This document shows positions 1 through 64,000 of a DNA stretch of 64,000 bases, in pieces. Every line of letters begins with the position of its first letter. The stretch's first letter is position 1. Source of the stretch: Phaeobacter sp. G2 (lineage in GTDB: Bacteria; Pseudomonadota; Alphaproteobacteria; Rhodobacterales; Rhodobacteraceae). The stretch lies in assembly GCA_025163595.1 (NCBI GenBank), contig CP104100.1:1240001-1304000 (forward strand), in the 5' to 3' direction. A model generated the notes under the pieces. It ran no database searches and was not told the origin of the DNA. It saw only the letters and a list, made by a program, of their open reading frames with translations. The position numbers and the translations under genes were made by a program.

Positions 1-1155
1 TCGTTCAGGTTTGATGACGTGAAAACCCTTGGTGGGCCGGCCCAACAGCTTAGATTGTCGATGATTGAAAGCACGCTCAGCCCGGATGAGCCGATCAATA
101 TCCAATTCACATCGGGCACAACTGGTGCGCCAAAAGGTGCGACACTGTCCCATTACAACATCGTCAATAACGCCCGTTTTGTGACGGACCGGATCAACCT
201 GACGGATGCTGACCGCCTGTGTATTCCGGTGCCGCTGTATCATTGTTTTGGGATGGTGATGGGAACCCTTGGTGCCGTGAGCAAAGGTGCCGCGATGATC
301 TTCCCCGGTGAGGCGTTTGAACCGGCGGCTACCCTAAAGGCCCTGTCAAAGGAACGCTGCACAGCCGTTTACGGTGTGCCGACGATGTTTGTGGCTATGC
401 TACAGGAACTTGAGGACAACCCCATCAATCTGGCGTCGCTGCGAACCGGTATTATGGCTGGTGCGCCTTGCCCGATTGAGGTGATGGAACAGGTTAATTC
501 GCAAATGAACATGACCGAAGTGACGATCTGTTACGGCATGACGGAAACGTCGCCGGTGTCGTTCCAGAGTTTTGTGGATGACCCAACCGACAAAAGATGT
601 GCCACCGTCGGGCGTATCCACCCCCACCTGGAAGTAAAGGTCATTGATGCCGAGGGCCAGATTGTTCCCATAGGCGCGCAAGGCGAGCTTTGCACGCGCG
701 GGTATTCGGTCATGAAGGGATACTGGGACGATGATGCGCGCACCAATGAGGCAATCGTTGATGGCTGGATGCATACGGGTGATCTGGCAATTCTCGATGC
801 TGAAGGGTTCTGCTCGATCGTTGGGCGGGTCAAAGATATGATCATCCGCGGCGGCGAAAACATATATCCCCGAGAGATTGAGGAGTTCCTGTTCCGGCAC
901 CCGCAGATCGCTGAAGTTCAAGTATTTGGCATTCCGCATGAAAAACTCGGCGAAGAGGTCTGTGCCTGGGTCGTTGCGCGGGCCGGAGAAGAACTATCCG
1001 GTGAAGCGGTGCGAAGTTTCTGCCAAGGCCAGATAGCACACTACAAAATCCCCAAGCATGTTCGGATCGTTCAGGAAATCCCGATGACCATCACCGGCAA
1101 ACCGCAAAAATTCGTGATGCGGGACAAAATGGTTGAGATTCTTACGGCAACCTAA
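1..1155 (+). CDS. Acyl-CoA synthetase (AMP-binding), 5'-truncated by window edge
   Basis: Activates a carboxylic acid to its CoA thioester through an acyl-adenylate, in the cytoplasm. The frame is open from base 1 (S-F-R-F-D-D before the first GTG at 19), so the N-terminal third lies outside the window. About 384 residues are visible. The ATP loop [12 protein letters not shown], the YGMTE motif, HTGDLAILD, the hinge [16 protein letters not shown] and the C-terminal catalytic lysine in ITGKPQK are all present, so the visible part looks intact. It resembles medium/long-chain fatty-acid ligases of the FadD/AcsF type. The substrate cannot be read. No co-directional partner follows; about 720 bases without a gene come next. 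Confidence 0.9.
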
Positions 1156-1879
1156 AACGTCTGACCCTTAACCTAAAGGCATCCTGTGATGCCGATTTCC
1201 CGAGAACGACGAGGGTGTGGCAGCGCGTAGCCTCCTAAAGTCTAAAGCGCGGCACCGTGCGCTCGTCGGTTTCCCTGGTCAGGTTTATCTAAGATAAAAA
1301 GATAGCTCGGTTATTGGGAAGCAATGAGTGAAATTGCCTTGGGATGAGAAAACGGATCCGGTTGACGAAGTCTGCCGGTTGTTGACCTTTGGAAAATTAA
1401 AAGTCCGCCTTACCGGGCTTTATCCCAAAAATTGGAGAAGGACCAACGTCGCCAATTTATCTATGGCACAAGCGGGCATTGGCGCATTCGCAGCGTAAGC
1501 TCAGTTTGTCCCGCGACTTGTGAATTCGACCGTTGATCCATGCTGCGGATTGCATGAATGGCCGCATATTCCGCTGCGCGGCGGTATGGTGGTTTTCGCT
1601 CATGCCGCATTTCTTGCGCTGCGAGCGCGCGCAGCATGAAATCAATACTTCCGGTGTGGGCTCCTTGCCGCCATTAGATCGATCGCAGCATTTTGCCCGT
1701 TGGGTGACAGGGGCCCCTTCAAGGACGGCCCACACCAGCCGTTGACCAGAGATCCAAGCGCTGCGTTGCAACTTCCCCGAAGCAGCCGTTCGACACGTTG
1801 TGCAGCATTTTTGTTGGCAAGATGTCGGCTGAGCGGGACGAAGTTAGCTTTCGCTGCAACTGCGCCAATGGCCGCTTTA
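1156..1879. other. About 720 bp without a supportable gene
   Basis: Short open frames occur on both strands, but none has a recognisable motif, a convincing ribosome binding site or steady codon use. The stretch has the uneven composition of decayed sequence. I see no tRNA, IS end or strong terminator after the acyl-CoA synthetase. Confidence 0.5.
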
Positions 1880-2314
1880 TCAGAACACATAGGACCACGT
1901 GAGAATGGAGAAATTTCCTCCTAGCGCGAAGCACAATGGCGTATAAAACACAGTGTCCAACCTACGGAAGGGCTGTTCAGGTGTCAGTGTGCTCCAGAAA
2001 GGTGTGCAGCCCAAAATGGCTCTTCCAAGGAACACGGCTGAAACGGCAACGCCACCGGCGATTGTGATGCTGTGCGGAAAAAGGTCGCCAATTTTCCCTA
2101 AGTCTAATGCAATCATCGCTGCAACCAACACAAGGGCGGCAACCAAAAGACTTGCCGCTGCTGGGGGCATTTTTTCAACTCCGCTAAAGCCAGCAATTGC
2201 CTGAACAAGCGCCCTTTCCTCTTTGAGTGGCCAAAGAACCCCTAATCCCCATGCGATATGAAGACCGGCGATCATCAATAGAGCTGTAAATGTGATGTAG
2301 GTGAGCGGCACCAT
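1880..2314 (-). CDS. DUF3995 family small membrane protein
   Basis: This is a 144-residue integral membrane protein of unknown function with four hydrophobic segments (about residues 5-22, 50-68, 78-98 and 120-140). The family resemblance comes from the N-terminal LHIAWGLGVLWPL pattern and the C-terminal LDTVFYTPLCFALG pattern. The frame opens further upstream, but the ATG at 2314 is preceded by AAAGGA at a normal distance, and translating from there gives the usual family length. It is divergent from a TetR gene, with two matching palindromes between them, so it is probably the regulated target. Function is unknown. Confidence 0.8.
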   Translation of the reverse strand: MVPLTYITFTALLMIAGLHIAWGLGVLWPLKEERALVQAIAGFSGVEKMPPAAASLLVAALVLVAAMIALDLGKIGDLFPHSITIAGGVAVSAVFLGRAILGCTPFWSTLTPEQPFRRLDTVFYTPLCFALGGNFSILTWSYVF

Positions 2315-2363
2315 TTCGATATTCCTTTGATTGATCGGTGTCTGACGCAGGTGAAATAATGCG

Positions 2364-2381
2364 CCATACAGTTGTGTATGG
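2364..2381. promoter_or_regulatory. Predicted TetR operator, copy 1
   Basis: An 18-bp inverted repeat with arms CCATACA and TGTATGG around GTTG. It lies 50 bp upstream of the DUF3995 start and is nearly identical to the second copy, whose first base is 47 bp further on. Paired palindromes between a TetR gene and a divergent gene are typical autoregulatory operators. Confidence 0.7.
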
Positions 2382-2410
2382 ATTTTGGTAGTGAGTGGGC
2401 TGGCATGAGT

Positions 2411-2428
2411 CAATACACTTGTGTATGG
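2411..2428. promoter_or_regulatory. Predicted TetR operator, copy 2
   Basis: Arms CAATACA and TGTATGG around CTTG, differing from copy 1 at one arm base and in the spacer. It covers an in-frame GTG at 2421, so it argues that the TetR gene starts at the ATG at 2436. Bound repressor here would cover the TetR leader. Confidence 0.7.
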
Positions 2429-2435
2429 TGGGCGG

Positions 2436-3005
2436 ATGAAACCTAAGTTGAACAAACAATCATGGTTGAAACACGGTCTCTCCGAATTGTCTCAGAATGG
2501 TTCTGAGGCACTGAAAGCTGACCGATTGGCGAAATCACTAAAGGTGACACGCGGAAGTTTTTATTGGCATTTCGATGACCTAATCGACTTTCATGAGCAG
2601 CTGCTTGCGTATTGGCAGGAAATGGTGACCCAGCAAGTCATCAACGATGTTGATTTGCTCCACGACAGCCGGTCCAAGGTTCGGGAACTTGTTCATCAAG
2701 CCTTTGCAGGGGACGTTAGGTTGGAGCGCGCCATACGGTCTTGGTCGGCTCAGAACAAAATGGCATCTGACGCAACCGAGTTCGTGGATCAAAAGCGCAT
2801 CGGCTATCTGGCCAAGCTTTTGATTGATGAGGGACTGTCATCGGCGACAGCAAAGGCCCGCGCGGCATTCATATACTGGGCGTATCTGGGTCAAGCCATG
2901 ACACCTGCATCGAGTTCAGAGTATTTGCCGCACGCCGCTTTAGACCAAATCATTGATCTGTTTCTTATGCCAAACTCCGTCGTCGCAACGACCAAGACGG
3001 TATAG
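2436..3005 (+). CDS. TetR family transcriptional regulator
   Basis: A 189-residue repressor-type protein. An N-terminal helix-turn-helix occupies roughly residues 8-50 (KADRLAKSLKVTRGSFYWHF, the usual TetR recognition region), followed by an all-helical ligand-binding/dimerisation domain without a recognisable ligand signature. I chose the ATG at 2436 over the GTG at 2421 because the latter lies inside an operator palindrome. It is divergent from the DUF3995 membrane protein, which it probably represses together with itself. The inducer is unknown. Confidence 0.88.
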   Translation: MKPKLNKQSWLKHGLSELSQNGSEALKADRLAKSLKVTRGSFYWHFDDLIDFHEQLLAYWQEMVTQQVINDVDLLHDSRSKVRELVHQAFAGDVRLERAIRSWSAQNKMASDATEFVDQKRIGYLAKLLIDEGLSSATAKARAAFIYWAYLGQAMTPASSSEYLPHAALDQIIDLFLMPNSVVATTKTV

Positions 3006-3714
3006 CATTGCTTTCAATCGCATGGCGGCCAAGATTGTTTTTCTCTCCCGACGGATATTCCCCAACATCCAAGCGGACGTTTACGCTTTCCGCAGCCTCC
3101 GACACTTTGGGCTCACAGCGGACTTGCGGCGGTGCAGCGTGTGGTTTTCACCCTGAACACTCTGTCGCCAGTCTGATCGGCACACCTGGTTGACTGCTGT
3201 CAGCCCGAAGGAGACGTTCCACTCCAGTACAGAAGGCAGGAAGTGAGTTGTCGCTGCAGACGCGAAGCCTCACTGCGAAGCGGACCTTCAATATGATCAG
3301 ATTGCCAGAGAGCAGCGAAAGTCCGAATGGAGCTGATTGTGTTGAAAAACTCGGTGTTTGGTCAACTAGGGGCATCTTGGCAGAATACTGTCCCACTGCG
3401 GAGCCATTCTGCGAATATTGTTTACCAGACGCGCATTCAGGGAACAGTTGTTCTAAGATATGGCATCGTTTTTCTCGCGAGAGAGTTTTTCAACAGAACA
3501 GGCCCAAAACTACCATTGCTTCATGGCGCATGAATGGCAGATTTCACGTGAGTATGGCCATTGGCATTCGAACGGAGCATGCTTTCGCCATCATCTGGCT
3601 CTTACGGTTTGAAGCAAAAGTGGAAGTGGCCTAGGCCACTCCGCCTCCACCACGACACCCTGCGTCAAAAATTTTATATCAACCTGCATAGGTATCAACT
3701 AAAACGCCTAATTA
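3006..3714. other. About 710 bp intergenic, probably decayed mobile DNA
   Basis: No gene with recognisable motifs was found. The longest open frame (3248-3634) has no family resemblance. The only clear structure is a pair of 13-bp inverted termini at 3340-3352 and 3483-3495, listed separately. Confidence 0.45.
3340..3495. repeat. MITE-like or IS-end remnant with 13-bp terminal inverted repeats
   Basis: TGTTGAAAAACTC at 3340-3352 is the exact reverse complement of GAGTTTTTCAACA at 3483-3495, enclosing about 130 bp with no coding capacity. The perfect 13-bp match with short spacing fits a non-autonomous miniature element or the fused ends of a deleted insertion sequence. I believe similar sequences occur at the ends of some alphaproteobacterial insertion sequences, but I could not check this. 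Confidence 0.45.
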
Positions 3715-4290
3715 ATGAAACGCTTCAACTTCCTTTACATTGTCACCACTGTGACAGCCATTGCTACTGCAGCAATGGGAGGGCATTCCCTCATTCGATC
3801 TGGGCTACCTACAGCGGACGTGCTCGCAGAATTTGATTATAACCACCCCCTGATCAGGATCGCTGATTTCGAACCCGGTGATGCAGTGATCATCAAGATG
3901 GACCAGTTCCCAGTCATAGTCTGGCGGCGAGATTTCGATGATATTACGCTAGCAAAGCAACAAGAAGACACGGCACGATGGCCCGATCCGTTTTCTGTTT
4001 TTTCCGGCAAAACAGAGCCATTCCCAGCACAGGATACCAGCCTGATGGTGAACCAGGAGTGGTTCTTCGCATGGGCCCTAAATCCGAGTGGGTTTGGTTG
4101 CGTCGTGTTGACCCGAGCGGGCGATTTTGATGGTTTCTTTGATCCCTGTCGGGGCGCTCATTTTGATCTATCTGGCCGCATCCGCAAAGGCCCGTCACGT
4201 GGTAATCTAAGGATCATTTCAGCGCAGATGACTGAGGATGGCAGATACTTTCAGCTTGACCTTACTAATCCGCCGAAAGCCAGACGTTAA
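3715..4290 (+). CDS. Rieske-like membrane protein lacking all Fe-S cluster ligands
   Basis: 191 residues. The N-terminus has one membrane anchor (about residues 6-28) followed by LPTADVLA, matching the NxSADVLA hinge of the cytochrome bc1 Rieske subunit. GDAVIIKMDQFPVIVWRRDFDDITLA then matches the Rieske base fold. In the cluster-binding fold CTHLGC is replaced by NPSGFGC (Cys129 kept) and CPCHGSHYD by DPCRGAHFD (Cys145 kept), followed by SGRIRKGPSRGNLRI. All four cluster ligands (Cys, His, Cys, His) are gone, while both disulfide cysteines remain. The Tat twin arginine is reduced to KR. It therefore cannot act as a normal electron carrier. No bc1 genes lie nearby. Its role is unknown. Confidence 0.75.
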   Translation: MKRFNFLYIVTTVTAIATAAMGGHSLIRSGLPTADVLAEFDYNHPLIRIADFEPGDAVIIKMDQFPVIVWRRDFDDITLAKQQEDTARWPDPFSVFSGKTEPFPAQDTSLMVNQEWFFAWALNPSGFGCVVLTRAGDFDGFFDPCRGAHFDLSGRIRKGPSRGNLRIISAQMTEDGRYFQLDLTNPPKARR

Positions 4291-4491
4291 ATTTCTCGCA
4301 TATCGTCGTCTTAAGATTTCTGCCTTTATCGATACGCGGAAGTTGAGCCAAGGTGCAACGAACGCACTGCTTGTCCGCTCTGCCTCCCTTGACCTCAGGC
4401 CTGAGTGCCGATCTGGTGTGCAGGCGCGGCGAACGGCGGCTTCGAGCCCAGACTCCCCAATGCTGCGGTTGTCACGAACGTCTGCTCTCGA

Positions 4492-5814
4492 TCAAATCCC
4501 CAGAGATTTACGCACTTCCACGAGAACGGTGCTCAAGCCAGCCTTCGGGACACCACCAAAGGCCAGCCGCAATGCCTGCGGGACCGCTGTGGTGGTTGCG
4601 TATGGCTCCGCTCCAGATACCAAAATGCGGCTTTCCCTTAATCGACTAATGATGGGCTCAGCCCGAACAGCTTGATTGAGGGGGAGCCATGCAAACCCAG
4701 CGTTGGGATGGGCCACAATGGGGATGCCTTCGAAGATGGCATTGCAAATCTGCTGACGCTCTGCTCCGTCGAGCCTTCGGTTTTCTTCGGATGCGGCCAA
4801 GGTGCCGTCCTCAATCCAGCCTGTCACCAACCCCGAGATCAACGCCGGAGCGTTCCAGGTTGTTGCACGGATCGCTTCGATCAATTGGTCTATGTGCGTC
4901 GCCGGGGCAATCACATATCCAATACGCAGACCCGTCGCGATGCACTTGGAAAACCCGCCAACGTGTATCGTCCGTTCCGGGGCCAAGGTGAGAAACGTCG
5001 GTGGTGGATCGGGTTCCAGAAACGCATAGGCGGCATCTTCGATGATAAGAAGGTCATGCTTTTGCGCGACCTCAATCAAACGACCGCGTGTTGCTTCGTC
5101 CATCACCGACCCAAGCGGATTGTGTACGGTCGGCATCAGATAGACAGCTTTGATCGGTCGCAAGCGGCACTGTCGATCGAGATCATCAGGGACCATTATG
5201 CCCTGAACCCCCTCGATTGAGGTGAGGTCTAGCCCCTGCAAGGCAACAACCGACTTGAAGCCGGGATATGTCAACGCATCAACCGCCACAATATCTCCGC
5301 GCCGAAGAAGCCCAAGGGCTGTTATCGCCAATCCATGCTGGCCTCCGGACGTCACCAAAAGACGCTCTGGTTCAACGCGACCCAAAGTGGAGTGAAGGCT
5401 TTCAGCGATGATCCGTCGTTCATGGAGCCGCCCGCCATGGGGCTGATAGCGCAGCATCGCCTCCAAATCGCCTGCCGTCGCCAGCCTTCGAAGACCGGCA
5501 CGCAACGCATCAACGTCAGCGGCGTCACCCGGCATATTGAACACAAGATCGATCAAGCCATCACTGGCGGTCTGATGGATGCCCAGTGTCATGGGTAAAT
5601 CGAGGTCACGCACGAAGGTGCCGCGCCCGGCCTCTCCGACAACGAGCCCCCGACGCTCCAACTCTGCATAGACGCGGGTGGCCGTCGCGAGGGCGATGTC
5701 AAACTGTTCGGCAAAGGCGCGATGCGTGGGCAGTTTGGTTCCCGGTACCAATTTGCCCGTTTGGATCGAACGGGCCATCGTATCGGCGAGGGTCAGGTAT
5801 CTGGCTTTCGGCAT
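4492..5814 (-). CDS. MocR/PdxR-type regulator (GntR HTH fused to class I aminotransferase fold)
   Basis: 440 residues. Residues about 8-70 form a GntR winged helix (PGTKLPTHRAFAEQF through GRGTFVRDL). Residues about 90-440 form a PLP aminotransferase domain with LLVTSGGQHGL, HNPLGSVMDEATR, IEDAAYAFLEPD and the PLP lysine in GGFSKCIATGLRIGY. MocR proteins use PLP or its adducts as effector and usually regulate a divergent gene, here an MFS transporter with a palindrome between the two starts. About 200 bp separate its end from the Rieske-like gene and hold nothing recognisable. The target pathway is not evident. Confidence 0.9.
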   Translation of the reverse strand: MPKARYLTLADTMARSIQTGKLVPGTKLPTHRAFAEQFDIALATATRVYAELERRGLVVGEAGRGTFVRDLDLPMTLGIHQTASDGLIDLVFNMPGDAADVDALRAGLRRLATAGDLEAMLRYQPHGGRLHERRIIAESLHSTLGRVEPERLLVTSGGQHGLAITALGLLRRGDIVAVDALTYPGFKSVVALQGLDLTSIEGVQGIMVPDDLDRQCRLRPIKAVYLMPTVHNPLGSVMDEATRGRLIEVAQKHDLLIIEDAAYAFLEPDPPPTFLTLAPERTIHVGGFSKCIATGLRIGYVIAPATHIDQLIEAIRATTWNAPALISGLVTGWIEDGTLAASEENRRLDGAERQQICNAIFEGIPIVAHPNAGFAWLPLNQAVRAEPIISRLRESRILVSGAEPYATTTAVPQALRLAFGGVPKAGLSTVLVEVRKSLGI

Positions 5815-5832
5815 CGTCTCACTGTATCTATG

Positions 5833-5848
5833 ACAATTTAAAAATTGT
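5833..5848. promoter_or_regulatory. Predicted MocR operator
   Basis: A 16-bp palindrome (arms ACAATTT and AAATTGT around AA), 18 bp upstream of the MocR start and 54 bp upstream of the MFS start. It is AT-rich in an otherwise GC-rich setting and well placed to overlap both promoters. Confidence 0.55.
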
Positions 5849-5902
5849 TATATTCCTGTCTTCTTGGCATTTGGGTCTCAAGTCAATTCCCAAGGTGTTC
5901 AA

Positions 5903-7072
5903 ATGACAAAAACGGTTTCCGCCTCGCTGCTCGCACTCGGGCTATTCACGGTGACTTTCGCAGTGAACCTACAAGCACCGCTTTATGATGTGTATGCGGC
6001 TGAAAGTAATGTTGGCGCGACGGCTGTGACGGTCGCATTTGCGGCCTATGCCGGTGGCCTTATGCCGACCCTTATGTTGCTTGGTGGGTTGTCTGATCGC
6101 ATCGGTCGCCGGATACCAATTGCGATGGCTCTGCTGCTCGGAGTGGTTGCAACTGTACTTTTGGTACAGGTTCCAAGCTGGACCAGTCTCGTGATTGCGC
6201 GGCTATTTCTTGGGGTTGGAACCGGCCTCGCGACGACGGCAGGAACGGCTTACATGACCGAATTACTTGGCGAAGATCGATCCCGCAGCGCAGCACTCAT
6301 TGTCACATCGGCCACCTCTCTTGGCTTTGGCGGAGGTGCGTTGGCTACTGGTATCAGTCTTGGCTTGCAAGGACCGACGCTTCTTCCTGCCAGTTACATC
6401 GCATTGATTGTCGCTGCGCCGCTGCTGGCAATCATTGCATTGGTCTTGCCCCGCGTAGATCGTCCGAAACAAGTGTCGGTCTTACGCCTGCCGGTATTTC
6501 CGAAAGGGACATGGGTGTTTGGGGTGGCCATGGCCCTGGCTTGGTCCACCACGGGCATGACAATCGCGGTGGTGCCGCTGGAGTTAGCAGCAAACGGTCT
6601 TGGCGGCTGGACGGGTCTGGTGATCTTTCTCGCGATTTTCGTAGGATTTCTCTGCCAGCCGATTGCCCGCCGTATGACTAATAGCCAATCGCTCGCCTTG
6701 GGCTTTGCGCTGATCCCACTCGGATTTTTGGTTCTCCTAGCTGGCGTCTGGCTACATCTCCTCGCCTTAGTGCTTATCGGAACATGCATCACGAGCGCTG
6801 CTAGCTATGGTTTCAGCTATCTCGCATCGCTCTCAGAGGTCTCCCTACGCGCTCCACAGGATCGCGCTCGGGCGACGGCTGGACTATTTGTTTATGCGTA
6901 TTTTGGGTTTTCCCTTCCCGTGATCGCCAGTGGCGCATTGGCCGACCTGCTTGGCCTGCTGACGGCTATGACCGTATTCTCAGCCGCGCAAATTGTAGTC
7001 ACAGTAATCATCGTCACTATGTGGAAATGGCAGGCCGCGAGACCCACCGTAACCGTTGAAACAGCGACCTGA
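5903..7072 (+). CDS. MFS transporter
   Basis: 389 residues with about twelve hydrophobic segments. The family loop motif GGLSDRIGRRIP sits between TM2 and TM3. The fold resembles drug/sugar-efflux type MFS proteins. I start at the ATG at 5903, preceded by AAGGTG, rather than the longer in-frame ATG at 5864, because the first membrane segment follows at the normal distance. It is divergent from the MocR regulator and is its likely target. Sequence after its stop is IS debris. The substrate is unknown. Confidence 0.88.
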   Translation: MTKTVSASLLALGLFTVTFAVNLQAPLYDVYAAESNVGATAVTVAFAAYAGGLMPTLMLLGGLSDRIGRRIPIAMALLLGVVATVLLVQVPSWTSLVIARLFLGVGTGLATTAGTAYMTELLGEDRSRSAALIVTSATSLGFGGGALATGISLGLQGPTLLPASYIALIVAAPLLAIIALVLPRVDRPKQVSVLRLPVFPKGTWVFGVAMALAWSTTGMTIAVVPLELAANGLGGWTGLVIFLAIFVGFLCQPIARRMTNSQSLALGFALIPLGFLVLLAGVWLHLLALVLIGTCITSAASYGFSYLASLSEVSLRAPQDRARATAGLFVYAYFGFSLPVIASGALADLLGLLTAMTVFSAAQIVVTVIIVTMWKWQAARPTVTVETAT

Positions 7073-7132
7073 AAGCTGCCGTTCGTGAAAGTGCAGCGAA
7101 ATGGCGGCTCCGTCCGCACTGCTGCCCTGAGG

Positions 7133-7220
7133 CCGACTTTTGCGTTGAGGCGCTGAACGAGGCCATCCACCGCTTCGGACCGCCCGAAATCATGAACACC
7201 GACCAGGGCAGCCAGTTCAG
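7133..7220 (+). pseudogene. IS3-family transposase (orfB) fragment
   Basis: The frame encodes DFCVEALNEAIHRFGPPEI followed by MNTDQGSQF, the central part of an IS3 orfB integrase core including its second catalytic aspartate. It is cut off immediately afterwards, where unrelated sequence begins. Too short to function. Confidence 0.75.
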
Positions 7221-7311
7221 TGAACAGATAAACGGATGCTGGTTCCGCCCTAGCGCTTGTCGCAGCGCCCATGGGACGTTATGTCGGCCATAACAGCCAG
7301 AGAGAACCGAT

Positions 7312-7416
7312 ATGCCCGTTTTTCTAGACGCTGCTGACGCAAATTTTGAAACCGCCTTTGTTAGGTTGCTGAATGCCAAGCGCGAAGACAGCCCGGATGT
7401 AGACGCTTTTTCCTGA
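7312..7416 (+). pseudogene. Histidinol dehydrogenase-like (hisD family) 5' fragment
   Basis: Starting at ATG 7312 with AGAGAGAA upstream, the frame reads MPVFLDAADANFETAF and continues through LLNAKREDSPDVDA before an early stop at 7414. The pattern of FE..F..LL.AKREDSPDVD matches N-termini of HisD-family dehydrogenases, including the sulfopropanediol dehydrogenase-like members. Only the first 35 codons survive; the junction at about 7410 runs directly into IS3 sequence. Confidence 0.6.
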
Positions 7417-7418
7417 CG

Positions 7419-7702
7419 TGCAATGGCCCAGAGTTTATCGCTCAGAAGGTGCGGGATTGGATCGCGGCGGTCGGTGCCAAGACGGCCTATATCGAGCCGG
7501 GTCACCATGGGAAAACGGGTACTGCGAAAGTTTCAACGCCCGCTTCCGGGACGAGTTGCTCAACGGTGAAACCTTCTACAGCCTAAGGGAGGCGCAAGTC
7601 CTGATCGAACAATGGCGCATCCACTACAACACGATCAGACCGCACAGCGCTCTGGGCTATCGCCCACCCGCGCCGGAAAGCATCGTACCAATAGATCAGT
7701 GA
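7419..7702 (+). pseudogene. IS3-family transposase C-terminal fragment with frameshift
   Basis: From 7419 the frame reads NGPEFIAQKVRDWIAAVGAK and TAYIEPG, then a missing base near 7501 moves the reading into the frame encoding SPWENGYCESFNARFRDELL and continuing to PHSALGYRPPAPE. This is the C-terminal half of an IS3 orfB including the catalytic Glu region. The N-terminal half is absent. The following bases to about 7750 resemble an IS3 right end. Confidence 0.8.
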
Positions 7703-7720
7703 CCGACGATGCACTAACAA

Positions 7721-8923
7721 TCAAACCGGACCACCCGATGGGGGCGCGCCAAGCCCGGCACCCCCATTCCCACCGATCGTCGCAAAGGCATTCGTAAGGT
7801 CCTGAATTAGGTCTTCAACGTACTCTAGGCCAATATGCAGGCGGATTACGAAACTTTCTTCGTCACCAGGCGCCGGATTGCAGAGACTAAGCGGCAGGGC
7901 AAGGCTTTCGTAGCCCCCCCAGGAGGCGCCGATACCAAACAGCGTCAGCGCTTCGACGAAAGCATCGTGTTGCTCGGTCAGCGGCGCAGCGAGGCGGAAA
8001 GCGAAGAGGCCCGAAGACCCCGTGAAGTCCCGCCGCCAGAGATCGTGACCGGCAAAGCTCTCGAGCGCTGGGTGCAGCACGGCGGCGACGTTTTCGTGCT
8101 GGTCCAGAAAGCGGGCAATCGTCACTGCGCTGCGTTCATGAGCCTCCAGACGACTTTTGAGCGTGCGCAGACCCCGGAGCGCTGTATAGCAATCGTCCGG
8201 GCTGACGCAGATGCCAAAATCGCTGTTGAGGTCGAACATCGGCCGATAGCACGCTTCGCGCGTCACCACCGCGCCCATCATCACGTCGGAATGGCCGCAG
8301 ATGTATTTGGTCGCGGCCTGGATCGAGATATCGGCACCATGTTGTAGCGGCTTGAAGAAAACCCCGGCTGACCAAGTGTTGTCGACAGCCAGCAGCGCGC
8401 CCTGCGCGTGGCTGAGAGCGGCCATCGCGGGCAGGTCGATCAAGTCGAAGCTGTTCGAGCCGGGGCATTCCGCCAGCACCAACCGCGTGTTGGGGCGTAA
8501 AATATCGCGCAGGGCTTCGGTCTGGGGCGCGAAGAAGCTGAAGTCGACGCCGCGCGGCTTGAAGTAGTTTTCCGCAAGCCTGCGCACCGGCGGATAGGCA
8601 GTGTCGATGATTGCGACATGATCGCCGGGCCGTGTATAGGCAAGAAACACCGCGCCGAGGGCCGCGAGGCCTGACGGGTAGAGGAAGGCCCGGTCGCCTT
8701 GTTCCAGTTCGCACAGCGCATCCTCGAGCGCCATCGAGGAGGGGGTGCCCCTCGCGCCGTAACTGAACAGACGTTCGCCGGTTCCGCGACGCTGGCGATA
8801 ATCACGCATCGTAGCCATATCGGGAAAGAGCACCGTCGAGGCGCGCACGACAGGGGGATTCACCGCATGCGGCGCCCCTTCCTGCACCTTGGCCGCGCGG
8901 ATCATACGGGTGGCATCATCCAT
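7721..8923 (-). CDS. metC: Cystathionine beta-lyase/gamma-synthase family PLP enzyme
   Basis: A cytoplasmic PLP enzyme predicted to cleave C-S bonds of cystathionine or another cysteine S-conjugate, releasing a thiol, pyruvate and ammonia. 400 residues. FLYPSGLAALGAVF, AECPGSNSFDL, VDNTWSAG and the PLP lysine in AATKYICGHSDVMMG mark the Cys/Met-metabolism family, MetC side. The start at 8923 is chosen because AAGGAG lies 7 bases before it but only 1 base before the alternative ATG at 8929. It overlaps the upstream rhodanese gene by 8 bp and is the last gene of the operon. Its final residues (PPSGGPV) and stop codon come from the adjoining IS3 end, so the native tail was replaced. MetC function is by family only. 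Confidence 0.85.
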   Translation of the reverse strand: MDDATRMIRAAKVQEGAPHAVNPPVVRASTVLFPDMATMRDYRQRRGTGERLFSYGARGTPSSMALEDALCELEQGDRAFLYPSGLAALGAVFLAYTRPGDHVAIIDTAYPPVRRLAENYFKPRGVDFSFFAPQTEALRDILRPNTRLVLAECPGSNSFDLIDLPAMAALSHAQGALLAVDNTWSAGVFFKPLQHGADISIQAATKYICGHSDVMMGAVVTREACYRPMFDLNSDFGICVSPDDCYTALRGLRTLKSRLEAHERSAVTIARFLDQHENVAAVLHPALESFAGHDLWRRDFTGSSGLFAFRLAAPLTEQHDAFVEALTLFGIGASWGGYESLALPLSLCNPAPGDEESFVIRLHIGLEYVEDLIQDLTNAFATIGGNGGAGLGAPPSGGPV

Positions 8924-10487
8924 CTGCATGCTCCTTGGTGCGGATGAGCTGAAACACCGCCCGTTCCATCTGGTCGAGCTGGTCCACGAGGCCGGTTTCC
9001 CACTCGAGATAGCGGCGCGAGGCCTCAAGGTTGCCACTGTGCCGGTCATGCACGAAGAAAAGGAAATCGATCGCGTCCGCGTCCGAGGGCGTGTCGGGGT
9101 TGGCGGTGACAGGTTTGCCGGTGGCCTTCCACGCCTGCATGCCGCCCGCGAGGCAGTGGCAGTCCACTGTGGTGAGCGCCTCCAGCTCAGATGCGAACAG
9201 GTCTGCGACGCGGGGATCGTCGGCGACGAGGATCACCGGCCCGGTCAGTTCCTTTGCCACCGCAGCTGCCCTTGGGCGGATGGCCCAGACCGCACCCGGG
9301 ATATGTTCCTTGCGATAGGCCATGCTGGAGCGCAGGTCGAGGATGGTGGCCGAGCCGGTCAATTGCACGACCTCATCCGGGGTGAGGGTTGGAAGGGTTC
9401 CGGCCTGGTCGGACGGGGGGGCTTTTTCTGCCAGTGTCAGGCTATCGCGGACGATAACCGCATCATGCCCCATCTGGCGGAGCCAGAAGGCCGCTGAGGC
9501 CGCGCGCACGCCGTTGTCGTCGATCAGCGCGATCCGGGCGCGGCGCATGGCGACCCATTCATCGGTGGCCTGCACAAGCTGCACCACGGGCGCGTGTACC
9601 GATCCGGGAACGTGGCTGGCGGCAAATTCTTCGCCCGAGCGGACATCGAGCAGATAGGCTTTTCCCTCGCGCCAGGCGGGCAGGTCGGCGCCGTCGATGA
9701 CAGGCAGGTCATATTCCGCGATCAGCCGGTCGGCGAAGGCGGCGCTTCGCTCGAGCTGCGCGGCGGTGAGTTCCGGCAGCGCTGCGGGACTATTGTCGCG
9801 GGCCAGCTCCTTGCCGGACAAGACCCAGCCCTGCGTGCCGTTCTCCAGCGCGTAGACCGGGTTCGGGATGCCCGCGTTGATCAGGCTCTGAGCGCCGATC
9901 AGGCCACGGGTGCGCCCGGCGCAATGGATGACGATGGTCTGGTTTTCGGGTAGGTCGAGCGCCGCAAAACGATAGAGCAATTCACCATTGGGGATGCTCT
10001 GGGCGCCGGGAATTGTCATCTTGCGGTAATCGCTCGCGGGGCGACCGTCGATCAGGTGTGGCCCGTGTGCATCCTTCTGCATTGCCAAAAGCTCCGCGCT
10101 GGTGATCTGCGGCGTATGCTCGGCCAGTTCGACCAGCTCGCCCAGCACCTTGCTGGGGACGTTGACGCCTTTGAAGACGCTGTATCCCGCCTCCTGCCAG
10201 GCGGGCAGCCCGCCGGACAGGATCGACACGTCCTTGTAGCCGATCTCCCTGAGGCGCTGCGCGGCCCGTTCAGCGACACCATCGGCATCGTCGTAGAGGT
10301 AAATCTCGGTCAGCTTGTCCGGGAGAAGACGCAGCGCTAGGCGCTCGAGATGGCTGTAGGGGCAGTTCGAGGCGAACAGCAGGTGGCCTTCGCCATATTG
10401 GCCGTGCTCGCGGACGTCGAGAAGCCCGATCCGGGCCTGGGCGTCGAGTCTGCCTTTGAGGGCTGCTGCGGAAACGGATCCGATCAT
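8916..10487 (-). CDS. Multidomain rhodanese (four tandem domains, one active-site Cys)
   Basis: 523 residues arranged as four rhodanese domains (about 5-105, 130-230, 255-365 and 375-475). Only domain 2 has a catalytic loop cysteine (IVIHCAGRTRG, Cys189). In domains 1, 3 and 4 the loop carries Asp instead (YLYDDADG, ALIDDNG, LVADDPR). Such proteins transfer sulfane sulfur, for example to cyanide, sulfite or protein acceptors. The start at 10487 shares an ATGA overlap with the upstream dioxygenase gene, and its end overlaps the metC-like gene, so translation is probably coupled. In this operon it would handle sulfane sulfur from a cysteine-like substrate. Confidence 0.88.
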   Translation of the reverse strand: MIGSVSAAALKGRLDAQARIGLLDVREHGQYGEGHLLFASNCPYSHLERLALRLLPDKLTEIYLYDDADGVAERAAQRLREIGYKDVSILSGGLPAWQEAGYSVFKGVNVPSKVLGELVELAEHTPQITSAELLAMQKDAHGPHLIDGRPASDYRKMTIPGAQSIPNGELLYRFAALDLPENQTIVIHCAGRTRGLIGAQSLINAGIPNPVYALENGTQGWVLSGKELARDNSPAALPELTAAQLERSAAFADRLIAEYDLPVIDGADLPAWREGKAYLLDVRSGEEFAASHVPGSVHAPVVQLVQATDEWVAMRRARIALIDDNGVRAASAAFWLRQMGHDAVIVRDSLTLAEKAPPSDQAGTLPTLTPDEVVQLTGSATILDLRSSMAYRKEHIPGAVWAIRPRAAAVAKELTGPVILVADDPRVADLFASELEALTTVDCHCLAGGMQAWKATGKPVTANPDTPSDADAIDFLFFVHDRHSGNLEASRRYLEWETGLVDQLDQMERAVFQLIRTKEHADG

Positions 10488-11083
10488 TTGTCTGCCTTTC
10501 GTGTCTGTACGCCGACGTCCATCGTCCAGCATGTGCCTGCCTCCGGGTCGAACATCACCCGTTCGGAGAGGGTTTCGAGAGCCCGGCCATAAAAGTGCAG
10601 ATGCCGGATAACAGCGTCGCCGGGGATGAAGACGGAATGGATGTCGTCGGGGAGCATGCCGATAGCGGTTCCCGGCTCGATGGAGACCTCGCGGGCTTTC
10701 TCCACCGTGGCGCGGCCCGGTTCCGTGCCGTCATCCGTGAGGGTCCAGAGGGTGTTGAGCTCGGTGCCTTCGACCGCGGCAACGCAGGCCCAGGTGGTGT
10801 GGTTGTGCGGCGGGATGCGTTTGCCCGGACGCATGATGTTGAGGTAGAGTGCATAGGTCTTGCCCGCATCTTGGGCGATCAGGTAGCGCGCCTGCTGGCT
10901 GTCGTCGTCCGGCGGTGGAAATTGATCCTCCGACCACAGCGCGGTCTGACCGGCAATCTCCCGCAGGCTCTCGGCAATTGCGCTGATGGAGCCACGGGTG
11001 ACGCCCTGCCTATCGATGCGTTCGCGCGCGCTCTTGCGCAGGGCGTCAACGAGTTGGCTGCGTTGCTGAGAGTGATCGGTCAT
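10484..11083 (-). CDS. Cysteine dioxygenase-type cupin (thiol dioxygenase)
   Basis: 199 residues, the typical size for a bacterial cysteine or 3-mercaptopropionate dioxygenase. It would oxidise a thiol to a sulfinate using Fe(II) and O2. Iron ligands are visible as His93 and His95 in PPHNHTTW and probably His149 in DDIHSVF; HLHFYG at 161-166 corresponds to the catalytic His/Tyr segment of the family. Specificity between cysteine, mercaptopropionate and other thiols cannot be told from sequence. It overlaps the rhodanese gene by 4 bp and is preceded by DUF1989 in the same operon. The product sulfinate would give sulfite, which fits the divergent sulfate exporter at 19.2 kb. Confidence 0.88.
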   Translation of the reverse strand: MTDHSQQRSQLVDALRKSARERIDRQGVTRGSISAIAESLREIAGQTALWSEDQFPPPDDDSQQARYLIAQDAGKTYALYLNIMRPGKRIPPHNHTTWACVAAVEGTELNTLWTLTDDGTEPGRATVEKAREVSIEPGTAIGMLPDDIHSVFIPGDAVIRHLHFYGRALETLSERVMFDPEAGTCWTMDVGVQTRKADK

Positions 11084-11118
11084 CGGTTGTACTCCTTTGA
11101 TAGTGACGTCAGCCGGGC

Positions 11119-11718
11119 TCAGAGCAGCGCGACATGCGCTTCTGTCGGCATCCGGGTTTCGCCATTGATCGGAATGAGGTCCTGCGGGCAGGCCGAGAGG
11201 ACGAGGACTATGTCGCGTTCGGCGCGGAACGCAACATAGTCGCCGGGGCGGGTGACCGGGGGCTTGCGCGCAAACCCGCCATCCGCGCCGACCGGGTAGT
11301 TCATGAAGAGGTTAAGAGGGGCGGGCGTGTGGGGCGAGGACAGCCCCACTTCGGCCAGAGCCGCGTGCAGGTTATCCTCGCAATTGTCGTGATACTCGGT
11401 GCAGCCCATGCGCTTGTAGATCGGCAGGGAGCAGCAACACATCAGAATGTCATGGACCCCCGGCGAGGTGTCTTCCAGCACCGTCAGCATCGGCTGATAG
11501 TGGTTGTCAACGAGCGTGTCGCAGGTGCGGATGTGAATGCGGCTGATATAGGACCGGGTGTGCGCCATCGACAGAAAAGTGGAACTGTCGCCGGTGGCAA
11601 AAGCCCAGGTGTCGAGCACCTGAGTGCCATGGGTGTTGATGACCCGGAAGTCCTGACCAGCGGCGACATGGATCGCCTTGCCGCGTCGGGCGGGAACGGT
11701 ATGGTCTTGGCGGCTCAT
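11119..11718 (-). CDS. DUF1989 / urea carboxylase-associated family protein
   Basis: 199 residues. The family is recognised from the N-terminal VPARRGKAIHVAAGQDFRV, the central TCDTLVDNHYQPM, and the cysteine-rich DILMCCCSLPIYKRMGC followed by HDNCEDNL, then LNLFMNYPVGADG. Relatives are found beside urea carboxylase and amine-catabolism genes, and the conserved Cys/His/Asp residues suggest metal binding, but the reaction is not established. Here it stands between IclR and the thiol dioxygenase in one operon, so it probably acts on a nitrogen- or thiol-containing intermediate. Confidence 0.85.
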   Translation of the reverse strand: MSRQDHTVPARRGKAIHVAAGQDFRVINTHGTQVLDTWAFATGDSSTFLSMAHTRSYISRIHIRTCDTLVDNHYQPMLTVLEDTSPGVHDILMCCCSLPIYKRMGCTEYHDNCEDNLHAALAEVGLSSPHTPAPLNLFMNYPVGADGGFARKPPVTRPGDYVAFRAERDIVLVLSACPQDLIPINGETRMPTEAHVALL

Positions 11719-11752
11719 GATTGGCGTGCTCCTTTGTTCTGGGATTCTGCTG

Positions 11753-12535
11753 TCATTTCGAGTGGGCTCCTCCGGCGCCGAACGGGAAATCCTGCGCGCC
11801 GAGTTTCAGCGACAATGTGCGTGAGGCCTCGAAGAGTTGCTCGCGCAGCTTATCGAGATCCTCGGTTTCGAAAAGCGTCTCCGGCAGCACGACGCCGAGG
11901 GCCAGCGGCACTTCGTTCTTTGCGTCGAAAACTGGCACCGCCAGTGCCGCCAGGCCGGGGGCGCTCTCGCCGCGGGTGACAGAGCAGCCAGACTTGCGGA
12001 TATCGGCAAGCACGGCTTCGAGACGGTCGCGGCGCGTGATGGTTTTTTCCGTGAGCGGGCGTAGGTCGAGCGTGTCCAGCAATTCTTGCCGCTGCGCTTC
12101 GGGTAGCCAGGCCAGCAGGACCTTGCCAGCCGAGGTTCCGTGGATTGGCAGGCGGCTTCCAACGCGCCAGCGACCGTCGATGTAATGCGGACCTTCGACC
12201 GCCATGATGTGCAGCACATGGGTGCTTCGCAGCACGCTGAGGGTGGCGGAGTGGCCGTTGGCATTCGCGAGCTGGCGCATCAGCGGCAGTGCGTCGCGCG
12301 CCTGCTGCGAGCGGACAATATACCGGGTGCCAAGCTCAAAGGCCTCGACGCCGACAGAATAGCGCCGCGTCGCGGAATTCTGCTCCACCATGCCCGCATT
12401 GCGCAGGGTGCTGAGGATCTTCGAGACGTGGCTTTTCTTCAAATCGACCAGCTCGACGACTTCGTTCACGGACAGGTCGTTGTCGGCCTCGATAAAGACC
12501 TTCAGGACGTTCAATGCGGTTTCCAGGGACTTCAA
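11753..12535 (-). CDS. IclR family transcriptional regulator (TTG start)
   Basis: 260 residues. The N-terminal winged helix (about 5-65) contains NEVVELVDLKKSHVSKIL; the C-terminal effector domain carries LPIHGTSAGKVLLAW and SVTRGESAPGLAALAVPVF, typical of IclR. I start at TTG 12535: GGAGG lies 7 bases upstream, the first residues align with the family, and TTG overlaps the stop of the nitrilase gene as TTGA. Longer starts would run far into the nitrilase gene. It is embedded in the operon it probably controls; a 15-bp palindrome before the first operon gene (19092-19106) resembles known IclR boxes. Confidence 0.88.
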   Translation of the reverse strand: MKSLETALNVLKVFIEADNDLSVNEVVELVDLKKSHVSKILSTLRNAGMVEQNSATRRYSVGVEAFELGTRYIVRSQQARDALPLMRQLANANGHSATLSVLRSTHVLHIMAVEGPHYIDGRWRVGSRLPIHGTSAGKVLLAWLPEAQRQELLDTLDLRPLTEKTITRRDRLEAVLADIRKSGCSVTRGESAPGLAALAVPVFDAKNEVPLALGVVLPETLFETEDLDKLREQLFEASRTLSLKLGAQDFPFGAGGAHSK

Positions 12536-13377
12536 GAAAGATCCTCCAATATCTGGATCGCGTAAATATCGGAGCGTCGGGAGGCCATATGGCTTTGTCC
12601 GGCGCCCCGGGAGGGGCCGAGGGGAATGTCGGCGACCAGCAGGTCGGTTGTGCCGACCGGGGCCGGACCGGCGGCGACATCTCCGGTACCAGCGATAATG
12701 CAGCTGTTGCCGAGGAACGTGAGGTCCGCCTCCTGCCCGACGCGGTCGGCGACGATCACCGGGATCTCGTTCATGCAGGCGGTGGTGCGGGCGACGTGAA
12801 ACCCCATCGCCTGCCCATAAGGGTCCAGCGGTGCTTTCATCCGTGGGTTTCCTGCCCAATTGGCCGGGCAGGCGATGAGCTGCACGCCCGCCAGCGCCAG
12901 CGCCCGGCTCAACTCGGGAAACCACAGGTCGTAGCAGATCATGAGGCCGATCCGACCGGCGGGGGTGTCGACGACGACTGCGCGGTTGCCGGGGCGATAG
13001 AGGCTGCGCTCACTGTTCCAGAGGTGCAGCTTGCGGTAGGTCGAGACCTCCCCATCCGGGGCAATCACGACGGCGCTATCATAAAGCCCGTCGTCGGCCG
13101 CTTCGATGAGGCCCGCAACGAGGGTCAGGCCATGCTGTGCCGCGCGTGCGCGCCAGGCCGCGATCGCGGGTCCGTCGATCGAGGTCGCATGCTGTGCGGC
13201 GGCCTCGGTATCGGCGAAGACATAACCGCTGAGGCAGCATTCGGGCAAAACCAGCAGCTCTGCCCGCGCTGCCGCGGCCCGGTCGATCCAGTCGAGACTG
13301 GCTGCAAGATTGGCCTGTGTGTCGCCCAGGGCCGGGGCATATTGCGCCGCCGCGACTCTGATGGTTTTACTGCTCAT
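12532..13377 (-). CDS. Nitrilase-superfamily carbon-nitrogen hydrolase
   Basis: 281 residues, the size of an amidase/N-carbamoylase-type member. The catalytic triad is visible: Glu in LLVLPECCLSG, Lys in YRKLHLW and Cys in GLMICYDLWFPE. It would hydrolyse an amide, nitrile or N-carbamoyl group in the cytoplasm. The start at 13377 overlaps the upstream M14 gene by 11 bp. Position between a deacylase and an IclR in a transporter operon suggests it removes an amide from the imported compound. The substrate is unknown. Confidence 0.88.
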   Translation of the reverse strand: MSSKTIRVAAAQYAPALGDTQANLAASLDWIDRAAAARAELLVLPECCLSGYVFADTEAAAQHATSIDGPAIAAWRARAAQHGLTLVAGLIEAADDGLYDSAVVIAPDGEVSTYRKLHLWNSERSLYRPGNRAVVVDTPAGRIGLMICYDLWFPELSRALALAGVQLIACPANWAGNPRMKAPLDPYGQAMGFHVARTTACMNEIPVIVADRVGQEADLTFLGNSCIIAGTGDVAAGPAPVGTTDLLVADIPLGPSRGAGQSHMASRRSDIYAIQILEDLS

Positions 13378-14410
13378 GCCATGTGTCCCATTCCAGCCCC
13401 ACAAAACCGACCCGATCGCCGGAATGCACCACGGGGTCGTTGCGGATGCCGATAACCTGCACGTCCTGCGCAAAAGTGATGGTTTCGATGGTCTTGCCCG
13501 CCACGTCCTGAATGAGACCGAGCGGCTGGCCTGCGGGCAGAGTGGTGCCCGCCGCCGCCTGCTGGCGGAAAAAACCGCCCTGACGGCTGAAGACATGAGT
13601 GCGGCGCGTGACGCGCCGGACCGGGGCGGGCTTCGTCTTATTCGCGGGCAACATCCCCAGATGCGCCGCGAGACGTCTGAGCCCCTCGACGCCGGAGCGG
13701 ATATGCTCGGGCTGCTGCTGACTGCCCGCGCCAAGCTCGACCATAAAGGCCAGTTTGCCATGCTTCAGACACTGGTAGTCGAGCGCTCCGGCATTGTTGC
13801 CCGGCAGTTCCGCTGCCGATGCCACAGACATGCGGCAGGCCACAAAAGGCGAGAATTGCGCGACGGCGCCGAGGATTTCATCCTCGCTCGCGGCACCGTC
13901 TCCGGCGTCCTTATAGACCGCGTAGGGCATGCTGGAGAACAGCGGGTTCATCGTGTGGAAATTGACCACCGCGTCCGCGCATTGGCGAATGCCGTCGAAC
14001 ACCGCATGGGCCAGCAGCTGGGCTAGCATACCTGCGTCGTCGCCCGGAAAGCTCTGGTCGAGGTCCTGTTCGTCCTGCGGCACGCGCTTGCGTCGCGCGT
14101 CGAGCGCGGTGGGGTTCGATACCGGCGTGGCCACCACCGTGCCCGCCAGCGTGTCGCAATCGAGCCCGGCCATGAAGTCAGAGATCGCGAGGATACCGTT
14201 GATCTCGTCGCCGTGGACCGCACCGTTCAGCCACAGGACCGGCCCTTCGCTGCGGCCTTTCGCCAACAGGAGCGGCAGGGCGATGGGCTGGCCGCTGGCC
14301 ATTGTGCCGACCTGCAGGGTCGAATGGGTGAATTCGCCTGGCGCTGCGCGTTCGATCTGCTCGGACGCGGCAGCAAGGCGTTGAGTTTCGGGTGTCAATG
14401 GCAGGTTCAT
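13367..14410 (-). CDS. Succinylglutamate desuccinylase/aspartoacylase-family (M14) zinc deacylase
   Basis: 347 residues. Zinc ligands are seen in NGAVHGDEING (His66, Glu69) and in VVNFHTMN, and the catalytic Glu is in FMVELGAG near residue 250. The C-terminal part (about 270-347) is the small beta domain found in DoeB/AstE-like deacylases. Members remove N-acyl groups from amino acids such as acetyl-diaminobutyrate or succinylglutamate, so a role in unmasking an N-acylated amino acid is likely. It follows the transporter ATPases in the operon and overlaps the nitrilase gene. Confidence 0.85.
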   Translation of the reverse strand: MNLPLTPETQRLAAASEQIERAAPGEFTHSTLQVGTMASGQPIALPLLLAKGRSEGPVLWLNGAVHGDEINGILAISDFMAGLDCDTLAGTVVATPVSNPTALDARRKRVPQDEQDLDQSFPGDDAGMLAQLLAHAVFDGIRQCADAVVNFHTMNPLFSSMPYAVYKDAGDGAASEDEILGAVAQFSPFVACRMSVASAAELPGNNAGALDYQCLKHGKLAFMVELGAGSQQQPEHIRSGVEGLRRLAAHLGMLPANKTKPAPVRRVTRRTHVFSRQGGFFRQQAAAGTTLPAGQPLGLIQDVAGKTIETITFAQDVQVIGIRNDPVVHSGDRVGFVGLEWDTWHEQ

Positions 14411-14442
14411 AACGGAGTGCTTTCGTTCTGGAAAAGAGGGGC

Positions 14443-15171
14443 TCAGGCGTCCACCGGCTCGCCACCGAGAAAGGCCGCCCTGATTTTGGGGTCGCTCATC
14501 ACCTCGCGGGCCGGGCCTTCGATCAGCTTGGTTCCAAGGTCCAGCACCACCGCGCTGTCGGAAACAAGGAGCGAGCCCACGACATTCTGCTCGGCCATGA
14601 TCACGGTCACACCGGCATCGCGCAGCTGGGCGACGTTATCGAACACGTCCTGCTGCATCTTTGGCGACAGACCCAGCGAGGGTTCGTCGAGCAGCAGCAG
14701 CACCGGGTCGGTTTCCAGCACCATGGCGGTTTCCAGCACCTGCTGTTCGCCGCCGCTGAGATTGCCGGCCATCGTCCTGAGTTTGCGGCCCAGCATCGGG
14801 AACAGGTCGATCACCCGGTCCTGAGCCGCTGCCTTGTCGCCTTTGGCGAGCGTATAAGCGCCCATTTCGAGGTTCTCGCGCACTGTCATCTGCGGGAAGT
14901 TGCAGCGCCCCTGCGGCACGATGCCGATACCTGCGCGCATGCATTCGCCGGGGCTTTTGCCCTGCATCGGCTGACCCTGGAAAATGATCTCGCCGCTGAA
15001 CCATTTCGACAGGCCGAAGAGCGACTTCAGCAGGGTGGATTTCCCCGCGCCATTGCCGCCTAGAAGGCTCCATATCGTCTGCTTCTGCACATCGAGCGAA
15101 AAATCCCGCACGATCGGGTCATCGAGATAACCGACTGCAAGGCTGCGAAGGGACAGGATTGGGTCAGACAT
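14443..15171 (-). CDS. livF: Branched-chain-type ABC transporter ATPase (LivF)
   Basis: 242 residues. Walker A GGNGAGKST, signature LSGGEQQVL and Walker B LLLLDEPSLGLS are intact. The start at 15171 has GAGGAGG upstream and overlaps the LivG gene by 8 bp. It is the second ATPase of a HAAT-type importer with LivKHMG. The context (thiol dioxygenase, C-S lyase, deacylase) suggests the cargo is not a branched-chain amino acid but an amino-acid-like organosulfur or amide compound. Confidence 0.93.
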   Translation of the reverse strand: MSDPILSLRSLAVGYLDDPIVRDFSLDVQKQTIWSLLGGNGAGKSTLLKSLFGLSKWFSGEIIFQGQPMQGKSPGECMRAGIGIVPQGRCNFPQMTVRENLEMGAYTLAKGDKAAAQDRVIDLFPMLGRKLRTMAGNLSGGEQQVLETAMVLETDPVLLLLDEPSLGLSPKMQQDVFDNVAQLRDAGVTVIMAEQNVVGSLLVSDSAVVLDLGTKLIEGPAREVMSDPKIRAAFLGGEPVDA

Positions 15172-15985
15172 GTAGAGCCTCCTCTTCTGCATATTCAGCG
15201 TAATTGCCCAGGTAAGCCTCGAGCACGCGCGGGTCGTTGCGGATGACGTCGGGTGGCCCTTCTGTCAGGAGACGGCCCTGTTCGAGCACGATCACCTTGC
15301 CGCAATGGCGCATGATGAAATCGACATTATGCTCGATCAGCAGAAAGGTCTGGCCCTGCGCGTTAAGCGTATCTATCAGCTCGGAGATCCGGCGGATCAC
15401 CGTCGGGTTCACGCCCGCCAGCGGCTCGTCGAGGATGATAAGGCGTGGCCGACCCATCAGGCACATGGCAAAGGCCACCAGCTTGCGCTGGCCATAGGAC
15501 AGGATACCGGCGGGCGCGTCGGCATATTTCTCGATGCCCACCAGCGAGAGATGCGACAGAGCCTCTTCGCGCAACTCCGCCTCGTGCTGCGTAACGTACG
15601 GCAGTTTCAGGACCTGCTCGACCCATGTGAAGCGGCGCAGGCTGCGGGCGGCGACGACGAGGTTATCGGTCACCGACATCCCCTCGTAGATACGCACGTT
15701 CTGGAAGGTGCGCACCATTCCCCCCGCGGCCAGTTGCTCGGGGCGCCAGCCCGTCACCTCGCGTCCGTCGAAGTTGACGCGGCCACCGTCCGGCCGGGCG
15801 AACCCGGTCAGGCAGTCGATGGTGGTGGATTTCCCGGATCCGTTGGGCCCGATCAGGCCGACGATGCTGCCGGGCAGGACGTCGAAGCTGACATCGTCCA
15901 CTGCGGTGACGCCTGCGAAGGTCTTGGTCAGGTTGGAGACCTGCAGCATGGGAGGGTGAGTCTCGTTGGTTATAGGGTTGGTCAC
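15164..15985 (-). CDS. livG: Branched-chain-type ABC transporter ATPase (LivG)
   Basis: 273 residues. Walker A GPNGSGKST, signature LSYGQRKLV, Walker B LIILDEPLAGVNP and the H-loop IEHNVDFIM are present, with the long helical insertion after the Q-loop typical of LivG. It begins 4 bp inside the LivM gene, so the two are translationally coupled. It energises the importer encoded by this operon. Confidence 0.93.
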   Translation of the reverse strand: MTNPITNETHPPMLQVSNLTKTFAGVTAVDDVSFDVLPGSIVGLIGPNGSGKSTTIDCLTGFARPDGGRVNFDGREVTGWRPEQLAAGGMVRTFQNVRIYEGMSVTDNLVVAARSLRRFTWVEQVLKLPYVTQHEAELREEALSHLSLVGIEKYADAPAGILSYGQRKLVAFAMCLMGRPRLIILDEPLAGVNPTVIRRISELIDTLNAQGQTFLLIEHNVDFIMRHCGKVIVLEQGRLLTEGPPDVIRNDPRVLEAYLGNYAEYAEEEALHV

Positions 15986-16986
15986 GGGCGGACCTCCTTT
16001 CTCCAGCGTTTCAGGTTGGCCTCGCGCAGGTAGCCGCCAAAGCCGCCCGGCAGCACCAGCGCCGCGCCCACAAGCACCGCACCGAACATCACCAGCCGAA
16101 GCTCCGGGTCGAAGCGCAGCAATTCGGGCACTGCGGTCAGGACAAAGGCGGCAACGATCACGGTCCAGAAGTTTCCGGCCCCGCCGAGGATCACGATGAT
16201 CAGCAGCATCTCGCTGTAATAGGTGTCAAAGATCGACGGATCGACGATGCCGAGGTGAAAGATGTAGAGACCGCCGGTCATGCCGCTAAACGCAGCCGCC
16301 ACCGAGAAGGCCAGAAGCTGGTAATGCTTCACATTGATCCCTTGCGAGCGGGCCAGCGCCTCGTTCTGGTTGGTCGCGAGCAGGATGCGGCCGATGGGAG
16401 AGCGGATCAGCGCGAAGATGACCCCCAGTGCCAGCGCCGCGAAGCCGAGCATGATGCAATAGAAGGTCAGCGGATCGTGCCCGTCGAGCAGCAGCTTGTC
16501 GCCGATGGTGATGGAGGGCGCAGGCAGGCCGGGAATGCCGAGTGGTCCACGGGTCACATCGATCCAGCTGCGGGAGAGCAGTGTCGCCAGCAGGGTAAAG
16601 CTGAGCGATACGATCACGAAGGAGGCGCGCGAGACGCGCAGCGCCGGGATGCCGACGAGGATCGCGAGCACGCCGGTAAAGGCGCCGCCCACGACAAAGG
16701 CGAGCCAGGGCGAGAGGCCGTAATCCGCCGCCGCGATCGCCGCAACATAGGCGCCTACGCCCCAGAAACCGATCTGCGCGAAGGACAGCAGCCCGGTGAA
16801 GCCGAAGATCAGGTTCAGCGAGGTTGCAAGGACGGCAAAGGCCAGCGCCAGCGATCCGACATTGAGCACATAGCTTGAACCCGTCAGGGTCGGGGCAAGA
16901 GCGAGGATCGCCACGCAGACGCACCAGCGTGCATCTGGAGAGAAAGACCTGGTAGCGCGGCCACCGTTTAATGCGCGCGTCATCAT
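15982..16986 (-). CDS. livM: Branched-chain-type ABC transporter permease (LivM)
   Basis: 334 residues with eight to ten hydrophobic segments and the family signature GFTGLLSFAQIGFWGVGAYVAA near residue 70 (given here only as a landmark; it starts at GFTGLLSF). A hydrophobic N-terminus and short charged tail are typical. It overlaps LivH upstream and LivG downstream by 4 bp each. Inner-membrane half of the importer. Confidence 0.92.
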   Translation of the reverse strand: MMTRALNGGRATRSFSPDARWCVCVAILALAPTLTGSSYVLNVGSLALAFAVLATSLNLIFGFTGLLSFAQIGFWGVGAYVAAIAAADYGLSPWLAFVVGGAFTGVLAILVGIPALRVSRASFVIVSLSFTLLATLLSRSWIDVTRGPLGIPGLPAPSITIGDKLLLDGHDPLTFYCIMLGFAALALGVIFALIRSPIGRILLATNQNEALARSQGINVKHYQLLAFSVAAAFSGMTGGLYIFHLGIVDPSIFDTYYSEMLLIIVILGGAGNFWTVIVAAFVLTAVPELLRFDPELRLVMFGAVLVGAALVLPGGFGGYLREANLKRWRKEVRP

Positions 16987-17858
16987 ACCCGTACTCCTTT
17001 GCCGAAAAGCCCTTCGGGGCGGGCCATCAGGATGGCGATCATCGCGAGGAAGGCCACCGCATCCTGTAGCGCGACGGAGCCGAAGCCGCCGACGAGGCTC
17101 TCGGTCACGCCGATCAGTACCGCAGCGAGCACCGCACCGGGGATGTGGCCGAGACCGCCGATGATGACGATTGCGAAGGCCTTGAAGAGAATAGGAATAC
17201 CCATCGCCGGATGTACCGTGAATACCGGCGCGAGCGAGGCCCCGGCAAGCCCGGCGAGCCCGATTCCGAGGCTGACGGCGGTGCCGGCAATGACCGCAGG
17301 CCGGATCCCGACCATAAACGCGGCCTCGCGGTTCTGAGCAAAGGCGCGCATCGCCTTGCCGATCCGGCTGTGCTGCAGCAGCAGGTAAAGGCCCCCCATC
17401 GCCAGCGCGCTCAGCCCGATGGTCAGCAGCCGCATCAGGTCCATCCTGAGGCCGCCCATGTTCAGATAGATAAAGCTGAATTCGGTGTCGACGACGCGCG
17501 GCTGGGCGCCGAACAGATAGGTGATCCCGTTCTGCAGCACCATGCCGATGCCGATGGTCAGGATGATGCCGCGCTCGAATTCGCCCTGCCGGAGATGGCG
17601 CAGAACTGTCGCGTATAGCAACAGTCCGGTCACCGCCACCGCGAGCGTGGCGAGCAACACGGCGGGAAAATACCCCAGACCCAAAACGGTGACGCCAGTC
17701 AGCATCATCGTTGCGCCCAGCATATAGACCTGCCCATGCGCGAAATTTACGATTTCCATCACGCCGAAGATGAGTGACAGGCCAACAGCGATAAGCGCAT
17801 AGGTCAGTCCGATCACGACGCCATTCAGTACCAGTTGACTAATGAAAAGCCAGGTCAA
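16983..17858 (-). CDS. livH: Branched-chain-type ABC transporter permease (LivH)
   Basis: 291 residues, strongly hydrophobic, with the family pattern VIGLTYALIAVGLSLIFGV at the N-terminus and MEIVNFAHGQVYMLGA after it. Pairs with LivM. It lies 70 bp after the binding-protein gene, with a GC-rich hairpin between them that could lower its expression relative to the binding protein. Confidence 0.92.
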   Translation of the reverse strand: MTWLFISQLVLNGVVIGLTYALIAVGLSLIFGVMEIVNFAHGQVYMLGATMMLTGVTVLGLGYFPAVLLATLAVAVTGLLLYATVLRHLRQGEFERGIILTIGIGMVLQNGITYLFGAQPRVVDTEFSFIYLNMGGLRMDLMRLLTIGLSALAMGGLYLLLQHSRIGKAMRAFAQNREAAFMVGIRPAVIAGTAVSLGIGLAGLAGASLAPVFTVHPAMGIPILFKAFAIVIIGGLGHIPGAVLAAVLIGVTESLVGGFGSVALQDAVAFLAMIAILMARPEGLFGKGVRV

Positions 17859-17889
17859 GGTGTTTACCTCCCTAAAGTTCGATTTAAGA

Positions 17890-17911
17890 AGGAGAGGCCG
17901 GAGCCCCTCCT
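17890..17911 (-). terminator. Stem-loop between binding protein and permease genes (probable attenuator)
   Basis: On the minus-strand transcript, AGGAGGGG pairs with CCUCUCCU around a CUCCGG loop (one G-U pair), followed by UCUU. Located directly after the binding-protein stop. Leaky hairpins here commonly give excess binding protein over permease. Confidence 0.5.
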
Positions 17912-17927
17912 CTGGCGAACGTGCGGA

Positions 17928-19064
17928 TCAGGTGTCCGACTGCGCTTCGATGACGACTTCGGAGCCGTCGACGCGCAGGATGATGGCGGCGTTATGGGCC
18001 TGGTTGTTCTCGTCAAAGGCAATCGTGCGGCCGGTCAGAGAGGTGTATTCCGTCGTCTCTAGTGCGGCGCGGATCGCGGTGCGGTCGCTCGATCCGGCAC
18101 GTTTGACCGCATCGGCGATGATCTTCACCGCCTCATAGGCTTCGAAGCTCTGGTAGTTGGGCAGTTCGCCATACTTCGCTTCAAACGCCTCGACAAAGGC
18201 CTGGTTTTCGGGCGTGTCCAGATCGGCGGCGTAGGGGAAGACGCTTGTCGCCCCGTCGATTGCGCCCGAGGCAACCACCGTGTCGCGGATCTCATCAAAG
18301 GCGATCCGACCGGTGAGATGCGCAGGCAGGCCCATACCGCGGAACTGGCGCAGGAAGTTGAGTTCGTCCGCGCCGACAGCATATAGCGCGATGGCATCGG
18401 GGGCGGTATTGGCCAGCCGGGTCAGAAGCGTGGTGAAATCCGGCGTGTTCTGCTGAAAGAAATCGGCCGAAATGACTTCGACGCCTTTCGCCTCAAGGGC
18501 CGCGGCGATCGCCTCATGGCCGCCGCGGCCGTAATCTGTGTCCTCGCCGACAAATGCGACAGTGCCGATATCGCCACTGGAGGCGATGTAATTGGCCATC
18601 GCCACGGCAAGCCCCACGTCGGAGGGGTTGATACGGAAGGTCCAATCATTGCCGCCGACACCGGATTTCTCGGTGATGACCTTGGAGGTCGAGACCGCGA
18701 CGACCAGCGGAACCTCTTCGCGTTTCACCATCGGCATGATCGCAAGCGTGACCGAACTGCACAGGGCGCCGATAATCGCCACAGGATCGTTCTGAAGCAG
18801 GTTTTCTACACTGGTCACACCCTGTGAGGGGTTGCATTGATTGTCCTGAGCATCGAGCGCAAGTGCTTGGCCATCGACTCCGCCAGCGGCGTTCAGTTCA
18901 GCGATGGCCAGTTCTGCGCCCCACTTCTCGTGCTGGCCCAATGCGGCGACGCCGCCAGACAGCGGGGTGCTGAGGCCGATCCGCAGATCCTCTGCGAGGG
19001 CAGGGCTGAGGCCAAGGCCAAGCCCGGTGAAGGTCGCCGCAAGGGCAATAGTCTTCAGTTCCAT
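17928..19064 (-). CDS. livK: Branched-chain-type ABC transporter substrate-binding protein (LivK/LivJ-like)
   Basis: 378 residues. A signal peptide (KTIALAATFTGLGLGL, cleavage near SPALA-ED) is followed by a Leu/Ile/Val-binding-protein fold: IGLSTPLSGGVAALG, NPSQGVTSVENLL and a C-terminal DENNQAHNAAIILRVDGSEV. It is the first gene of the operon, starting 120 bp from the divergent sulfate exporter. The ligand cannot be assigned from sequence, and the downstream enzymes argue for a modified cysteine or related amide. Confidence 0.92.
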   Translation of the reverse strand: MELKTIALAATFTGLGLGLSPALAEDLRIGLSTPLSGGVAALGQHEKWGAELAIAELNAAGGVDGQALALDAQDNQCNPSQGVTSVENLLQNDPVAIIGALCSSVTLAIMPMVKREEVPLVVAVSTSKVITEKSGVGGNDWTFRINPSDVGLAVAMANYIASSGDIGTVAFVGEDTDYGRGGHEAIAAALEAKGVEVISADFFQQNTPDFTTLLTRLANTAPDAIALYAVGADELNFLRQFRGMGLPAHLTGRIAFDEIRDTVVASGAIDGATSVFPYAADLDTPENQAFVEAFEAKYGELPNYQSFEAYEAVKIIADAVKRAGSSDRTAIRAALETTEYTSLTGRTIAFDENNQAHNAAIILRVDGSEVVIEAQSDT

Positions 19065-19091
19065 TGTTCGTCTCCCTGTAGTTTCCTATTT

Positions 19092-19106
19092 GGAAATTCA
19101 ATTTCC
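19092..19106. promoter_or_regulatory. Predicted IclR operator
   Basis: GGAAATT-C-AATTTCC, a perfect 7-1-7 palindrome 28 bp upstream of the binding-protein ATG and 78 bp from the exporter start. It resembles the E. coli IclR box (TGGAAATNATTTCCA) except for spacing. TTTCCTATTT is repeated directly at 19082-19091 and 19102-19111, exactly 20 bp apart, so a dimer-of-dimers site is plausible. Confidence 0.65.
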
Positions 19107-19183
19107 TATTTGTCAACTATCGTAGGCACGTTATAGCTCGCCTGTCAAACGGCACGTCGAAAATCGACATCGAAAGGCGAAAA

Positions 19184-20257
19184 ATGCAGCAGAAATCTAA
19201 GACTTCGGAGAGCGACACTCATCAGTCGAATCAGTGGAAATCGTGGACCTGGCGCAGCGCGTTGCGCGCGCGCGGACGCAAAATTCTTTCCGGCCTGCCC
19301 GGCATCGGCCTGAGCCTGCTGGCGGGCGGCCTCGCGATCTGGGGCGCGAGGCACAGCCAATTTCCTGCGATGATGATTGCGCTGCTGCTCGGCGCGAGCT
19401 GCTGTTCGTTTCGCCGTAGTCTTCTGCTGGCGCCGGGGCTGAAGCTCACGGTTCGTGTGCTGACGAGGATCGGCGTGGCGCTGCTTGGGCTGCAGATCAG
19501 CGTCGCTACGGTGTTACAGCTTGGCGGTGGCAGCCTGCTCTTTCTTGTTGCGGCTACTGTGGCAACCATCGGCCTGACGGTTCTGGCCGCGCCGCTGTTC
19601 GGCCAGAGGCGAGAGTTTGGTTTGCTGATCGGGGGTGCGACAGCGATCTGCGGCGCATCGGCGGCCCTGGCGATTTCGGCGGTGCTGCCCCCCTCCGAGC
19701 GGCTCAACCGGCAGCTGTCGTTTACGATCATGGCGGTGACGCTGCTCTCCACCGTTGCCATGGTCGCCTATCCCGCCGGGCTCCTGGCCCTGGGCTTTGG
19801 CGATGAGCGGGCAGGCTTCGTGCTGGGCGCCTCGATACATGACGTGGCACAGGTTGTCGGAGCGGGCTACGCGATGTCCGACACCGCAGGCGAAACGGCG
19901 GTCGTGGTCAAGCTCTTCCGGGTGATGCTGCTGTTTCCGCTGGTTTTTACCCTGGCCCATGTGAGCCGCCGCTCCGGCGGAGCAGGGGCGGCACCGCGCT
20001 TGCCGTTCTTTATCCTCGCCTTCCTCGCGGGTGTTGTGGTCAATACAACGGGCGTGGTCCCGGTCCCGCTGGTCGAGGCAACAACATTGATCTCTCAGCT
20101 GATGCTCACCGCATCGGTGTTCGCGGTCTGCGTGCTGACACCGTTTCTGGACGTGACGCGCGGGGGGCCGGCTCCCGCCGCGATGTCCGTGCTGGCCACA
20201 CTCCTCATCCTCTGCCTTGCGCTCGCTGCTTCGATTTATCTCCCGTCCTTTCATTGA
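19184..20257 (+). CDS. YeiH/UPF0324 family putative sulfate exporter
   Basis: 357 residues with about ten membrane segments. The family signature is IGGATAICGASAALAIS and GASIHDVAQVVGAGYAMSD, the duplicated half-motifs of UPF0324. Members have been linked to sulfate (or sulfite) export during organosulfonate degradation. It is divergent from the cysteine-dioxygenase operon and shares its intergenic palindrome, so export of the oxidised sulfur end-product is the likely role. The transported ion is inferred, not shown. Confidence 0.85.
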   Translation: MQQKSKTSESDTHQSNQWKSWTWRSALRARGRKILSGLPGIGLSLLAGGLAIWGARHSQFPAMMIALLLGASCCSFRRSLLLAPGLKLTVRVLTRIGVALLGLQISVATVLQLGGGSLLFLVAATVATIGLTVLAAPLFGQRREFGLLIGGATAICGASAALAISAVLPPSERLNRQLSFTIMAVTLLSTVAMVAYPAGLLALGFGDERAGFVLGASIHDVAQVVGAGYAMSDTAGETAVVVKLFRVMLLFPLVFTLAHVSRRSGGAGAAPRLPFFILAFLAGVVVNTTGVVPVPLVEATTLISQLMLTASVFAVCVLTPFLDVTRGGPAPAAMSVLATLLILCLALAASIYLPSFH

Positions 20258-20340
20258 AGGGTATGGAGAGCGCGTCACACATCCAACTTACCAGCCAGAC
20301 CCCTCGGTGCTTCGCCGTGAACCCAAACATCACAGTTGGT

Positions 20341-20413
20341 CCTTGGCGAATTAGGCGCTCGCTCTTTTTAGGATATCCCGCTCCGCCTTCAGCTTGGACA
20401 CCTCACGTCGAAG
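20341..20413 (-). pseudogene. IS3-family orfA C-terminal fragment
   Basis: The minus strand encodes LRREVSKLKAERDILKRASA, then a stop, then FAK. This is the leucine-zipper-like C-terminus of an IS3 orfA (the ERDILKKA motif), with an in-frame stop just before the end. Remnant only. Confidence 0.7.
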
Positions 20414-20501
20414 ATATGTTGCGCAATTTATGAGGTGGCGATGTGGACCTGAAACGCCATTTGGATGATGTTTCAGTGAAAATACTCTGAAGGAAGATAA
20501 A

Positions 20502-20592
20502 ATGCCGGATTATTTGGTAAACTCCAATGCACAACCCAACGGTGATCATTAGGTGCATAGAAGCGATGCGCTGGGTTGCCAAAATCCGGCAT
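20502..20592. repeat. Imperfect 90-bp palindrome (possible structured RNA or MITE)
   Basis: ATGCCGGATT-A-TTTGG at 20502-20517 pairs with CCAAAATCCGGCAT at 20579-20592 with one bulged base. Inside it, AACCCA (20533-20538) pairs with TGGGTT (20572-20577). No open frame of note follows this fold. It sits between IS3 debris and an IS5 left end. Confidence 0.4.
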
Positions 20593-20761
20593 CCTCTTGG
20601 AACAGAGTTGCTCTCGGTTGGTATGCTGATTGTCGCTCAGCTGTATTTGCAGCAAGGGGAAAGGGCTATAATGCCAACGCCTGTTTCTATTGTGCTAACG
20701 CGTGTCACACGACCTGAAACGCGAGCCCAAAAAACCACTAAACCCGCTTTATCTGTCACCT

Positions 20762-21712
20762 GGCCTTGTTGCACAAATCTTTCGAGGGATTCACTGCATG
20801 AATCCAGCATGATAGCTGGGAGGGATGAGCAGTTGGGCCCCTACGAAGTACAAGACCACGAATTGGTCGGCTTACAATGAAGCGCTGAGGCGGCGCGGTT
20901 CGCTGACGGTGTGGTTTGATCTCGATATGGTGTGGAAACCACCTCCGACCGGAAAACGTGGTCGGCAGCTGAGCTTCAACGATGCGGCGATCCAGACGTG
21001 CCTGACGATGAAGGTCCTGTTCGGTATGCCGCAGCGACAGACGACTGGTTTCGTCGAAAGCCTGCTTCGGTTGGTCGGGTTGGACTGGTCGGCCCCGGAC
21101 TTCCGCACCTTGTGCCGCCGCCAACGAAAGCTGAACTTGGCCATCCCCTACCGTGGAGGGGAAGGCCCGCTGAACCTTCTGATCGACAGCACCGGTATCA
21201 AGGCCGAGGGCGAAGGTGAGTGGAGTGCCCGAAAGCATGGTGGCACCAAGCGGCACATCTGGCGCAAGATACACATCGGAATTGACGAGGAAACGCTGCA
21301 GGTCAGAACCGTGGAGGTCACCGGCAGCAATATCGGTGACGCGCCCATACTCCCGGAACTGCTGGACCAGATCGAAGCGGATCAGGGGGTCGCATCGATC
21401 ACCGCCGACGGAGCATACGATACCCGAAAGTGCCACGAGGCAATCGCTGCCCGAAATGCCGCCGCTGTCATACCGCCAGGCAAGAACGCAAAGCCTTGGC
21501 AACCAACGAGTCCCGGCGCCGTCGCCCGCAACGAAGCGCTGCGAGCCTCGAAGTACTTGGGCCGCGCCATCTGGCGACGGTGGAGCTGTTACCACCCTCG
21601 GAGCCGTGTCGAAAGCAAGATGAACTGCATCAAGCTGCTCGGCCAATCCCTGATGCCCCGAGACTTCGAGCGCCAGGTCACCGAGCTGCGTTCAGCCCGC
21701 GATTTGTGCATG
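20762..21712 (+). mobile_element. IS5-family insertion sequence, right end truncated
   Basis: The left end starts GGCCTTGTTGCACAAATCTT at 20762, the usual terminal repeat type of IS903-subgroup IS5 elements. Its reverse complement is expected at the right end, but only GATTTGTGCA is found, at about 21702, directly after the transposase body is interrupted. The element therefore seems to have lost the last part of the transposase and the outer right repeat and is probably immobile. Confidence 0.65.
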
Positions 21713-21763
21713 TATGGATGCCCCCGTTGGTGCAAGTGGTTTTTGAACGGATCGAGCATGTGA
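20825..21763 (+). CDS. IS5-family transposase, C-terminus altered
   Basis: 312 residues. The DDE residues are visible in LLIDSTGIK, ITADGAYDTR and HPRSRVESKMN. Residues 1-290 follow the family closely (KTTNWSAYNEALRRRGSLT at the start). After LRSAR the usual AVLNRFTALG-type ending is missing and 20 unrelated residues follow, matching loss of the IS right end. I doubt it is fully active. Confidence 0.85.
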   Translation: MSSWAPTKYKTTNWSAYNEALRRRGSLTVWFDLDMVWKPPPTGKRGRQLSFNDAAIQTCLTMKVLFGMPQRQTTGFVESLLRLVGLDWSAPDFRTLCRRQRKLNLAIPYRGGEGPLNLLIDSTGIKAEGEGEWSARKHGGTKRHIWRKIHIGIDEETLQVRTVEVTGSNIGDAPILPELLDQIEADQGVASITADGAYDTRKCHEAIAARNAAAVIPPGKNAKPWQPTSPGAVARNEALRASKYLGRAIWRRWSCYHPRSRVESKMNCIKLLGQSLMPRDFERQVTELRSARDLCMYGCPRWCKWFLNGSSM

Positions 21764-21983
21764 TCGGGTGCGGTCATGTATCAGGCCTTTCTCTACGGCG
21801 TTGACATGGCCGCTGGCCGGTATGGCGATGCGCGGATCAGAAGCATATCAACAAACCGAGCTCATTGGCTCCTGCACAAATGCTACGTTCTCTGACCCGG
21901 ATCTAATCGATCCTTTGCCCTTACTGTTCAGTGACCTCCTCACACTCCCGACGTGCCGGGACGGGTTGGTAAGCGCGGAGCGC
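21764..21983. other. Short intergenic remnant between IS5 and IS110
   Basis: A plus-strand frame starting at ATG 21776 (MYQAFLYGVDMAAGRYGDARI) runs about 40 codons to a stop and has no recognisable family. Probably the broken end of a gene interrupted by the IS elements. Confidence 0.35.
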
Positions 21984-23012
21984 TTAGGCCATCGCAGCCA
22001 CCGGGCTCCGGTAATCCTCTTGTTTCGTCAGCATCGCCCATAGGGTACGCGCCATCTTGTTGGCCAGCGCGATCGCGACGACCATGCGTGGTTTGCGGGG
22101 CAGCAGGCATTTCAGCCAGCCGTTGTTCGGCGTATCAAGCCGCTCGACCGCCTGAAGAACGGCCATCGCACCCGAGACCAGCAGCCTGCGGATGTCGCGC
22201 TGCCCCATCTTCGAGGCCTGTCCGAGCCGCGGCTTGCCGCCCGTCGAGTGTTGTTTTGGCACGAGCCCGAGCCAGGCGGCAAAATCGCGCCCGCGCCGGA
22301 AGGTGGCCAGGTCAGGTGCAAATGTCTCAATCGCCAACGCCAAGACAGGGCCAACCCCCGGCATGGTTTGTGCGCGGCGCGCCAAATCGGCTTCCTTGGT
22401 AGTGCGCTTCATCTTTCCGTCAAGCTCCGCCATCCGAGCGGTCAGGCCATCAATCTGTTCCAGATACAGACGGCCAAGCTCTCGAACGTCGTCTGGCAGA
22501 GCTATTTCTTCTTCTGCGATGGCGTCCGCAAGCCGCCTGAGATGGGCGGGGCAACGAGCCGCGACCAGGCCGTGCTCGGCCAAGTGTCCACGCAAGGCGT
22601 TGATCATCTGAGTGCGCTGGCCGACAAACATCTGCCGTGTTCGAAACAGCATGGCGCGCGCTTGCTGATCTTCCGTCTTCACGGGGACAAAACGCATGGT
22701 TGGGCGTAATGCTACCTCCACAATCGCCTCGGCATCCGTCACATCGTTTTTCTGACGCTTCACGAAAGGTTTCACATAGTTCGGTGGGATCAATCGCACG
22801 TCATGCCCGAGCTTCTCAAATTCGCGCCCCCACCCGTGTGCCGTGGCGCAAGCTTTCATGGCTACAATGCACCTCGGATGTTAGGCAATGAACGCGAGCA
22901 GCTGAGCCCGTGAAAGCTGCTTGCGGAACATGACAGATCCATCGTCGCGCGCGCCGTGCAAATGGAAAACGCGCTTTGCAAGATCAATCCCGACAATGGT
23001 AACTTCGGACAT
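21984..23012 (-). pseudogene. IS110-family transposase with in-frame stop
   Basis: Reading from ATG 23012 gives MSEVTIVGIDLAKRVFHLHG, the DEDD N-terminal domain of IS110 with its first Asp, then AFIA followed by TAA at 22881-22883, and continues in the same frame with HPRCIVAMKACATAHGWGRE to the normal end at 21984. The C-terminal transposase_20 domain (QTMPGVGPVLALAIETFAP) is intact. Codon 44 is thus a nonsense mutation in an otherwise full-length 342-codon gene, so the element is probably inactive unless translation restarts at ATG 22859. Confidence 0.88.
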
Positions 23013-23109
23013 GGTTGCTCTCTCCTTCTGTGATGTCTTCAGAAAACATCACCTTGGCACATTATGATGCCGTCGGGAGGGGGCATCCATGCCATCAACA
23101 AAGCCCGAT

Positions 23110-24015
23110 CTAAGAGTCGAGCCGCATCATTCGAAGAGCGCGCCCAATTACATCGCAAAGGTGCCGCTTCGCTGGATCAATGCCATGAGTTGCGGACACC
23201 AGCAAGCCGATCCGTATGTCATTGAGCCCTTCTTGTACCAAAGGAATAAATTTTAGCTTCCCCGCCTCTATCTCGTCAATAAAGCCAATTTTTGTGTAAA
23301 GGCCGATTCCCTGATTATCGAGGATCATTTGCTTCGCAACGATGAGTGCGTTGGTAAAAACATGCGTTGATAGCGGTGGGGTGATAGTCGAGACGACCTG
23401 ATCGATGATGGAATTGCGACCACGGGCGTCGAGAGTGCGTACCAGACGATAGCTGGCGATATCGTCGATGGTAACGCTGTTGCGTTCGGCCACCGGGTGA
23501 TCGCTACGGACGATTATACCGAACGGCGCGGATTTTTCGGAAATCACCCGTACATCAGGGTGTAGGTCCAATAAGAACGAGATGCCAATATCTGTGCTGC
23601 CCTCAGCGACGGATTTCATCACATCGTCAGGCAGTGCGGTAGTGACGGAGATGGAGATATCAGGGAAAGTTTGGCTGAACTGATGCAATGCCTGAGGTAA
23701 AATTCCAAATGCCACTGAATCTATCGTTTCAACCTTAAGGTGGCCGGTTCGCAAATCGCGCAGGTCATCGATTAGGATACGAGTGCGCTCATAGTCGTGC
23801 AGGGTCTTGCGACAGTGCTCCAAAAGGATGCTGCCGATTCCTGTCAGCTCAACGCCCTCCGGCGTGCGGTCAAAAACGGCGACTCCGAGCTGTTTCTCAA
23901 CGCTTAGGATTTTGCGATTTACCGAGGTTGAGGACACATTCAGAACTGTTGCGGCTTTGCGGATCGACCCCTGACGCGCAACTTCATCAAAGTATTTCAG
24001 AAAGTTAGAGTGCAA
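23110..24015 (-). CDS. LysR family transcriptional regulator (TTG start)
   Basis: 301 residues from TTG 24015. The winged helix (about 1-60) includes FLKYFDEVARQGSIRKAATV, followed by a type-2 periplasmic-binding effector domain (LRTGHLKVETIDSVAFGIL onward). GGAG lies 7 bases before the TTG. Longer starts at ATG 24084 or 24123 add a tail unlike the family and would place the LysR-type palindrome at 24038-24054 inside the gene. It is divergent from the transporter/enzyme operon at 24.2-33.0 kb and is its probable activator. Confidence 0.85.
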   Translation of the reverse strand: MHSNFLKYFDEVARQGSIRKAATVLNVSSTSVNRKILSVEKQLGVAVFDRTPEGVELTGIGSILLEHCRKTLHDYERTRILIDDLRDLRTGHLKVETIDSVAFGILPQALHQFSQTFPDISISVTTALPDDVMKSVAEGSTDIGISFLLDLHPDVRVISEKSAPFGIIVRSDHPVAERNSVTIDDIASYRLVRTLDARGRNSIIDQVVSTITPPLSTHVFTNALIVAKQMILDNQGIGLYTKIGFIDEIEAGKLKFIPLVQEGLNDIRIGLLVSATHGIDPAKRHLCDVIGRALRMMRLDS

Positions 24016-24037
24016 GACGATGCTCCGATTTTGGGGT

Positions 24038-24054
24038 GGTGCATTATTTGCACC
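24038..24054. promoter_or_regulatory. Predicted LysR binding site
   Basis: GGTGCA-TTATT-TGCACC, an inverted repeat containing the T-N11-A pattern of LysR boxes. It lies 23 bp upstream of the TTG start of LysR and 112 bp upstream of the divergent binding-protein gene. Confidence 0.55.
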
Positions 24055-24165
24055 GCTGCGGGTAAATATTGATCCTTCCTGCATCGCCTTCCACAGACGT
24101 AGTGTCAAATGTGAACAAGGCATACAGAGACAAGCAACTAAAATACGACCAACGGGAGATCATCA

Positions 24166-25209
24166 ATGACACGACCTTCTTTCTTCGAGATGAACCGGCG
24201 CGCGCTGCTGAAATCTATGGCTGCTTTCGGCGGTGCTGCCACCACCGGCACCTTCGTGGGCATCGAAAAAGCTTTTGCGCAGGATACATTCAACGTGACC
24301 CTGCAGTTGGGCTGGTTGGCCACAAATGGGATTTTGGGCGAAGTCGTCGCCGACGAGAAAGGCTTCTTTGCCGAAGAGGGGCTGAGCCTGGATATTGTCG
24401 CTGGCGGCCCGAATGTTGATGGTGTCGCGTCGGTTGCATCTGGCCGCGCCAATCTGGGTCAAATCTCGTCCAGCCCGTCTCTGATGCTGGCGCGCTCTGC
24501 GGGGTTGCCTGTCAAATGTATCGCCGCCGGGTATCAACAGCACCCGTTCACCTATTTCTCGCTCAAAAGTAATCCGGTGAACACCCCACAGGATCTGGTT
24601 GGCAAACGGGTTGCGACCAATGGCACCGCCCGCATCCTGCTGCGCGCTTTGCTGGCCACGAACGGCATTTCCGAGGATGATGTCGAGATCATGGTCATGG
24701 GGTCGGATATGGCGCCGCTGATGACCGGCCAGGTCGATGTGGTGACGGGGTGGAAGACAAACACCAGCGCCCTTGCCGTCCTGGGCGACCAGCGCAACGA
24801 TATGACGCTCTGGGATGCCGGCATCCAGCTTTATGCCAACCCTTATTACGTCACCGACGAGACGCTGAACGCGCACCCCGAGCAGGTCAACGGCATGATC
24901 CGTGCGATTGCCAAGGGCTGGGGCTATGCGCATGAGAACCGCGAAGAAGCCGTCGACATGCTGGTCAAGCGCTATCCCAACATGGACCGCGCAAAGGAAA
25001 TGGAAACCATCGACCTCGTGCTCGACTATTCCTTTAACAAAGAGACCGCTGCGAAAGGCTGGGGCACGATGACCCCGGAAAATTGGCAAGCCCAGATCGA
25101 CATCTATGACCAGCTCGGCCAGTTTGAAAATGGCGCGCCTTCGCTCGAAGACGTGATGACCCTCTCCGTGCTCGAAGCCATCGAGGCCGCACGTCCCAAA
25201 TACGGATGA
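24166..25209 (+). CDS. ABC transporter substrate-binding protein (SsuA/NMT1 type, Tat signal)
   Basis: 347 residues. A twin-arginine signal (NRRALLKSMAAFGGAATT) is followed by an NMT1/SsuA-like fold: QLGWLATNGILGEVVADEKG, GLSLDIVAGGPNVDG, SGRANLGQ and NTPQDLVGKRVATNG. Family members bind pyrimidine precursors, sulfonates, nitrate-like or aromatic acids. It is the first gene of an operon with the matching ATPase and permease and five catabolic enzymes. The ligand is unknown. Confidence 0.9.
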   Translation: MTRPSFFEMNRRALLKSMAAFGGAATTGTFVGIEKAFAQDTFNVTLQLGWLATNGILGEVVADEKGFFAEEGLSLDIVAGGPNVDGVASVASGRANLGQISSSPSLMLARSAGLPVKCIAAGYQQHPFTYFSLKSNPVNTPQDLVGKRVATNGTARILLRALLATNGISEDDVEIMVMGSDMAPLMTGQVDVVTGWKTNTSALAVLGDQRNDMTLWDAGIQLYANPYYVTDETLNAHPEQVNGMIRAIAKGWGYAHENREEAVDMLVKRYPNMDRAKEMETIDLVLDYSFNKETAAKGWGTMTPENWQAQIDIYDQLGQFENGAPSLEDVMTLSVLEAIEAARPKYG

Positions 25210-25216
25210 TTGACCA

Positions 25217-26026
25217 ATGCCATCGATAGTTGAAACCCAAGCCACGCCTGACGGAACTCCGACTGGCCCAATTGCCGCCTCTCTGAAAGACGCCTCCGTC
25301 AAATTTGGCTCCTTCACGGCCATTCGCGGGATGTCGATCGATATCGAAGAGGGCGCGTTCTATACCATTCTGGGCCCCTCGGGCTGTGGCAAGTCAACAA
25401 TGCTGCGGCTGGTATCGGATCTGATCCCGGCTGCCTCGGGCGATGTGTCGATCTTTGGCAAGTCGACCGAAGAGGCCCGGCTGGCGCGCGAGTTCGCTTT
25501 TGTCTTTCAGGATGCGACCCTGTTGCCCTGGCGGTCGGCGCTCAAGAACGTTGAACTGCCTCTTGAGATCGGACGCCGACGGGGCATCAAGCTCCCCATT
25601 GGCAACAAGACCCCGCGCGAGCTTTTGAAACTTGTGGGGCTTGAGGGCCGAGAAGACGCGCTGCCGCATGAGCTTTCGGGCGGGATGCGCCAGCGGGTGG
25701 CGATTGCCCGGGCGCTGGTCTGTCAGCCCAAGCTGCTGCTGATGGATGAGCCCTTTGGCGCGCTGGATGAGATGACCCGCGATCACCTGAACCTACAGCT
25801 GCTGAAGATCTGGGAAGAGACCGGGGTCACGATCCTGTTTGTGACCCACTCGATCCCGGAGGCGGTGTTTCTGGGCCAAAAGGTGATGATGTTGCAGGCC
25901 CACCCCGGGCGCCTGCGCGAGGTGGTCGACATTGATTTGCCGAGCCCGCGCACAATCGAACAGCGCGATACGCAGGAATTCGTTCAATATTCCGCCTATC
26001 TGCGCAAGCTGCTGGAGACTTGCTGA
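25217..26026 (+). CDS. ABC transporter ATPase (NitT/TauT type)
   Basis: 269 residues. Walker A GPSGCGKST, signature LSGGMRQRV and Walker B LLLMDEPFGALDEMT followed by VTHSIPEAVFL identify an SsuB/TauB-class importer ATPase. It begins 8 bp after the binding-protein gene, and its TGA overlaps the permease ATG by one base (TGATG). Confidence 0.92.
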   Translation: MPSIVETQATPDGTPTGPIAASLKDASVKFGSFTAIRGMSIDIEEGAFYTILGPSGCGKSTMLRLVSDLIPAASGDVSIFGKSTEEARLAREFAFVFQDATLLPWRSALKNVELPLEIGRRRGIKLPIGNKTPRELLKLVGLEGREDALPHELSGGMRQRVAIARALVCQPKLLLMDEPFGALDEMTRDHLNLQLLKIWEETGVTILFVTHSIPEAVFLGQKVMMLQAHPGRLREVVDIDLPSPRTIEQRDTQEFVQYSAYLRKLLETC

Positions 26027-26832
26027 TGACCGCCATTGAGAACAGTCAGGCTGCCGACCCGGAGCTTGACGTCGAACGCGCCCTCGAAAGGCGCCAGAAA
26101 ATGCTGGCCATCGCCGTGCCCTTGGGCACCGCAGTGGGTCTGATCCTGCTCTGGCAAATTGGTGTCCGCCTGTTCGCCGTGCCTACCTATATCGCGCCCG
26201 CGCCGACGGATGTGGCCTATACGCTGGTCGACAAGTTTCCGATCCTCTTGGCCAACTTCTGGCCGACACTTTACGAAAGTGTGCTCGGGTTCGTTGTGGG
26301 CAATATCGCGGCGGTGCTGATCGCGGTAGCCTTTGTCCACAGCCGCACGGTGGAGCGGGCCTTCTTCCCGATCGCGGTTTTTGTGAACACCATTCCGATC
26401 CTCGCTATCGCGCCGATCTTGGTGCTGATCTTTGGGCCGGGCCTGACGGCCAAGGTAGTGATCGCGGCACTGATCTGTTTCTTCCCGACGCTGGTGAATA
26501 TGGTCCGCGGCTTGCAGGCCGTCAGCCCGCAGGCGCTGGAACTGGCCCGTATCCTGTCGGCCTCCAAATCCGAGATCTTCTGGAAGATCCGGCTGCCATC
26601 GTCGCTGCCCTTTCTGTTCTCTGCGCTGAAAATCGCAGCGACCACCAGTGTCATCGGGGCGATTGTCGGCGAATGGGTCGGGGCTGATATGGGCCTTGGG
26701 GCGCTGATCATCGACGCCACCTTCAACTTCAACTCACCCTTGCTCTATGCCACCGTCTTTATGTCCTCAGGACTGTCGGTACTGATGTTCGCGACCGTAT
26801 CGATCGTCGAACGTCTGGTTGTGCGCTGGTAA
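26026..26832 (+). CDS. ABC transporter permease (SsuC/TauC type)
   Basis: 268 residues, six membrane segments, with the BPD_transp_1 coupling motif in LARILSASKSEIFWKIRLPS and the N-terminal VPTYIAPAPTDV of this class. The ATG at 26026 is used instead of the in-frame TTG at 26020. It completes the three-gene importer; an 80-bp gap with a strong GAGAGGAG ribosome site precedes the FAD oxidoreductase. Confidence 0.92.
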   Translation: MTAIENSQAADPELDVERALERRQKMLAIAVPLGTAVGLILLWQIGVRLFAVPTYIAPAPTDVAYTLVDKFPILLANFWPTLYESVLGFVVGNIAAVLIAVAFVHSRTVERAFFPIAVFVNTIPILAIAPILVLIFGPGLTAKVVIAALICFFPTLVNMVRGLQAVSPQALELARILSASKSEIFWKIRLPSSLPFLFSALKIAATTSVIGAIVGEWVGADMGLGALIIDATFNFNSPLLYATVFMSSGLSVLMFATVSIVERLVVRW

Positions 26833-26911
26833 GCTAATAAACTGAAAAAAAACGTAAATTGCACTGCTTGCGGCCCGAGGGCCAGGCAGGGTACCGAGAG
26901 GAGTACGTCTC

Positions 26912-28276
26912 ATGACTGCACAAATCAAAGATCACGTTCAAACCCGCGGCGAGCAGGTTCCGGTTGTTGCTCATACCGATGTCGTCGTCATCGGCGCTGG
27001 CCCGGCAGGGGTTTCCGCCGCGGTCTCTGCCGCCCGCAACGGCTGCTCGGTCACCCTGCTGGAGCGCTACCACCACCTTGGCGGCATGGCCTCTGGCGGA
27101 ATGGTCCTGGTCCTCGACGACATGGTCAACGAAGGCAATGAAGTCGTCACCACCGGCATCGTCAACGAATATGTCGACCGGATGGTCAAGCAAGACGGCG
27201 CGGTTTACCCGCCGTCGGAAGACTGCCTGACCAATTGGGACATGTGGCAGAAATGGTCCCGGTGGGGCTGCATCGACTTCCATAAAACCGGCATGCCGCA
27301 GCCGATCATTCACGCCGTGGCCTTTGACCCCGACGCCTGGAAGCGGGTGAGCCTTGATTTGGTCAAGGACTCGGGCATCAACCTGCGTCTGCACAGCTGG
27401 TTCTCCGAGGCGCTGGTCGAAGAAAACCGGGTGACCGGCGTGATCTGCCAGACCAAACTTGGCCGTCAGGCGATCAAGGCCGACATGGTAATCGACGCCA
27501 GTGGCGATTTGGATGTGGCCTCTTCCGCTGGCGCGTCCTTCATCGACGGTCAGTTCATCGTGACTACCGTCTTCCGCCTCTGCGACGTCGATACCGACAA
27601 GGCCGAAGCTTTTGAATACGCCAACCCTGAGGAATACAAAAAGATCGACCGGCAGGCGCGCCGCATCATCGGCGGCGCTTGGGGCATGTGGTGGCTGAAG
27701 ACGCCGCTGCCAGGCATCGTGTGGTGTAACTGCCCACATATGCCGGGCTATGACGGCATGTCGCCTGAGCATATGGTCGAGGCCGAGTTCGAGGGCCGCG
27801 AACGGATGATGAAACTTCTGGCCTATGCCCGCGAGAACATCCCCGGATTTGAGAATGCCAAGATGCTGGGCGCAGCAGAGCAAATGGGCGTCCGCCAGAC
27901 CCGTCTGTTGCAAGGCGAGTATGTCGTCACCAAAGACGATGTGAAAAGCCGTCGGCACTTTGCCGACAGCGTCTGCCGAGGCCGGGACTACTACACTCCC
28001 TACCGCGCGCTGCTGCCCAAAGGTGTCGACAATCTGATCGTCGCGGGCCGCCACTATTCGGTCGAGAGTGAGGCCCAGAAGATGTCGCGCGAGATCCCGC
28101 CTTGCATGTCGCAAGGTGAGGCCGCCGGTGTCGCCGTGGCCAAGGCGCTGCAGGGGAACACCGCCCTGCGTGACGTCGATGTGACCGCAATCCAGAAACA
28201 AATGCGCGCGCAGGGCGCAGACCCGGGCGATGTGCCCTCGTCCAACGCCCTCGTCGAAGAAAAAATGGACGCATAG
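26912..28276 (+). CDS. FAD-dependent oxidoreductase (FAD_oxidored type)
   Basis: 454 residues. The FAD Rossmann motif is VVVIGAGPAGVSAAVSAARN (about residues 25-44), with LERYHHLGGMASGGMVL after it and a C-terminal dinucleotide element LIVAGRHYSVESEAQKMSRE. This class acts on poorly known substrates and often takes electrons to or from a ferredoxin, and a 7Fe ferredoxin gene lies in the same operon. It is probably the first enzyme acting on the imported compound. No membrane anchor or signal peptide is seen. Confidence 0.82.
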   Translation: MTAQIKDHVQTRGEQVPVVAHTDVVVIGAGPAGVSAAVSAARNGCSVTLLERYHHLGGMASGGMVLVLDDMVNEGNEVVTTGIVNEYVDRMVKQDGAVYPPSEDCLTNWDMWQKWSRWGCIDFHKTGMPQPIIHAVAFDPDAWKRVSLDLVKDSGINLRLHSWFSEALVEENRVTGVICQTKLGRQAIKADMVIDASGDLDVASSAGASFIDGQFIVTTVFRLCDVDTDKAEAFEYANPEEYKKIDRQARRIIGGAWGMWWLKTPLPGIVWCNCPHMPGYDGMSPEHMVEAEFEGRERMMKLLAYARENIPGFENAKMLGAAEQMGVRQTRLLQGEYVVTKDDVKSRRHFADSVCRGRDYYTPYRALLPKGVDNLIVAGRHYSVESEAQKMSREIPPCMSQGEAAGVAVAKALQGNTALRDVDVTAIQKQMRAQGADPGDVPSSNALVEEKMDA

Positions 28277-28285
28277 GAGGCCCCA

Positions 28286-29452
28286 ATGCAGCAGAATACT
28301 CTCCCACTTGATGGCATCCGGGTGATCGATTTCACCCAAGTGATGCTCGGCCCCTGCGCCACCCAAATGCTGGCCGATTTCGGTGCAGATGTGATCAAGG
28401 TCGAGCGCCCCGGCGCCGGCGACCTGTCGCGGGGGTTCTATGGCGAGGATAGTGAGGAGGCGGTGAACAACGCCGTCTTCGCCTCGCTCAACCGCAACAA
28501 ACGCTCGGTCGAGATCGACACCAAATCGCCCGAAGGCAAGCAGATGGTCTATGATCTGGTGCGCGAATCTGATGTGGTGGTCGACAACTTCCGCGCTGGT
28601 GTGATGGCACGGCTCGGTTTTGGCTACGACAAGCTGAAAGAGATCAACCCCGCCATTATCTGTGCCTCAGGCACCGGCTACGGCGAGACTGGTCCCTATG
28701 CCCATAAGGGCGGGCAGGACGTTCTGGCCCAAGCCATGAGCGGCGTGATGGAGAAGAGGTCAGACCCATCGATCCCCAAGTCGATTTACCCGACCACGCT
28801 TTGCGACTACACCGCCGGGATGCATCTGGTGCAGGGCGTGCTGGCAGCACTGCTGTCACGGGCCAAGACCGGGCAGGGGCAAAAGGTCAGTGTGTCACTC
28901 TATGACTCGATGATTGCGATGCAGATGCAGGAAGCCGCGCAGTGGAGCAAACACCGTGAGGTGCTGAACTGGGCCGCAATGCCGCTGACGGGCGTGTTCG
29001 ACACCACCGATGGCGCCGTGGTTGTCGTGGGGGCGTTCAAGCTCAACCCACTGCAGGACATCTGCAATGCGCTTGAGATTGAGGATCTGTCGCCGCAGTA
29101 TCCAACCCTTGCCACGCAACGTAAGAACAAGCCCTTCCTGCAAGACACCTTCCGCGAGCGCTTTGCCAGCAACACCACAGCCTATTGGCTGGAGCGTCTG
29201 GAGGCTCAAGATCTGCTTTGCGCCCCCGTACGCTCGTTGAGCACCGCGCTGGAAGACCCGCAGACCGCGATCAACGGCATGCTTTTGGACATTGACCACC
29301 CAGTCCTTGGCGAAATGCAATTGGTCGGCTCTCCAGTGCATCTGAGCGATGTGCCGATGGGCATCCGGCGGATGCCGCCGCGTCTGGGCGAACATACCGA
29401 AGAGGTTATCGCCGAATTCGGCCTGCGGCAGAAGGAAAGGGCCGCAGGATGA
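28286..29452 (+). CDS. Class III CoA-transferase (CaiB/BaiF family)
   Basis: 388 residues. The start PLDGIRVIDFTQVMLGPCA, the region ADFGADVIKVERPG, and GYGETGPYAHKGGQDVL with the catalytic Asp are diagnostic. It would move CoA from a donor thioester (often succinyl-CoA) to the pathway acid. It begins 9 bp after the FAD oxidoreductase gene with AGGAGG upstream and overlaps the enoyl-CoA hydratase gene by 4 bp, so it likely makes that enzyme's substrate. Confidence 0.92.
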   Translation: MQQNTLPLDGIRVIDFTQVMLGPCATQMLADFGADVIKVERPGAGDLSRGFYGEDSEEAVNNAVFASLNRNKRSVEIDTKSPEGKQMVYDLVRESDVVVDNFRAGVMARLGFGYDKLKEINPAIICASGTGYGETGPYAHKGGQDVLAQAMSGVMEKRSDPSIPKSIYPTTLCDYTAGMHLVQGVLAALLSRAKTGQGQKVSVSLYDSMIAMQMQEAAQWSKHREVLNWAAMPLTGVFDTTDGAVVVVGAFKLNPLQDICNALEIEDLSPQYPTLATQRKNKPFLQDTFRERFASNTTAYWLERLEAQDLLCAPVRSLSTALEDPQTAINGMLLDIDHPVLGEMQLVGSPVHLSDVPMGIRRMPPRLGEHTEEVIAEFGLRQKERAAG

Positions 29453-30225
29453 GCGTACTCTTCACCGTCGAAGATCATGTGGCGCGCGTCACTATCGACC
29501 GGCCTAACCGGATGAACGCGATGGACAGCGCGACGCAGTCCCGGCTGGCCGAGATCTGGGACGAGATTGAGGCTACCCCCGAGATCCGCTGCGTGGTGCT
29601 GACCGGCAGCGGGGACCGGGCCTTCTCGGCAGGGGCGGACCTGAAAGACGACAACGGCATGTCCGGTGTCGATTACTGGAAGGACATCAGCGCCACTGGC
29701 TTTGGTCGGATCGCCCTGCGCGGCACGCTGACCACCCCGGTGATCGCGCGGATCAACGGGCTGGCGCTTGGCGGCGGGTTGGAGATGGCGATGGGCTGCG
29801 ACATTCTCATCGCCGCCGACACTGCGCGCTTTGGCCTGCCCGAGGCCAAGGTGGGTCGGCTGCCGCTGGACGGCGGCATGGTCACGCTGCCGCGTTTGAT
29901 TCCTCGTAACATCGCCATGGGCATGATGATGACGGGGCGCATGGTCTCGGCACAGGATATGGCGGGCTACGGTCTGGTTAACGCGGTGGTTCCTGCCGCC
30001 GATCTCGACGCCGAGGTCGACCTTTGGGTCGCCGACATCCTCACCTCGGCTCCGCTGAGCGTTAAGGCGATCAAGGCCACCGCCCGCGAGACTGCGCATA
30101 TGACTGTACATGAGGCATTTCAGCACGAAACCCCCGCGTTGATCGCTGCGCTGCAATCCGAGGATGCCGATGAGGGCGTCGTAGCCTTTCGCGAAAAACG
30201 CGCCCCGGTCTGGCGCGGCAATTAA
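29449..30225 (+). CDS. Enoyl-CoA hydratase/isomerase family protein
   Basis: 258 residues. The oxyanion-hole segments SAGADLKDD and LALGGGLEMAMGCD and the second acidic residue in GLPEAKVGRLPLDGG match crotonases; both Glu positions of true hydratases are occupied. It could hydrate an unsaturated CoA ester or open a ring as a crotonase-fold hydrolase. Coupled to the CoA-transferase gene by a 4-bp overlap. Confidence 0.9.
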   Translation: MSVLFTVEDHVARVTIDRPNRMNAMDSATQSRLAEIWDEIEATPEIRCVVLTGSGDRAFSAGADLKDDNGMSGVDYWKDISATGFGRIALRGTLTTPVIARINGLALGGGLEMAMGCDILIAADTARFGLPEAKVGRLPLDGGMVTLPRLIPRNIAMGMMMTGRMVSAQDMAGYGLVNAVVPAADLDAEVDLWVADILTSAPLSVKAIKATARETAHMTVHEAFQHETPALIAALQSEDADEGVVAFREKRAPVWRGN

Positions 30226-30236
30226 AAGAGGTCGTC

Positions 30237-30584
30237 ATGCCTTTGATTATCACCAGCGCCTGTATCGACGTCAAAGACGGGATCTGCACCACCTCCTGTC
30301 CGGTCGACTGCATCTACGAGGGCGATCGGATGTTCTACATCCACCCGACCGAATGCATCGAATGTGGCATGTGTGAAAGCATCTGCCCGGTGGATGCGAT
30401 CCGGTATGATGACGAAGCCACCGGGGCAGAGTCGAAATTCGTTCGGATCAATGCCGAAGCCTTTCACGATGTCTCGGGCGAGATCGACGAGCCGGGCGGT
30501 TGGTACAAAGGCGCCGATCTGATCAAGGATCACCCAGAGGTCGCCGCTCATGAGGCGCGGCAACCCGAAACACAGGATCAATGA
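30237..30584 (+). CDS. 7Fe ferredoxin ([3Fe-4S][4Fe-4S])
   Basis: 115 residues. Cysteines at 9, 17, 21, 25, 40, 43, 46 and 50 have exactly the spacing of Azotobacter-type 7Fe ferredoxins (one position higher), with the usual Cys11 absent. The C-terminal 50 residues are a helical extension. An electron carrier inside a catabolic operon implies that one enzyme here, most likely the FAD oxidoreductase, exchanges low-potential electrons. It shares an ATGA overlap with the next gene's first ATG. Confidence 0.9.
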   Translation: MPLIITSACIDVKDGICTTSCPVDCIYEGDRMFYIHPTECIECGMCESICPVDAIRYDDEATGAESKFVRINAEAFHDVSGEIDEPGGWYKGADLIKDHPEVAAHEARQPETQDQ

Positions 30585-30592
30585 GGTTATCA

Positions 30593-31477
30593 ATGCAAGG
30601 TATCATTGCCGCCGTGCCGACCCCCGTGGATGCGCAGGGCGTGCCACAAAAGGCGCCGTTTCTTGAGCATTGCCGTTGGGCACTGGAGAACGGCTGTGAC
30701 GCGCTCAACGTCTTGGGCTCGACCGGCGAAGCCAATTCCTTTGACACGGCCACCCGCAAGGAGATTATGACCTGGGCGGCAGAGGCGCTTGACACTGCCC
30801 GCCTGATGGTTGGCACTGGCACGCCCGCGCTGGCGGAAACCCTCGCGCTGAGCGCGCATGCAGATGACGCAGGCTACGGCGTGGCGCTGGTCTTGCCGCC
30901 CTATTACTACAAGCCCGCCGGCGAAGACGGGCTGTTTCGCTGGTATGAGGCACTGCACCATGGGCTGGGCAGGCGCCGGATCGAGATCTATTTCTACAAT
31001 TTCCCGCAGATGACCGGGACCCCGCTGACACCGCGCTTGATCGAACGGCTGCACCGCGCCTATCCCGAGCGCTTTACCGGCATCAAGGACAGTTCCGGCG
31101 ATCTGGCCTATTGCCGGACCCTGACCACGGCCCTACCGGATTTCGCCGTCTTCCCCAGTTCCGAGACATCCCTGGCCGAGGCCGCAACCTCGGGCTTTGC
31201 GGGCTGTATCTCGGCCACGGTTAACCAAACCGCGCCGCTCTGCGCGCAGGTCTGGCGGGCGCGTGGCGCACCGAACGCCGAGACCATGGCGCGGATCGCC
31301 GCGCTTCGGTCCGCGATTGCCAGTGAGCCGCTGATCCCGGCGGTGAAATACCTTGTGGCACGGCGGACAACAGCGGGCCTCTGGGCCCAAACGCTGCCGC
31401 CTTTCACCTCTTTAACGGACGCCCAGACGGCCCGGCTGGATCAGATCGACCTGCCAATGCCCGCGCTGACCCATTGA
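30593..31477 (+). CDS. DapA (dihydrodipicolinate synthase)-family lyase
   Basis: 294 residues from ATG 30593, which has GAGG six bases before it; ATG 30581, overlapping the ferredoxin stop, is the alternative. The (beta/alpha)8 Schiff-base lyase marks are LGSTGEANSF, the Tyr in IEIYFYNFPQMTG and the Lys in FTGIKDSSGDLAYC. Such proteins cleave or dehydrate 2-oxo acids. With the following semialdehyde dehydrogenase it resembles the deaminase/dehydratase step that yields 2-oxoglutarate semialdehyde, but it is clearly different from the hydroxyproline deaminase at 38.5 kb. Confidence 0.87.
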   Translation: MQGIIAAVPTPVDAQGVPQKAPFLEHCRWALENGCDALNVLGSTGEANSFDTATRKEIMTWAAEALDTARLMVGTGTPALAETLALSAHADDAGYGVALVLPPYYYKPAGEDGLFRWYEALHHGLGRRRIEIYFYNFPQMTGTPLTPRLIERLHRAYPERFTGIKDSSGDLAYCRTLTTALPDFAVFPSSETSLAEAATSGFAGCISATVNQTAPLCAQVWRARGAPNAETMARIAALRSAIASEPLIPAVKYLVARRTTAGLWAQTLPPFTSLTDAQTARLDQIDLPMPALTH

Positions 31478-31501
31478 CCCAACAGACAGAAAGCAAAGCA
31501 T

Positions 31502-32965
31502 ATGACCAAACATGAAAATCTCTCCCATCTGGGCAAGCATGACAATCTGATCAACGGCACTTGGGTCAGCTTTGGCAACTACAAGGATAACGTAAACCCC
31601 TCTGACACCAATGACATCATCGGCAGCTACTCTTACGGCGATGCCTCCTCCGTTGAGCAGGCTGTCGAGGGCGCCAAAACTGCCCAAGACGCTTGGGGCG
31701 ACAGCACCCCGCAGGCCCGCTATGATCTGTTGGACGCCGTCGGCAATGCCTTGGCCGCCCGCAAGGAAGAGTTTGGCCGTCTTCTGGCCCGCGAAGAGGG
31801 CAAGACCCTCGCCGAAGGCATTGGCGAAACCATGCGCGCCAGTCAGGTGTTCAAGTTTTTCGCCGGTGAAGCGCTGCGCCAGGTGGGCGATTTGCAAGCA
31901 TCGGTCCGGCCAAACGTCGATGTCGAAGTGACCCGCGAACCGGTTGGTATTGTGGGGCTGATCACCCCATGGAACTTTCCGATCGCCATCCCCGCTTGGA
32001 AGATCGCCCCGGCGCTGGCCTATGGCAACTGCGTCATCATGAAGCCCGCCGACCTGACCCCCGGCTGCGCCCACGCCATTGCCGAGCTGCTGCAAGAAAA
32101 CGGCTGCCCCCCCGGTGTCTTTAATCTGGTGATGGGGCGCGGCTCGTCCGTAGGCGAGGCCATCGTCACTCATCCTGATATCACGGCCATCTCCTTCACT
32201 GGCTCTGTCGGCACCGGAAATCACATTGCCGAGGTCTGCGGCAAGATGAAGAAGAAGGTGCAGCTTGAGATGGGCGGCAAGAACCCGATGGTCGTGCTGA
32301 ACGACGCGGATCTATCCGTGGCCGTCTCAGCCTGTCTGAATGGCGCCTTTTTCTCTACCGGACAGCGCTGTACCGCCTCTTCGCGTCTGATTGTAGAAGC
32401 TGGGATTCACGACGAATTTGTGGCCGAAATGACCAAGCAAATGCAGGCACTTAAGGTCGGGGACGCGCTTGACCCCGAGACCCAGATCGGGCCGGTGGTG
32501 GATGCAAGGCAACTCAGGTCGAACCTCGAATATGTCGCACTGGCCAAATCTGAGGCCGCCGAAGTGATCGGCGGTGAGCAGTTGGAGCGCGATATGCCTG
32601 GCTTCTATCAAGCGCCAGCGCTGTTTGTCGGCACCGATAATTCGATGCGCATCAACCGAGAGGAGATTTTCGGCCCCTGTGCGACGGTCATCAAAGTTGC
32701 CGATTTCGACGAGGCGCTGGCGGTGGCGAATGATACTGAATTTGGCCTCTCTGCCGGGATCTGCACCAGCAGTTTGAAACTGGCGCGCAGCTTCAAACGC
32801 CGTGTTGAAGCCGGCATGGTGATGGTGAACCTTCCGACCGCCGGGGTTGATTATCATGTACCGTTTGGGGGCCGCAAAGGCTCGTCCTTTGGGGCGCGCG
32901 AACAGGGACGCTACGCGGTGGAATTCTATACCACTGTGAAAACCTCCTATGTTTTCGCAGGCTGA
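31502..32965 (+). CDS. Aldehyde dehydrogenase, 2-oxoglutarate-semialdehyde type
   Basis: 487 residues. VGLITPWNFPIAIPAWKIAP, the catalytic Glu in QLEMGGKNPMVV and the nucleophile in GAFFSTGQRCTASSRL are intact. It is a close paralogue of the enzyme at 40454-41890: both share the N-terminal VNPSD, SREEGK/AREEGK and the ending AGVDYHVPFGG with GSSFGAREQG or GSSYGAREQG. That paralogue sits in a hydroxyproline pathway and should oxidise 2-oxoglutarate semialdehyde, so the same substrate is inferred here. Last gene of the operon. Confidence 0.9.
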   Translation: MTKHENLSHLGKHDNLINGTWVSFGNYKDNVNPSDTNDIIGSYSYGDASSVEQAVEGAKTAQDAWGDSTPQARYDLLDAVGNALAARKEEFGRLLAREEGKTLAEGIGETMRASQVFKFFAGEALRQVGDLQASVRPNVDVEVTREPVGIVGLITPWNFPIAIPAWKIAPALAYGNCVIMKPADLTPGCAHAIAELLQENGCPPGVFNLVMGRGSSVGEAIVTHPDITAISFTGSVGTGNHIAEVCGKMKKKVQLEMGGKNPMVVLNDADLSVAVSACLNGAFFSTGQRCTASSRLIVEAGIHDEFVAEMTKQMQALKVGDALDPETQIGPVVDARQLRSNLEYVALAKSEAAEVIGGEQLERDMPGFYQAPALFVGTDNSMRINREEIFGPCATVIKVADFDEALAVANDTEFGLSAGICTSSLKLARSFKRRVEAGMVMVNLPTAGVDYHVPFGGRKGSSFGAREQGRYAVEFYTTVKTSYVFAG

Positions 32966-32967
32966 CC

Positions 32968-33225
32968 ATGGCAGATCGCGCCACTTGAGATGCGAGATTT
33001 CTCCAGCTGGCGGGGGTGATCGCCGGTTGGTCGGAGGACCGCGACTTCCATGTCGGGGCGGTAATCTTCGGGCCTGACCATGAAATCCGCGCGACGGGCT
33101 ATAACGGCCTGCCGCGCGGCATTGCCTCGAACGAGCCCGTCCGTTTCGATCGAGCGAGCGGGGAGAAATTCTATTGGTTCGAACACGCTGAACGCAACGC
33201 AATCTATAACGCCGCTCGGATATGT
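32968..33225 (+). pseudogene. dCMP/cytidine-type deaminase, broken
   Basis: From ATG 32968 the frame reads MADRAT, stop, then FLQLAGVIAGWSEDRDFHVG and continues through FYWFEHAERNAIYNAAR, the HAE zinc site of deoxycytidylate deaminases. The second zinc motif (PCxxC) and the rest are absent: homology stops at 33225 where a repeat begins. So it has both an early nonsense codon and a 3' truncation. Confidence 0.7.
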
Positions 33226-33362
33226 CAGTGTCCGAATTTCGGGGAGTAGCTCATCATCGTCGGCCTCCTTGCCAGCGAACAGCGCCGACCTCCTTCATGT
33301 TGAAGATCAGCAGATAACAAATCTAAGCTTACGCCAGTGTCCCAACTTCGGGCGGTAACTCA
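33226..33362. repeat. Two imperfect 28-bp direct repeats (possible IS end)
   Basis: CAGTGTCC-AA-TTCGGG-GTA-CTCA patterns occur at 33226-33253 and 33335-33362, with 5 differences in 28 bases. The first copy begins exactly where the deaminase homology ends. Multiple short repeats of this kind occur at IS21-type ends, but no transposase is present. The 50 bp after them up to 33416 hold nothing recognisable. Confidence 0.45.
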
Positions 33363-33416
33363 GGGGTTGTGTCTCTATACCTGTGATGTGCTTTCACACC
33401 TGATGCGGTGCCTGCG

Positions 33417-34271
33417 TCAGGCTGAACGACTATTGTCTGGCTTTACAAGTGCTTGCGGCCAGCGAACGCCGGGCAGGCTTTCAAAACCTGGCTTGGCGAA
33501 CAACCAACCTTGCATCAAATCAATTCCAAGGTCGTAGAGACAGGAGAATTCGCCCTCAGTCTCGATGCCCTCCGCAACAACAATAATTCCAAGTTGCTCC
33601 AACATCGACACCACATGCCGCACAATCGTTTGCTTGACACTTGAGCTGTCAATCTCCCTGATCAGCTCAGCGTCGAGCTTCACAACATCTGGCTGGAACC
33701 GCGACAGCAGATCAAGCCCGGCATATCCGGCGCCAAAATCGTCAATCGCGGTCAAGAAGCCAAGGCGGCGGTAGGTGTTGAGAATGTTCAGAAGATGCGG
33801 CACAGAAATGCGTTCGACCTCGGTGAACTCAAACATGATCTGCGAAAGCGGAAAGCCTGTCTTCTTGGCCGTTTCCAGTGTCAGGCGAATGCAGGCCTTT
33901 GGATCATAGACCGCATTGGGCAGGAAATTGATCGACAACAGCGACCCAGTTTCACCAAGATCTAGACGACTGGCGTGTTCAATAGCGGTTTTTCGACATT
34001 TCTGGTCGAAGGCATAGAGGTTGTCATCGGTTACCTGCTCGAACACCTGGCCCGCGCCGCATCCATCTTGTCCCCGCACAAGTGCTTCATAGGCAAACAC
34101 TTTTCCAGATCCAACGGAAACAATAGGCTGGAACGCCATCGAAATGGGGATTTCAAAGCCGTTACCGTTTCGACAAGCCTTACACTTTTCCAGATCAGCC
34201 ACTGTAATTGCCTTCTTGCTTACTCCCGGTAGTTCTAAGTGCAAATTGTGAAAAAATTCTTTTTTGGGCAA
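33417..34271 (-). CDS. EAL-domain c-di-GMP phosphodiesterase
   Basis: 284 residues. A short N-terminal segment with CKACRNG (about 30-36) precedes an EAL domain that starts at MAFQPIVSV. Catalytic and metal residues are present: EALVRG, SINFLPNAV, FEFTEVE, AIDDFGAGYAGLD, VVKLD, VVAEGIE and QGWLFAKP. It should hydrolyse c-di-GMP in the cytoplasm. The EAL subtype is the one usually fused to BLUF light sensors, but no BLUF or other sensor domain is attached. It stands alone on the minus strand. Confidence 0.9.
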   Translation of the reverse strand: MPKKEFFHNLHLELPGVSKKAITVADLEKCKACRNGNGFEIPISMAFQPIVSVGSGKVFAYEALVRGQDGCGAGQVFEQVTDDNLYAFDQKCRKTAIEHASRLDLGETGSLLSINFLPNAVYDPKACIRLTLETAKKTGFPLSQIMFEFTEVERISVPHLLNILNTYRRLGFLTAIDDFGAGYAGLDLLSRFQPDVVKLDAELIREIDSSSVKQTIVRHVVSMLEQLGIIVVAEGIETEGEFSCLYDLGIDLMQGWLFAKPGFESLPGVRWPQALVKPDNSRSA

Positions 34272-34322
34272 CAGTGCCTCCCAAAGACCATGCCAACCGC
34301 AACGCGGGATGGCTTGGGAAGA

Positions 34323-34348
34323 GGCGATGGCAGCGAGCTGCCATCGCC
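34323..34348 (-). terminator. Hairpin after the aldehyde dehydrogenase gene
   Basis: GGCGATGGCA and TGCCATCGCC form a 10-bp perfect stem around a 6-base loop, 12 bp after the stop of the minus-strand aldehyde dehydrogenase gene. The 3' side on that strand is TCTTCCC, so it is only weakly U-rich. Confidence 0.55.
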
Positions 34349-34359
34349 GGGGGTGAGGT

Positions 34360-35883
34360 CTAGAAAAAGCCGAGCTTGTTTGGGTTGTAGCTCATCAGGA
34401 TGTTTTTGGTTTGCTGGTAGTGATCCAGCATCATCTTATGGTTTTCCCGGCCGATGCCGGACTGCTTGTAGCCACCAAAGGCGGCATGGGCCGGGTAGGC
34501 GTGGTAGTTGTTGACCCAGACGCGACCGGCCTCGATTGCGCGGCCAAAGCGGTAGCAGGTATTGGCATCGCGGGACCAGACGCCAGCGCCAAGCCCATAC
34601 ATGGTGTCATTGGCAATCGCCAAGGCTTCGGCTTCGTCCTTGAAGGTGGTGACCGAGACCACCGGGCCAAAGATTTCTTCCTGGAACACCCGCATCTTGT
34701 TGTGACCCTTGAGGATGGTGGGCTGGATGTAGTTGCCCCCGGACAATTCGCCATTGAAGCGCGCCGCGCCGCCGCCGGCCAGAACCTGTGCGCCTTCTTC
34801 GCGGCCAATGGTCAGGTAGGACAGGATCTTTTCCTGTTGCTCGGTGCTGGCCTGCGCCCCCACCATGGTTTCCGGATTGCGCGGGTCGCCTTGTTTGATG
34901 GCTTTGACCCGCTCAATGCAGCGCTCGATGAAGGCCTCGTAGATGTCTTCCTGGATCAGGGCACGCGAGGGGCAGGTGCAGACTTCCCCTTGGTTGAAGG
35001 CAAACAGCACAAAGCCTTCGACGGCCTTGTCCAGGAAAGCGTCATCCTTGGCCATCACATCAGAGAAAAAGATGTTTGGGCTTTTGCCGCCCAGTTCTAG
35101 CGTTACTGGGATCAGATTGGCGGTCGCGGCCTCCATGATCTTGCGCCCTGTGGCGGTTGAGCCGGTGAAGGCGATCTTGGCGATGCGCGGGGAGCTGGCC
35201 AAAGGCGCACCGACCTCGGCGCCGTAGCCATTGACGATGTTCAACACACCTGCGGGCAGATAGTCCGCCATGATTTCGGCCAGGATCATGATCGCAGCCG
35301 GGGTCTGTTCCGCAGGTTTCAGCACGATGCAGTTGCCCGCCGCCAGGGCAGGGGCCAGCTTCCAGGCCGCCATGAGAATAGAGAAGTTCCAGGGAATGAT
35401 CTGGCCGACAACGCCCAGGGGTTCGTGGAAGTGATAGGCCACCGTGTCGGCGTCGATCTCGCTCATATTGCCTTCCTGGCCCCGCAGGACCCCGGCAAAA
35501 TAGCGGAAATGATCAGCGGACAGGGGAATGTCAGCGGCCATGGTTTCGCGGATTGGTTTGCCGTTGTCCCAGGTTTCTGCCTGCGCCAGACGCTCTAGAT
35601 TGGCATCAATGGCATCGGCAATTTTCAACAGCAGGTTGGAGCGCTCAGATGCTGAGGTCTTGCCCCAGCTGTCTTTGGCGGCATGGGCTGCATCCAGGGC
35701 CAAATCGACATCGGCGGCATCCGAGCGGGCGCATTCGGTGATTATTTCGCCGGTGATCGGGGTCACATTGTCAAAGTAGCGACCGTTTACAGGTGGGGTG
35801 AATTTACCGCCGATGAAGTTGTCATAGCGCGGTTTGAAAGGCGAGACATAGGTGCCTTTCTCGGTATGGGTCATGTCGTTCAT
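34360..35883 (-). CDS. Aldehyde dehydrogenase (ExaC/AcoD type)
   Basis: 507 residues, the length of acetaldehyde/chloroacetaldehyde-type dehydrogenases. [32 protein letters not shown] and the catalytic Cys in [14 protein letters not shown] (the CTCPSR variant of this subgroup) are seen, with a final YNPNKLGFF. It oxidises small aldehydes such as acetaldehyde to acids with NAD. The AcoR-like regulator 155 bp upstream on the same strand probably controls it in response to acetoin/alcohol-type effectors. Confidence 0.92.
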
Positions 35884-36017
35884 TTGGTATCCTCCACAAT
35901 TACCGGGACCTCCTCCCGGATTGCTCAGGACACTGCCCCTGCTAAGGGGCGCTTGTCTGCCAGCTGGAAAAGCCGGAGGATCAAAGGTGTCTCAGGAGTG
36001 AGACAGGTTGGCGATAC

Positions 36018-36055
36018 TTTACTCCAAACCCAGCCGTTTACTCCAAACCCAGCCG
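36018..36055. repeat. 19-bp perfect tandem duplication over the regulator stop codon
   Basis: TTTACTCCAAACCCAGCCG occurs at 36018-36036 and again at 36037-36055. It covers the last codons and TAA of the AcoR-like regulator, leaving the protein unchanged. Looks like a recent slippage duplication. Confidence 0.85.
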
Positions 36056-36991
36056 TTTCATTCGCCGATACAGCGTCGCGCGGCCAATGCCTAGTTGGCG
36101 GGCCGCCTGTGAGACATTGCCGTCAGAGCGCGCCAGTGCCCGCACCACTGCGGCGTGTTCGGCTTTTTCAAAGCCTGTGGGCCCGTCCTCGCGTCCAAGA
36201 ATGTCAGCGGCGGGGCGGGGCGTCAGGGCGCCTGTCATCGCCAGACCAAACACCCGGCGGGCCTCGCGGGTGGCGCCGACAATCAGGTCATGGGCATCAA
36301 CCGCCAACAGCGTCGCAGCCTCGGCATCGTCGCTTTCGGCAACAATGATGCGGGTGCGGTCGTAGGCGGCGCGAAAATTGACCTCCTCAATGGCCCGTGC
36401 GGTCTGGCAAACCTGGGCTGCGATCAGCCGGTTAAAAGCCTCTGTTTGATCAGCCCGGGCAGAGGAGACATCCAGCGCCGCCACAATCTGCCCCTCTGGC
36501 CCATAGATTGGGGCATCAATGCAGCTCATGGCAGTGTTTCGCGCATAGAAATGTTCGTCGCGATGGATAATCACCCGCCGCTGTTCTGTCAGGCAGGTGC
36601 CGATGCCATTGGTGCCTTCGCGCTCTTCGCTCCAATCGGCGCCGATGCACAGCCCCCAGGATTCAAAAACCGGGGCGTCTGCCTCGGCAACCCGCTGATC
36701 CAGAACCACCCCATCATCATCGGTCAACAGCACAGCACAGCCGGACTGCCCAACCAGCGAGAACAGACTGTCCAGCCTTGGCGCTGATACGGTCATGAAT
36801 GTCTCGAGCACTTCCTGCCGTTCGCGAAGGTGGGTGCTATCAATGCGTTCTGGCCCCCGGTTTTCAGCAGGGTCGAGTCCGTGTTTGTCTGCCGAACGTC
36901 TCCAGCTTGCCGCCAGCCGAGAGCGGGCAGCAGCCGAGGCGGAATTTGTGACGCCCAAGACTTTTTCAACATGTGCCAACTTGCCAAGCAT
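36038..36991 (-). CDS. AcoR-like GAF/Fis-HTH regulator without AAA+ domain
   Basis: 317 residues. A GAF-type sensor (about 60-190, with GTNGIGTCLTEQRRVIIHRD and APIYGPEGQIVAALDVSS) is followed by a short linker and a C-terminal Fis-type helix-turn-helix GNVSQAARQLGIGRATLYRR. The central AAA+ sigma-54 interaction domain of AcoR is missing, so it cannot drive sigma-54 open-complex formation in the usual way. It lies upstream of and co-directional with the aldehyde dehydrogenase gene, its likely target. Confidence 0.87.
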   Translation of the reverse strand: MLGKLAHVEKVLGVTNSASAAARSRLAASWRRSADKHGLDPAENRGPERIDSTHLRERQEVLETFMTVSAPRLDSLFSLVGQSGCAVLLTDDDGVVLDQRVAEADAPVFESWGLCIGADWSEEREGTNGIGTCLTEQRRVIIHRDEHFYARNTAMSCIDAPIYGPEGQIVAALDVSSARADQTEAFNRLIAAQVCQTARAIEEVNFRAAYDRTRIIVAESDDAEAATLLAVDAHDLIVGATREARRVFGLAMTGALTPRPAADILGREDGPTGFEKAEHAAVVRALARSDGNVSQAARQLGIGRATLYRRMKRLGLE

Positions 36992-37344
36992 GGTGCCTCC
37001 CCCCCTCGGAATGTCGGAATTCTTTTATAAGCTACGTCAACTTGCCCGCCGCGACAATCTCTGTGCCCGCGGGTACATTTGAACGGGGGAAAGGGGGGGG
37101 ATTTGGCCTGCACGGATAGATTGCATATGGGGCGGGGTGCTGGCCTTGCAAAAAATTGCCTCTATCGAGTGAAACCGGAAATGTACTCTTGAAACGAAAC
37201 GAGAGCAGTCGCATATTTTGAGTGCTTGTGTTTCTCTATGTCGACCTGCTGCCTCCGGAATAACGGCGTTCAGTCTTCGATCCAGACTCAACAACGCCGG
37301 GCTGTCGCACTCCTGCGGGCAGCAATTTTTAGGGAGTATACGGA
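36992..37344. other. Intergenic region with probable long cold-shock 5' leader
   Basis: 350 bp between the regulator and cspA with no gene. A G-rich/C-rich patch occurs near 37084-37100, and GGGAGTATACGGA precedes the cold-shock ATG. A long untranslated leader is usual for cspA-type genes; I cannot define its start. Confidence 0.45.
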
Positions 37345-37551
37345 ATGGCTACTGGCACCGTAAAATGGTTCAACTCTACCAAAGGCTTTGGCTTTATCGC
37401 GCCCGATGGCGGCAGCAAGGATGTGTTTGTGCACATCTCTGCGGTTGAGCGCTCTGGCCTGACTGGTCTGGCCGACAATCAAAAAGTGTCCTTCGACATC
37501 GAGCCCGGCCGGGATGGCCGTGAGGCTGCGGTCAATCTGGCACTGCTCTGA
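37345..37551 (+). CDS. Cold-shock protein, CspA family
   Basis: 68 residues, a single OB-fold nucleic-acid-binding domain. The RNP motifs [10 protein letters not shown] and [10 protein letters not shown] and the start [18 protein letters not shown] are typical. It binds single-stranded RNA or DNA and works as an RNA chaperone. Single-gene unit followed by its own terminator. Confidence 0.95.
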
Positions 37552-37582
37552 CCTGATCCCCCACCAAGGGGTGAAGACTGTG

Positions 37583-37619
37583 AAACGCGCTCTCTGGGAA
37601 CAGGGGGCGCGTTTTTCTT
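37583..37619 (+). terminator. Rho-independent terminator of cspA
   Basis: AAACGCGC (37583-37590) pairs with GCGCGTTT (37607-37614), and the T-run continues TTTCTTT. Placed 32 bp after the cold-shock stop codon. Confidence 0.8.
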
Positions 37620-37646
37620 TGCGCGGGCCATTCAGTGTCGGCGGGT

Positions 37647-38309
37647 TCAGCGCAGGCTGTTTATGTTCTGGATCAGCGATTCCCGGGCGCCGGAGATATG
37701 AAGCCGCGTCAGTTCGGCAGCTTGGCTGGCATTGCCGGTCAGGCAGGCCTCCCAGATGGCGATATGTTCTTGGTTGGCGCGTTCCATCCCGTTCGACATC
37801 ACCAGCTGCGCCCGCAGGTAGCGGTCAATCCGGTCCATGGCATTGTCGATGACATCCAGATGGTATTGCAGCCCGCTGGCCCGGTAGAGGGTTGAATGGA
37901 AATCCCGGTTGAGATCTCCCCAGCTCATCGGGTCCGCCGAGGCCGAAAACGCCGCCCAGGAGGCGCGGGCGGTTTCGAGTGTTTCTGCCGACATCAAGGG
38001 CACGGCGCGGCGGATCACTTCGGGTTCGATCAAGGCCCGGAAATCAAATATTTCCTCGGCTTCGGTGGCAGAAAGCCCAGAAACAACAGCGCCTTTGTAG
38101 CGCTGGGTTTTGACCAGACCCTGTTCTTCCAGCCGGGAGATCGCCTCGCGCACGGGGATTCGACTGGTGTTGAACAGCCGGGCAATTTCATCCTGGCGCA
38201 GGGGCTCCCCCTCTTTGACGTCGCCCTCGATGATGGCTTTGCGCAGGGCCTCAAACACGATTGAGGACGCCGAAGCGGTTTTTGAAATATCGACGGAATT
38301 CAACTTCAT
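37647..38309 (-). CDS. GntR family regulator (FCD subfamily) of hydroxyproline catabolism
   Basis: 220 residues. The winged helix (about 15-75) has LRQDEIARLFNTSRIPVREA, and the FCD effector domain has FDFRALIEPEVIRRAVP, DLNRDFHSTLYRAS and EHIAIWEACLTGN with the metal-binding Asp/His residues. It is divergent from the hydroxyproline catabolic operon with a palindrome between. Repression relieved by hydroxyproline or a pathway intermediate is the likely mode. Confidence 0.9.
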   Translation of the reverse strand: MKLNSVDISKTASASSIVFEALRKAIIEGDVKEGEPLRQDEIARLFNTSRIPVREAISRLEEQGLVKTQRYKGAVVSGLSATEAEEIFDFRALIEPEVIRRAVPLMSAETLETARASWAAFSASADPMSWGDLNRDFHSTLYRASGLQYHLDVIDNAMDRIDRYLRAQLVMSNGMERANQEHIAIWEACLTGNASQAAELTRLHISGARESLIQNINSLR

Positions 38310-38382
38310 AGGGCACTCCTCCTGCAGTGTTCATAGCGCTATTTCTTTGCTGAGGAAAGTTGCGTAAGAAAATATATTGTAA

Positions 38383-38394
38383 ATTGGATCCAAT
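38383..38394. promoter_or_regulatory. Predicted GntR operator
   Basis: ATTGGATCCAAT, a perfect 12-bp palindrome of the form often bound by FCD-type GntR regulators, 74 bp upstream of the GntR start and 148 bp upstream of the deaminase gene. AT-rich promoter-like sequence surrounds it. Confidence 0.6.
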
Positions 38395-38541
38395 ATGAAA
38401 TAGAACAGCGCAGGCGCCGCCACAGCAACTGTCGCTTCCCTGTTCCATTCACGGCCCTCAAGGCTGGGTCCAGAGCAGGGCAGGGGGCTTTGGTGCCTGT
38501 CACTCTTCGGCCGCAGAGGCTGGTTCTGAAAGGAAAAGACC

Positions 38542-39492
38542 ATGAGCAAAAATATCTTCTCCGGCTGCATCCCGGCCCTGATGACCCCCTGTACTGCGGA
38601 TCGCCGCCCGGACTTTGATGCGCTGGTGCGCTCGGGGCAGGAGCTGATTGCGGCAGGCATGTCGGCGGTGGTGTATTGTGGCTCGATGGGCGATTGGCCA
38701 CTGCTGACGGATGCGGACCGTATGCAGGGTGTGGCGCGTCTGGTGGCTGCCGGGGTGCCCACAATCGTCGGCACCGGCGCGGTGAACAGTAAACTGGCAG
38801 CAGCGCATGCCGCCCATGCGGCGGAGGTTGGCGCCCAGGGGCTGATGGTGATCCCGCGCGTTCTGTCACGGGGATCCTCCAGCGCTGCACAAAAGGCCCA
38901 TTTCAAGGCGGTTCTTGCAGCGGCCCCGGACTTGCCGGCGGTGATCTACAACAGCCCCTACTACGGCTTTGCCACCCGGGCGGAGTTGTTCTTTGCTCTG
39001 CGCGCAGAGCACGCCAACCTGGTAGGATTCAAGGAATTTGGCGGCGCCGATGATCTGCGCTATGCGGCTGAAAACATCACTGGACATGATGACAGCGTCA
39101 CTCTGATGATTGGGGTGGATACCACCGTTTTCCATGGTTTTGTGAACTGCGGTGCCGCCGGGGCCATTACCGGGATTGGCAATGCCCTGCCGCGCGAAGT
39201 GCTGCATCTGGTGGCGCTGTGTCAGCGGGCCGCTGCGGGCGATGTCGGGGCGCGGCAGCGGGCGAAAGAGCTGGAAGCGGCGCTTGGCGTGCTGTCGTCC
39301 TTTGATGAAGGACCGGATCTGGTGCTTTATTATAAACACCTCATGGTGCTGAACGGTGACAGCGCATACAGCCTGCACTTCAACGAGAGCGACGCGCTCA
39401 CCGAGAGCCAGCGCAGCTATGTCGAGACGCAATATACCCTGTTCAAGACATGGTATGCAGACTGGGCCCTGCAGTCCGATACTGCCGCCTGA
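38542..39492 (+). CDS. lhpC: 1-pyrroline-4-hydroxy-2-carboxylate deaminase (DapA family)
   Basis: 316 residues. Converts pyrroline-4-hydroxy-2-carboxylate to 2-oxoglutarate semialdehyde and ammonia in hydroxyproline breakdown. DapA-family marks are YCGSMGDWP (phosphate/carboxylate loop), Tyr in AVIYNSPYYGF and the Schiff-base Lys in LVGFKEFGGADDLR. The assignment rests on the fold plus its place as first gene with an epimerase, a semialdehyde dehydrogenase and a D-amino-acid oxidoreductase. AGGAAAAGACC precedes the ATG. Confidence 0.88.
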   Translation: MSKNIFSGCIPALMTPCTADRRPDFDALVRSGQELIAAGMSAVVYCGSMGDWPLLTDADRMQGVARLVAAGVPTIVGTGAVNSKLAAAHAAHAAEVGAQGLMVIPRVLSRGSSSAAQKAHFKAVLAAAPDLPAVIYNSPYYGFATRAELFFALRAEHANLVGFKEFGGADDLRYAAENITGHDDSVTLMIGVDTTVFHGFVNCGAAGAITGIGNALPREVLHLVALCQRAAAGDVGARQRAKELEAALGVLSSFDEGPDLVLYYKHLMVLNGDSAYSLHFNESDALTESQRSYVETQYTLFKTWYADWALQSDTAA

Positions 39493-39494
39493 CC

Positions 39495-40427
39495 ATGCGG
39501 GTGATCGACAGTCACACCGCCGGAGAACCAACGCGTGTGATCCTGAGCGGTGGCCCGGACCTTGGATCCGGGTCGCTGGCGGATCGCGCCGCAAGGTTGT
39601 GGCGAGACCACAGCGATTTCTGCGCCTCCGTCCTGCTGGAGCCGCGCGGTCACGACGCCATGGTGGGGGCGCTGTTGCTGCCTCCACAGGACCGGGACTG
39701 TGTCGCGGCGGTGATCTACTTCAACCCGGCTAGCACTCTGGGCATGTGTGGCCATGCCACCATTGGAACCTTGGTGACGCTGTACCATTTGGGACGGATT
39801 GATCTGGGCCTGCACCGTCTTGAAACCCCGGTCGGGGTGGTCGAGGTGGACCTGATTTCCCCAAATCGGGCGGTGGTGGAAAATGTCGCCAGCTATCGCC
39901 AGTTCAAATCCGTCTCGCTAGAGCTGCCAGGGCTGGGGGGGATCATCGGGGATGTCGCCTGGGGCGGCAATTGGTTTTTTCTCACCCCTGATTGCCCGGT
40001 GGCCCTGGAGGCGGCAAACATCGCAGCGCTGACCACAGCGGCCCTGGCTATTCGCGACGCCCTCTGGACGGGTGGGATCACCGGGGCCAGGGGCGCCAGG
40101 ATCGATCATGTGGAATTTATCTCCGCGCCACAATCCCCGCAAAGCCATGGGCGCAACTTTGTGCTGTGCCCCGGTGGGGCCTATGATCGCTCTCCCTGCG
40201 GGACCGGCTGTTCTGCCAAACTGGCCTGTCTTGCCGAGGATGGCCTGCTGGAACCAGGAACCGCCTGGATTCAAGAGAGCATCATCGGCAGCACTTACAC
40301 CCTCAGGTATCGCCGCAATGGCGCGGGTCAGGTGATCCCACAGATCGAGGGCGCGGCGCATGTCACCGCTGACACAACCCTGATTTTTGCAGAAAACGAC
40401 CCCTATCGCAGCGGCATTCAGCTCTGA
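39495..40427 (+). CDS. lhpA: 4-hydroxyproline 2-epimerase (proline racemase family)
   Basis: 310 residues. Interconverts trans-4-hydroxy-L-proline and cis-4-hydroxy-D-proline. Both catalytic cysteines are present, in LGMCGHATIG and SPCGTGCSAK, which separates it from trans-3-hydroxyproline dehydratases that have Thr or Ser in place of one. The start MRVIDSHTAGEPTRV at 39495, two bases after the deaminase stop, is the family N-terminus; the longer frame runs inside the deaminase gene. Confidence 0.93.
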   Translation: MRVIDSHTAGEPTRVILSGGPDLGSGSLADRAARLWRDHSDFCASVLLEPRGHDAMVGALLLPPQDRDCVAAVIYFNPASTLGMCGHATIGTLVTLYHLGRIDLGLHRLETPVGVVEVDLISPNRAVVENVASYRQFKSVSLELPGLGGIIGDVAWGGNWFFLTPDCPVALEAANIAALTTAALAIRDALWTGGITGARGARIDHVEFISAPQSPQSHGRNFVLCPGGAYDRSPCGTGCSAKLACLAEDGLLEPGTAWIQESIIGSTYTLRYRRNGAGQVIPQIEGAAHVTADTTLIFAENDPYRSGIQL

Positions 40428-40453
40428 AAACATGTCAAAAACTCAAAGGACGT

Positions 40454-41890
40454 ATGACTATGGACTACACAAATCTGATTGCCGGTAGCTGGGAAAACAC
40501 CAGTGATGGCTGCGCCAATGTAAACCCGTCGGATATTACCGACGTTATTGGCATGGCGGCACTCAGCGAGACAGCCGACATGGATCGCGCCGTTGCCAGT
40601 GCCCGAACTGCCGCCGCCGACTGGGCGCAGGCAACGCCGCAGATGCGCTTTGACGTGCTGGATTTCATCGGCAGCGAGATCCTGGCCCGCCAGGCTGAGC
40701 TGGGGCAGCTGTTGTCACGCGAAGAGGGCAAGACCCTGCCCGAAGGCATTGGCGAGGCAGCGCGTGCGGGGCAGATCTTTAAATTCTTTGCCGGCGAATG
40801 CCTGCGCCAGACCGGTGATCGCTTGGCCTCGGTCCGCCCGGGTGTCGAGGTCGATGTGACCCGCGCCCCGGTGGGAGTTGTCGGGCTGATCACACCGTGG
40901 AATTTCCCCATCGCCATCCCCGCCTGGAAGATTGCGCCGACTCTGGCCTATGGCAATGCCGCGGTGCTAAAGCCCGCCGAGCTCACCCCCGGCTGTGCCT
41001 GGGCCCTGGCCGAAATCATCTCGCGCTCTGGACTGCCTGAAGGTGTGTTCAACATCGTCTTTGGTAAGGGGGCAAGTGTCGGCCAGCATCTGGTGGACCA
41101 CCCTGATGTCGATGCGGTGTCCTTTACCGGCTCGGTGCCGACGGGCCGCGCAATTGCGTCCTCCTGTGCCAAGACCCTGAAAAAGGTGCAGCTGGAAATG
41201 GGCGGCAAAAACCCCATGGTGGTGCTGGATGATGCTGATCTGGATCTGGCGGTTGCGGCCTGTCTGAACGGGGCCTTCTTCTCCACTGGCCAGCGCTGCA
41301 CCGCCTCGTCCCGTTTGATCGTTACCGAGGGCATCCATGATCGGTTTGTCGCTGCTTTGACCTCCGCGATGCAGGGGCTGAAGGTTGGGAATGCGCTGGA
41401 GGCGGGCATTCAGATGGGGCCGGTGGTGGATGCGCGACAGCTGGAGCAGAACCTGTCCTATCTGAAGATCGCAGCTGACGAGGGCGGCACTGTCATTGGT
41501 GGGGAGCACCTGACTCTGGCGCAGGAGGGCTTTTACATGGCGCCTGCCTTGGTGAGTGAGACCAGCAACGACATGCGCATCAACCGCGAAGAGGTTTTTG
41601 GCCCGGTGGCCTCTGTCCTGCGGGCGCGCGACTATTATGAGGCGCTGGCGCTGGCCAATGACAGCGCCTTTGGTCTGAGCGCAGGAATTTGCACCACCTC
41701 GCTGAAACAGGCGAGCCATTTCAAGGCAAATGCTGAAGCGGGCATGGTGATGGTCAATCTGCCCACCGCCGGGGTGGATTACCACGTGCCCTTTGGCGGC
41801 AGCAAAGGTTCCAGCTATGGCGCCCGCGAACAGGGCTCTTATGCTGCTGAATTCTACACGCGGGTAAAGACGGCCTATACACTGCCCTGA
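40454..41890 (+). CDS. 2-oxoglutarate semialdehyde dehydrogenase
   Basis: 478 residues. Oxidises 2-oxoglutarate semialdehyde to 2-oxoglutarate with NAD(P), the last step of hydroxyproline degradation. VGLITPWNFPIAIPAWKIAP, QLEMGGKNPMVVLDDADLDL and GQRCTASSRLIV are intact. A paralogue lies at 31502-32965. It starts with AAAGGACGT before ATG 40454 and is followed by a strong hairpin before the next gene. Confidence 0.92.
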   Translation: MTMDYTNLIAGSWENTSDGCANVNPSDITDVIGMAALSETADMDRAVASARTAAADWAQATPQMRFDVLDFIGSEILARQAELGQLLSREEGKTLPEGIGEAARAGQIFKFFAGECLRQTGDRLASVRPGVEVDVTRAPVGVVGLITPWNFPIAIPAWKIAPTLAYGNAAVLKPAELTPGCAWALAEIISRSGLPEGVFNIVFGKGASVGQHLVDHPDVDAVSFTGSVPTGRAIASSCAKTLKKVQLEMGGKNPMVVLDDADLDLAVAACLNGAFFSTGQRCTASSRLIVTEGIHDRFVAALTSAMQGLKVGNALEAGIQMGPVVDARQLEQNLSYLKIAADEGGTVIGGEHLTLAQEGFYMAPALVSETSNDMRINREEVFGPVASVLRARDYYEALALANDSAFGLSAGICTTSLKQASHFKANAEAGMVMVNLPTAGVDYHVPFGGSKGSSYGAREQGSYAAEFYTRVKTAYTLP

Positions 41891-41907
41891 CATCGCGAGA
41901 TAACCCC

Positions 41908-41935
41908 ACTACAGGCACCGGGATGTGCCTGTAGT
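41908..41935 (+). terminator. Intra-operon hairpin
   Basis: ACTACAGGCA and TGCCTGTAGT form a perfect 10-bp stem with an 8-base loop, 18 bp after the semialdehyde dehydrogenase stop and 28 bp before the next start. Only a short T-run (GATTT) follows, so partial termination or a 3'-end stabiliser is more likely than full termination. Confidence 0.6.
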
Positions 41936-41962
41936 GATTTGGCACAACGTGAGAGGCATCCG

Positions 41963-43237
41963 ATGGGCAAAGCGGCGGCGACAAAAGCGTCTTCTCAGGG
42001 CAGCATGACGATTGCTGTGATTGGTGCTGGCATTGTTGGAGTGAGCACCGCGTTGCGCCTGCAAAGTCTCGGCCATCAGGTGACGATCTATGATCGCAAA
42101 GGGCTGGCAGCAGAGGCGTCGGCGGGCAATGCCGGGGCCTTTGCCTTTAGTGAAATCATTCCATTGGCGACGCCGGGGATGATGCGCAAGGCCCCCAAAT
42201 GGCTGCTGGATCCCATGGGGCCGTTGTCGATCCCGCCGCGCTATGCCCTGCAGCTGGCGCCCTGGCTGCTGCGGTTCTGGCGGGCCAGTTGGCGCGATCG
42301 TTACGCGGCGTCCATGGCGGCGCAATCGGCGTTGATGGCGCTGGCACGGGCGGCGTTGGAGCGTCAGATCAGCGATACGGATGGCGAATTTCTGATCCAG
42401 CGCGATGGCCAGTTGCAACTGTTTGAGGGCGAAAAACAATACCAGGCCAGCCTGCCAGCCTGGGAGGCCCGTGGTCAGGCCGGTATTCGCTATGAGCTGC
42501 TGCAAAACCCGGATGAAATCGCCGAGATACAACCGGGATTGAGCCGACAATTCACCCATGCTGGCTATACGCCGGACTGGATAAACACGGTGGACCCAAA
42601 GACCTGGTGCGAATACCTGGCCGGGCAGTTCATGGCGCGCGGTGGTCGTATCGAGGTTCAGGAAGTCAAAGGGCTGAGTGCGGACCGGGGGTCGGTCTCG
42701 CTGGATTTGGGAAGTCACAGGGTTACCCCGGACCGCGTGGTCCTTGCCGCCGGCGCCTGGTCACATCAGTTGGCGCGGGGCCTCGGGGATGCGCTGCCGC
42801 TGGAAACCGAACGCGGCTATAACACCACCCTGCCTGCCGGTGCCTTTGACCTTAGAACCCATGTGACCTTTGGCAGCCACGGATTTGTTGCCAGCCGGAT
42901 CAATGGCGGCGTGCGAATTGGCGGCGCGGTAGAGCTGGGCGGCTTGAAACTGCCGCCCAATTTCAAACGCGCTGATGTGCTGCTGAAAAAGGCCTGCCGC
43001 TTTATGCCGGAGCTGGATCGCACGAGCGGCACCCAGTGGATGGGGTTCCGTCCCTCCATGCCCGACAGCCTGCCGGTGATTGGCACCTCCTCCGCTTCAG
43101 ATGCGGTGATCTATGCCTTTGGCCATGGTCATCTGGGCCTCACCCAATCGGCGGCGACGGCGGAATTGGTGGCGGACCTGGTGATGGCGCGCCCACCTGA
43201 AATCTCGCTTGCGGCGTTGTCCCCGCAACGGTTCTAA
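41963..43237 (+). CDS. lhpB: D-hydroxyproline dehydrogenase / D-amino-acid oxidoreductase (DadA-like)
   Basis: 424 residues. The FAD motif is IAVIGAGIVGVSTALRLQSL (about 23-42), with EASAGNAGAFAFSEI and the C-terminal MGFRPSMPDSLPVIG and YAFGHGHLGLTQS of DadA. In this operon it should oxidise cis-4-hydroxy-D-proline to the pyrroline that the deaminase uses, passing electrons to the quinone pool. GAGAGG six bases before ATG 41963 sets the start. Confidence 0.88.
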   Translation: MGKAAATKASSQGSMTIAVIGAGIVGVSTALRLQSLGHQVTIYDRKGLAAEASAGNAGAFAFSEIIPLATPGMMRKAPKWLLDPMGPLSIPPRYALQLAPWLLRFWRASWRDRYAASMAAQSALMALARAALERQISDTDGEFLIQRDGQLQLFEGEKQYQASLPAWEARGQAGIRYELLQNPDEIAEIQPGLSRQFTHAGYTPDWINTVDPKTWCEYLAGQFMARGGRIEVQEVKGLSADRGSVSLDLGSHRVTPDRVVLAAGAWSHQLARGLGDALPLETERGYNTTLPAGAFDLRTHVTFGSHGFVASRINGGVRIGGAVELGGLKLPPNFKRADVLLKKACRFMPELDRTSGTQWMGFRPSMPDSLPVIGTSSASDAVIYAFGHGHLGLTQSAATAELVADLVMARPPEISLAALSPQRF

Positions 43238-43258
43238 CCGGTGTAATAGATGGTCTTT

Positions 43259-43278
43259 AGGCCGCGCTCAGGCGGCCT
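43259..43278. terminator. Hairpin between convergent lhpB and megL
   Basis: AGGCCGC and GCGGCCT with loop GCTCAG, lying 22 bp after the lhpB stop and overlapping the megL stop codon. Convergent arrangement makes a shared terminator plausible; the T-run is short. Confidence 0.45.
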
Positions 43279-44479
43279 GTTCCTGCAAAAACTCCAGGGA
43301 TTGTTCCAGATCCTGCAGGATATCAGCGACATTTTCCAACCCGGCAGACAGCCGCACCAGACCTTCGGTGATGCCATGTTCGGCGCGCTCATCCGGCGTA
43401 TAGGTGGAATGGGTCATCGAGGCTGGGTGCTGGATCAGCGTTTCCGCATCCCCCAGCGACACCGCGCGGGTGATCATTTTCAGCCGGTTCATCATCGCCC
43501 GCCCTGCGGGCAAGCCGCCTTTTAATTCAAAGGCAATCATGCCGCCGGGGAGGGCCATCTGGCGACAGGCCAGGTCATAGTGATCAAAGCTGGGCAGGCC
43601 GGGGTAGTGAACTGTGGCCACGGCCGGATGTGCCTCTAGCCAATCGGCGATTTCGGCGGCGGTGCTGCTGTGGCGCTCCATCCGCAGCGCCAGGGTTTTC
43701 AGCCCGCGCAGGACCAGCATTGCATTAAACGGCGCCATGACGGCTCCGGTCATGTCCTTCATACCAGTAAGGCGGATCTCCTGGATTTGTTCGGCCCGCC
43801 CGACCAGCAACCCGGCGACAACATCCCCATGACCGCCAAGGTATTTGGTGGCCGAATGCAGCACCAGATCGGCGCCCAGCTCAATCGGGCGGGTCAGATA
43901 GGGCGTGGCATAGGTGTTATCCACCACAACGGTTGCGCCATGGGCATGGGCGATGCGGCTGGCGCCGGCAATATCAACCAGCCGCATATTGGGGTTGGCC
44001 GGGGTTTCAAAATAGACCACGCGAGTCTGTGGGCTGATCGCCGCCTGCAGCTGGTCCAGATCTGTCATGTCCACATGGGAAACGGTGATGCCAAATTTCT
44101 GCAACCCGTGCCGCATAAAGGCAAAGGTGCAGCCATAGAGCGTTTTGTCCACGAGGATTTCGTCACCGGGGCTGAGCAGGGTCCAGAGCGTCGAGGTGAT
44201 TGCCCCCATGCCTGACGACAGCGCCAATCCGGCCTCGGCACCTTCGAGCGTGGCAATGCGTTGCTCCAACAGATCCAGGGTAGGGTTGGAGATGCGGGAA
44301 TAGATATGGCCGGGGCGATTGCCTGCAAACATTTCGCCACCGCTTTCGGCCGTTTCAAACGCAAAGGTCGAGGTGAGATGCAGCGGCGGCGTCAAGGCGC
44401 CCTCATTGGCCTGGGCGTCATAGGCGTGATGAATTGCGCGGGTGGCAAAGCCGGGCGTGGTGTCGGTCGGGTGGGTCAT
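43268..44479 (-). CDS. megL: Methionine gamma-lyase
   Basis: 403 residues. Splits methionine to methanethiol, 2-oxobutyrate and ammonia. PLP binding is by Lys in VLHSATKYLGGHGDVV; YSRISNPTLDLLEQRIA and SSGMGAITSTLW are typical. The cysteine in KTLYGCTFAFMRHG corresponds to the one characteristic of true methionine gamma-lyases, which favours this over cystathionine gamma-lyase. Divergent from an Lrp gene with a palindrome between them; methanethiol production from methionine or DMSP-derived sulfur fits a roseobacter. Confidence 0.9.
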   Translation of the reverse strand: MTHPTDTTPGFATRAIHHAYDAQANEGALTPPLHLTSTFAFETAESGGEMFAGNRPGHIYSRISNPTLDLLEQRIATLEGAEAGLALSSGMGAITSTLWTLLSPGDEILVDKTLYGCTFAFMRHGLQKFGITVSHVDMTDLDQLQAAISPQTRVVYFETPANPNMRLVDIAGASRIAHAHGATVVVDNTYATPYLTRPIELGADLVLHSATKYLGGHGDVVAGLLVGRAEQIQEIRLTGMKDMTGAVMAPFNAMLVLRGLKTLALRMERHSSTAAEIADWLEAHPAVATVHYPGLPSFDHYDLACRQMALPGGMIAFELKGGLPAGRAMMNRLKMITRAVSLGDAETLIQHPASMTHSTYTPDERAEHGITEGLVRLSAGLENVADILQDLEQSLEFLQEQAA

Positions 44480-44566
44480 CGCAGGCTCCTGTCGCGGGTC
44501 TGGCGCTATGATGCCCTTGTTATTTCGTGATGAAATTGCGATTTATGCCATGATTTTGGTATCTAC

Positions 44567-44581
44567 TGGCAGAATCTGCCA
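44567..44581. promoter_or_regulatory. Predicted Lrp operator
   Basis: TGGCAGA-A-TCTGCCA, a perfect 7-1-7 palindrome, 24 bp upstream of the Lrp TTG start and 88 bp from megL. Its place suggests autoregulation and control of megL. Confidence 0.55.
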
Positions 44582-44604
44582 ATATTTTGAGGTTGGAGGC
44601 TGAT

Positions 44605-45072
44605 TTGGCGACATTGGATCAAAAAGACCGGCAGATTATCCGAACCCTGCAACGGGACGGGCGGATGTCTAATCAGGATCTGGCCGAGGCGGTCAACCTG
44701 TCGCCATCCCCCTGTTTGCGGCGGCTGCGGAATTTGGAAAAATCTGGGGTGATCGCCGGGTTCTCCGCCCGCGCAAATGCCAAGCTGTATGGTTTGGGCA
44801 TGGAGATCTTTGTGCGGATCCGGCTGGAGCGGCACCACCAGGAGGTGGTGCAGACCTTTGAGCGTCAGGTCCTGGCGATGCCGGAAGTGCTGGAATGCCA
44901 CATGATGACCGGGCAGGTTGACTATCAATTGCGGGTTCTGGTGGCGGGGCTGGATGCCTATGAGCATTTTATCCGCAACAAGATCCATCCTATCGGCGGG
45001 GTGGGATCAATTGAGACCAGTTTTGTCTATGGCACAGTCAAGCAAACGGCGGTGTTTCCCGACCTCGGATAG
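44605..45072 (+). CDS. Lrp/AsnC family regulator (probable MdeR-type activator of megL)
   Basis: 155 residues. The helix-turn-helix (about 8-55: DGRMSNQDLAEAVNLSPSPC) is followed by a RAM/AsnC ligand-binding domain (VLAMPEVLECHMMTGQVDYQ). TTG 44605 is taken as the start because GGAGG lies 5 bases upstream and the product begins MATLDQKDRQIIRTLQ; an upstream TTG at 44587 is less well placed. Divergence from megL repeats the known Pseudomonas mdeR-mdeA arrangement. Confidence 0.9.
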   Translation: MATLDQKDRQIIRTLQRDGRMSNQDLAEAVNLSPSPCLRRLRNLEKSGVIAGFSARANAKLYGLGMEIFVRIRLERHHQEVVQTFERQVLAMPEVLECHMMTGQVDYQLRVLVAGLDAYEHFIRNKIHPIGGVGSIETSFVYGTVKQTAVFPDLG

Positions 45073-45126
45073 GCATCATGGGCGCCTGGGCAGGATCGTC
45101 GTGGTGTGTGCCGCATGGGACAGCGC

Positions 45127-46278
45127 CTAACGTCCGGCAGGGATAAAGCTGCCTTGCAGGATATTGCGACCTGCCGCTGAGCTGCTGGGGGCAGCGTTGC
45201 GGCTGGCCATGCGTTCGAGATTGACAATTGTCGAGAGCATCAGCCGATCATGGCTCCAGTCGCCGGGGCGTTGCATCAGCATGGCGGTGGCCAGGACCGA
45301 TGCGATCATCAGGCCTGATACCATGGCCCAGCCAAAGCCGGTTTCTCCATGGGTTTGTTGGGCGGTCACCGCAATGATGCGTTGTTGCAGCGTTGAATCG
45401 CGACGGGTTTCGCGCCGATCCACCAGGGCAACAGCCGGGCTGCGGCGGGTAAAGAAAACGCGTTCCTGCGCAGCCTGGGCACAGGCGCGGATCAGGCATT
45501 CGCAATAGGCGCGGATATCCAGGCCGGGGCGCGCCATCAAGGCCTGATCACAGGCAAATTCGCGCAGATGCCGGACCTCGCGGCGCCACAGGTAAAAAGC
45601 GGGGTTCCAGAACAATAGCGGCCGCAGCAGCTCCAGCAGGACCTCGCATTCGATATCGCGCTGGCGGAAGTGCTGTAGCTCATGGGCCAGGGTCAGTTTC
45701 AGATCCTGCGGCTGGCTCAGCAGTGCCGAGGGCAGCACCACATAGCGGCTGAACAGCCCGCGGGTCGAATAGGCAACCGGGGTTTCGTCAGAGATCAGGA
45801 TCTGGGTGGCGCCAATGTTTTTCCAGATAAAGCTGCGCTTAAGCGCCCGGCGCAGGCGATAGATCGAGGAGGCCAGTTGGGCGGCACAGATCATCCCGCC
45901 GATGGCGAGCGCCGTGGTCAATAGCCGGGTCCAGAGCAGTTGCTGGGAGGAGAGCACCCGCACGGTGTCTTCGCGCAGGCCCAGGAGGGTTTCAAAGCTG
46001 CTGGCGCTCATACTGACATTGCCCTGCAGAAACTGCGACACCAGAAGATCGGAGAGATTGGGCGGATGGGCCATCACCAGATGGGTAAAGGCAAACATCA
46101 TAAAGGGCGACAGCGCCAGCAGCAGGGTGAGGACATTCATCAGCCGCAGCTGCGCCCCAAAGGCATGGGCAAGATGAGAGTGAGACAGAAGTTTCCGCGC
46201 CGCCAGCCAAAGCAGGGTACCTGCAAGCACCAGAAGATTGAGATCCAGATAGCTATTGATCAGCGCGTCAGTTTCCAT
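45127..46278 (-). CDS. BlaR1/MecR1-like M56 membrane metallopeptidase
   Basis: 383 residues. Membrane segments near 13-28, 44-64, 115-135 and 315-335 surround a cytoplasmic zinc protease with HELQHFRQRDIECE and REFACDQALMA. There is no C-terminal penicillin-binding sensor domain, so the signal differs from beta-lactams. It overlaps the BlaI-like repressor gene by 11 bp; on signal it would trigger cleavage or release of that repressor. No resistance gene is adjacent. Confidence 0.88.
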   Translation of the reverse strand: METDALINSYLDLNLLVLAGTLLWLAARKLLSHSHLAHAFGAQLRLMNVLTLLLALSPFMMFAFTHLVMAHPPNLSDLLVSQFLQGNVSMSASSFETLLGLREDTVRVLSSQQLLWTRLLTTALAIGGMICAAQLASSIYRLRRALKRSFIWKNIGATQILISDETPVAYSTRGLFSRYVVLPSALLSQPQDLKLTLAHELQHFRQRDIECEVLLELLRPLLFWNPAFYLWRREVRHLREFACDQALMARPGLDIRAYCECLIRACAQAAQERVFFTRRSPAVALVDRRETRRDSTLQQRIIAVTAQQTHGETGFGWAMVSGLMIASVLATAMLMQRPGDWSHDRLMLSTIVNLERMASRNAAPSSSAAGRNILQGSFIPAGR

Positions 46279-46684
46279 TGTCCCCCAACCTTTCGTTCAG
46301 CAGCGCCCGCATCTCAACGAGCATGTCGTCGGTAACTTCTTCATCGTCAACAAGACGGGCGACCAGGGCCGCGGGCGTGTCGTTGAACAGCTTGCTCGAA
46401 AGGTTTTTCAGAGAGGTTTTTTGATACTCTGCTTTGGGAATTGCGGGGCGGTAGATCAGCGAACGGTCTGCCCTTTCGCTGCTAAGAAAGCCCTTTTGTT
46501 CCATGATTTTAAGCACAGTCGCCACCGAGGTATAGGCGCGTTCCTGTGCCTGGTTCAGCACCGCAAGGATATCCCTGACAGTACCGCCCCCAGTGGCCCA
46601 GACGACGGTCATGAATTCAAGCTCAACCTCGGTTAGCAGTGAATTGTCCTGTTTCTTGCGCATGTCGTCTGATGTCCGGTCCAT
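46268..46684 (-). CDS. BlaI/MecI/CopY family repressor
   Basis: 138 residues. A winged-helix domain with ELEFMTVVWATGGGTVRDIL and YTSVATVLKIMEQKGFLSSE is followed by a C-terminal dimerisation region (KLFNDTPAALVARLVDDEEV). It forms a two-gene unit with the M56 peptidase. It should repress its own promoter; the regulated target is not apparent in the window. Confidence 0.9.
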   Translation of the reverse strand: MDRTSDDMRKKQDNSLLTEVELEFMTVVWATGGGTVRDILAVLNQAQERAYTSVATVLKIMEQKGFLSSERADRSLIYRPAIPKAEYQKTSLKNLSSKLFNDTPAALVARLVDDEEVTDDMLVEMRALLNERLGDNGN

Positions 46685-47016
46685 TTTGGTCTTTCAGCAA
46701 TGCTAGTGGAAAGGGGGGAGTTTGAAAACTATTTCTTTAGCAGACCTGGGCGCCATGGATCCAAGCCAGATGTTGGCTCCATCTGGGCGTTGCCAAATTG
46801 AGCGCTTCCGCGCGCCTATTTCTGCCAGAGGCGGGGTGATATATCAGTCTAGGCCGACGAGATTGGGGCGTGCTGTTGTATGTTGGCTGAGATGGCCTGA
46901 AGGTGCAGGACTGCCCTTCAGGCCGTTCGCAATTTTGTTCAGGCTTGCGCGTCAAGGGCAGGCCGCTGACGCGGGGCCTTTGGCCCCCTTGACCCGCACC
47001 TCCCAAAGCGGTGGTG
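46685..47016. other. 330 bp intergenic, no gene seen
   Basis: Lies between the BlaI start and the end of the glycerol transporter operon. GC-rich inverted segments around 46900-46990 could end transcription of the transporter operon, but I cannot define a clean stem with a T-run. Frames crossing it have no motif. Confidence 0.4.
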
Positions 47017-47295
47017 TTACACCTTCCAGAAGGTGAAGATGCCCCAGAGAATGGCCAGCCCCAGCGGGTACCAAAGCGGCACGCCGACCAAGCCAAGCCA
47101 GGCGAGGAAGATGTAGCTGGTGCCCAACAGGGTGATGAACAAACGGTCCCCGCGGGTGGTGGAGAGCCCCAGCACACCTTTGCGCAGGTCGCCGCCGGGG
47201 TTGCGGATTTCCAGCAGCACAAGCACCCCGATGGCAGAGAAAATACCGATAAAAACCAAAGCCGTGGGCCAGGTCCAGGCCATCCATGACAGCAT
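47017..47295 (-). CDS. glpU: DUF2160 small membrane protein of the glycerol ABC transporter
   Basis: 92 residues, three membrane segments, with LEIRNPGGDLRKGVLGLSTT and ITLLGTSYIFLAWLGLVGVP as conserved parts of DUF2160. This family accompanies the glpSTPQV glycerol transporter in rhizobia and roseobacters, and its precise role is not established. Its ATG overlaps the upstream permease stop by one base (TAATG). Confidence 0.85.
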   Translation of the reverse strand: MLSWMAWTWPTALVFIGIFSAIGVLVLLEIRNPGGDLRKGVLGLSTTRGDRLFITLLGTSYIFLAWLGLVGVPLWYPLGLAILWGIFTFWKV

Positions 47296-48092
47296 TATAC
47301 TCTCCCCATCGCAAAACCTTTTGCGATATAGTTGCGGACGAACCAGATCACGATGGCCCCCGGAATGATTGTCAATGTGCCCGCTGCTGCCAGCAGGCCC
47401 AGCTCATAGCCGGCACTTGAGGCGGTTTTGGTCATGGTGGCAGCGATAGGTTTTGCGGCCACCGCTGTCAGGGTCTTGGCCAGCAAGAGCTCTACCCAGG
47501 AGAACATGAAGCAGAAGAAGGCGGCAACGCCGACCCCGGCCTTGATCGAGGGGATAAAGATGGTGGCGAAGAAGCGCGGGAAGGAATAGCCGTCTACATA
47601 GGCGGTCTCGTCCAGCTCCTTGGGGATGCCGCCCATGAAGCCCTCTAAGATCCAGACCGCCAGCGGGATATTGAACAGGCAATGGGCCAGGGCCACCGCC
47701 AAGTGGGTGTCAAAGATCCCCACCGCCGAATAGAGCTGAAAGAAGGGCAGGGCAAAGACTGCCGCCGGCGCCATCCGGTTGGTGAGCAGCCAGAAGAACA
47801 GCTGCTTGTCGCCTAAAAAGCGGTAGCGCGAGAAGGCATAGGCCGCCGGCAGTGCCACGGCCACCGAAATCACCGTGTTGATGCTGACGTAGAGGATCGA
47901 GTTGATGTAGCCCCAGTACCAGGTGGGGTCGGTAAAGATGGTGGCGTAATTTTCCAGCGTGAAGGTCTGTGGAAACAGCGAGAAGCCCGAGAGGATCTCA
48001 TTGGTGGTCTTAAAGCTCATCGCGACCAGCCAGTAGATCGGCAGCATCAGGAAGAGGATGTAGACAATGGGGATGATAAAGCGTTTTTGCAT
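47295..48092 (-). CDS. glpQ: Glycerol ABC transporter permease (GlpQ-like)
   Basis: 265 residues with six membrane segments and the MalG-type coupling loop in GIPKELDETAYVDGYSFPRF. Inner-membrane partner of GlpP. It starts 14 bp after glpP. Confidence 0.88.
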   Translation of the reverse strand: MQKRFIIPIVYILFLMLPIYWLVAMSFKTTNEILSGFSLFPQTFTLENYATIFTDPTWYWGYINSILYVSINTVISVAVALPAAYAFSRYRFLGDKQLFFWLLTNRMAPAAVFALPFFQLYSAVGIFDTHLAVALAHCLFNIPLAVWILEGFMGGIPKELDETAYVDGYSFPRFFATIFIPSIKAGVGVAAFFCFMFSWVELLLAKTLTAVAAKPIAATMTKTASSAGYELGLLAAAGTLTIIPGAIVIWFVRNYIAKGFAMGRV

Positions 48093-48106
48093 TTCTCAAA
48101 CCCTCC

Positions 48107-48966
<860 letters not shown>

Positions 48967-48970
<4 letters not shown>

Positions 48971-50061
48971 TGTGCCGCCTCCGCTGCGGTGTCGGGGGTG
49001 GTGGCCAGCCAGCCATCCACATAAAGCCGGGTTTGGTCACGCCGAAAATCGAGATGCACCGGGCTGCCAACTGCAGGTCCTGCGCCCTCGATCACGGCAT
49101 TGATGCGGCTGCCATTGGTCTGGCATTCCACCACTGTATGACGCCCCACATCCGAGACTTTGGTCACTGTTGCGGCCAGGCCGGTGTCCGCCAGAGAGAC
49201 AAATTCCGGCCGGATGCCGATTTCTGTTTTGCCATTGGCTTCGCCTTGGATTGGGCCTTCCAGCGCGATGGGCTGGTCGGCAAAATGGGCAGATCCTGCC
49301 TGCAGTTCGCAGGGGAGGATGTTCATCCCCGGTGAGCCGATGAAGTGGCCGACAAACGTATGGGCGGGGCGGTCAAACAACTCGACAGGCGTGCCGATCT
49401 GCACCACTTCGCCGTCCTGCATCACCACCACCTGATCGGCAAAGGTCAACGCCTCTGTCTGATCGTGGGTGACATAGATCATCGTGGCTTTGACGCGCTG
49501 GTGCAGTTCTTTCAGCTTTGAGCGCAGCTTCCATTTCAGATGCGGGTCGATCACCGTCAGGGGTTCGTCAAACATCACCACATTGACGTCTTCGCGCACC
49601 AGCCCACGCCCCATGGAGATCTTTTGTTTGTTGTCGGGGGACAGGCCTGCGGCCTTTTGGTCCAGCATTTCCGTTACTTCGAGCATCTCGGCAATGGCCA
49701 TCACCCGGTCACGCACGGTGTCCTCATCCCGGCCACGGTTGCGCAGCGGGAAGGCGAGATTGTCGTAGACCGTCATGGTGTCGTAGATCACCGGAAACTG
49801 AAACACCTGGGCAATGTTGCGCTGATCCGGCGGCAGGGCGGTGACGTCCTGGCCGTCAAACAGGATCTGGCCCTCCGAGGGCACCAACAGGCCGGAAATG
49901 ATGTTGAGCAGGGTGGATTTACCACAGCCCGAAGGGCCAAGCAGCGCATAGGCGCCGCCGTCGCTCCAATCCAGGTCAATCTCCTTTAGCGCATAGTCTG
50001 ACGGGGATTTCGGGGCGGGCATATAGCTGTGTCGCAGCTTTGAGAGTGTAATTTTTGCCAT
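48967..50061 (-). CDS. glpT: Glycerol ABC transporter ATPase (GlpT-like)
   Basis: 364 residues. Walker A GPSGCGKSTLLNI, Walker B VVMFDEPLTVIDPHLK and a MalK-like regulatory tail with TOBE elements are present. The signature motif is degenerate (GLSPDNKQKISMGRG instead of LSGGQ). In a two-ATPase transporter this suggests one weak hydrolysis site. The start at 50061 (MAKITLSKLRHSY) is used; the longer frame enters the upstream gene. Confidence 0.9.
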
Positions 50062-50072
50062 TTTCCTGAACC

Positions 50073-51164
50073 TCAGGCTGCGCGGGAGCCATCGGGTGCA
50101 AAGAAGTAGCACGCCGAAGGGTCCATGTAGAAATCATGCATTTCGCCAATCTCGTAGGGGTGCACCCCCGCCGACAGGGATACCCAGTTGGCGTGGGCTT
50201 CGCCGCCTGCGGTGCCACCAAGGCCAAGATCGAAATGCGCAGAACTTTCCGAACCTGACAGCTCGGTCACCTGTACCCGGCCATCAAGGCGCACAGTGGC
50301 CTTTTTGCTGGCGCTGGGCAGGACGTGATAGGGGCGGATGGCAAGGGAATAGGCGCCATCGCTCAGCCCGGCGGCGGTGCCGCTCAGCTGCCAGCTCACC
50401 CGGTCTCCCATGCGGGCGGTAGTGCCTTCTTTGATCACCGTGGCGGTATTGATTGGCGGGTCAGAAAAAACTCGTGCCGCGTCCAGATTGCCGGGGTTGC
50501 GGTAGATTTCAGCGGTGGGGCCAAACTGGGTGACGCGCCCGTCGCGCATCAAGGCGGTTTTGCCGCCCAGCAACAGCGCCTCTTCGGGTTCCGAAGTGGC
50601 ATAGACCACCACGGCGCCACGCCCGGCAAACAGCTCGGGCAGCTGGTCACGCAGCTCTTCGCGCAGTTTGTAGTCAAGGTTGGCGAGCGGCTCGTCCAGA
50701 AACACCGCGCGGCTTTCCTTGGCAATGGCCCGGGCCAGGGCGCAGCGCTGTTGCTGGCCGCCGGACAACTCATGCGGGCGGCGGTGCAGCATCGGCTCCA
50801 GCTTCAGGATTTTGGCGGCTTCCGCGACACGATCCGCGATCTCGGACTTCGCCATTCCAACCACTTTCAGCGGCGAGGCGATATTCTCATAGACCGTCAT
50901 ATGCGGGTAGTTGATGAAAAACTGGTGCACCAGACTGATGTTGCGTTTCTGGGTGCTCAGGCGGGACACATCCTCGCCCTCCATCAGCACCTGACCGCTG
51001 GCCATCGGGTCCAGCCCGGCCATCAGCTTGATAAGGGAGGTCTTGCCCGAACCGGTGGCGCCCAACAGGACGTTGAAGTGACCGGGTTCCAGCATCAAGG
51101 ATGTCTCCTTGATATGGGTGACCGCGCCGACGCGCTTGGTCACGTTTCTTAATTCTAGTGCCAT
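50073..51164 (-). CDS. glpS: Glycerol ABC transporter ATPase (GlpS-like)
   Basis: 363 residues. Walker A GATGSGKTSLIKL, a canonical signature LSGGQQQRCALARA and Walker B AVFLDEPLANLD make this the catalytically complete partner of GlpT. The C-terminal TOBE region ends DPSACYFFAPDG. It lies 11 bp before glpT and 162 bp after the binding-protein gene. Confidence 0.9.
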   Translation of the reverse strand: MALELRNVTKRVGAVTHIKETSLMLEPGHFNVLLGATGSGKTSLIKLMAGLDPMASGQVLMEGEDVSRLSTQKRNISLVHQFFINYPHMTVYENIASPLKVVGMAKSEIADRVAEAAKILKLEPMLHRRPHELSGGQQQRCALARAIAKESRAVFLDEPLANLDYKLREELRDQLPELFAGRGAVVVYATSEPEEALLLGGKTALMRDGRVTQFGPTAEIYRNPGNLDAARVFSDPPINTATVIKEGTTARMGDRVSWQLSGTAAGLSDGAYSLAIRPYHVLPSASKKATVRLDGRVQVTELSGSESSAHFDLGLGGTAGGEAHANWVSLSAGVHPYEIGEMHDFYMDPSACYFFAPDGSRAA

Positions 51165-51326
51165 CGTTATTTAACTTTCCGGCAACCGGCCCTGCAGCAA
51201 AACTGACAGGGGCCGTGTCTGTACGTAGCGGGGGAGAAAGAGCCCCGAAGCAGTGTAAGAACACCGTTCCGAGGCAAAGTGTCGGGCCAGAGGCCAAAGG
51301 GGATCAGGCCCGACGGGGAGGAGCGG

Positions 51327-53060
51327 TTACTGCGAGGCCCAGCGGGCGACCAGCTCGTCGTAGTTGACGGTCTGACCTGCAGGTTTTTCGTTCTCCAGTG
51401 GTGGCTTGGCGCCGCCATTGGCATACCACCACTCAGCGTCTTTTTCCTCATTGAGACGCGGACCGCAGCCGCCGTAGATCTCAGCCTGCTCGTCTGCACG
51501 CTGCATCCGGGCCATGGTGATGTCCATTTCTTCGGCCAGACGGTTCATGGCTTCCTGCGGGGTAAAGGCCCCCGAGTTCACGTCGCCAATCTGCTGCCAC
51601 CAGATCTGGGCCAGCTTTGGATAGTCAGGCACGTTCACACCGGTTGGCGACCAGGCCACACGATCCGGCGAGCGGTAGAATTCCACCAGACCGCCCAGGT
51701 TTTCAGCTCTCTCCGAGAAGCTCTCGTGGTTGACCGAGCTGTCACGAATGAAGGTCAGACCCACGTGGGACTTTTTCACGTCGACAGTTTTGGAGACAAC
51801 AAACTGAGCATAAAGCCAGGCTGCCTGCGAGCGCTCCAAAGGCGTCGACTTGAGGAAGGTCCAGGAACCAACGTCCTGATAGCCAACCTTCTGGCCGTCT
51901 TCCCAGTAGGGGCCGTGCGGGCTAGGCGCCATCCGCCACAGGGGCTTGCCTGCTTCGTCGACTGTGTTGTTGCCTTCGGACTGCGGCTTTACCATATCGG
52001 CGGTAAAGGCGGTGTACCAAAAGATCTGCTGGGCAACATTGCCCTGCGCAAGCGCGGGCAGAGACTGGTAAAAGTCATAAGACGCGGCACCGGGAGGTGC
52101 ATATTTGCGCAGCCATTCGTCCCATTTGCGGATCGCATAGACCGCAGCCGGACCGTTTGCAGCGCCACCACGGGTGACAGAGGCGCCAACCGGGTTACAG
52201 GTGCCGGCTTCCATGCGGATGCCCCATTCGTCGATTGGCACGCCGTTTGGCTCACCCTTGGACCCGGCACCGGCCATCGACAGCCAGGCATCGGTCATCC
52301 GCCAGCCCAGGTCAGGCGCGCGTTTGCCGTAATCCATATGGCCATAGATCGTTGTACCGTCGATTTCTTTGACGTCTTCGCTAAAGAATTCGGCGATGTC
52401 CTCATAGGCGGACCAATTGACCGGAACCCCCAGGTCATAGCCGTATTTTGCCTTGAAGGCCTCTTGCAGATCGGCGCGGTCGAACCAGTCTTTGCGGAAC
52501 CAATACAGGTTGGCAAACTGCTGGTCGGGCAGCTGATACAGATCCCCATCGGGACCGGTGGTGAACTGGGTGCCCATAAAGTCATCCAGATCCAGGCCGG
52601 GGTTGGTCACCGACTTGAAATCACCCGCCATCATATCCGTCAGGTTATGGGCCAGTTGCAGCCGCGAGTGGGTGCCGATCAGATCCGAGTCATTGACATA
52701 GGCATCATAAAGATTGCGCTGTGTCTGCATCTGGGTCTGCACCGCCTGCACCACTTCGCCTTCGCCGAGAATCTGGTGATTGACCTTGATCCCGGTGATT
52801 TCTTCAAAGGCTTTGGTGAGAACTTCCGACTCATAAGAATGCGTCGGGATCCCCTCGGAGAGCACGTTGATCTCCATACCTTTGAAGGGCTCGGCGGCGG
52901 TGATAAACCACTGCATCTCGCTCATCTGTTCATCTTTGGTCAGGACCGAGGGCTGAAACTCCTCATCGATCCACTTAACTGCGGCTGCTTCATCGGCATA
53001 AACCGCCTGTCCCGCAGCCACGGCGCATACCGCTGCTGCGGACAAAAGATACCTGCGCAT
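51327..53060 (-). CDS. glpV: Glycerol ABC transporter substrate-binding protein (GlpV-like)
   Basis: 577 residues. A signal peptide (RRYLLSAAAVCAVAAGQAVYA) is followed by a large extracellular solute-binding domain, with NVLSEGIPTHSYESEVLTKA, KVNHQILGEGEVVQ and VNSGAFTPQEAMNRLAEEMD near the C-terminus. GGAGG nine bases before ATG 53060 fixes the start. First gene of the six-gene glycerol (or glycerol-3-phosphate) import operon; glpD, glpK and a glpR regulator are not in the window. Confidence 0.9.
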   Translation of the reverse strand: MRRYLLSAAAVCAVAAGQAVYADEAAAVKWIDEEFQPSVLTKDEQMSEMQWFITAAEPFKGMEINVLSEGIPTHSYESEVLTKAFEEITGIKVNHQILGEGEVVQAVQTQMQTQRNLYDAYVNDSDLIGTHSRLQLAHNLTDMMAGDFKSVTNPGLDLDDFMGTQFTTGPDGDLYQLPDQQFANLYWFRKDWFDRADLQEAFKAKYGYDLGVPVNWSAYEDIAEFFSEDVKEIDGTTIYGHMDYGKRAPDLGWRMTDAWLSMAGAGSKGEPNGVPIDEWGIRMEAGTCNPVGASVTRGGAANGPAAVYAIRKWDEWLRKYAPPGAASYDFYQSLPALAQGNVAQQIFWYTAFTADMVKPQSEGNNTVDEAGKPLWRMAPSPHGPYWEDGQKVGYQDVGSWTFLKSTPLERSQAAWLYAQFVVSKTVDVKKSHVGLTFIRDSSVNHESFSERAENLGGLVEFYRSPDRVAWSPTGVNVPDYPKLAQIWWQQIGDVNSGAFTPQEAMNRLAEEMDITMARMQRADEQAEIYGGCGPRLNEEKDAEWWYANGGAKPPLENEKPAGQTVNYDELVARWASQ

Positions 53061-53147
53061 CTTTTTCCTCCCTAAAAGTCTGTAAGGCCAGCTGCGCTCT
53101 CTCGCATCTGACTGGTATTTAGCTTTCATATAGGCGTTGCAGTTGTC

Positions 53148-53165
53148 AAACTAAAAATTTAGTTT
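53148..53165. promoter_or_regulatory. Predicted operator overlapping the glpV -35 box
   Basis: AAACTAAA-AA-TTTAGTTT, a perfect 18-bp palindrome. On the minus strand its right arm runs into TTGACA, a consensus -35 hexamer. It is 88 bp upstream of glpV. A repressor here would block the transporter promoter. Confidence 0.6.
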
Positions 53166-53359
53166 TAGATTATGCTGTTGAAAGTACTGTATTTTTAATG
53201 ATCATTTTTTGATCCACCAAACCGACGGTAGTGGCGTCTTTGGGTGCAAAGCCTGCGGCGAGTCTTTGCCGCAATGCGGCATGTCGGCCTGCAGTCCTGA
53301 CCGGACATATTGGCAAAATAGCCATCGCCCAGAGGTGCAAACCGGGGTAAGAGAGCCGG

Positions 53360-54487
53360 ATGAGCGATATAGACACATTCGAGATCTTTCTGACCGCAGC
53401 CCCAGGGCTGGAGGCTGCGCTGCTGGCCGAGGTCCGCGAGGCTGGCTTTGCCGCTGCCAAATCCGTGCCCGGTGGCGTCACCGTGCAGGGGGACTGGCGC
53501 GAGGTCTGGCGCGCCAACCTGAGCCTGCGGGGCGCTGCCCGTGTGCTGGCCCGCATTGGGGAGTTTCGCGCCTTTCATTTGGCCCAGCTGGATAAGCGCG
53601 CGCGCAAGTTCCCCTGGGGTGAGGTGCTGCGCAAGGACGTGCCGGTCAAGGTGGAGGTCACCACCAACAAGAAGTCCAAGATCTACCATGCTGGCGCCGC
53701 GGCGCAGCGGGTGGAAAAGGCACTGGTTGAAAGCTTTGGCGCCACCCTGTCAAAAGAGGCAGCACTGACGTTGAAGCTGCGGATCGACGACAACATGTGC
53801 CAGTTCAGTGTTGATACCTCAGGCGAAGGTCTGCACAAACGCGGCCATAAATCCGCCGTTGGCAAGGCGCCGATGCGGGAAAACCTGGCAGCGCTGTTCC
53901 TGCGCGACTGTGGCTTTGACGGGCGTGAGCCGGTGGTCGACCCCATGTGTGGCTCTGGCACCTTTGTGATTGAGGCGGCAGAAATTGCCCTGGGCCTGGT
54001 GCCGGGGCGCAGCCGCAGCTTTGCCTTTGAACAGATGGCCAGCTTTGACGCCGCGGCCTATGCAGCGCTGAAAGCAGAGCTGACGCCGCAGGAGGTGGAT
54101 GTCTCGGCGCTGAACTTCTATGGCTCTGACCGCAACGCCGGTGCGGTTGAGATGGCAACCGCCAATGCCGAACGTGCCGGGGTGGCGGCTATCACGCAGT
54201 TCAGCCATCACGCGGTCAGTGACCTGATGCCGCCCGATGGACCAGCGGGGCTGGTGATCGTCAACCCGCCCTATGGGGCGCGGATTGGCAACAAGAAACT
54301 GCTCTTTGCGCTTTATGGTGCGCTGGGCAAGACCCTGATGGAGCGCTTTTCCGGCTGGCGGGTTGGCATTGTCACCAGCGAGACCGGGCTGGCCAAGGCC
54401 ACGGGGCTGCCGCTGTTGCCCCTGGGGGCGCCGGTGGCCCATGGCGGGCTGAAAATCCGCCTGTTCAAAACGGCTCCCCTGCGCTGA
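53360..54487 (+). CDS. THUMP-domain class I rRNA methyltransferase (RlmL/YpsC-like)
   Basis: 375 residues. An N-terminal ferredoxin-like and THUMP part (about 1-160) precedes a SAM-dependent methyltransferase: VVDPMCGSGTFVIEAAEIAL for SAM binding, FYGSDRNAGAVEMA, and the catalytic IVNPPYGARIG of N2-guanine methyltransferases. Predicted to methylate guanine N2 in 23S rRNA. It stands alone; a 300-bp region with the glpV promoter precedes it. Confidence 0.92.
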   Translation: MSDIDTFEIFLTAAPGLEAALLAEVREAGFAAAKSVPGGVTVQGDWREVWRANLSLRGAARVLARIGEFRAFHLAQLDKRARKFPWGEVLRKDVPVKVEVTTNKKSKIYHAGAAAQRVEKALVESFGATLSKEAALTLKLRIDDNMCQFSVDTSGEGLHKRGHKSAVGKAPMRENLAALFLRDCGFDGREPVVDPMCGSGTFVIEAAEIALGLVPGRSRSFAFEQMASFDAAAYAALKAELTPQEVDVSALNFYGSDRNAGAVEMATANAERAGVAAITQFSHHAVSDLMPPDGPAGLVIVNPPYGARIGNKKLLFALYGALGKTLMERFSGWRVGIVTSETGLAKATGLPLLPLGAPVAHGGLKIRLFKTAPLR

Positions 54488-54663
54488 ACGGGCGCTTTTG
54501 CTCAAGAAACGCAACGGCTTCTGCAACTGTGACGTGGGGATTCTCTTTACCCGTGGCACTGGGGCAGGGATGTTGGCCGCAGCTATGCCGACAGCAATGA
54601 TGCCGGGCACACTGTCGGGCGTCAGGTCGAGCAACAGGCCGAGCAACAGGGGGCAGGACAGCC

Positions 54664-55173
54664 ATGACAACACAACCCACGCAGGGGCATGATGGCCCTT
54701 ATCCAGCACCCATTGTGGTGACAGAACGATCAGTTTTGCCAGAGTGGATCGACTACAATGGCCATATGAACGTCGCCTATTATGGTCTGGCCTTTGATAA
54801 TGCGATTGATCAGATGTTTGATAACCACATAGGCAATGGCGAGGCCTATGTGCGTGTCGCCGCCCAGGGCATGTTTGTGCTGCAGTCGAATATGCAATTC
54901 CTGCAAGAGCTGCGGCTGGGGCAGGTCTTCTCGGTCAGTTTTCAGCTTATTGATCACGACACCAAGCGGCTGCATTTTTGGTCAGAGATTTTGTTGGACG
55001 GGCAGGTCTGCGCCACCCAGGAAGTCCTGGCGATGCATGTTGACCTGACCAGCAAACGTTCGGCTGTGTTTCCCGACTGGCTGCAGGCGCGCTTGGCGCA
55101 GTTGCAGGCGGATCACGCCGCGCTTGCGCGTCCCGAACGGCTGGGGGCCACGCTCGGCATTCGCCGGGGCTGA
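54664..55173 (+). CDS. Hotdog-fold acyl-CoA thioesterase (4HBT family)
   Basis: 169 residues. The 4HBT active-site segment PEWIDYNGHMNVAYYGLAFD and later LGQVFSVSFQLIDHD fit thioesterases hydrolysing short-chain or betainyl-CoA esters. Substrate uncertain. The 176 bp before it have no convincing gene. Confidence 0.87.
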   Translation: MTTQPTQGHDGPYPAPIVVTERSVLPEWIDYNGHMNVAYYGLAFDNAIDQMFDNHIGNGEAYVRVAAQGMFVLQSNMQFLQELRLGQVFSVSFQLIDHDTKRLHFWSEILLDGQVCATQEVLAMHVDLTSKRSAVFPDWLQARLAQLQADHAALARPERLGATLGIRRG

Positions 55174-55246
55174 GTGTCGCAGACCTGATCAGTTATGAGC
55201 GTTTTGCAGGGCCGTTTGGTACAGTGAAAGAGCAGGCACAAATAGC

Positions 55247-55274
55247 AAAGGGGGCGCAGTGATGCGCCCCCTTT
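55247..55274. terminator. Bidirectional hairpin between convergent genes
   Basis: AAAGGGGGCGCA and TGCGCCCCCTTT form a perfect 12-bp stem with a GTGA loop. A-rich and T-rich flanks on both sides suit a terminator for the thioesterase gene (plus) and the repeat protein gene (minus). Confidence 0.8.
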
Positions 55275-55299
55275 GGCAGTGATGTGATCCTGTCAGGTG

Positions 55300-56721
55300 C
55301 TAGACCAGACAGTCGGGTTCCACCGCTTCTTCTTGTTCACAGTCCTCTGGCAGATCGTCGACCGGCTGGTTCATCAGCGCCATGATCTCTGCGAAGACAG
55401 AGTTGTCATCGTCTTCGCCACCGTCGTCGCCGCCTGTTGGGGCAGTATTGGCTGCGTACCAGGACTCCAACCCTGCATCTGATACACCGCCATTGGCATA
55501 GCTGCTGCTATCAGAGGCCGCTGCTGCCGGGTCATAGCCGCCAGACAGCACATCCTGGCTGCCATCCGGGTTGCTCACAACCAGCGAAACCGAGCTGAGG
55601 TCGATGTCATCCAGGGTCAGGCCAGCATCTGACCAGAGCGTGAAGTTGGCATTGTTCACCGTGCCATCTGTGCTGTCGGGTGCCTGACCAAACTGCACCA
55701 TTCCGTCGTAGTTCTCCGGCACTGTAAGACCATCGTCCAGGGTGTTGACAGAGTTGGCCTCTGCCAGGTGGCCGGTAACAGGAATAGCGTTTTCATCCGG
55801 GGAGAAATTCAATCCCGGCACATCAGAATCATCGTTCATGTTGAAGAACATGCCGTCGATATCCGCCACTTCACCATCATAGGAGGTGGGTTGCAGGTTG
55901 ATGAACAGCTGTCCCTGGGGAGTCTGGGTGACTTCCACGGTGACGCTGGGATCGCCATTGCCGCCGACTTCAAAACTAAGGGTGGTTTTGCCGTCGCTAC
56001 CGCCGTCCCCGCCGCCGTTATCACCGCCAGTTCCTGTGCCGCCAGTCCCTGTACCACCAGTCCCTGTACCGCCGGTTCCCGAACCGCCAGTCCCAGACCC
56101 ACCAGTGCCACAACCGCCCGTACCGGAGCCACCCGTACCGGAGCCACCTGTACCGGAGCCACCTGTACCGGAGCCACCTGTACCGGAGCCGCCCGTACCG
56201 GAGCCGCCCGTACCGGAGCCGCCTGTACCAGATCCACCTGTGCCAGATCCGTTTTCATCCTCGTCGCGATGTTGCCACCACTTTTTGCCCCACCGGCCAT
56301 GACCGCCATGGCCCCCGTGGCCACCGCCGAAACCACAGCCCTGATCGCCCGTGCCACCAGTGCCTGAGCCACCGGTACCGGATCCAGATGTCCCGGAGCC
56401 GTTGTTGTCGTCGTCGCGGTTTTGCCACCACTTCTTGCCACCGTGGTCGCGGCTGCCGTGGCTGCCTCCGGTGCCTGACCCGCCTGTGCCGGACCCGCCT
56501 GTGCCGGACCCGCCTGTGCCGGATCCATGTTCGTCTTCGTCCCGCTGCCAATGTTTGCGACCGCTATGGCGGCCAAAGTGATTGGAGAGTTTGTCGCTAT
56601 ACCAGCGGTCAAATCCGCCATCGCGCACACCGCCGTCATGGTAGCTTTTGCTTTGGCAGGCGCTGTGCCCACCCCATGCCGAGCGCCCACCGCCCCAACC
56701 AGAAAAATGTCCCCAGCTCAT
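55300..56721 (-). CDS. Gly/Ser/Thr-repeat protein with KWWQ-acidic modules and a beta-rich C-terminus
   Basis: 473 residues. A Gly/Ser/His/Trp-rich head (1-55) is followed by three modules beginning RKHWQRDEDEHG, KKWWQNRDDDNNG and KKWWQHRDEDENG, each continuing into GSGTG repeats; the longest tract has about 16 copies of GSGTG or GTGTG. Residues about 235-420 form a predicted beta-sandwich-like domain (TTLSFEVGGNGDPSVTVEV), followed by an acidic tail ending DCLV. No signal peptide is evident. The acidic DxDxDG-like blocks could bind calcium. The start has GAGG eight bases before ATG 56721. I know no function for it. Confidence 0.7.
   Translation of the reverse strand: MSWGHFSGWGGGRSAWGGHSACQSKSYHDGGVRDGGFDRWYSDKLSNHFGRHSGRKHWQRDEDEHGSGTGGSGTGGSGTGGSGTGGSHGSRDHGGKKWWQNRDDDNNGSGTSGSGTGGSGTGGTGDQGCGFGGGHGGHGGHGRWGKKWWQHRDEDENGSGTGGSGTGGSGTGGSGTGGSGTGGSGTGGSGTGGSGTGGSGTGGCGTGGSGTGGSGTGGTGTGGTGTGGTGTGGDNGGGDGGSDGKTTLSFEVGGNGDPSVTVEVTQTPQGQLFINLQPTSYDGEVADIDGMFFNMNDDSDVPGLNFSPDENAIPVTGHLAEANSVNTLDDGLTVPENYDGMVQFGQAPDSTDGTVNNANFTLWSDAGLTLDDIDLSSVSLVVSNPDGSQDVLSGGYDPAAAASDSSSYANGGVSDAGLESWYAANTAPTGGDDGGEDDDNSVFAEIMALMNQPVDDLPEDCEQEEAVEPDCLV
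56035..56250. repeat. 15-bp tandem repeat array inside the repeat protein gene
   Basis: About fourteen copies of a 15-bp unit of the type GGTACCGGAGCCGCC, coding Gly-Ser-Gly-Thr-Gly, with variants (Thr or Cys in place of Ser) at the 55-side end. In-frame length change by slippage would leave the downstream domain readable. Confidence 0.8.
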
Positions 56722-57121
56722 ACTTAACACCTCTTAACACAATGTCGCTCGATGCCGCCGTGACCCCACGTGGCACGCATCCCGTGAAATTAGAATAGCT
56801 GTGGGTTTGAGCCAAATTTTCGCCGCATTTTTGGCAAATTTGATCCATTGCCGCGTAAATCCGGAAACAATGCAATAGAGGCGCGCCCAACTGTTGCAAG
56901 AAGCGCCAAGGCAAAGTGAGTCGCGCTAGCACGGGGCGGCAAAGGTCCCCTCCAGCCCAAGGCGGTGAGAGCGGTATACGCGCATCGCCATCGCCTGTTT
57001 CTAGGGGGCCTGTTAGGGGGCCTGAAATTTCCCGAAAATTGCCATCTTCTGCGCCTAAGGAGTTACCAGTGCTGTCCGGGGCGCAGAGTGTTTCGGCAGG
57101 GTGTGTTAAAGAACTGAGAGG
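56722..57121. other. 400 bp divergent intergenic region
   Basis: Between the repeat protein (minus) and the phosphotransferase (plus). Holds AGGGGGCCTG repeated at 57002-57011 and 57014-57023 and AT-rich patches near 56815-56850 that may be promoters. No small gene or RNA is recognisable. Confidence 0.4.
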
Positions 57122-58144
57122 GTGGAGTTGGTGGCGGACACAAGCTTTGATGAGCGCGCGGCCTATATTGTCGCAAAAGCACAAGAGACCCTGGGCAAAA
57201 CCCCGGACCGGATCACCACGCCGGGCGGCAAGTCCCGCTCCTCTATGCGATTGCATTTTGGCGACGACAGAGCCATTGCCACTCTGCGGGAGAATTTTCG
57301 CCGTACCCATCTGGAAGCCTATGTGCTGGAAAAACTGGGCCCCCACTGCGACGACATCCCCCGGGTTCTGGGCGTCAATGAAGATGTGCTGTTTCAGTCT
57401 GACACTGGTGAAATCCGGCTGAGCAGCGAAGTGTTGGAGCATAATGAGAGCGACCAGGTGGAACTGGCAGCTGAGGCCTGTGCTGCGATCTTTCGTATTC
57501 ACGCCGCCGCCCGCCAGACCGATCTGGCAGAGATGCTGCCGCATCTGGGCTCGAACCGGGATTGGATCATCAATCTGGTGGGATCCGTTGATGCCCTGCA
57601 GGCCTATTCCATGGGTATCCCCAAGGAGTTTGATTTTGTTGCCGTAGCCGAACGCATGGATCAGCCGGGGCGGCAATTTCTGAAATGGGATTGCCGGGCG
57701 GGCAATGCCGCCATTGGCGATGATGGATTTGTGCGCTGGTTTGATTTTGAATATGCCGGCCTGCGTCATGGCGCCGAGGATTTTGCCTGGCTCATTGCCG
57801 ATGAAACCTGGCCGGTGTCGCCAGATAAAATGGCTGATGTGATGATCGACACCTATGATCATGGTTCTGGCTATGACATCGCTGACTACCTGGATTATCT
57901 GTCTGTCTATGTCACTCTGCATGCGGTGCAGCGGCTGAAATTGATCCAGAAGGAAGTCAAAAAACGCGGCTGGCTCAGCAAAACACGGGTGATCAAATAT
58001 GATGATGCCGGGGTCCACCCGGATTATGCGCGCCAACTCTGTCGGGTTGGGGCCTATTATGCGGCGCAGTCAAAACTGACCGCGCCCCTGGCCCGCAATT
58101 TTGAGGCTGCCGGGCGCGCCTTTCAGGCCATCGCAGACGGCTAA
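57122..58144 (+). CDS. Aminoglycoside-phosphotransferase-fold kinase-like protein
   Basis: 340 residues. The kinase catalytic loop reads [14 protein letters not shown], so the Asp and Asn of the HxDxxxxN motif are kept, but its His is Lys; the Mg-binding Asp follows in [17 protein letters not shown]. An N-lobe with a nucleotide loop ([20 protein letters not shown]) is seen. It may phosphorylate a small molecule. The GTG at 57122 is the longest start with AGAGG before it; GTG 57131 is possible. It is convergent with an acyl-CoA dehydrogenase gene. Confidence 0.75.
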
Positions 58145-58157
58145 TCCGCTTGGGGTA

Positions 58158-59300
58158 TCACAGCCCCATCTGGCGCACCGCGAGATCGCGCATGATCTCT
58201 TCTGATCCGCCGCCGATGGCCATGACCTTGACCTCGCGGTAGATGCGCTCCACCCGGTTGCCGCGCAGATATCCGGCGCCGCCCAGGATCTGCATCGCCT
58301 CAGAGGCGCAGTATTCGCAGGCCTTGGTGGCAAAGAACTTGGCCTTGCTCAGCTCGGCCACTGGCATATCGCCCTGATTGACCTGCCAGCAGATCATCCG
58401 CAGTGTCGCCTCAACCGCATCAATGCGGGCCGACATCTCGGCGATCTTGTGGCGGATCACCTGATGACGGATCAGCTTTTTGCCAAAGGTCTCGCGCTCC
58501 TGCGCCCAGGCGATACTGTCCTCTAGGCAGGCCTTCATCATGCCCAGAACCCCGGCAATCAGGTTGATCCGCTCCATGTTGAAGTTGTTCATGATGGCCA
58601 GAAACCCGGTGCCTTCCTCCCCCATCATGTTGCTGGCAGGCACGCGGACCTCATCCAGAAACAGCGTTGCCTGATCCGAACACCACCAGCCCATCTTGCG
58701 GGTCAGGGCCGTGCGGGAAAAGCCAGGGGTATCCGCCTCGACAAAAAACAGGGAAATGCCATCCAGCCCAGCACCGCCGGTGCGGGCCGGGATGACAAAG
58801 TAGTCAGAGGTCATGCCGCCGGTGATGAAGGTCTTGGAGCCATTGATCACCCAGTGATTGCCATCGCGCCGGGCCGTGGTTTTGAGGTTGGCCACATCCG
58901 AGCCGCCCCCGGGTTCGGTGACCCCCAATGAGGAGCCTTTGCGCCCGGACAGGATTTCCGGCAGCACCCGCTGGCGGATCTCCTCATCGGCCAGCCGCGC
59001 AATCGGTTCAACTGAAATGGTGCGCCCGGCCAGAGCCGCAGTTACTCCGCCAGCACCGCAGCGGGCCATTTCTTCGCTGTAGGCCACGCGCAAAAAGCAA
59101 TCGTCAAAGCCAAGGCCGCCATATTTTTCGTCAATGCCAAACCCCCAGACGCCAAATGCACCAATCTTCTGATGCAGCTCCCAGGGGACTGTGCCTGCCT
59201 CGTCCCAGTCGTCGCAATAGGGCTGGATTTCTGTTTCGACAAAGGCCCGGATGGTATCGCGAAAGGCCCGGTGCTCTGACGTTTCAAAGGGATTCTTCAT
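58158..59300 (-). CDS. Acyl-CoA dehydrogenase
   Basis: 380 residues. FAD/substrate segments [20 protein letters not shown] and [20 protein letters not shown] are present. The C-terminal [16 protein letters not shown] has Gly where medium-chain enzymes carry the catalytic Glu, so the base is probably at the alternative helix position, as in isovaleryl- or citronellyl-CoA type enzymes. GGAG six bases before ATG 59300 sets the start, which overlaps the TetR gene by 17 bp. The substrate is probably a branched acyl-CoA, by inference. Confidence 0.92.
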
Positions 59301-59988
59301 CTGTGTCTCCGTTAGGGCTGCGCGCAGACAAATGCGGCGCCATGATGCGGCCAAATAGCGCCACCATCTTGGTTATGATTTTTGGATCGCGCTCAAAAGG
59401 AGCCTGGCTGTGCAAGCCGCGCATGAAACTCCGGCAGATCGACCAGAGCAGCGTCAGCTCATCCTCATGGCCTTCGGCGGCCTGGTAGAGATTGGCGATA
59501 TTGCGGTTGAATTCGTCGTTGTAGCTCCAAAGCGAGGGGGTGATGCGGCTGTTCAGCACCTGATCGGTGCGGGCTGCCACCAGAATTTCCATCAAAGCGC
59601 GGCCTTCGCGGGTGTTGATCACCCGGCTCCACAGCGCATGCAACTGGTCCTGCAGGCTGCTCCCGGCATCAGAGGGGCGTAGCAGGTTCGCCTCTTGGTC
59701 ATTTGGCGCCGAGGCGCCACGCACCGGCGCCAGCAGGTGTTCGAGGGTTTTCACCATCATTTCTTCTTTGGAGGGAAAATGATGGGTGAGCGCACCACGG
59801 GAGACCCCGGCCAGGGTTTGCACCCGGTTGATGGAGCATTCCGAATAGCCGACCTCGTCGAGCGCGGTGATCACGGCATCAAAGATTTTGCCACGGGTGC
59901 GGGCCACACGCGCCGGGTTGCCGCGCATGGGCGGGCTGTCGCTGGAGGTGACGTTCGGTTGGTCTTCGGTTCCTGGGCACATCAGCAT
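59284..59988 (-). CDS. TetR family transcriptional regulator
   Basis: 234 residues. The helix-turn-helix (about 30-75) contains INRVQTLAGVSRGALTHHFP, followed by a helical effector domain. It is co-transcribed with the acyl-CoA dehydrogenase gene and divergent from the TIGR03084 gene, with a palindrome between. It probably responds to an acyl-CoA. ATG 59982 is an alternative start. Confidence 0.9.
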   Translation of the reverse strand: MLMCPGTEDQPNVTSSDSPPMRGNPARVARTRGKIFDAVITALDEVGYSECSINRVQTLAGVSRGALTHHFPSKEEMMVKTLEHLLAPVRGASAPNDQEANLLRPSDAGSSLQDQLHALWSRVINTREGRALMEILVAARTDQVLNSRITPSLWSYNDEFNRNIANLYQAAEGHEDELTLLWSICRSFMRGLHSQAPFERDPKIITKMVALFGRIMAPHLSARSPNGDTDEESL

Positions 59989-60008
59989 ATCCTTTTGACG
60001 AATCGTTA

Positions 60009-60028
60009 AACAGAACGGTTGGTCTGTT
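60009..60028. promoter_or_regulatory. Predicted TetR operator
   Basis: AACAGA-N8-TCTGTT with an ACGGTTGG spacer, 20 bp upstream of the TetR start and 57 bp upstream of the divergent TIGR03084 gene. The short distance to both genes supports control of the two promoters. Confidence 0.55.
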
Positions 60029-60085
60029 CAATCACATGAATTTGGATCAGACGCAGCGGAATTTGATCAAGAGAGGGCACGAAAC

Positions 60086-60880
60086 ATGCAACAAGCCGAA
60101 GATTTCCGAGCTGAGAGCCAGGCTCTGGCTGCTGTGTTACAGGACCTGCCCGAGGCGGATCTGCACCGGGTTACCCTGTTCAAGGAGTGGACCATCGACC
60201 ATGTGCTTGGGCATTTGCATCTGTTCAATGTGGCGGCTGAAACCTCGCTGCAGGGGGAAGCGGCCTTTGCGACATTTATCGGCCCAATTGTGAAAAACAT
60301 GCAGGCCGGCATGTCGATTTTGCAGTGTCAGTTTCCCTGGCTTGACGGTCTGTCAGGCCGCGCCCTGTTTGAAGCCTGGCAGGCCGGGGCCGAGAGCTGT
60401 GCTGATGCCTTTGCGCAGGCTGACCCCAAAGCGCGGGTGAAATGGGTGGGGCCGGAGATGAGCGCGCTGAGCTCGATCACCGCGCGCCAGATGGAGACCT
60501 GGGCTCATGGTCAGGAGGTGTTTGATCTGTTGGGGGTAGAGCAGCAGGAGCAGGACCGCATCCGCAATATCGCCCATCTGGGGGTGTCGACCTATGGCTG
60601 GACCTTTCTCAACCGCAAAGAGCCGGTGCCCGAGCCCGCCCCCTTTGTCGAGTTGACCGGTCCTTCTGGTGCCGTCTGGACCTGGAATGATCCGCAACAG
60701 GACAACGTGGTGCGCGGGTCTGCGGTGGAGTTTGCCCAGGTGGTGACCCAGGTGCGCAACATCGCCGATACTGACCTTGAGACCCAGGGAGGCACTGCCG
60801 CGCGCTGGATGGCAATCGCCCAGTGTTTTGCCGGTCCGGCTGAAACACCACCCGCGAAGGGGGCGCGTCACAAGGCATAA
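60086..60880 (+). CDS. TIGR03084/DinB-like metal-binding protein
   Basis: 264 residues. A maleylpyruvate-isomerase/DinB-type four-helix bundle with VTLFKEWTIDHVLGHLHLFN and RQMETWAHGQEVFDLLG, supplying His residues of the metal site, matches TIGR03084. The function of the family is unknown; members sit beside acyl-CoA dehydrogenase/TetR genes as here. The last 20 residues are Pro/Lys/Ala-rich and poorly conserved. Confidence 0.85.
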   Translation: MQQAEDFRAESQALAAVLQDLPEADLHRVTLFKEWTIDHVLGHLHLFNVAAETSLQGEAAFATFIGPIVKNMQAGMSILQCQFPWLDGLSGRALFEAWQAGAESCADAFAQADPKARVKWVGPEMSALSSITARQMETWAHGQEVFDLLGVEQQEQDRIRNIAHLGVSTYGWTFLNRKEPVPEPAPFVELTGPSGAVWTWNDPQQDNVVRGSAVEFAQVVTQVRNIADTDLETQGGTAARWMAIAQCFAGPAETPPAKGARHKA

Positions 60881-61009
60881 GGTCCAAGCGAGATCGCGCA
60901 GTCAGGTCGTTTGAGAGCCAGGAGTGGAAGCCCGCAAGCGCCTGCTCAAAAAACGGGGGGCTCCCGCGCAGATTTGTCCCCTTTGGGGGACTGCATCCCC
61001 TTGGGCCCA

Positions 61010-61037
61010 GCGCCGCCGCCCTGCCGGGCGGCGGCGC
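61010..61037. repeat. Strong GC hairpin between convergent genes
   Basis: GCGCCGCCGCCC and GGGCGGCGGCGC form a 12-bp all-GC stem around TGCC. No T-run follows on either strand, so it is more a stability or extragenic palindrome element than a classical terminator. It is preceded by CCCCTTTGGGG and CCCCTTGGG palindromic patches. Confidence 0.6.
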
Positions 61038-61117
61038 TGCACCGTGAGATGGGCAAGCCCCAGTTTGCGGCTGGCGCAGAAATCTTGCTTCTTTTGAGCG
61101 GACTGACCCTCCTCCTC

Positions 61118-61999
61118 CTAGGGAGCAGGCGCCGCTTTCTCCGCTTGTCGCCTGGCTTGCATCAACCCTTCGATCGCCATCCGATCGGGATGGGCCTGGG
61201 TGGCAGGCAGGCCCTGTGCCGCGAAGGCGGCCATATAGGGGGCGGCCAAGTGGTCGGGGGCGACCAAGGCGAGGTTTTGCCCCAGCCAATAGGCCCGCGC
61301 GGCGGCCAGCTCTGCCCCAAGTAGATAGCCCCACAACAAGCCGGCGGCTTCTGTCGCATTTGGCTCTGGGGCAAGCTGGCTGGCGTGCAGTTCGGCCAGC
61401 CGGGTAGCCAAGCGTTCGGGGCGCGACATGGTATCGGCAACGCCCTGTGCCAAAGCGCTTTCGGACCAGTGCGCAGGCACTTCGAGGCGCGCTGCCAAGG
61501 CGGAATAGAGACCGGTCGTCAGGGTGCTTTGAAAGCTGACAACCTCAGCGGCGCTGACCTGAACCCAATGTGTCACCTCGCCAGGCAGGCAGATCACCCC
61601 GTCCCATTTGGGATTGAGCGCCACAAAGCCGGCGATCTGCGCGGTGCTCTCTTGCATCAGGCCTGCCGGGGCCTTTTGCTGCAGGCCGGGAAGCACCAGC
61701 AGCTGCCAGCGATCCAGAGCCAGCTGGGTTAGGGGCAGATCCCCCGGTGTGGCGGGGACCGCGACCGCCGCAGAGGCGGGGGGGAGACCACAGACCAAAA
61801 CCGGGGCCGAGTTGGGCGCGTCCGAGTTGGGCACCTGGGCCTGACCCAGCGCAGCGGATAAATCCTGCTCAGGGGGCGCGGAAGTGCGGGCAAAGCTGTG
61901 TTGCTTTACCATCTGCCCGGCCGCAAGGCTCCAGAGGGAAATTTCGGCATCGCCAATCAGAGCGGCGGTGCAATCTGTCTGGCGATGTGATGCGCCCAT
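61118..61999 (-). CDS. dgoK: 2-dehydro-3-deoxygalactonokinase
   Basis: 293 residues. Phosphorylates 2-keto-3-deoxygalactonate in the De Ley-Doudoroff galactose pathway. Family marks are VLVCGLPPAS, WDGVICLPGEVTHWVQVSAA, EVVSFQSTLTTGLYSAL, MSRPERLATRLAEL and LGAELAAARAYWLGQ. The start MGASHRQTDCTAALIG at 61999 has AAAGGA upstream. It usually pairs with the KDPGal aldolase dgoA, which does not follow; the downstream side is a convergent gene. The N-terminal ATP loop DxGTT is weak here (IGDAEISLWSL). Confidence 0.8.
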   Translation of the reverse strand: MGASHRQTDCTAALIGDAEISLWSLAAGQMVKQHSFARTSAPPEQDLSAALGQAQVPNSDAPNSAPVLVCGLPPASAAVAVPATPGDLPLTQLALDRWQLLVLPGLQQKAPAGLMQESTAQIAGFVALNPKWDGVICLPGEVTHWVQVSAAEVVSFQSTLTTGLYSALAARLEVPAHWSESALAQGVADTMSRPERLATRLAELHASQLAPEPNATEAAGLLWGYLLGAELAAARAYWLGQNLALVAPDHLAAPYMAAFAAQGLPATQAHPDRMAIEGLMQARRQAEKAAPAP

Positions 62000-62555
62000 T
62001 GTTTGACGATCCTTTTGTACCTGTCGCGGTGCAAACCGGCAGTTGGCCATATCCGAGGCTGAGCACCGGAATTTGCCCTGCAGTCATACTGGTGCACGCG
62101 TCGGGTTTCAAACTGCTAGAGGAAACCTGTGACCGAACAGGGCAAGGGCAAGCAGCCAAGGGGCGATGCGGCGACACAGAATCAGACATTTTGGCGTCGA
62201 AAAAAAGAACCAGGGTTTCATGGTTGCGGCGGTATTTGGGGATAGTTTATAATCAAAAGGCTAGATTGTTTCCGCTATTGGCTAGGCAAGGCCCCTTTTT
62301 GCCGTAATCGCTAAGCTTTGGTTATAATTCTCATTAATTCGGTTAGATTTATTCTTGTCACGGAATGCGGTAGCTTGAAAGAGCCACAGGGGTATTCAAC
62401 TCCGGCATTCATCAGGGGCGAAACATGTGGGGGCATGGTTCGGCAACACCCAGAACGTGATGACATTACCCGCGTCGCTGTTGTTGCGGGTTTTGAAAAT
62501 ACAAAGAGCTGACGGCCCTGGGGTTTCCCCGGAGCTTGAGCTGTGAGCGCATGGG
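62000..62555. other. 555 bp intergenic region before the exopolysaccharide locus
   Basis: AT-rich from about 62200 to 62350, with likely promoters for the sugar transferase. A terminator-like stem (62468-62491) is listed separately. No small gene with support is seen. Confidence 0.45.
62468..62494 (+). terminator. Terminator-like stem in the sugar transferase leader
   Basis: ACCCGC pairs with GCGGGT, followed by TTT and A-rich sequence, 65 bp upstream of the sugar transferase start. It could end a short leader transcript (attenuation) or a small RNA. Confidence 0.4.
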
Positions 62556-63347
62556 GTGATGATGAAAGATTTTGTATCAAACGCAACGGAGCAGGCGTTG
62601 ACCGCTCCTGGGCTGGCGCTGTCTGGCGTGCGCGTCACTGGGCGTTCCTCTTTGATCTGTGCTGCCGTGCCTGCTACCGCTGTTCCTGCGGTCGGCACCG
62701 GAATCAGCCAGGCATTGGCGATTGCGCGCAGTAAGAACTCTGGCTACGCCTTGGCTGGCAAGCGGCTGTTGGACCTGGGCTTGGTCTTGTTGGCGCTGCC
62801 TGTCGCCTTGCCGATTATTGTCCTGTCTGCAGTGATGCTCTGGCTGGAAAGCGGATTGCCGTTCTATAGCCAGGATCGTTTGGGGCAGCATGGCAAGCGT
62901 TTCCGTATCTATAAACTGCGAACCATGGTGCGGGACGCGGATGCCCGCTTGCAGAGCTACCTGGACAGCGATCCAGAGCTCCGCCAGGAATGGGAAACAA
63001 CCCAAAAGCTTAAACATGATCCGCGGATTACCCGTGTCGGGCGGTTTTTGCGCATGACCTCGCTGGATGAGCTGCCACAGCTTTGGAATGTGGTGACCGG
63101 CACGATGAGCCTGGTTGGCCCGCGCCCGATGCTGCCGGAACAGCTGGCTTTGTATGGTGAGGCCGCCGCCTATTTTGCCGTCAAGCCTGGCATCACCGGG
63201 ATCTGGCAGGTCTCGGCCCGCAACGAGAGCAGCTTTGCCTCGCGGGCCAAGGCTGATGTGGATTACCTGCGTCAAATGGGGGTGCAGCAAGACTTGAACC
63301 TTATTTGGCGCACCTTTGGCGTGGTTGCCAAAGGGACCGGATATTAA
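62556..63347 (+). CDS. Exopolysaccharide sugar-phosphate transferase (WcaJ/ExoY type)
   Basis: 263 residues. Transfers a sugar phosphate from a nucleotide sugar to undecaprenyl phosphate, starting a polysaccharide repeat. A disordered N-terminus (1-60) is followed by one membrane helix (about 73-98), then FYSQDRLGQHGKRFRIYKLR, TSLDELPQLWNVVTG and MSLVGPRPMLPEQ and the ending DLNLIWRTFGVVAKG. GTG 62556 or ATG 62559/62562 are possible starts. It opens an exopolysaccharide locus that runs past the window. Confidence 0.93.
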   Translation: MMMKDFVSNATEQALTAPGLALSGVRVTGRSSLICAAVPATAVPAVGTGISQALAIARSKNSGYALAGKRLLDLGLVLLALPVALPIIVLSAVMLWLESGLPFYSQDRLGQHGKRFRIYKLRTMVRDADARLQSYLDSDPELRQEWETTQKLKHDPRITRVGRFLRMTSLDELPQLWNVVTGTMSLVGPRPMLPEQLALYGEAAAYFAVKPGITGIWQVSARNESSFASRAKADVDYLRQMGVQQDLNLIWRTFGVVAKGTGY

Positions 63348-63507
63348 TCCGGGACATTCAGCCGGAGCCTGGCGCGCTGGCCGGGGCGCAGGGCAAGGTG
63401 GGGCACTGGATATTAATCTCTTTGCCTTTGACTGCGAGACGGCTGGGACCAGTGGGCCGGATACGACAGGGCAGGGGCGCGACGTTGGAATTGTCAGGAG
63501 ATGACGC

Positions 63508-64000
63508 ATGAAGCATTTTGCTGTATCAGCCTCTGATGGCACTCCGGCCCGTCCAGGGGGTGCAGGAGATGATCCGAACAACACAACGCCTGCCTTGGAT
63601 AGGGGTGGTGAGGACCGTATGACGCAAAAGGGGTACAAGACGTTTCGCCGCCGCAACACAGCAGCGCGGCAACAGGCTGGTCCAACAGTCGACGCCGCCG
63701 CAAACCCGGTGAGCGCAGAGCCAACTCCGGCCCCTTCTGCACCGTCAAAACAGCCAGACCCGGCCCCAAAGGCCGCTCAGAACAGAACTCGGGAGACCGC
63801 TCAGACCAAGGGGGCAACCCCGGTCAAAGGGGCGAACCCGGCCCAGGAGGTAAACCAGGAGCCTGCGCCGCAACTGGACAACCCACAGCCTGCTGTCGCG
63901 GCCAAGCCCCGCACAGAGCCCGCGCGACCTGCACGGGCCAAACCGCGGTTGGAACTGGACCGGCAGGCACGTGTTGACCTGCCGCAGGAGCCCCCCATCG
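63508..64000 (+). CDS. Pro/Ala-rich hypothetical protein, 3' end beyond window
   Basis: The frame opens at ATG 63508 with GGAG seven bases upstream and stays open to base 64000 (164 codons). It starts MKHFAVSASDGTPARPG, includes KGYKTFRRRNTAARQQ, then a long Pro/Ala/Gln/Lys-rich stretch that must be disordered. Location 160 bp after the sugar transferase suggests an exopolysaccharide export or chain-length protein with an extended N-terminus, but no domain is visible in the part given. Confidence 0.7.
   Translation, partial: MKHFAVSASDGTPARPGGAGDDPNNTTPALDRGGEDRMTQKGYKTFRRRNTAARQQAGPTVDAAANPVSAEPTPAPSAPSKQPDPAPKAAQNRTRETAQTKGATPVKGANPAQEVNQEPAPQLDNPQPAVAAKPRTEPARPARAKPRLELDRQARVDLPQEPPI

Follow-up and report, generated by a model that had tools for sequence, protein, structure and literature searches.

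A Rieske paralogue without cluster ligands

The window analysed here is a stretch of 64,000 nucleotides from Phaeobacter sp. G2 (C1:1240001-1304000). At 3715-4290 on the forward strand (genome position C1:1243715) it carries an open reading frame of 191 amino acids. With an in-frame TAA shortly before it (3709-3711), the ATG at 3715 is fixed as the start; no obvious ribosome-binding site was seen before this ATG on inspection of the sequence. The protein matches the TIGR01416 profile (Rieske_proteo) over residues 2-175 with an E value of 1.5e-17 and a score of 64.1 bits, which is below the curated cut-off of 97.4, and it has no match in Pfam. A sequence search of the PDB gave 59 sequences at E <= 1 (best 7.9e-19), whose depositor names are those of Rieske or iron-sulfur subunits or of bc1/b6f components. 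The AF2 model shows the bc1 Rieske fold with a pLDDT of 92 and superimposes on 1rie with 1.8 A over 127 residues. These results bear out the preliminary description, which had read the protein as a full-length, membrane-anchored homologue of the bc1 Rieske subunits with an LPTADVLA hinge and an RIRKGP sequence; both motifs are present.

The N-terminal membrane anchor is a helix of residues 6-30 (3730-3804), delimited from the AF2 helix and the conservation table, and the same table places the hinge motif P-T-A-D-V at residues 32-36 (3808-3822). An ordinary petA is present in the same genome (L005:1156-1716), with a Pfam Rieske domain and the CTHLGC and CPCHGS boxes, and is followed by a Cytochrome_B gene. 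This petA-petB locus lies at about G000:C1:267000; the window gene stands elsewhere and does not adjoin petB. In the alignment with this petA, the former ligand box 1 (4081-4101) reads NPSGFGC instead of CTHLGC and the former box 2 (4141-4158) DPCRGA instead of CPCHGS. All four ligands are replaced, two in each box, as had been claimed, the Cys ligand of box 2 by Asp. The Ser and Tyr beside the cluster are also gone (S to A and Y to F), which the preliminary description had missed. Cys129 in box 1 and Cys145 in box 2 align with the disulfide cysteines of PetA. Relative to PetA, the Rieske protein of cytochrome bc1, the window protein is a paralogue that retains the anchor, the hinge and the head fold and in which the [2Fe-2S] site is gone. 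We infer that it holds no metal and that it is located in the periplasm.

A family of cluster-free Rieske proteins

The search with the single sequence gave 29 matches, 15 of them without a Pfam Rieske domain, and a profile built from 20 members had 350 matches at 1e-10, with 75 of the 120 listed lacking this domain. Among the matches listed, full-length family members score at least 152 bits with the profile against 129 for the best petA, and short family pieces overlap petA in score. Public records call several members, again among the matches listed, 'ubiquinol-cytochrome c reductase iron-sulfur subunit' despite their absent ligands, a point of concern for annotation. TIGR01416 matched all 20 A2 members of the family at E <= 0.001, and the Pfam Rieske domain was absent from 20/20 members tested at E <= 0.1. 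Sequence and profile searches thus uncover orthologues elsewhere, a surrounding family that had gone unnoticed. A tree was built from 70 family rows and 27 petA rows, after named fragments and rows shorter than 165 amino acids had been dropped; the petA rows were the genome's own and those found among the matches of the two family searches. The family is one clade apart from petA, on one side of a 100/100 branch, with the root relative to petA left unfixed by the tree. It splits into two parts: one, of 31 rows, unites the window type (DPCRGxHFDLSGR) with the 19 rows of a cysteine-less clade, and the other has 38 rows of the DPC..HFDLWGR type. L046 is placed apart on a long branch.

Residues were counted in 84 family rows and 60 petA rows; the 84 are distinct strings, but L007 and L043 are contained in P0038 and P0031, respectively, seven rows are shorter than 165 amino acids, the contig of P0015 is as long as that of the broken R. 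atlantica copy, and related rows are not independent. No family row has the ligand residue at any of the four positions, whereas all four are in place in 60/60 petA rows. The first Cys ligand is replaced by N (52 rows), F (13), S (8) or others, the first His by G (58) or others, and the second His by Q (37), R (19), Y (17) or others. At the second Cys ligand, Asp (68) or Glu (15) stands in 83 of the 84 rows, the last one having Ala, and the Tyr of HYD has become Phe in 76. An alternative metal site was considered and rejected: besides D/E143, only H149 and D151 are conserved in the stretch, petA has both, and no ligand set was seen.

The preliminary description had also held that the disulfide is kept. 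This is right for Cys129 and Cys145 of the window protein and is not supported as a general claim: both cysteines are present in 65 of the 84 rows and neither in 19, which form one clade (100/92) with the second box EGRY in 11 of them. Since no row has one cysteine only, the two act as a unit where they are present. The AF2 model of a cysteine-less member, which rests on an alignment of only 18 sequences, has a pLDDT of 68.9 and a pTM of 0.59, with pLDDT below 50 at residues 133-147. L042-L044 and their relatives keep the Rieske-derived frame after the loss of both ligands and disulfide, mostly with EGRY. The Tat RR was likewise said to be lost in the absence of a folded cofactor. KR is indeed found in the window protein, and the argument extends to the family in part, with RR just before the anchor in 10 of the 70 family rows reaching it versus 60/60 petA rows.

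Other positions also set the family apart. Trp70 (3922-3924) is invariant in the 82 family rows with a letter there, versus Arg in 51/60 petA rows, and residue 141 is Phe in 84/84 rows versus Trp in 60/60 petA rows. The C-terminus is extended by a median of 8 residues versus 0 in the 60 petA rows. The stretch between the hinge Pro and Gly55 is 24 residues long in 73 of the 79 family rows versus 21 in 60/60 petA rows, hence three extra neck residues, placed at 41-43 (3835-3843) with an uncertainty of a few residues. This insertion and the disulfide-less sister branch had both escaped the preliminary description. The hinge is conserved, with P in 91%, A in 81% and D in 91% of the 79 rows that have a residue there, and a hydrophobic tip residue, at the position where the Rieske tip meets cytochrome b, is kept in 74/84 rows. 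Only 4 of the 12 petA-conserved anchor columns are kept; L7, Y8, T11 and L26 are common with petA, and its W-P and Gly/Ala-rich positions are gone. Counting the four ligand columns, 2 of the 9 petA-conserved columns of tip loop 1 and 3 of the 8 of loop 2 are retained in half the family. PetA (TIGR01416) and the family thus share the anchor, the P-S-A-D-V hinge, the head fold and a G-D-F-x-G-F-F..H.D..G-R core. Unlike PetA, the family lacks the ligands and mostly the RR, has the longer neck, W70/F141/D143 and the C-terminal extension, and its gene stands outside the petA-petB locus.

Some marine roseobacters hold this cluster-free, membrane-anchored Rieske copy beside a normal petA. No description of this family was found in open-licence PMC text. 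Rieske-like domains of the NirD type and others are known in which the fold is said to be without a cluster; they are soluble, belong to another branch of the fold and have no bc1 anchor or hinge. A partial precedent, likened here by description, is the deranged Rieske protein of Acidocella, which is reported to lack three or four cluster ligands and to keep the two disulfide cysteines (PMC10715153). The Acidocella protein is described as the ISP of a bc1 complex whose cytochrome b is deranged as well (PMC10715153). The window protein differs in that its genome also has a petA with the full set of ligands.

Sporadic distribution and genomic surroundings

With the profile at E <= 1e-36, the family was found in 7 of 394 genomes of the Rhodobacteraceae, about one per genus, and in 1 of 385 genomes across the class, namely that of the window itself. 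Counted by genus, 7/394 is a low estimate, because the representative of the G043 genus among the 394 lacks the gene though congeners carry it. In that Ruegeria-like genus the gene is present in 11 of 54 genomes (six further matches at 1e-31 read as petA); 9 of the 11 copies are open, 7 of the 11 lie beside ispG, and those of R. arenilitoris HKCCA4777 and R. atlantica HKCCD9103 have internal stop codons. In the window's genus, the single-sequence search found carriers in 2 of 12 genomes, its own and G396. One same-species genome, 93% complete, is without the gene, and another congener has a broken cysteine-less relic (L054 4687-4839). In the genus of G193, one of two genomes carries it. The sporadic presence and the broken copies show that the gene is dispensable. 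In the pairs compared, it shows less synonymous distance than petA or ispG (0.147 vs 0.32; 0.092 vs 0.427), which suggests transfer or recombination.

We compared the open reading frames of 12 loci for a conserved operon and rejected this possibility. Neighbours common to at least three loci occur only in the Ruegeria-type loci L007-L010 and in L042 (G151), where the family gene occupies the same ispG slot in opposite orientation; they are ispG (Pfam GcpE), an M20 peptidase, a class A penicillin-binding protein and a class I/II aminotransferase, presumably hemA. Outside the ispG place, no neighbour is common to more than two of seven loci and no genetic link to petBC was seen. The match between the MocR-type gene of the window and an L042 open reading frame (24% over 169 residues) was discarded as meaningless. 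Plasmids gave no match at 1e-15 in a set from which records of the window's own genome are possibly absent, and PADLOC gave no match for the window protein. The copies of the window and of P. leonis both sit among intergenic repeats, in different surroundings. In the window the repeats lie at 3109-3519 and, 3' of the gene, at 4372-4449, and in the P. leonis locus (L006) at 2042-2448, 3158-3235 and 4094-4171, with copies similar to the 3' repeat on both sides of the gene.

Purifying but loose selection

Between the window and P. leonis copies there are 18 synonymous and 19 nonsynonymous changes, with a dN/dS of 0.30 (0.095 for petA in the same pair). The coding sequences are 93.5% identical and the flanks 88.4% and 91.7%. 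The 17 amino-acid differences compare with 25.9 expected by random change; only 0.12% of 5000 simulations gave a number as low, and 65% met a stop. In the Ruegeria-like genus, the median dN/dS is 0.22 (range 0.14-0.39) among 11 genomes including the two broken copies, with finite dS in 31 of 55 pairs. The corresponding value for ispG is 0.022 (7 genomes, 21 pairs), and within the same species of this genus the dN of the cluster-free gene is about 12 times that of ispG (0.30 vs 0.024). Neither the 0.30 of the window pair nor the values of about 0.2 for other members are close to 1, and both agree with the earlier proposal of selection on the fold without the cofactor ligands.

Within the Ruegeria-like proteins, pN/pS is lowest in the two former cluster-tip loops (0.26 and 0.22) and higher in the anchor (0.40), base (0.49), neck (0.69) and C-terminus (0.68); regional pS is near saturation (0.62-0.74), and the contrast rests mainly on pN (0.18 and 0.16 in the tip loops vs 0.28-0.45). 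Selection on the gene is therefore purifying but loose: the gene is maintained, evolves fast and is held most at the tip. At the ispG place (L065, L066, L069, L070, L074 and L075), comparison of five genomes with L066 gave 52-60% identity for the family proteins and 95-98% for ispG, an unusually fast change at a fixed place.

Possible function of the family

The cluster is the defining feature of a Rieske protein. Here is a clade without the cluster in every member seen, yet most constrained at the old cluster site, and therefore the fold does another job. Because the ligands are absent, electron transfer by the Rieske route is not possible, and the family protein probably binds or regulates something rather than carries electrons, in which case binding would be through the tip of the head. 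Its likeliest partner would be that of the parent, cytochrome bc1. We tentatively favour, at somewhat less than an even chance, a cluster-free Rieske mimic acting on this complex, which would sit in the Rieske place or on the Qo docking crater of cytochrome b and could serve there as a brake, a placeholder or an assembly/stability factor. The retained hinge motif and hydrophobic tip, and the constraint on the tip, speak for such docking; against it, the petA-conserved anchor residues expected to pack on cytochrome b are mostly gone, as are most conserved columns of the tip, no link to petBC was seen, and the gene is dispensable. The lack of an obvious ribosome-binding site in front of the window gene also counts against this reading. 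A new partner instead of bc1 is nearly as likely, because much of the petA-specific conservation of anchor and tip has disappeared. If its job is on bc1, the family would provide a protein regulator at the Qo site; we know of no description of one, and none was found in open-licence PMC text.

The three extra neck residues may hold the head at the Qo side and, if the protein is assembled into the complex, a cluster-free head there would block Qo. In R. capsulatus, the head stays at the Qo site when Ala is inserted at Ala-46 of the ISP neck, for milliseconds with 1Ala and for seconds with 2Ala, and the 2Ala mutant does not support photosynthetic growth (PMC4583038). By analogy, a cluster-free Rieske protein with a lengthened neck might replace the working subunit, park its head at Qo as 2Ala does and shut that half of the dimer. 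We consider such a natural brake of complex III unlikely; if true, quinol oxidation in bacteria would have an off-switch, tunable or protective.

As against this action on bc1, the Rieske head may have been repurposed for another binding task in the periplasm that has nothing to do with bc1, in which W70, F141, D/E143 and the new C-terminal extension would form a new surface; we regard this as nearly as likely. The near-complete conservation of these three positions, the extension itself, the loss of most petA interface residues and the lack of a link to petBC all agree with it, but the hinge motif and the hydrophobic tip that are kept have no obvious use in a free binding domain. The patchy presence (7/394, 2/12 and 11/54 genomes), the high dN relative to ispG, the low synonymous distance suggestive of transfer or recombination, and the repeats beside the window gene would also fit an accessory gene of conflict or exchange (immunity, exclusion or a toxin/phage decoy), kept for a time and then lost. 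The silence of PADLOC on the window protein and the fixed place by ispG in 7 of the 11 Ruegeria-like carriers make this improbable in our view.

A decaying petA duplicate without function seems to us just as improbable. The internal stops in two Ruegeria copies, the relic in a congener and a constraint weaker than that of petA (0.30 vs 0.095) are what decay would leave, but the window pair differs at fewer residues than random change predicts and is free of the stop that most simulations met, 9 of the 11 Ruegeria-like copies are open, and residues are invariant across a deep clade. The preliminary description had suggested, beside a regulatory or structural role, periplasmic redox sensing by the C129-C145 disulfide, and the joint retention or loss of the pair (65 both, 19 neither, none mixed) would suit it. 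The disulfide of genuine Rieske proteins is structural, however, and the low pLDDT at 133-147 in the cysteine-less model, shallow as its alignment is, fits a structural role. Because the pair is absent in the 19-row clade, redox sensing cannot be the function common to the whole family, and even for the window protein we give it very little credence.

Other features of the surroundings

A C-terminal integrase piece (Pfam rve_3) lies at 7418-7702 of the window, and the congener locus L054 has a stretch 78% similar to it at a distance of about 0.8 kb from the relic. The reverse strand encodes at 1880-2455 a DUF3995 membrane protein, with a TetR regulator (2421-3005) next to it.
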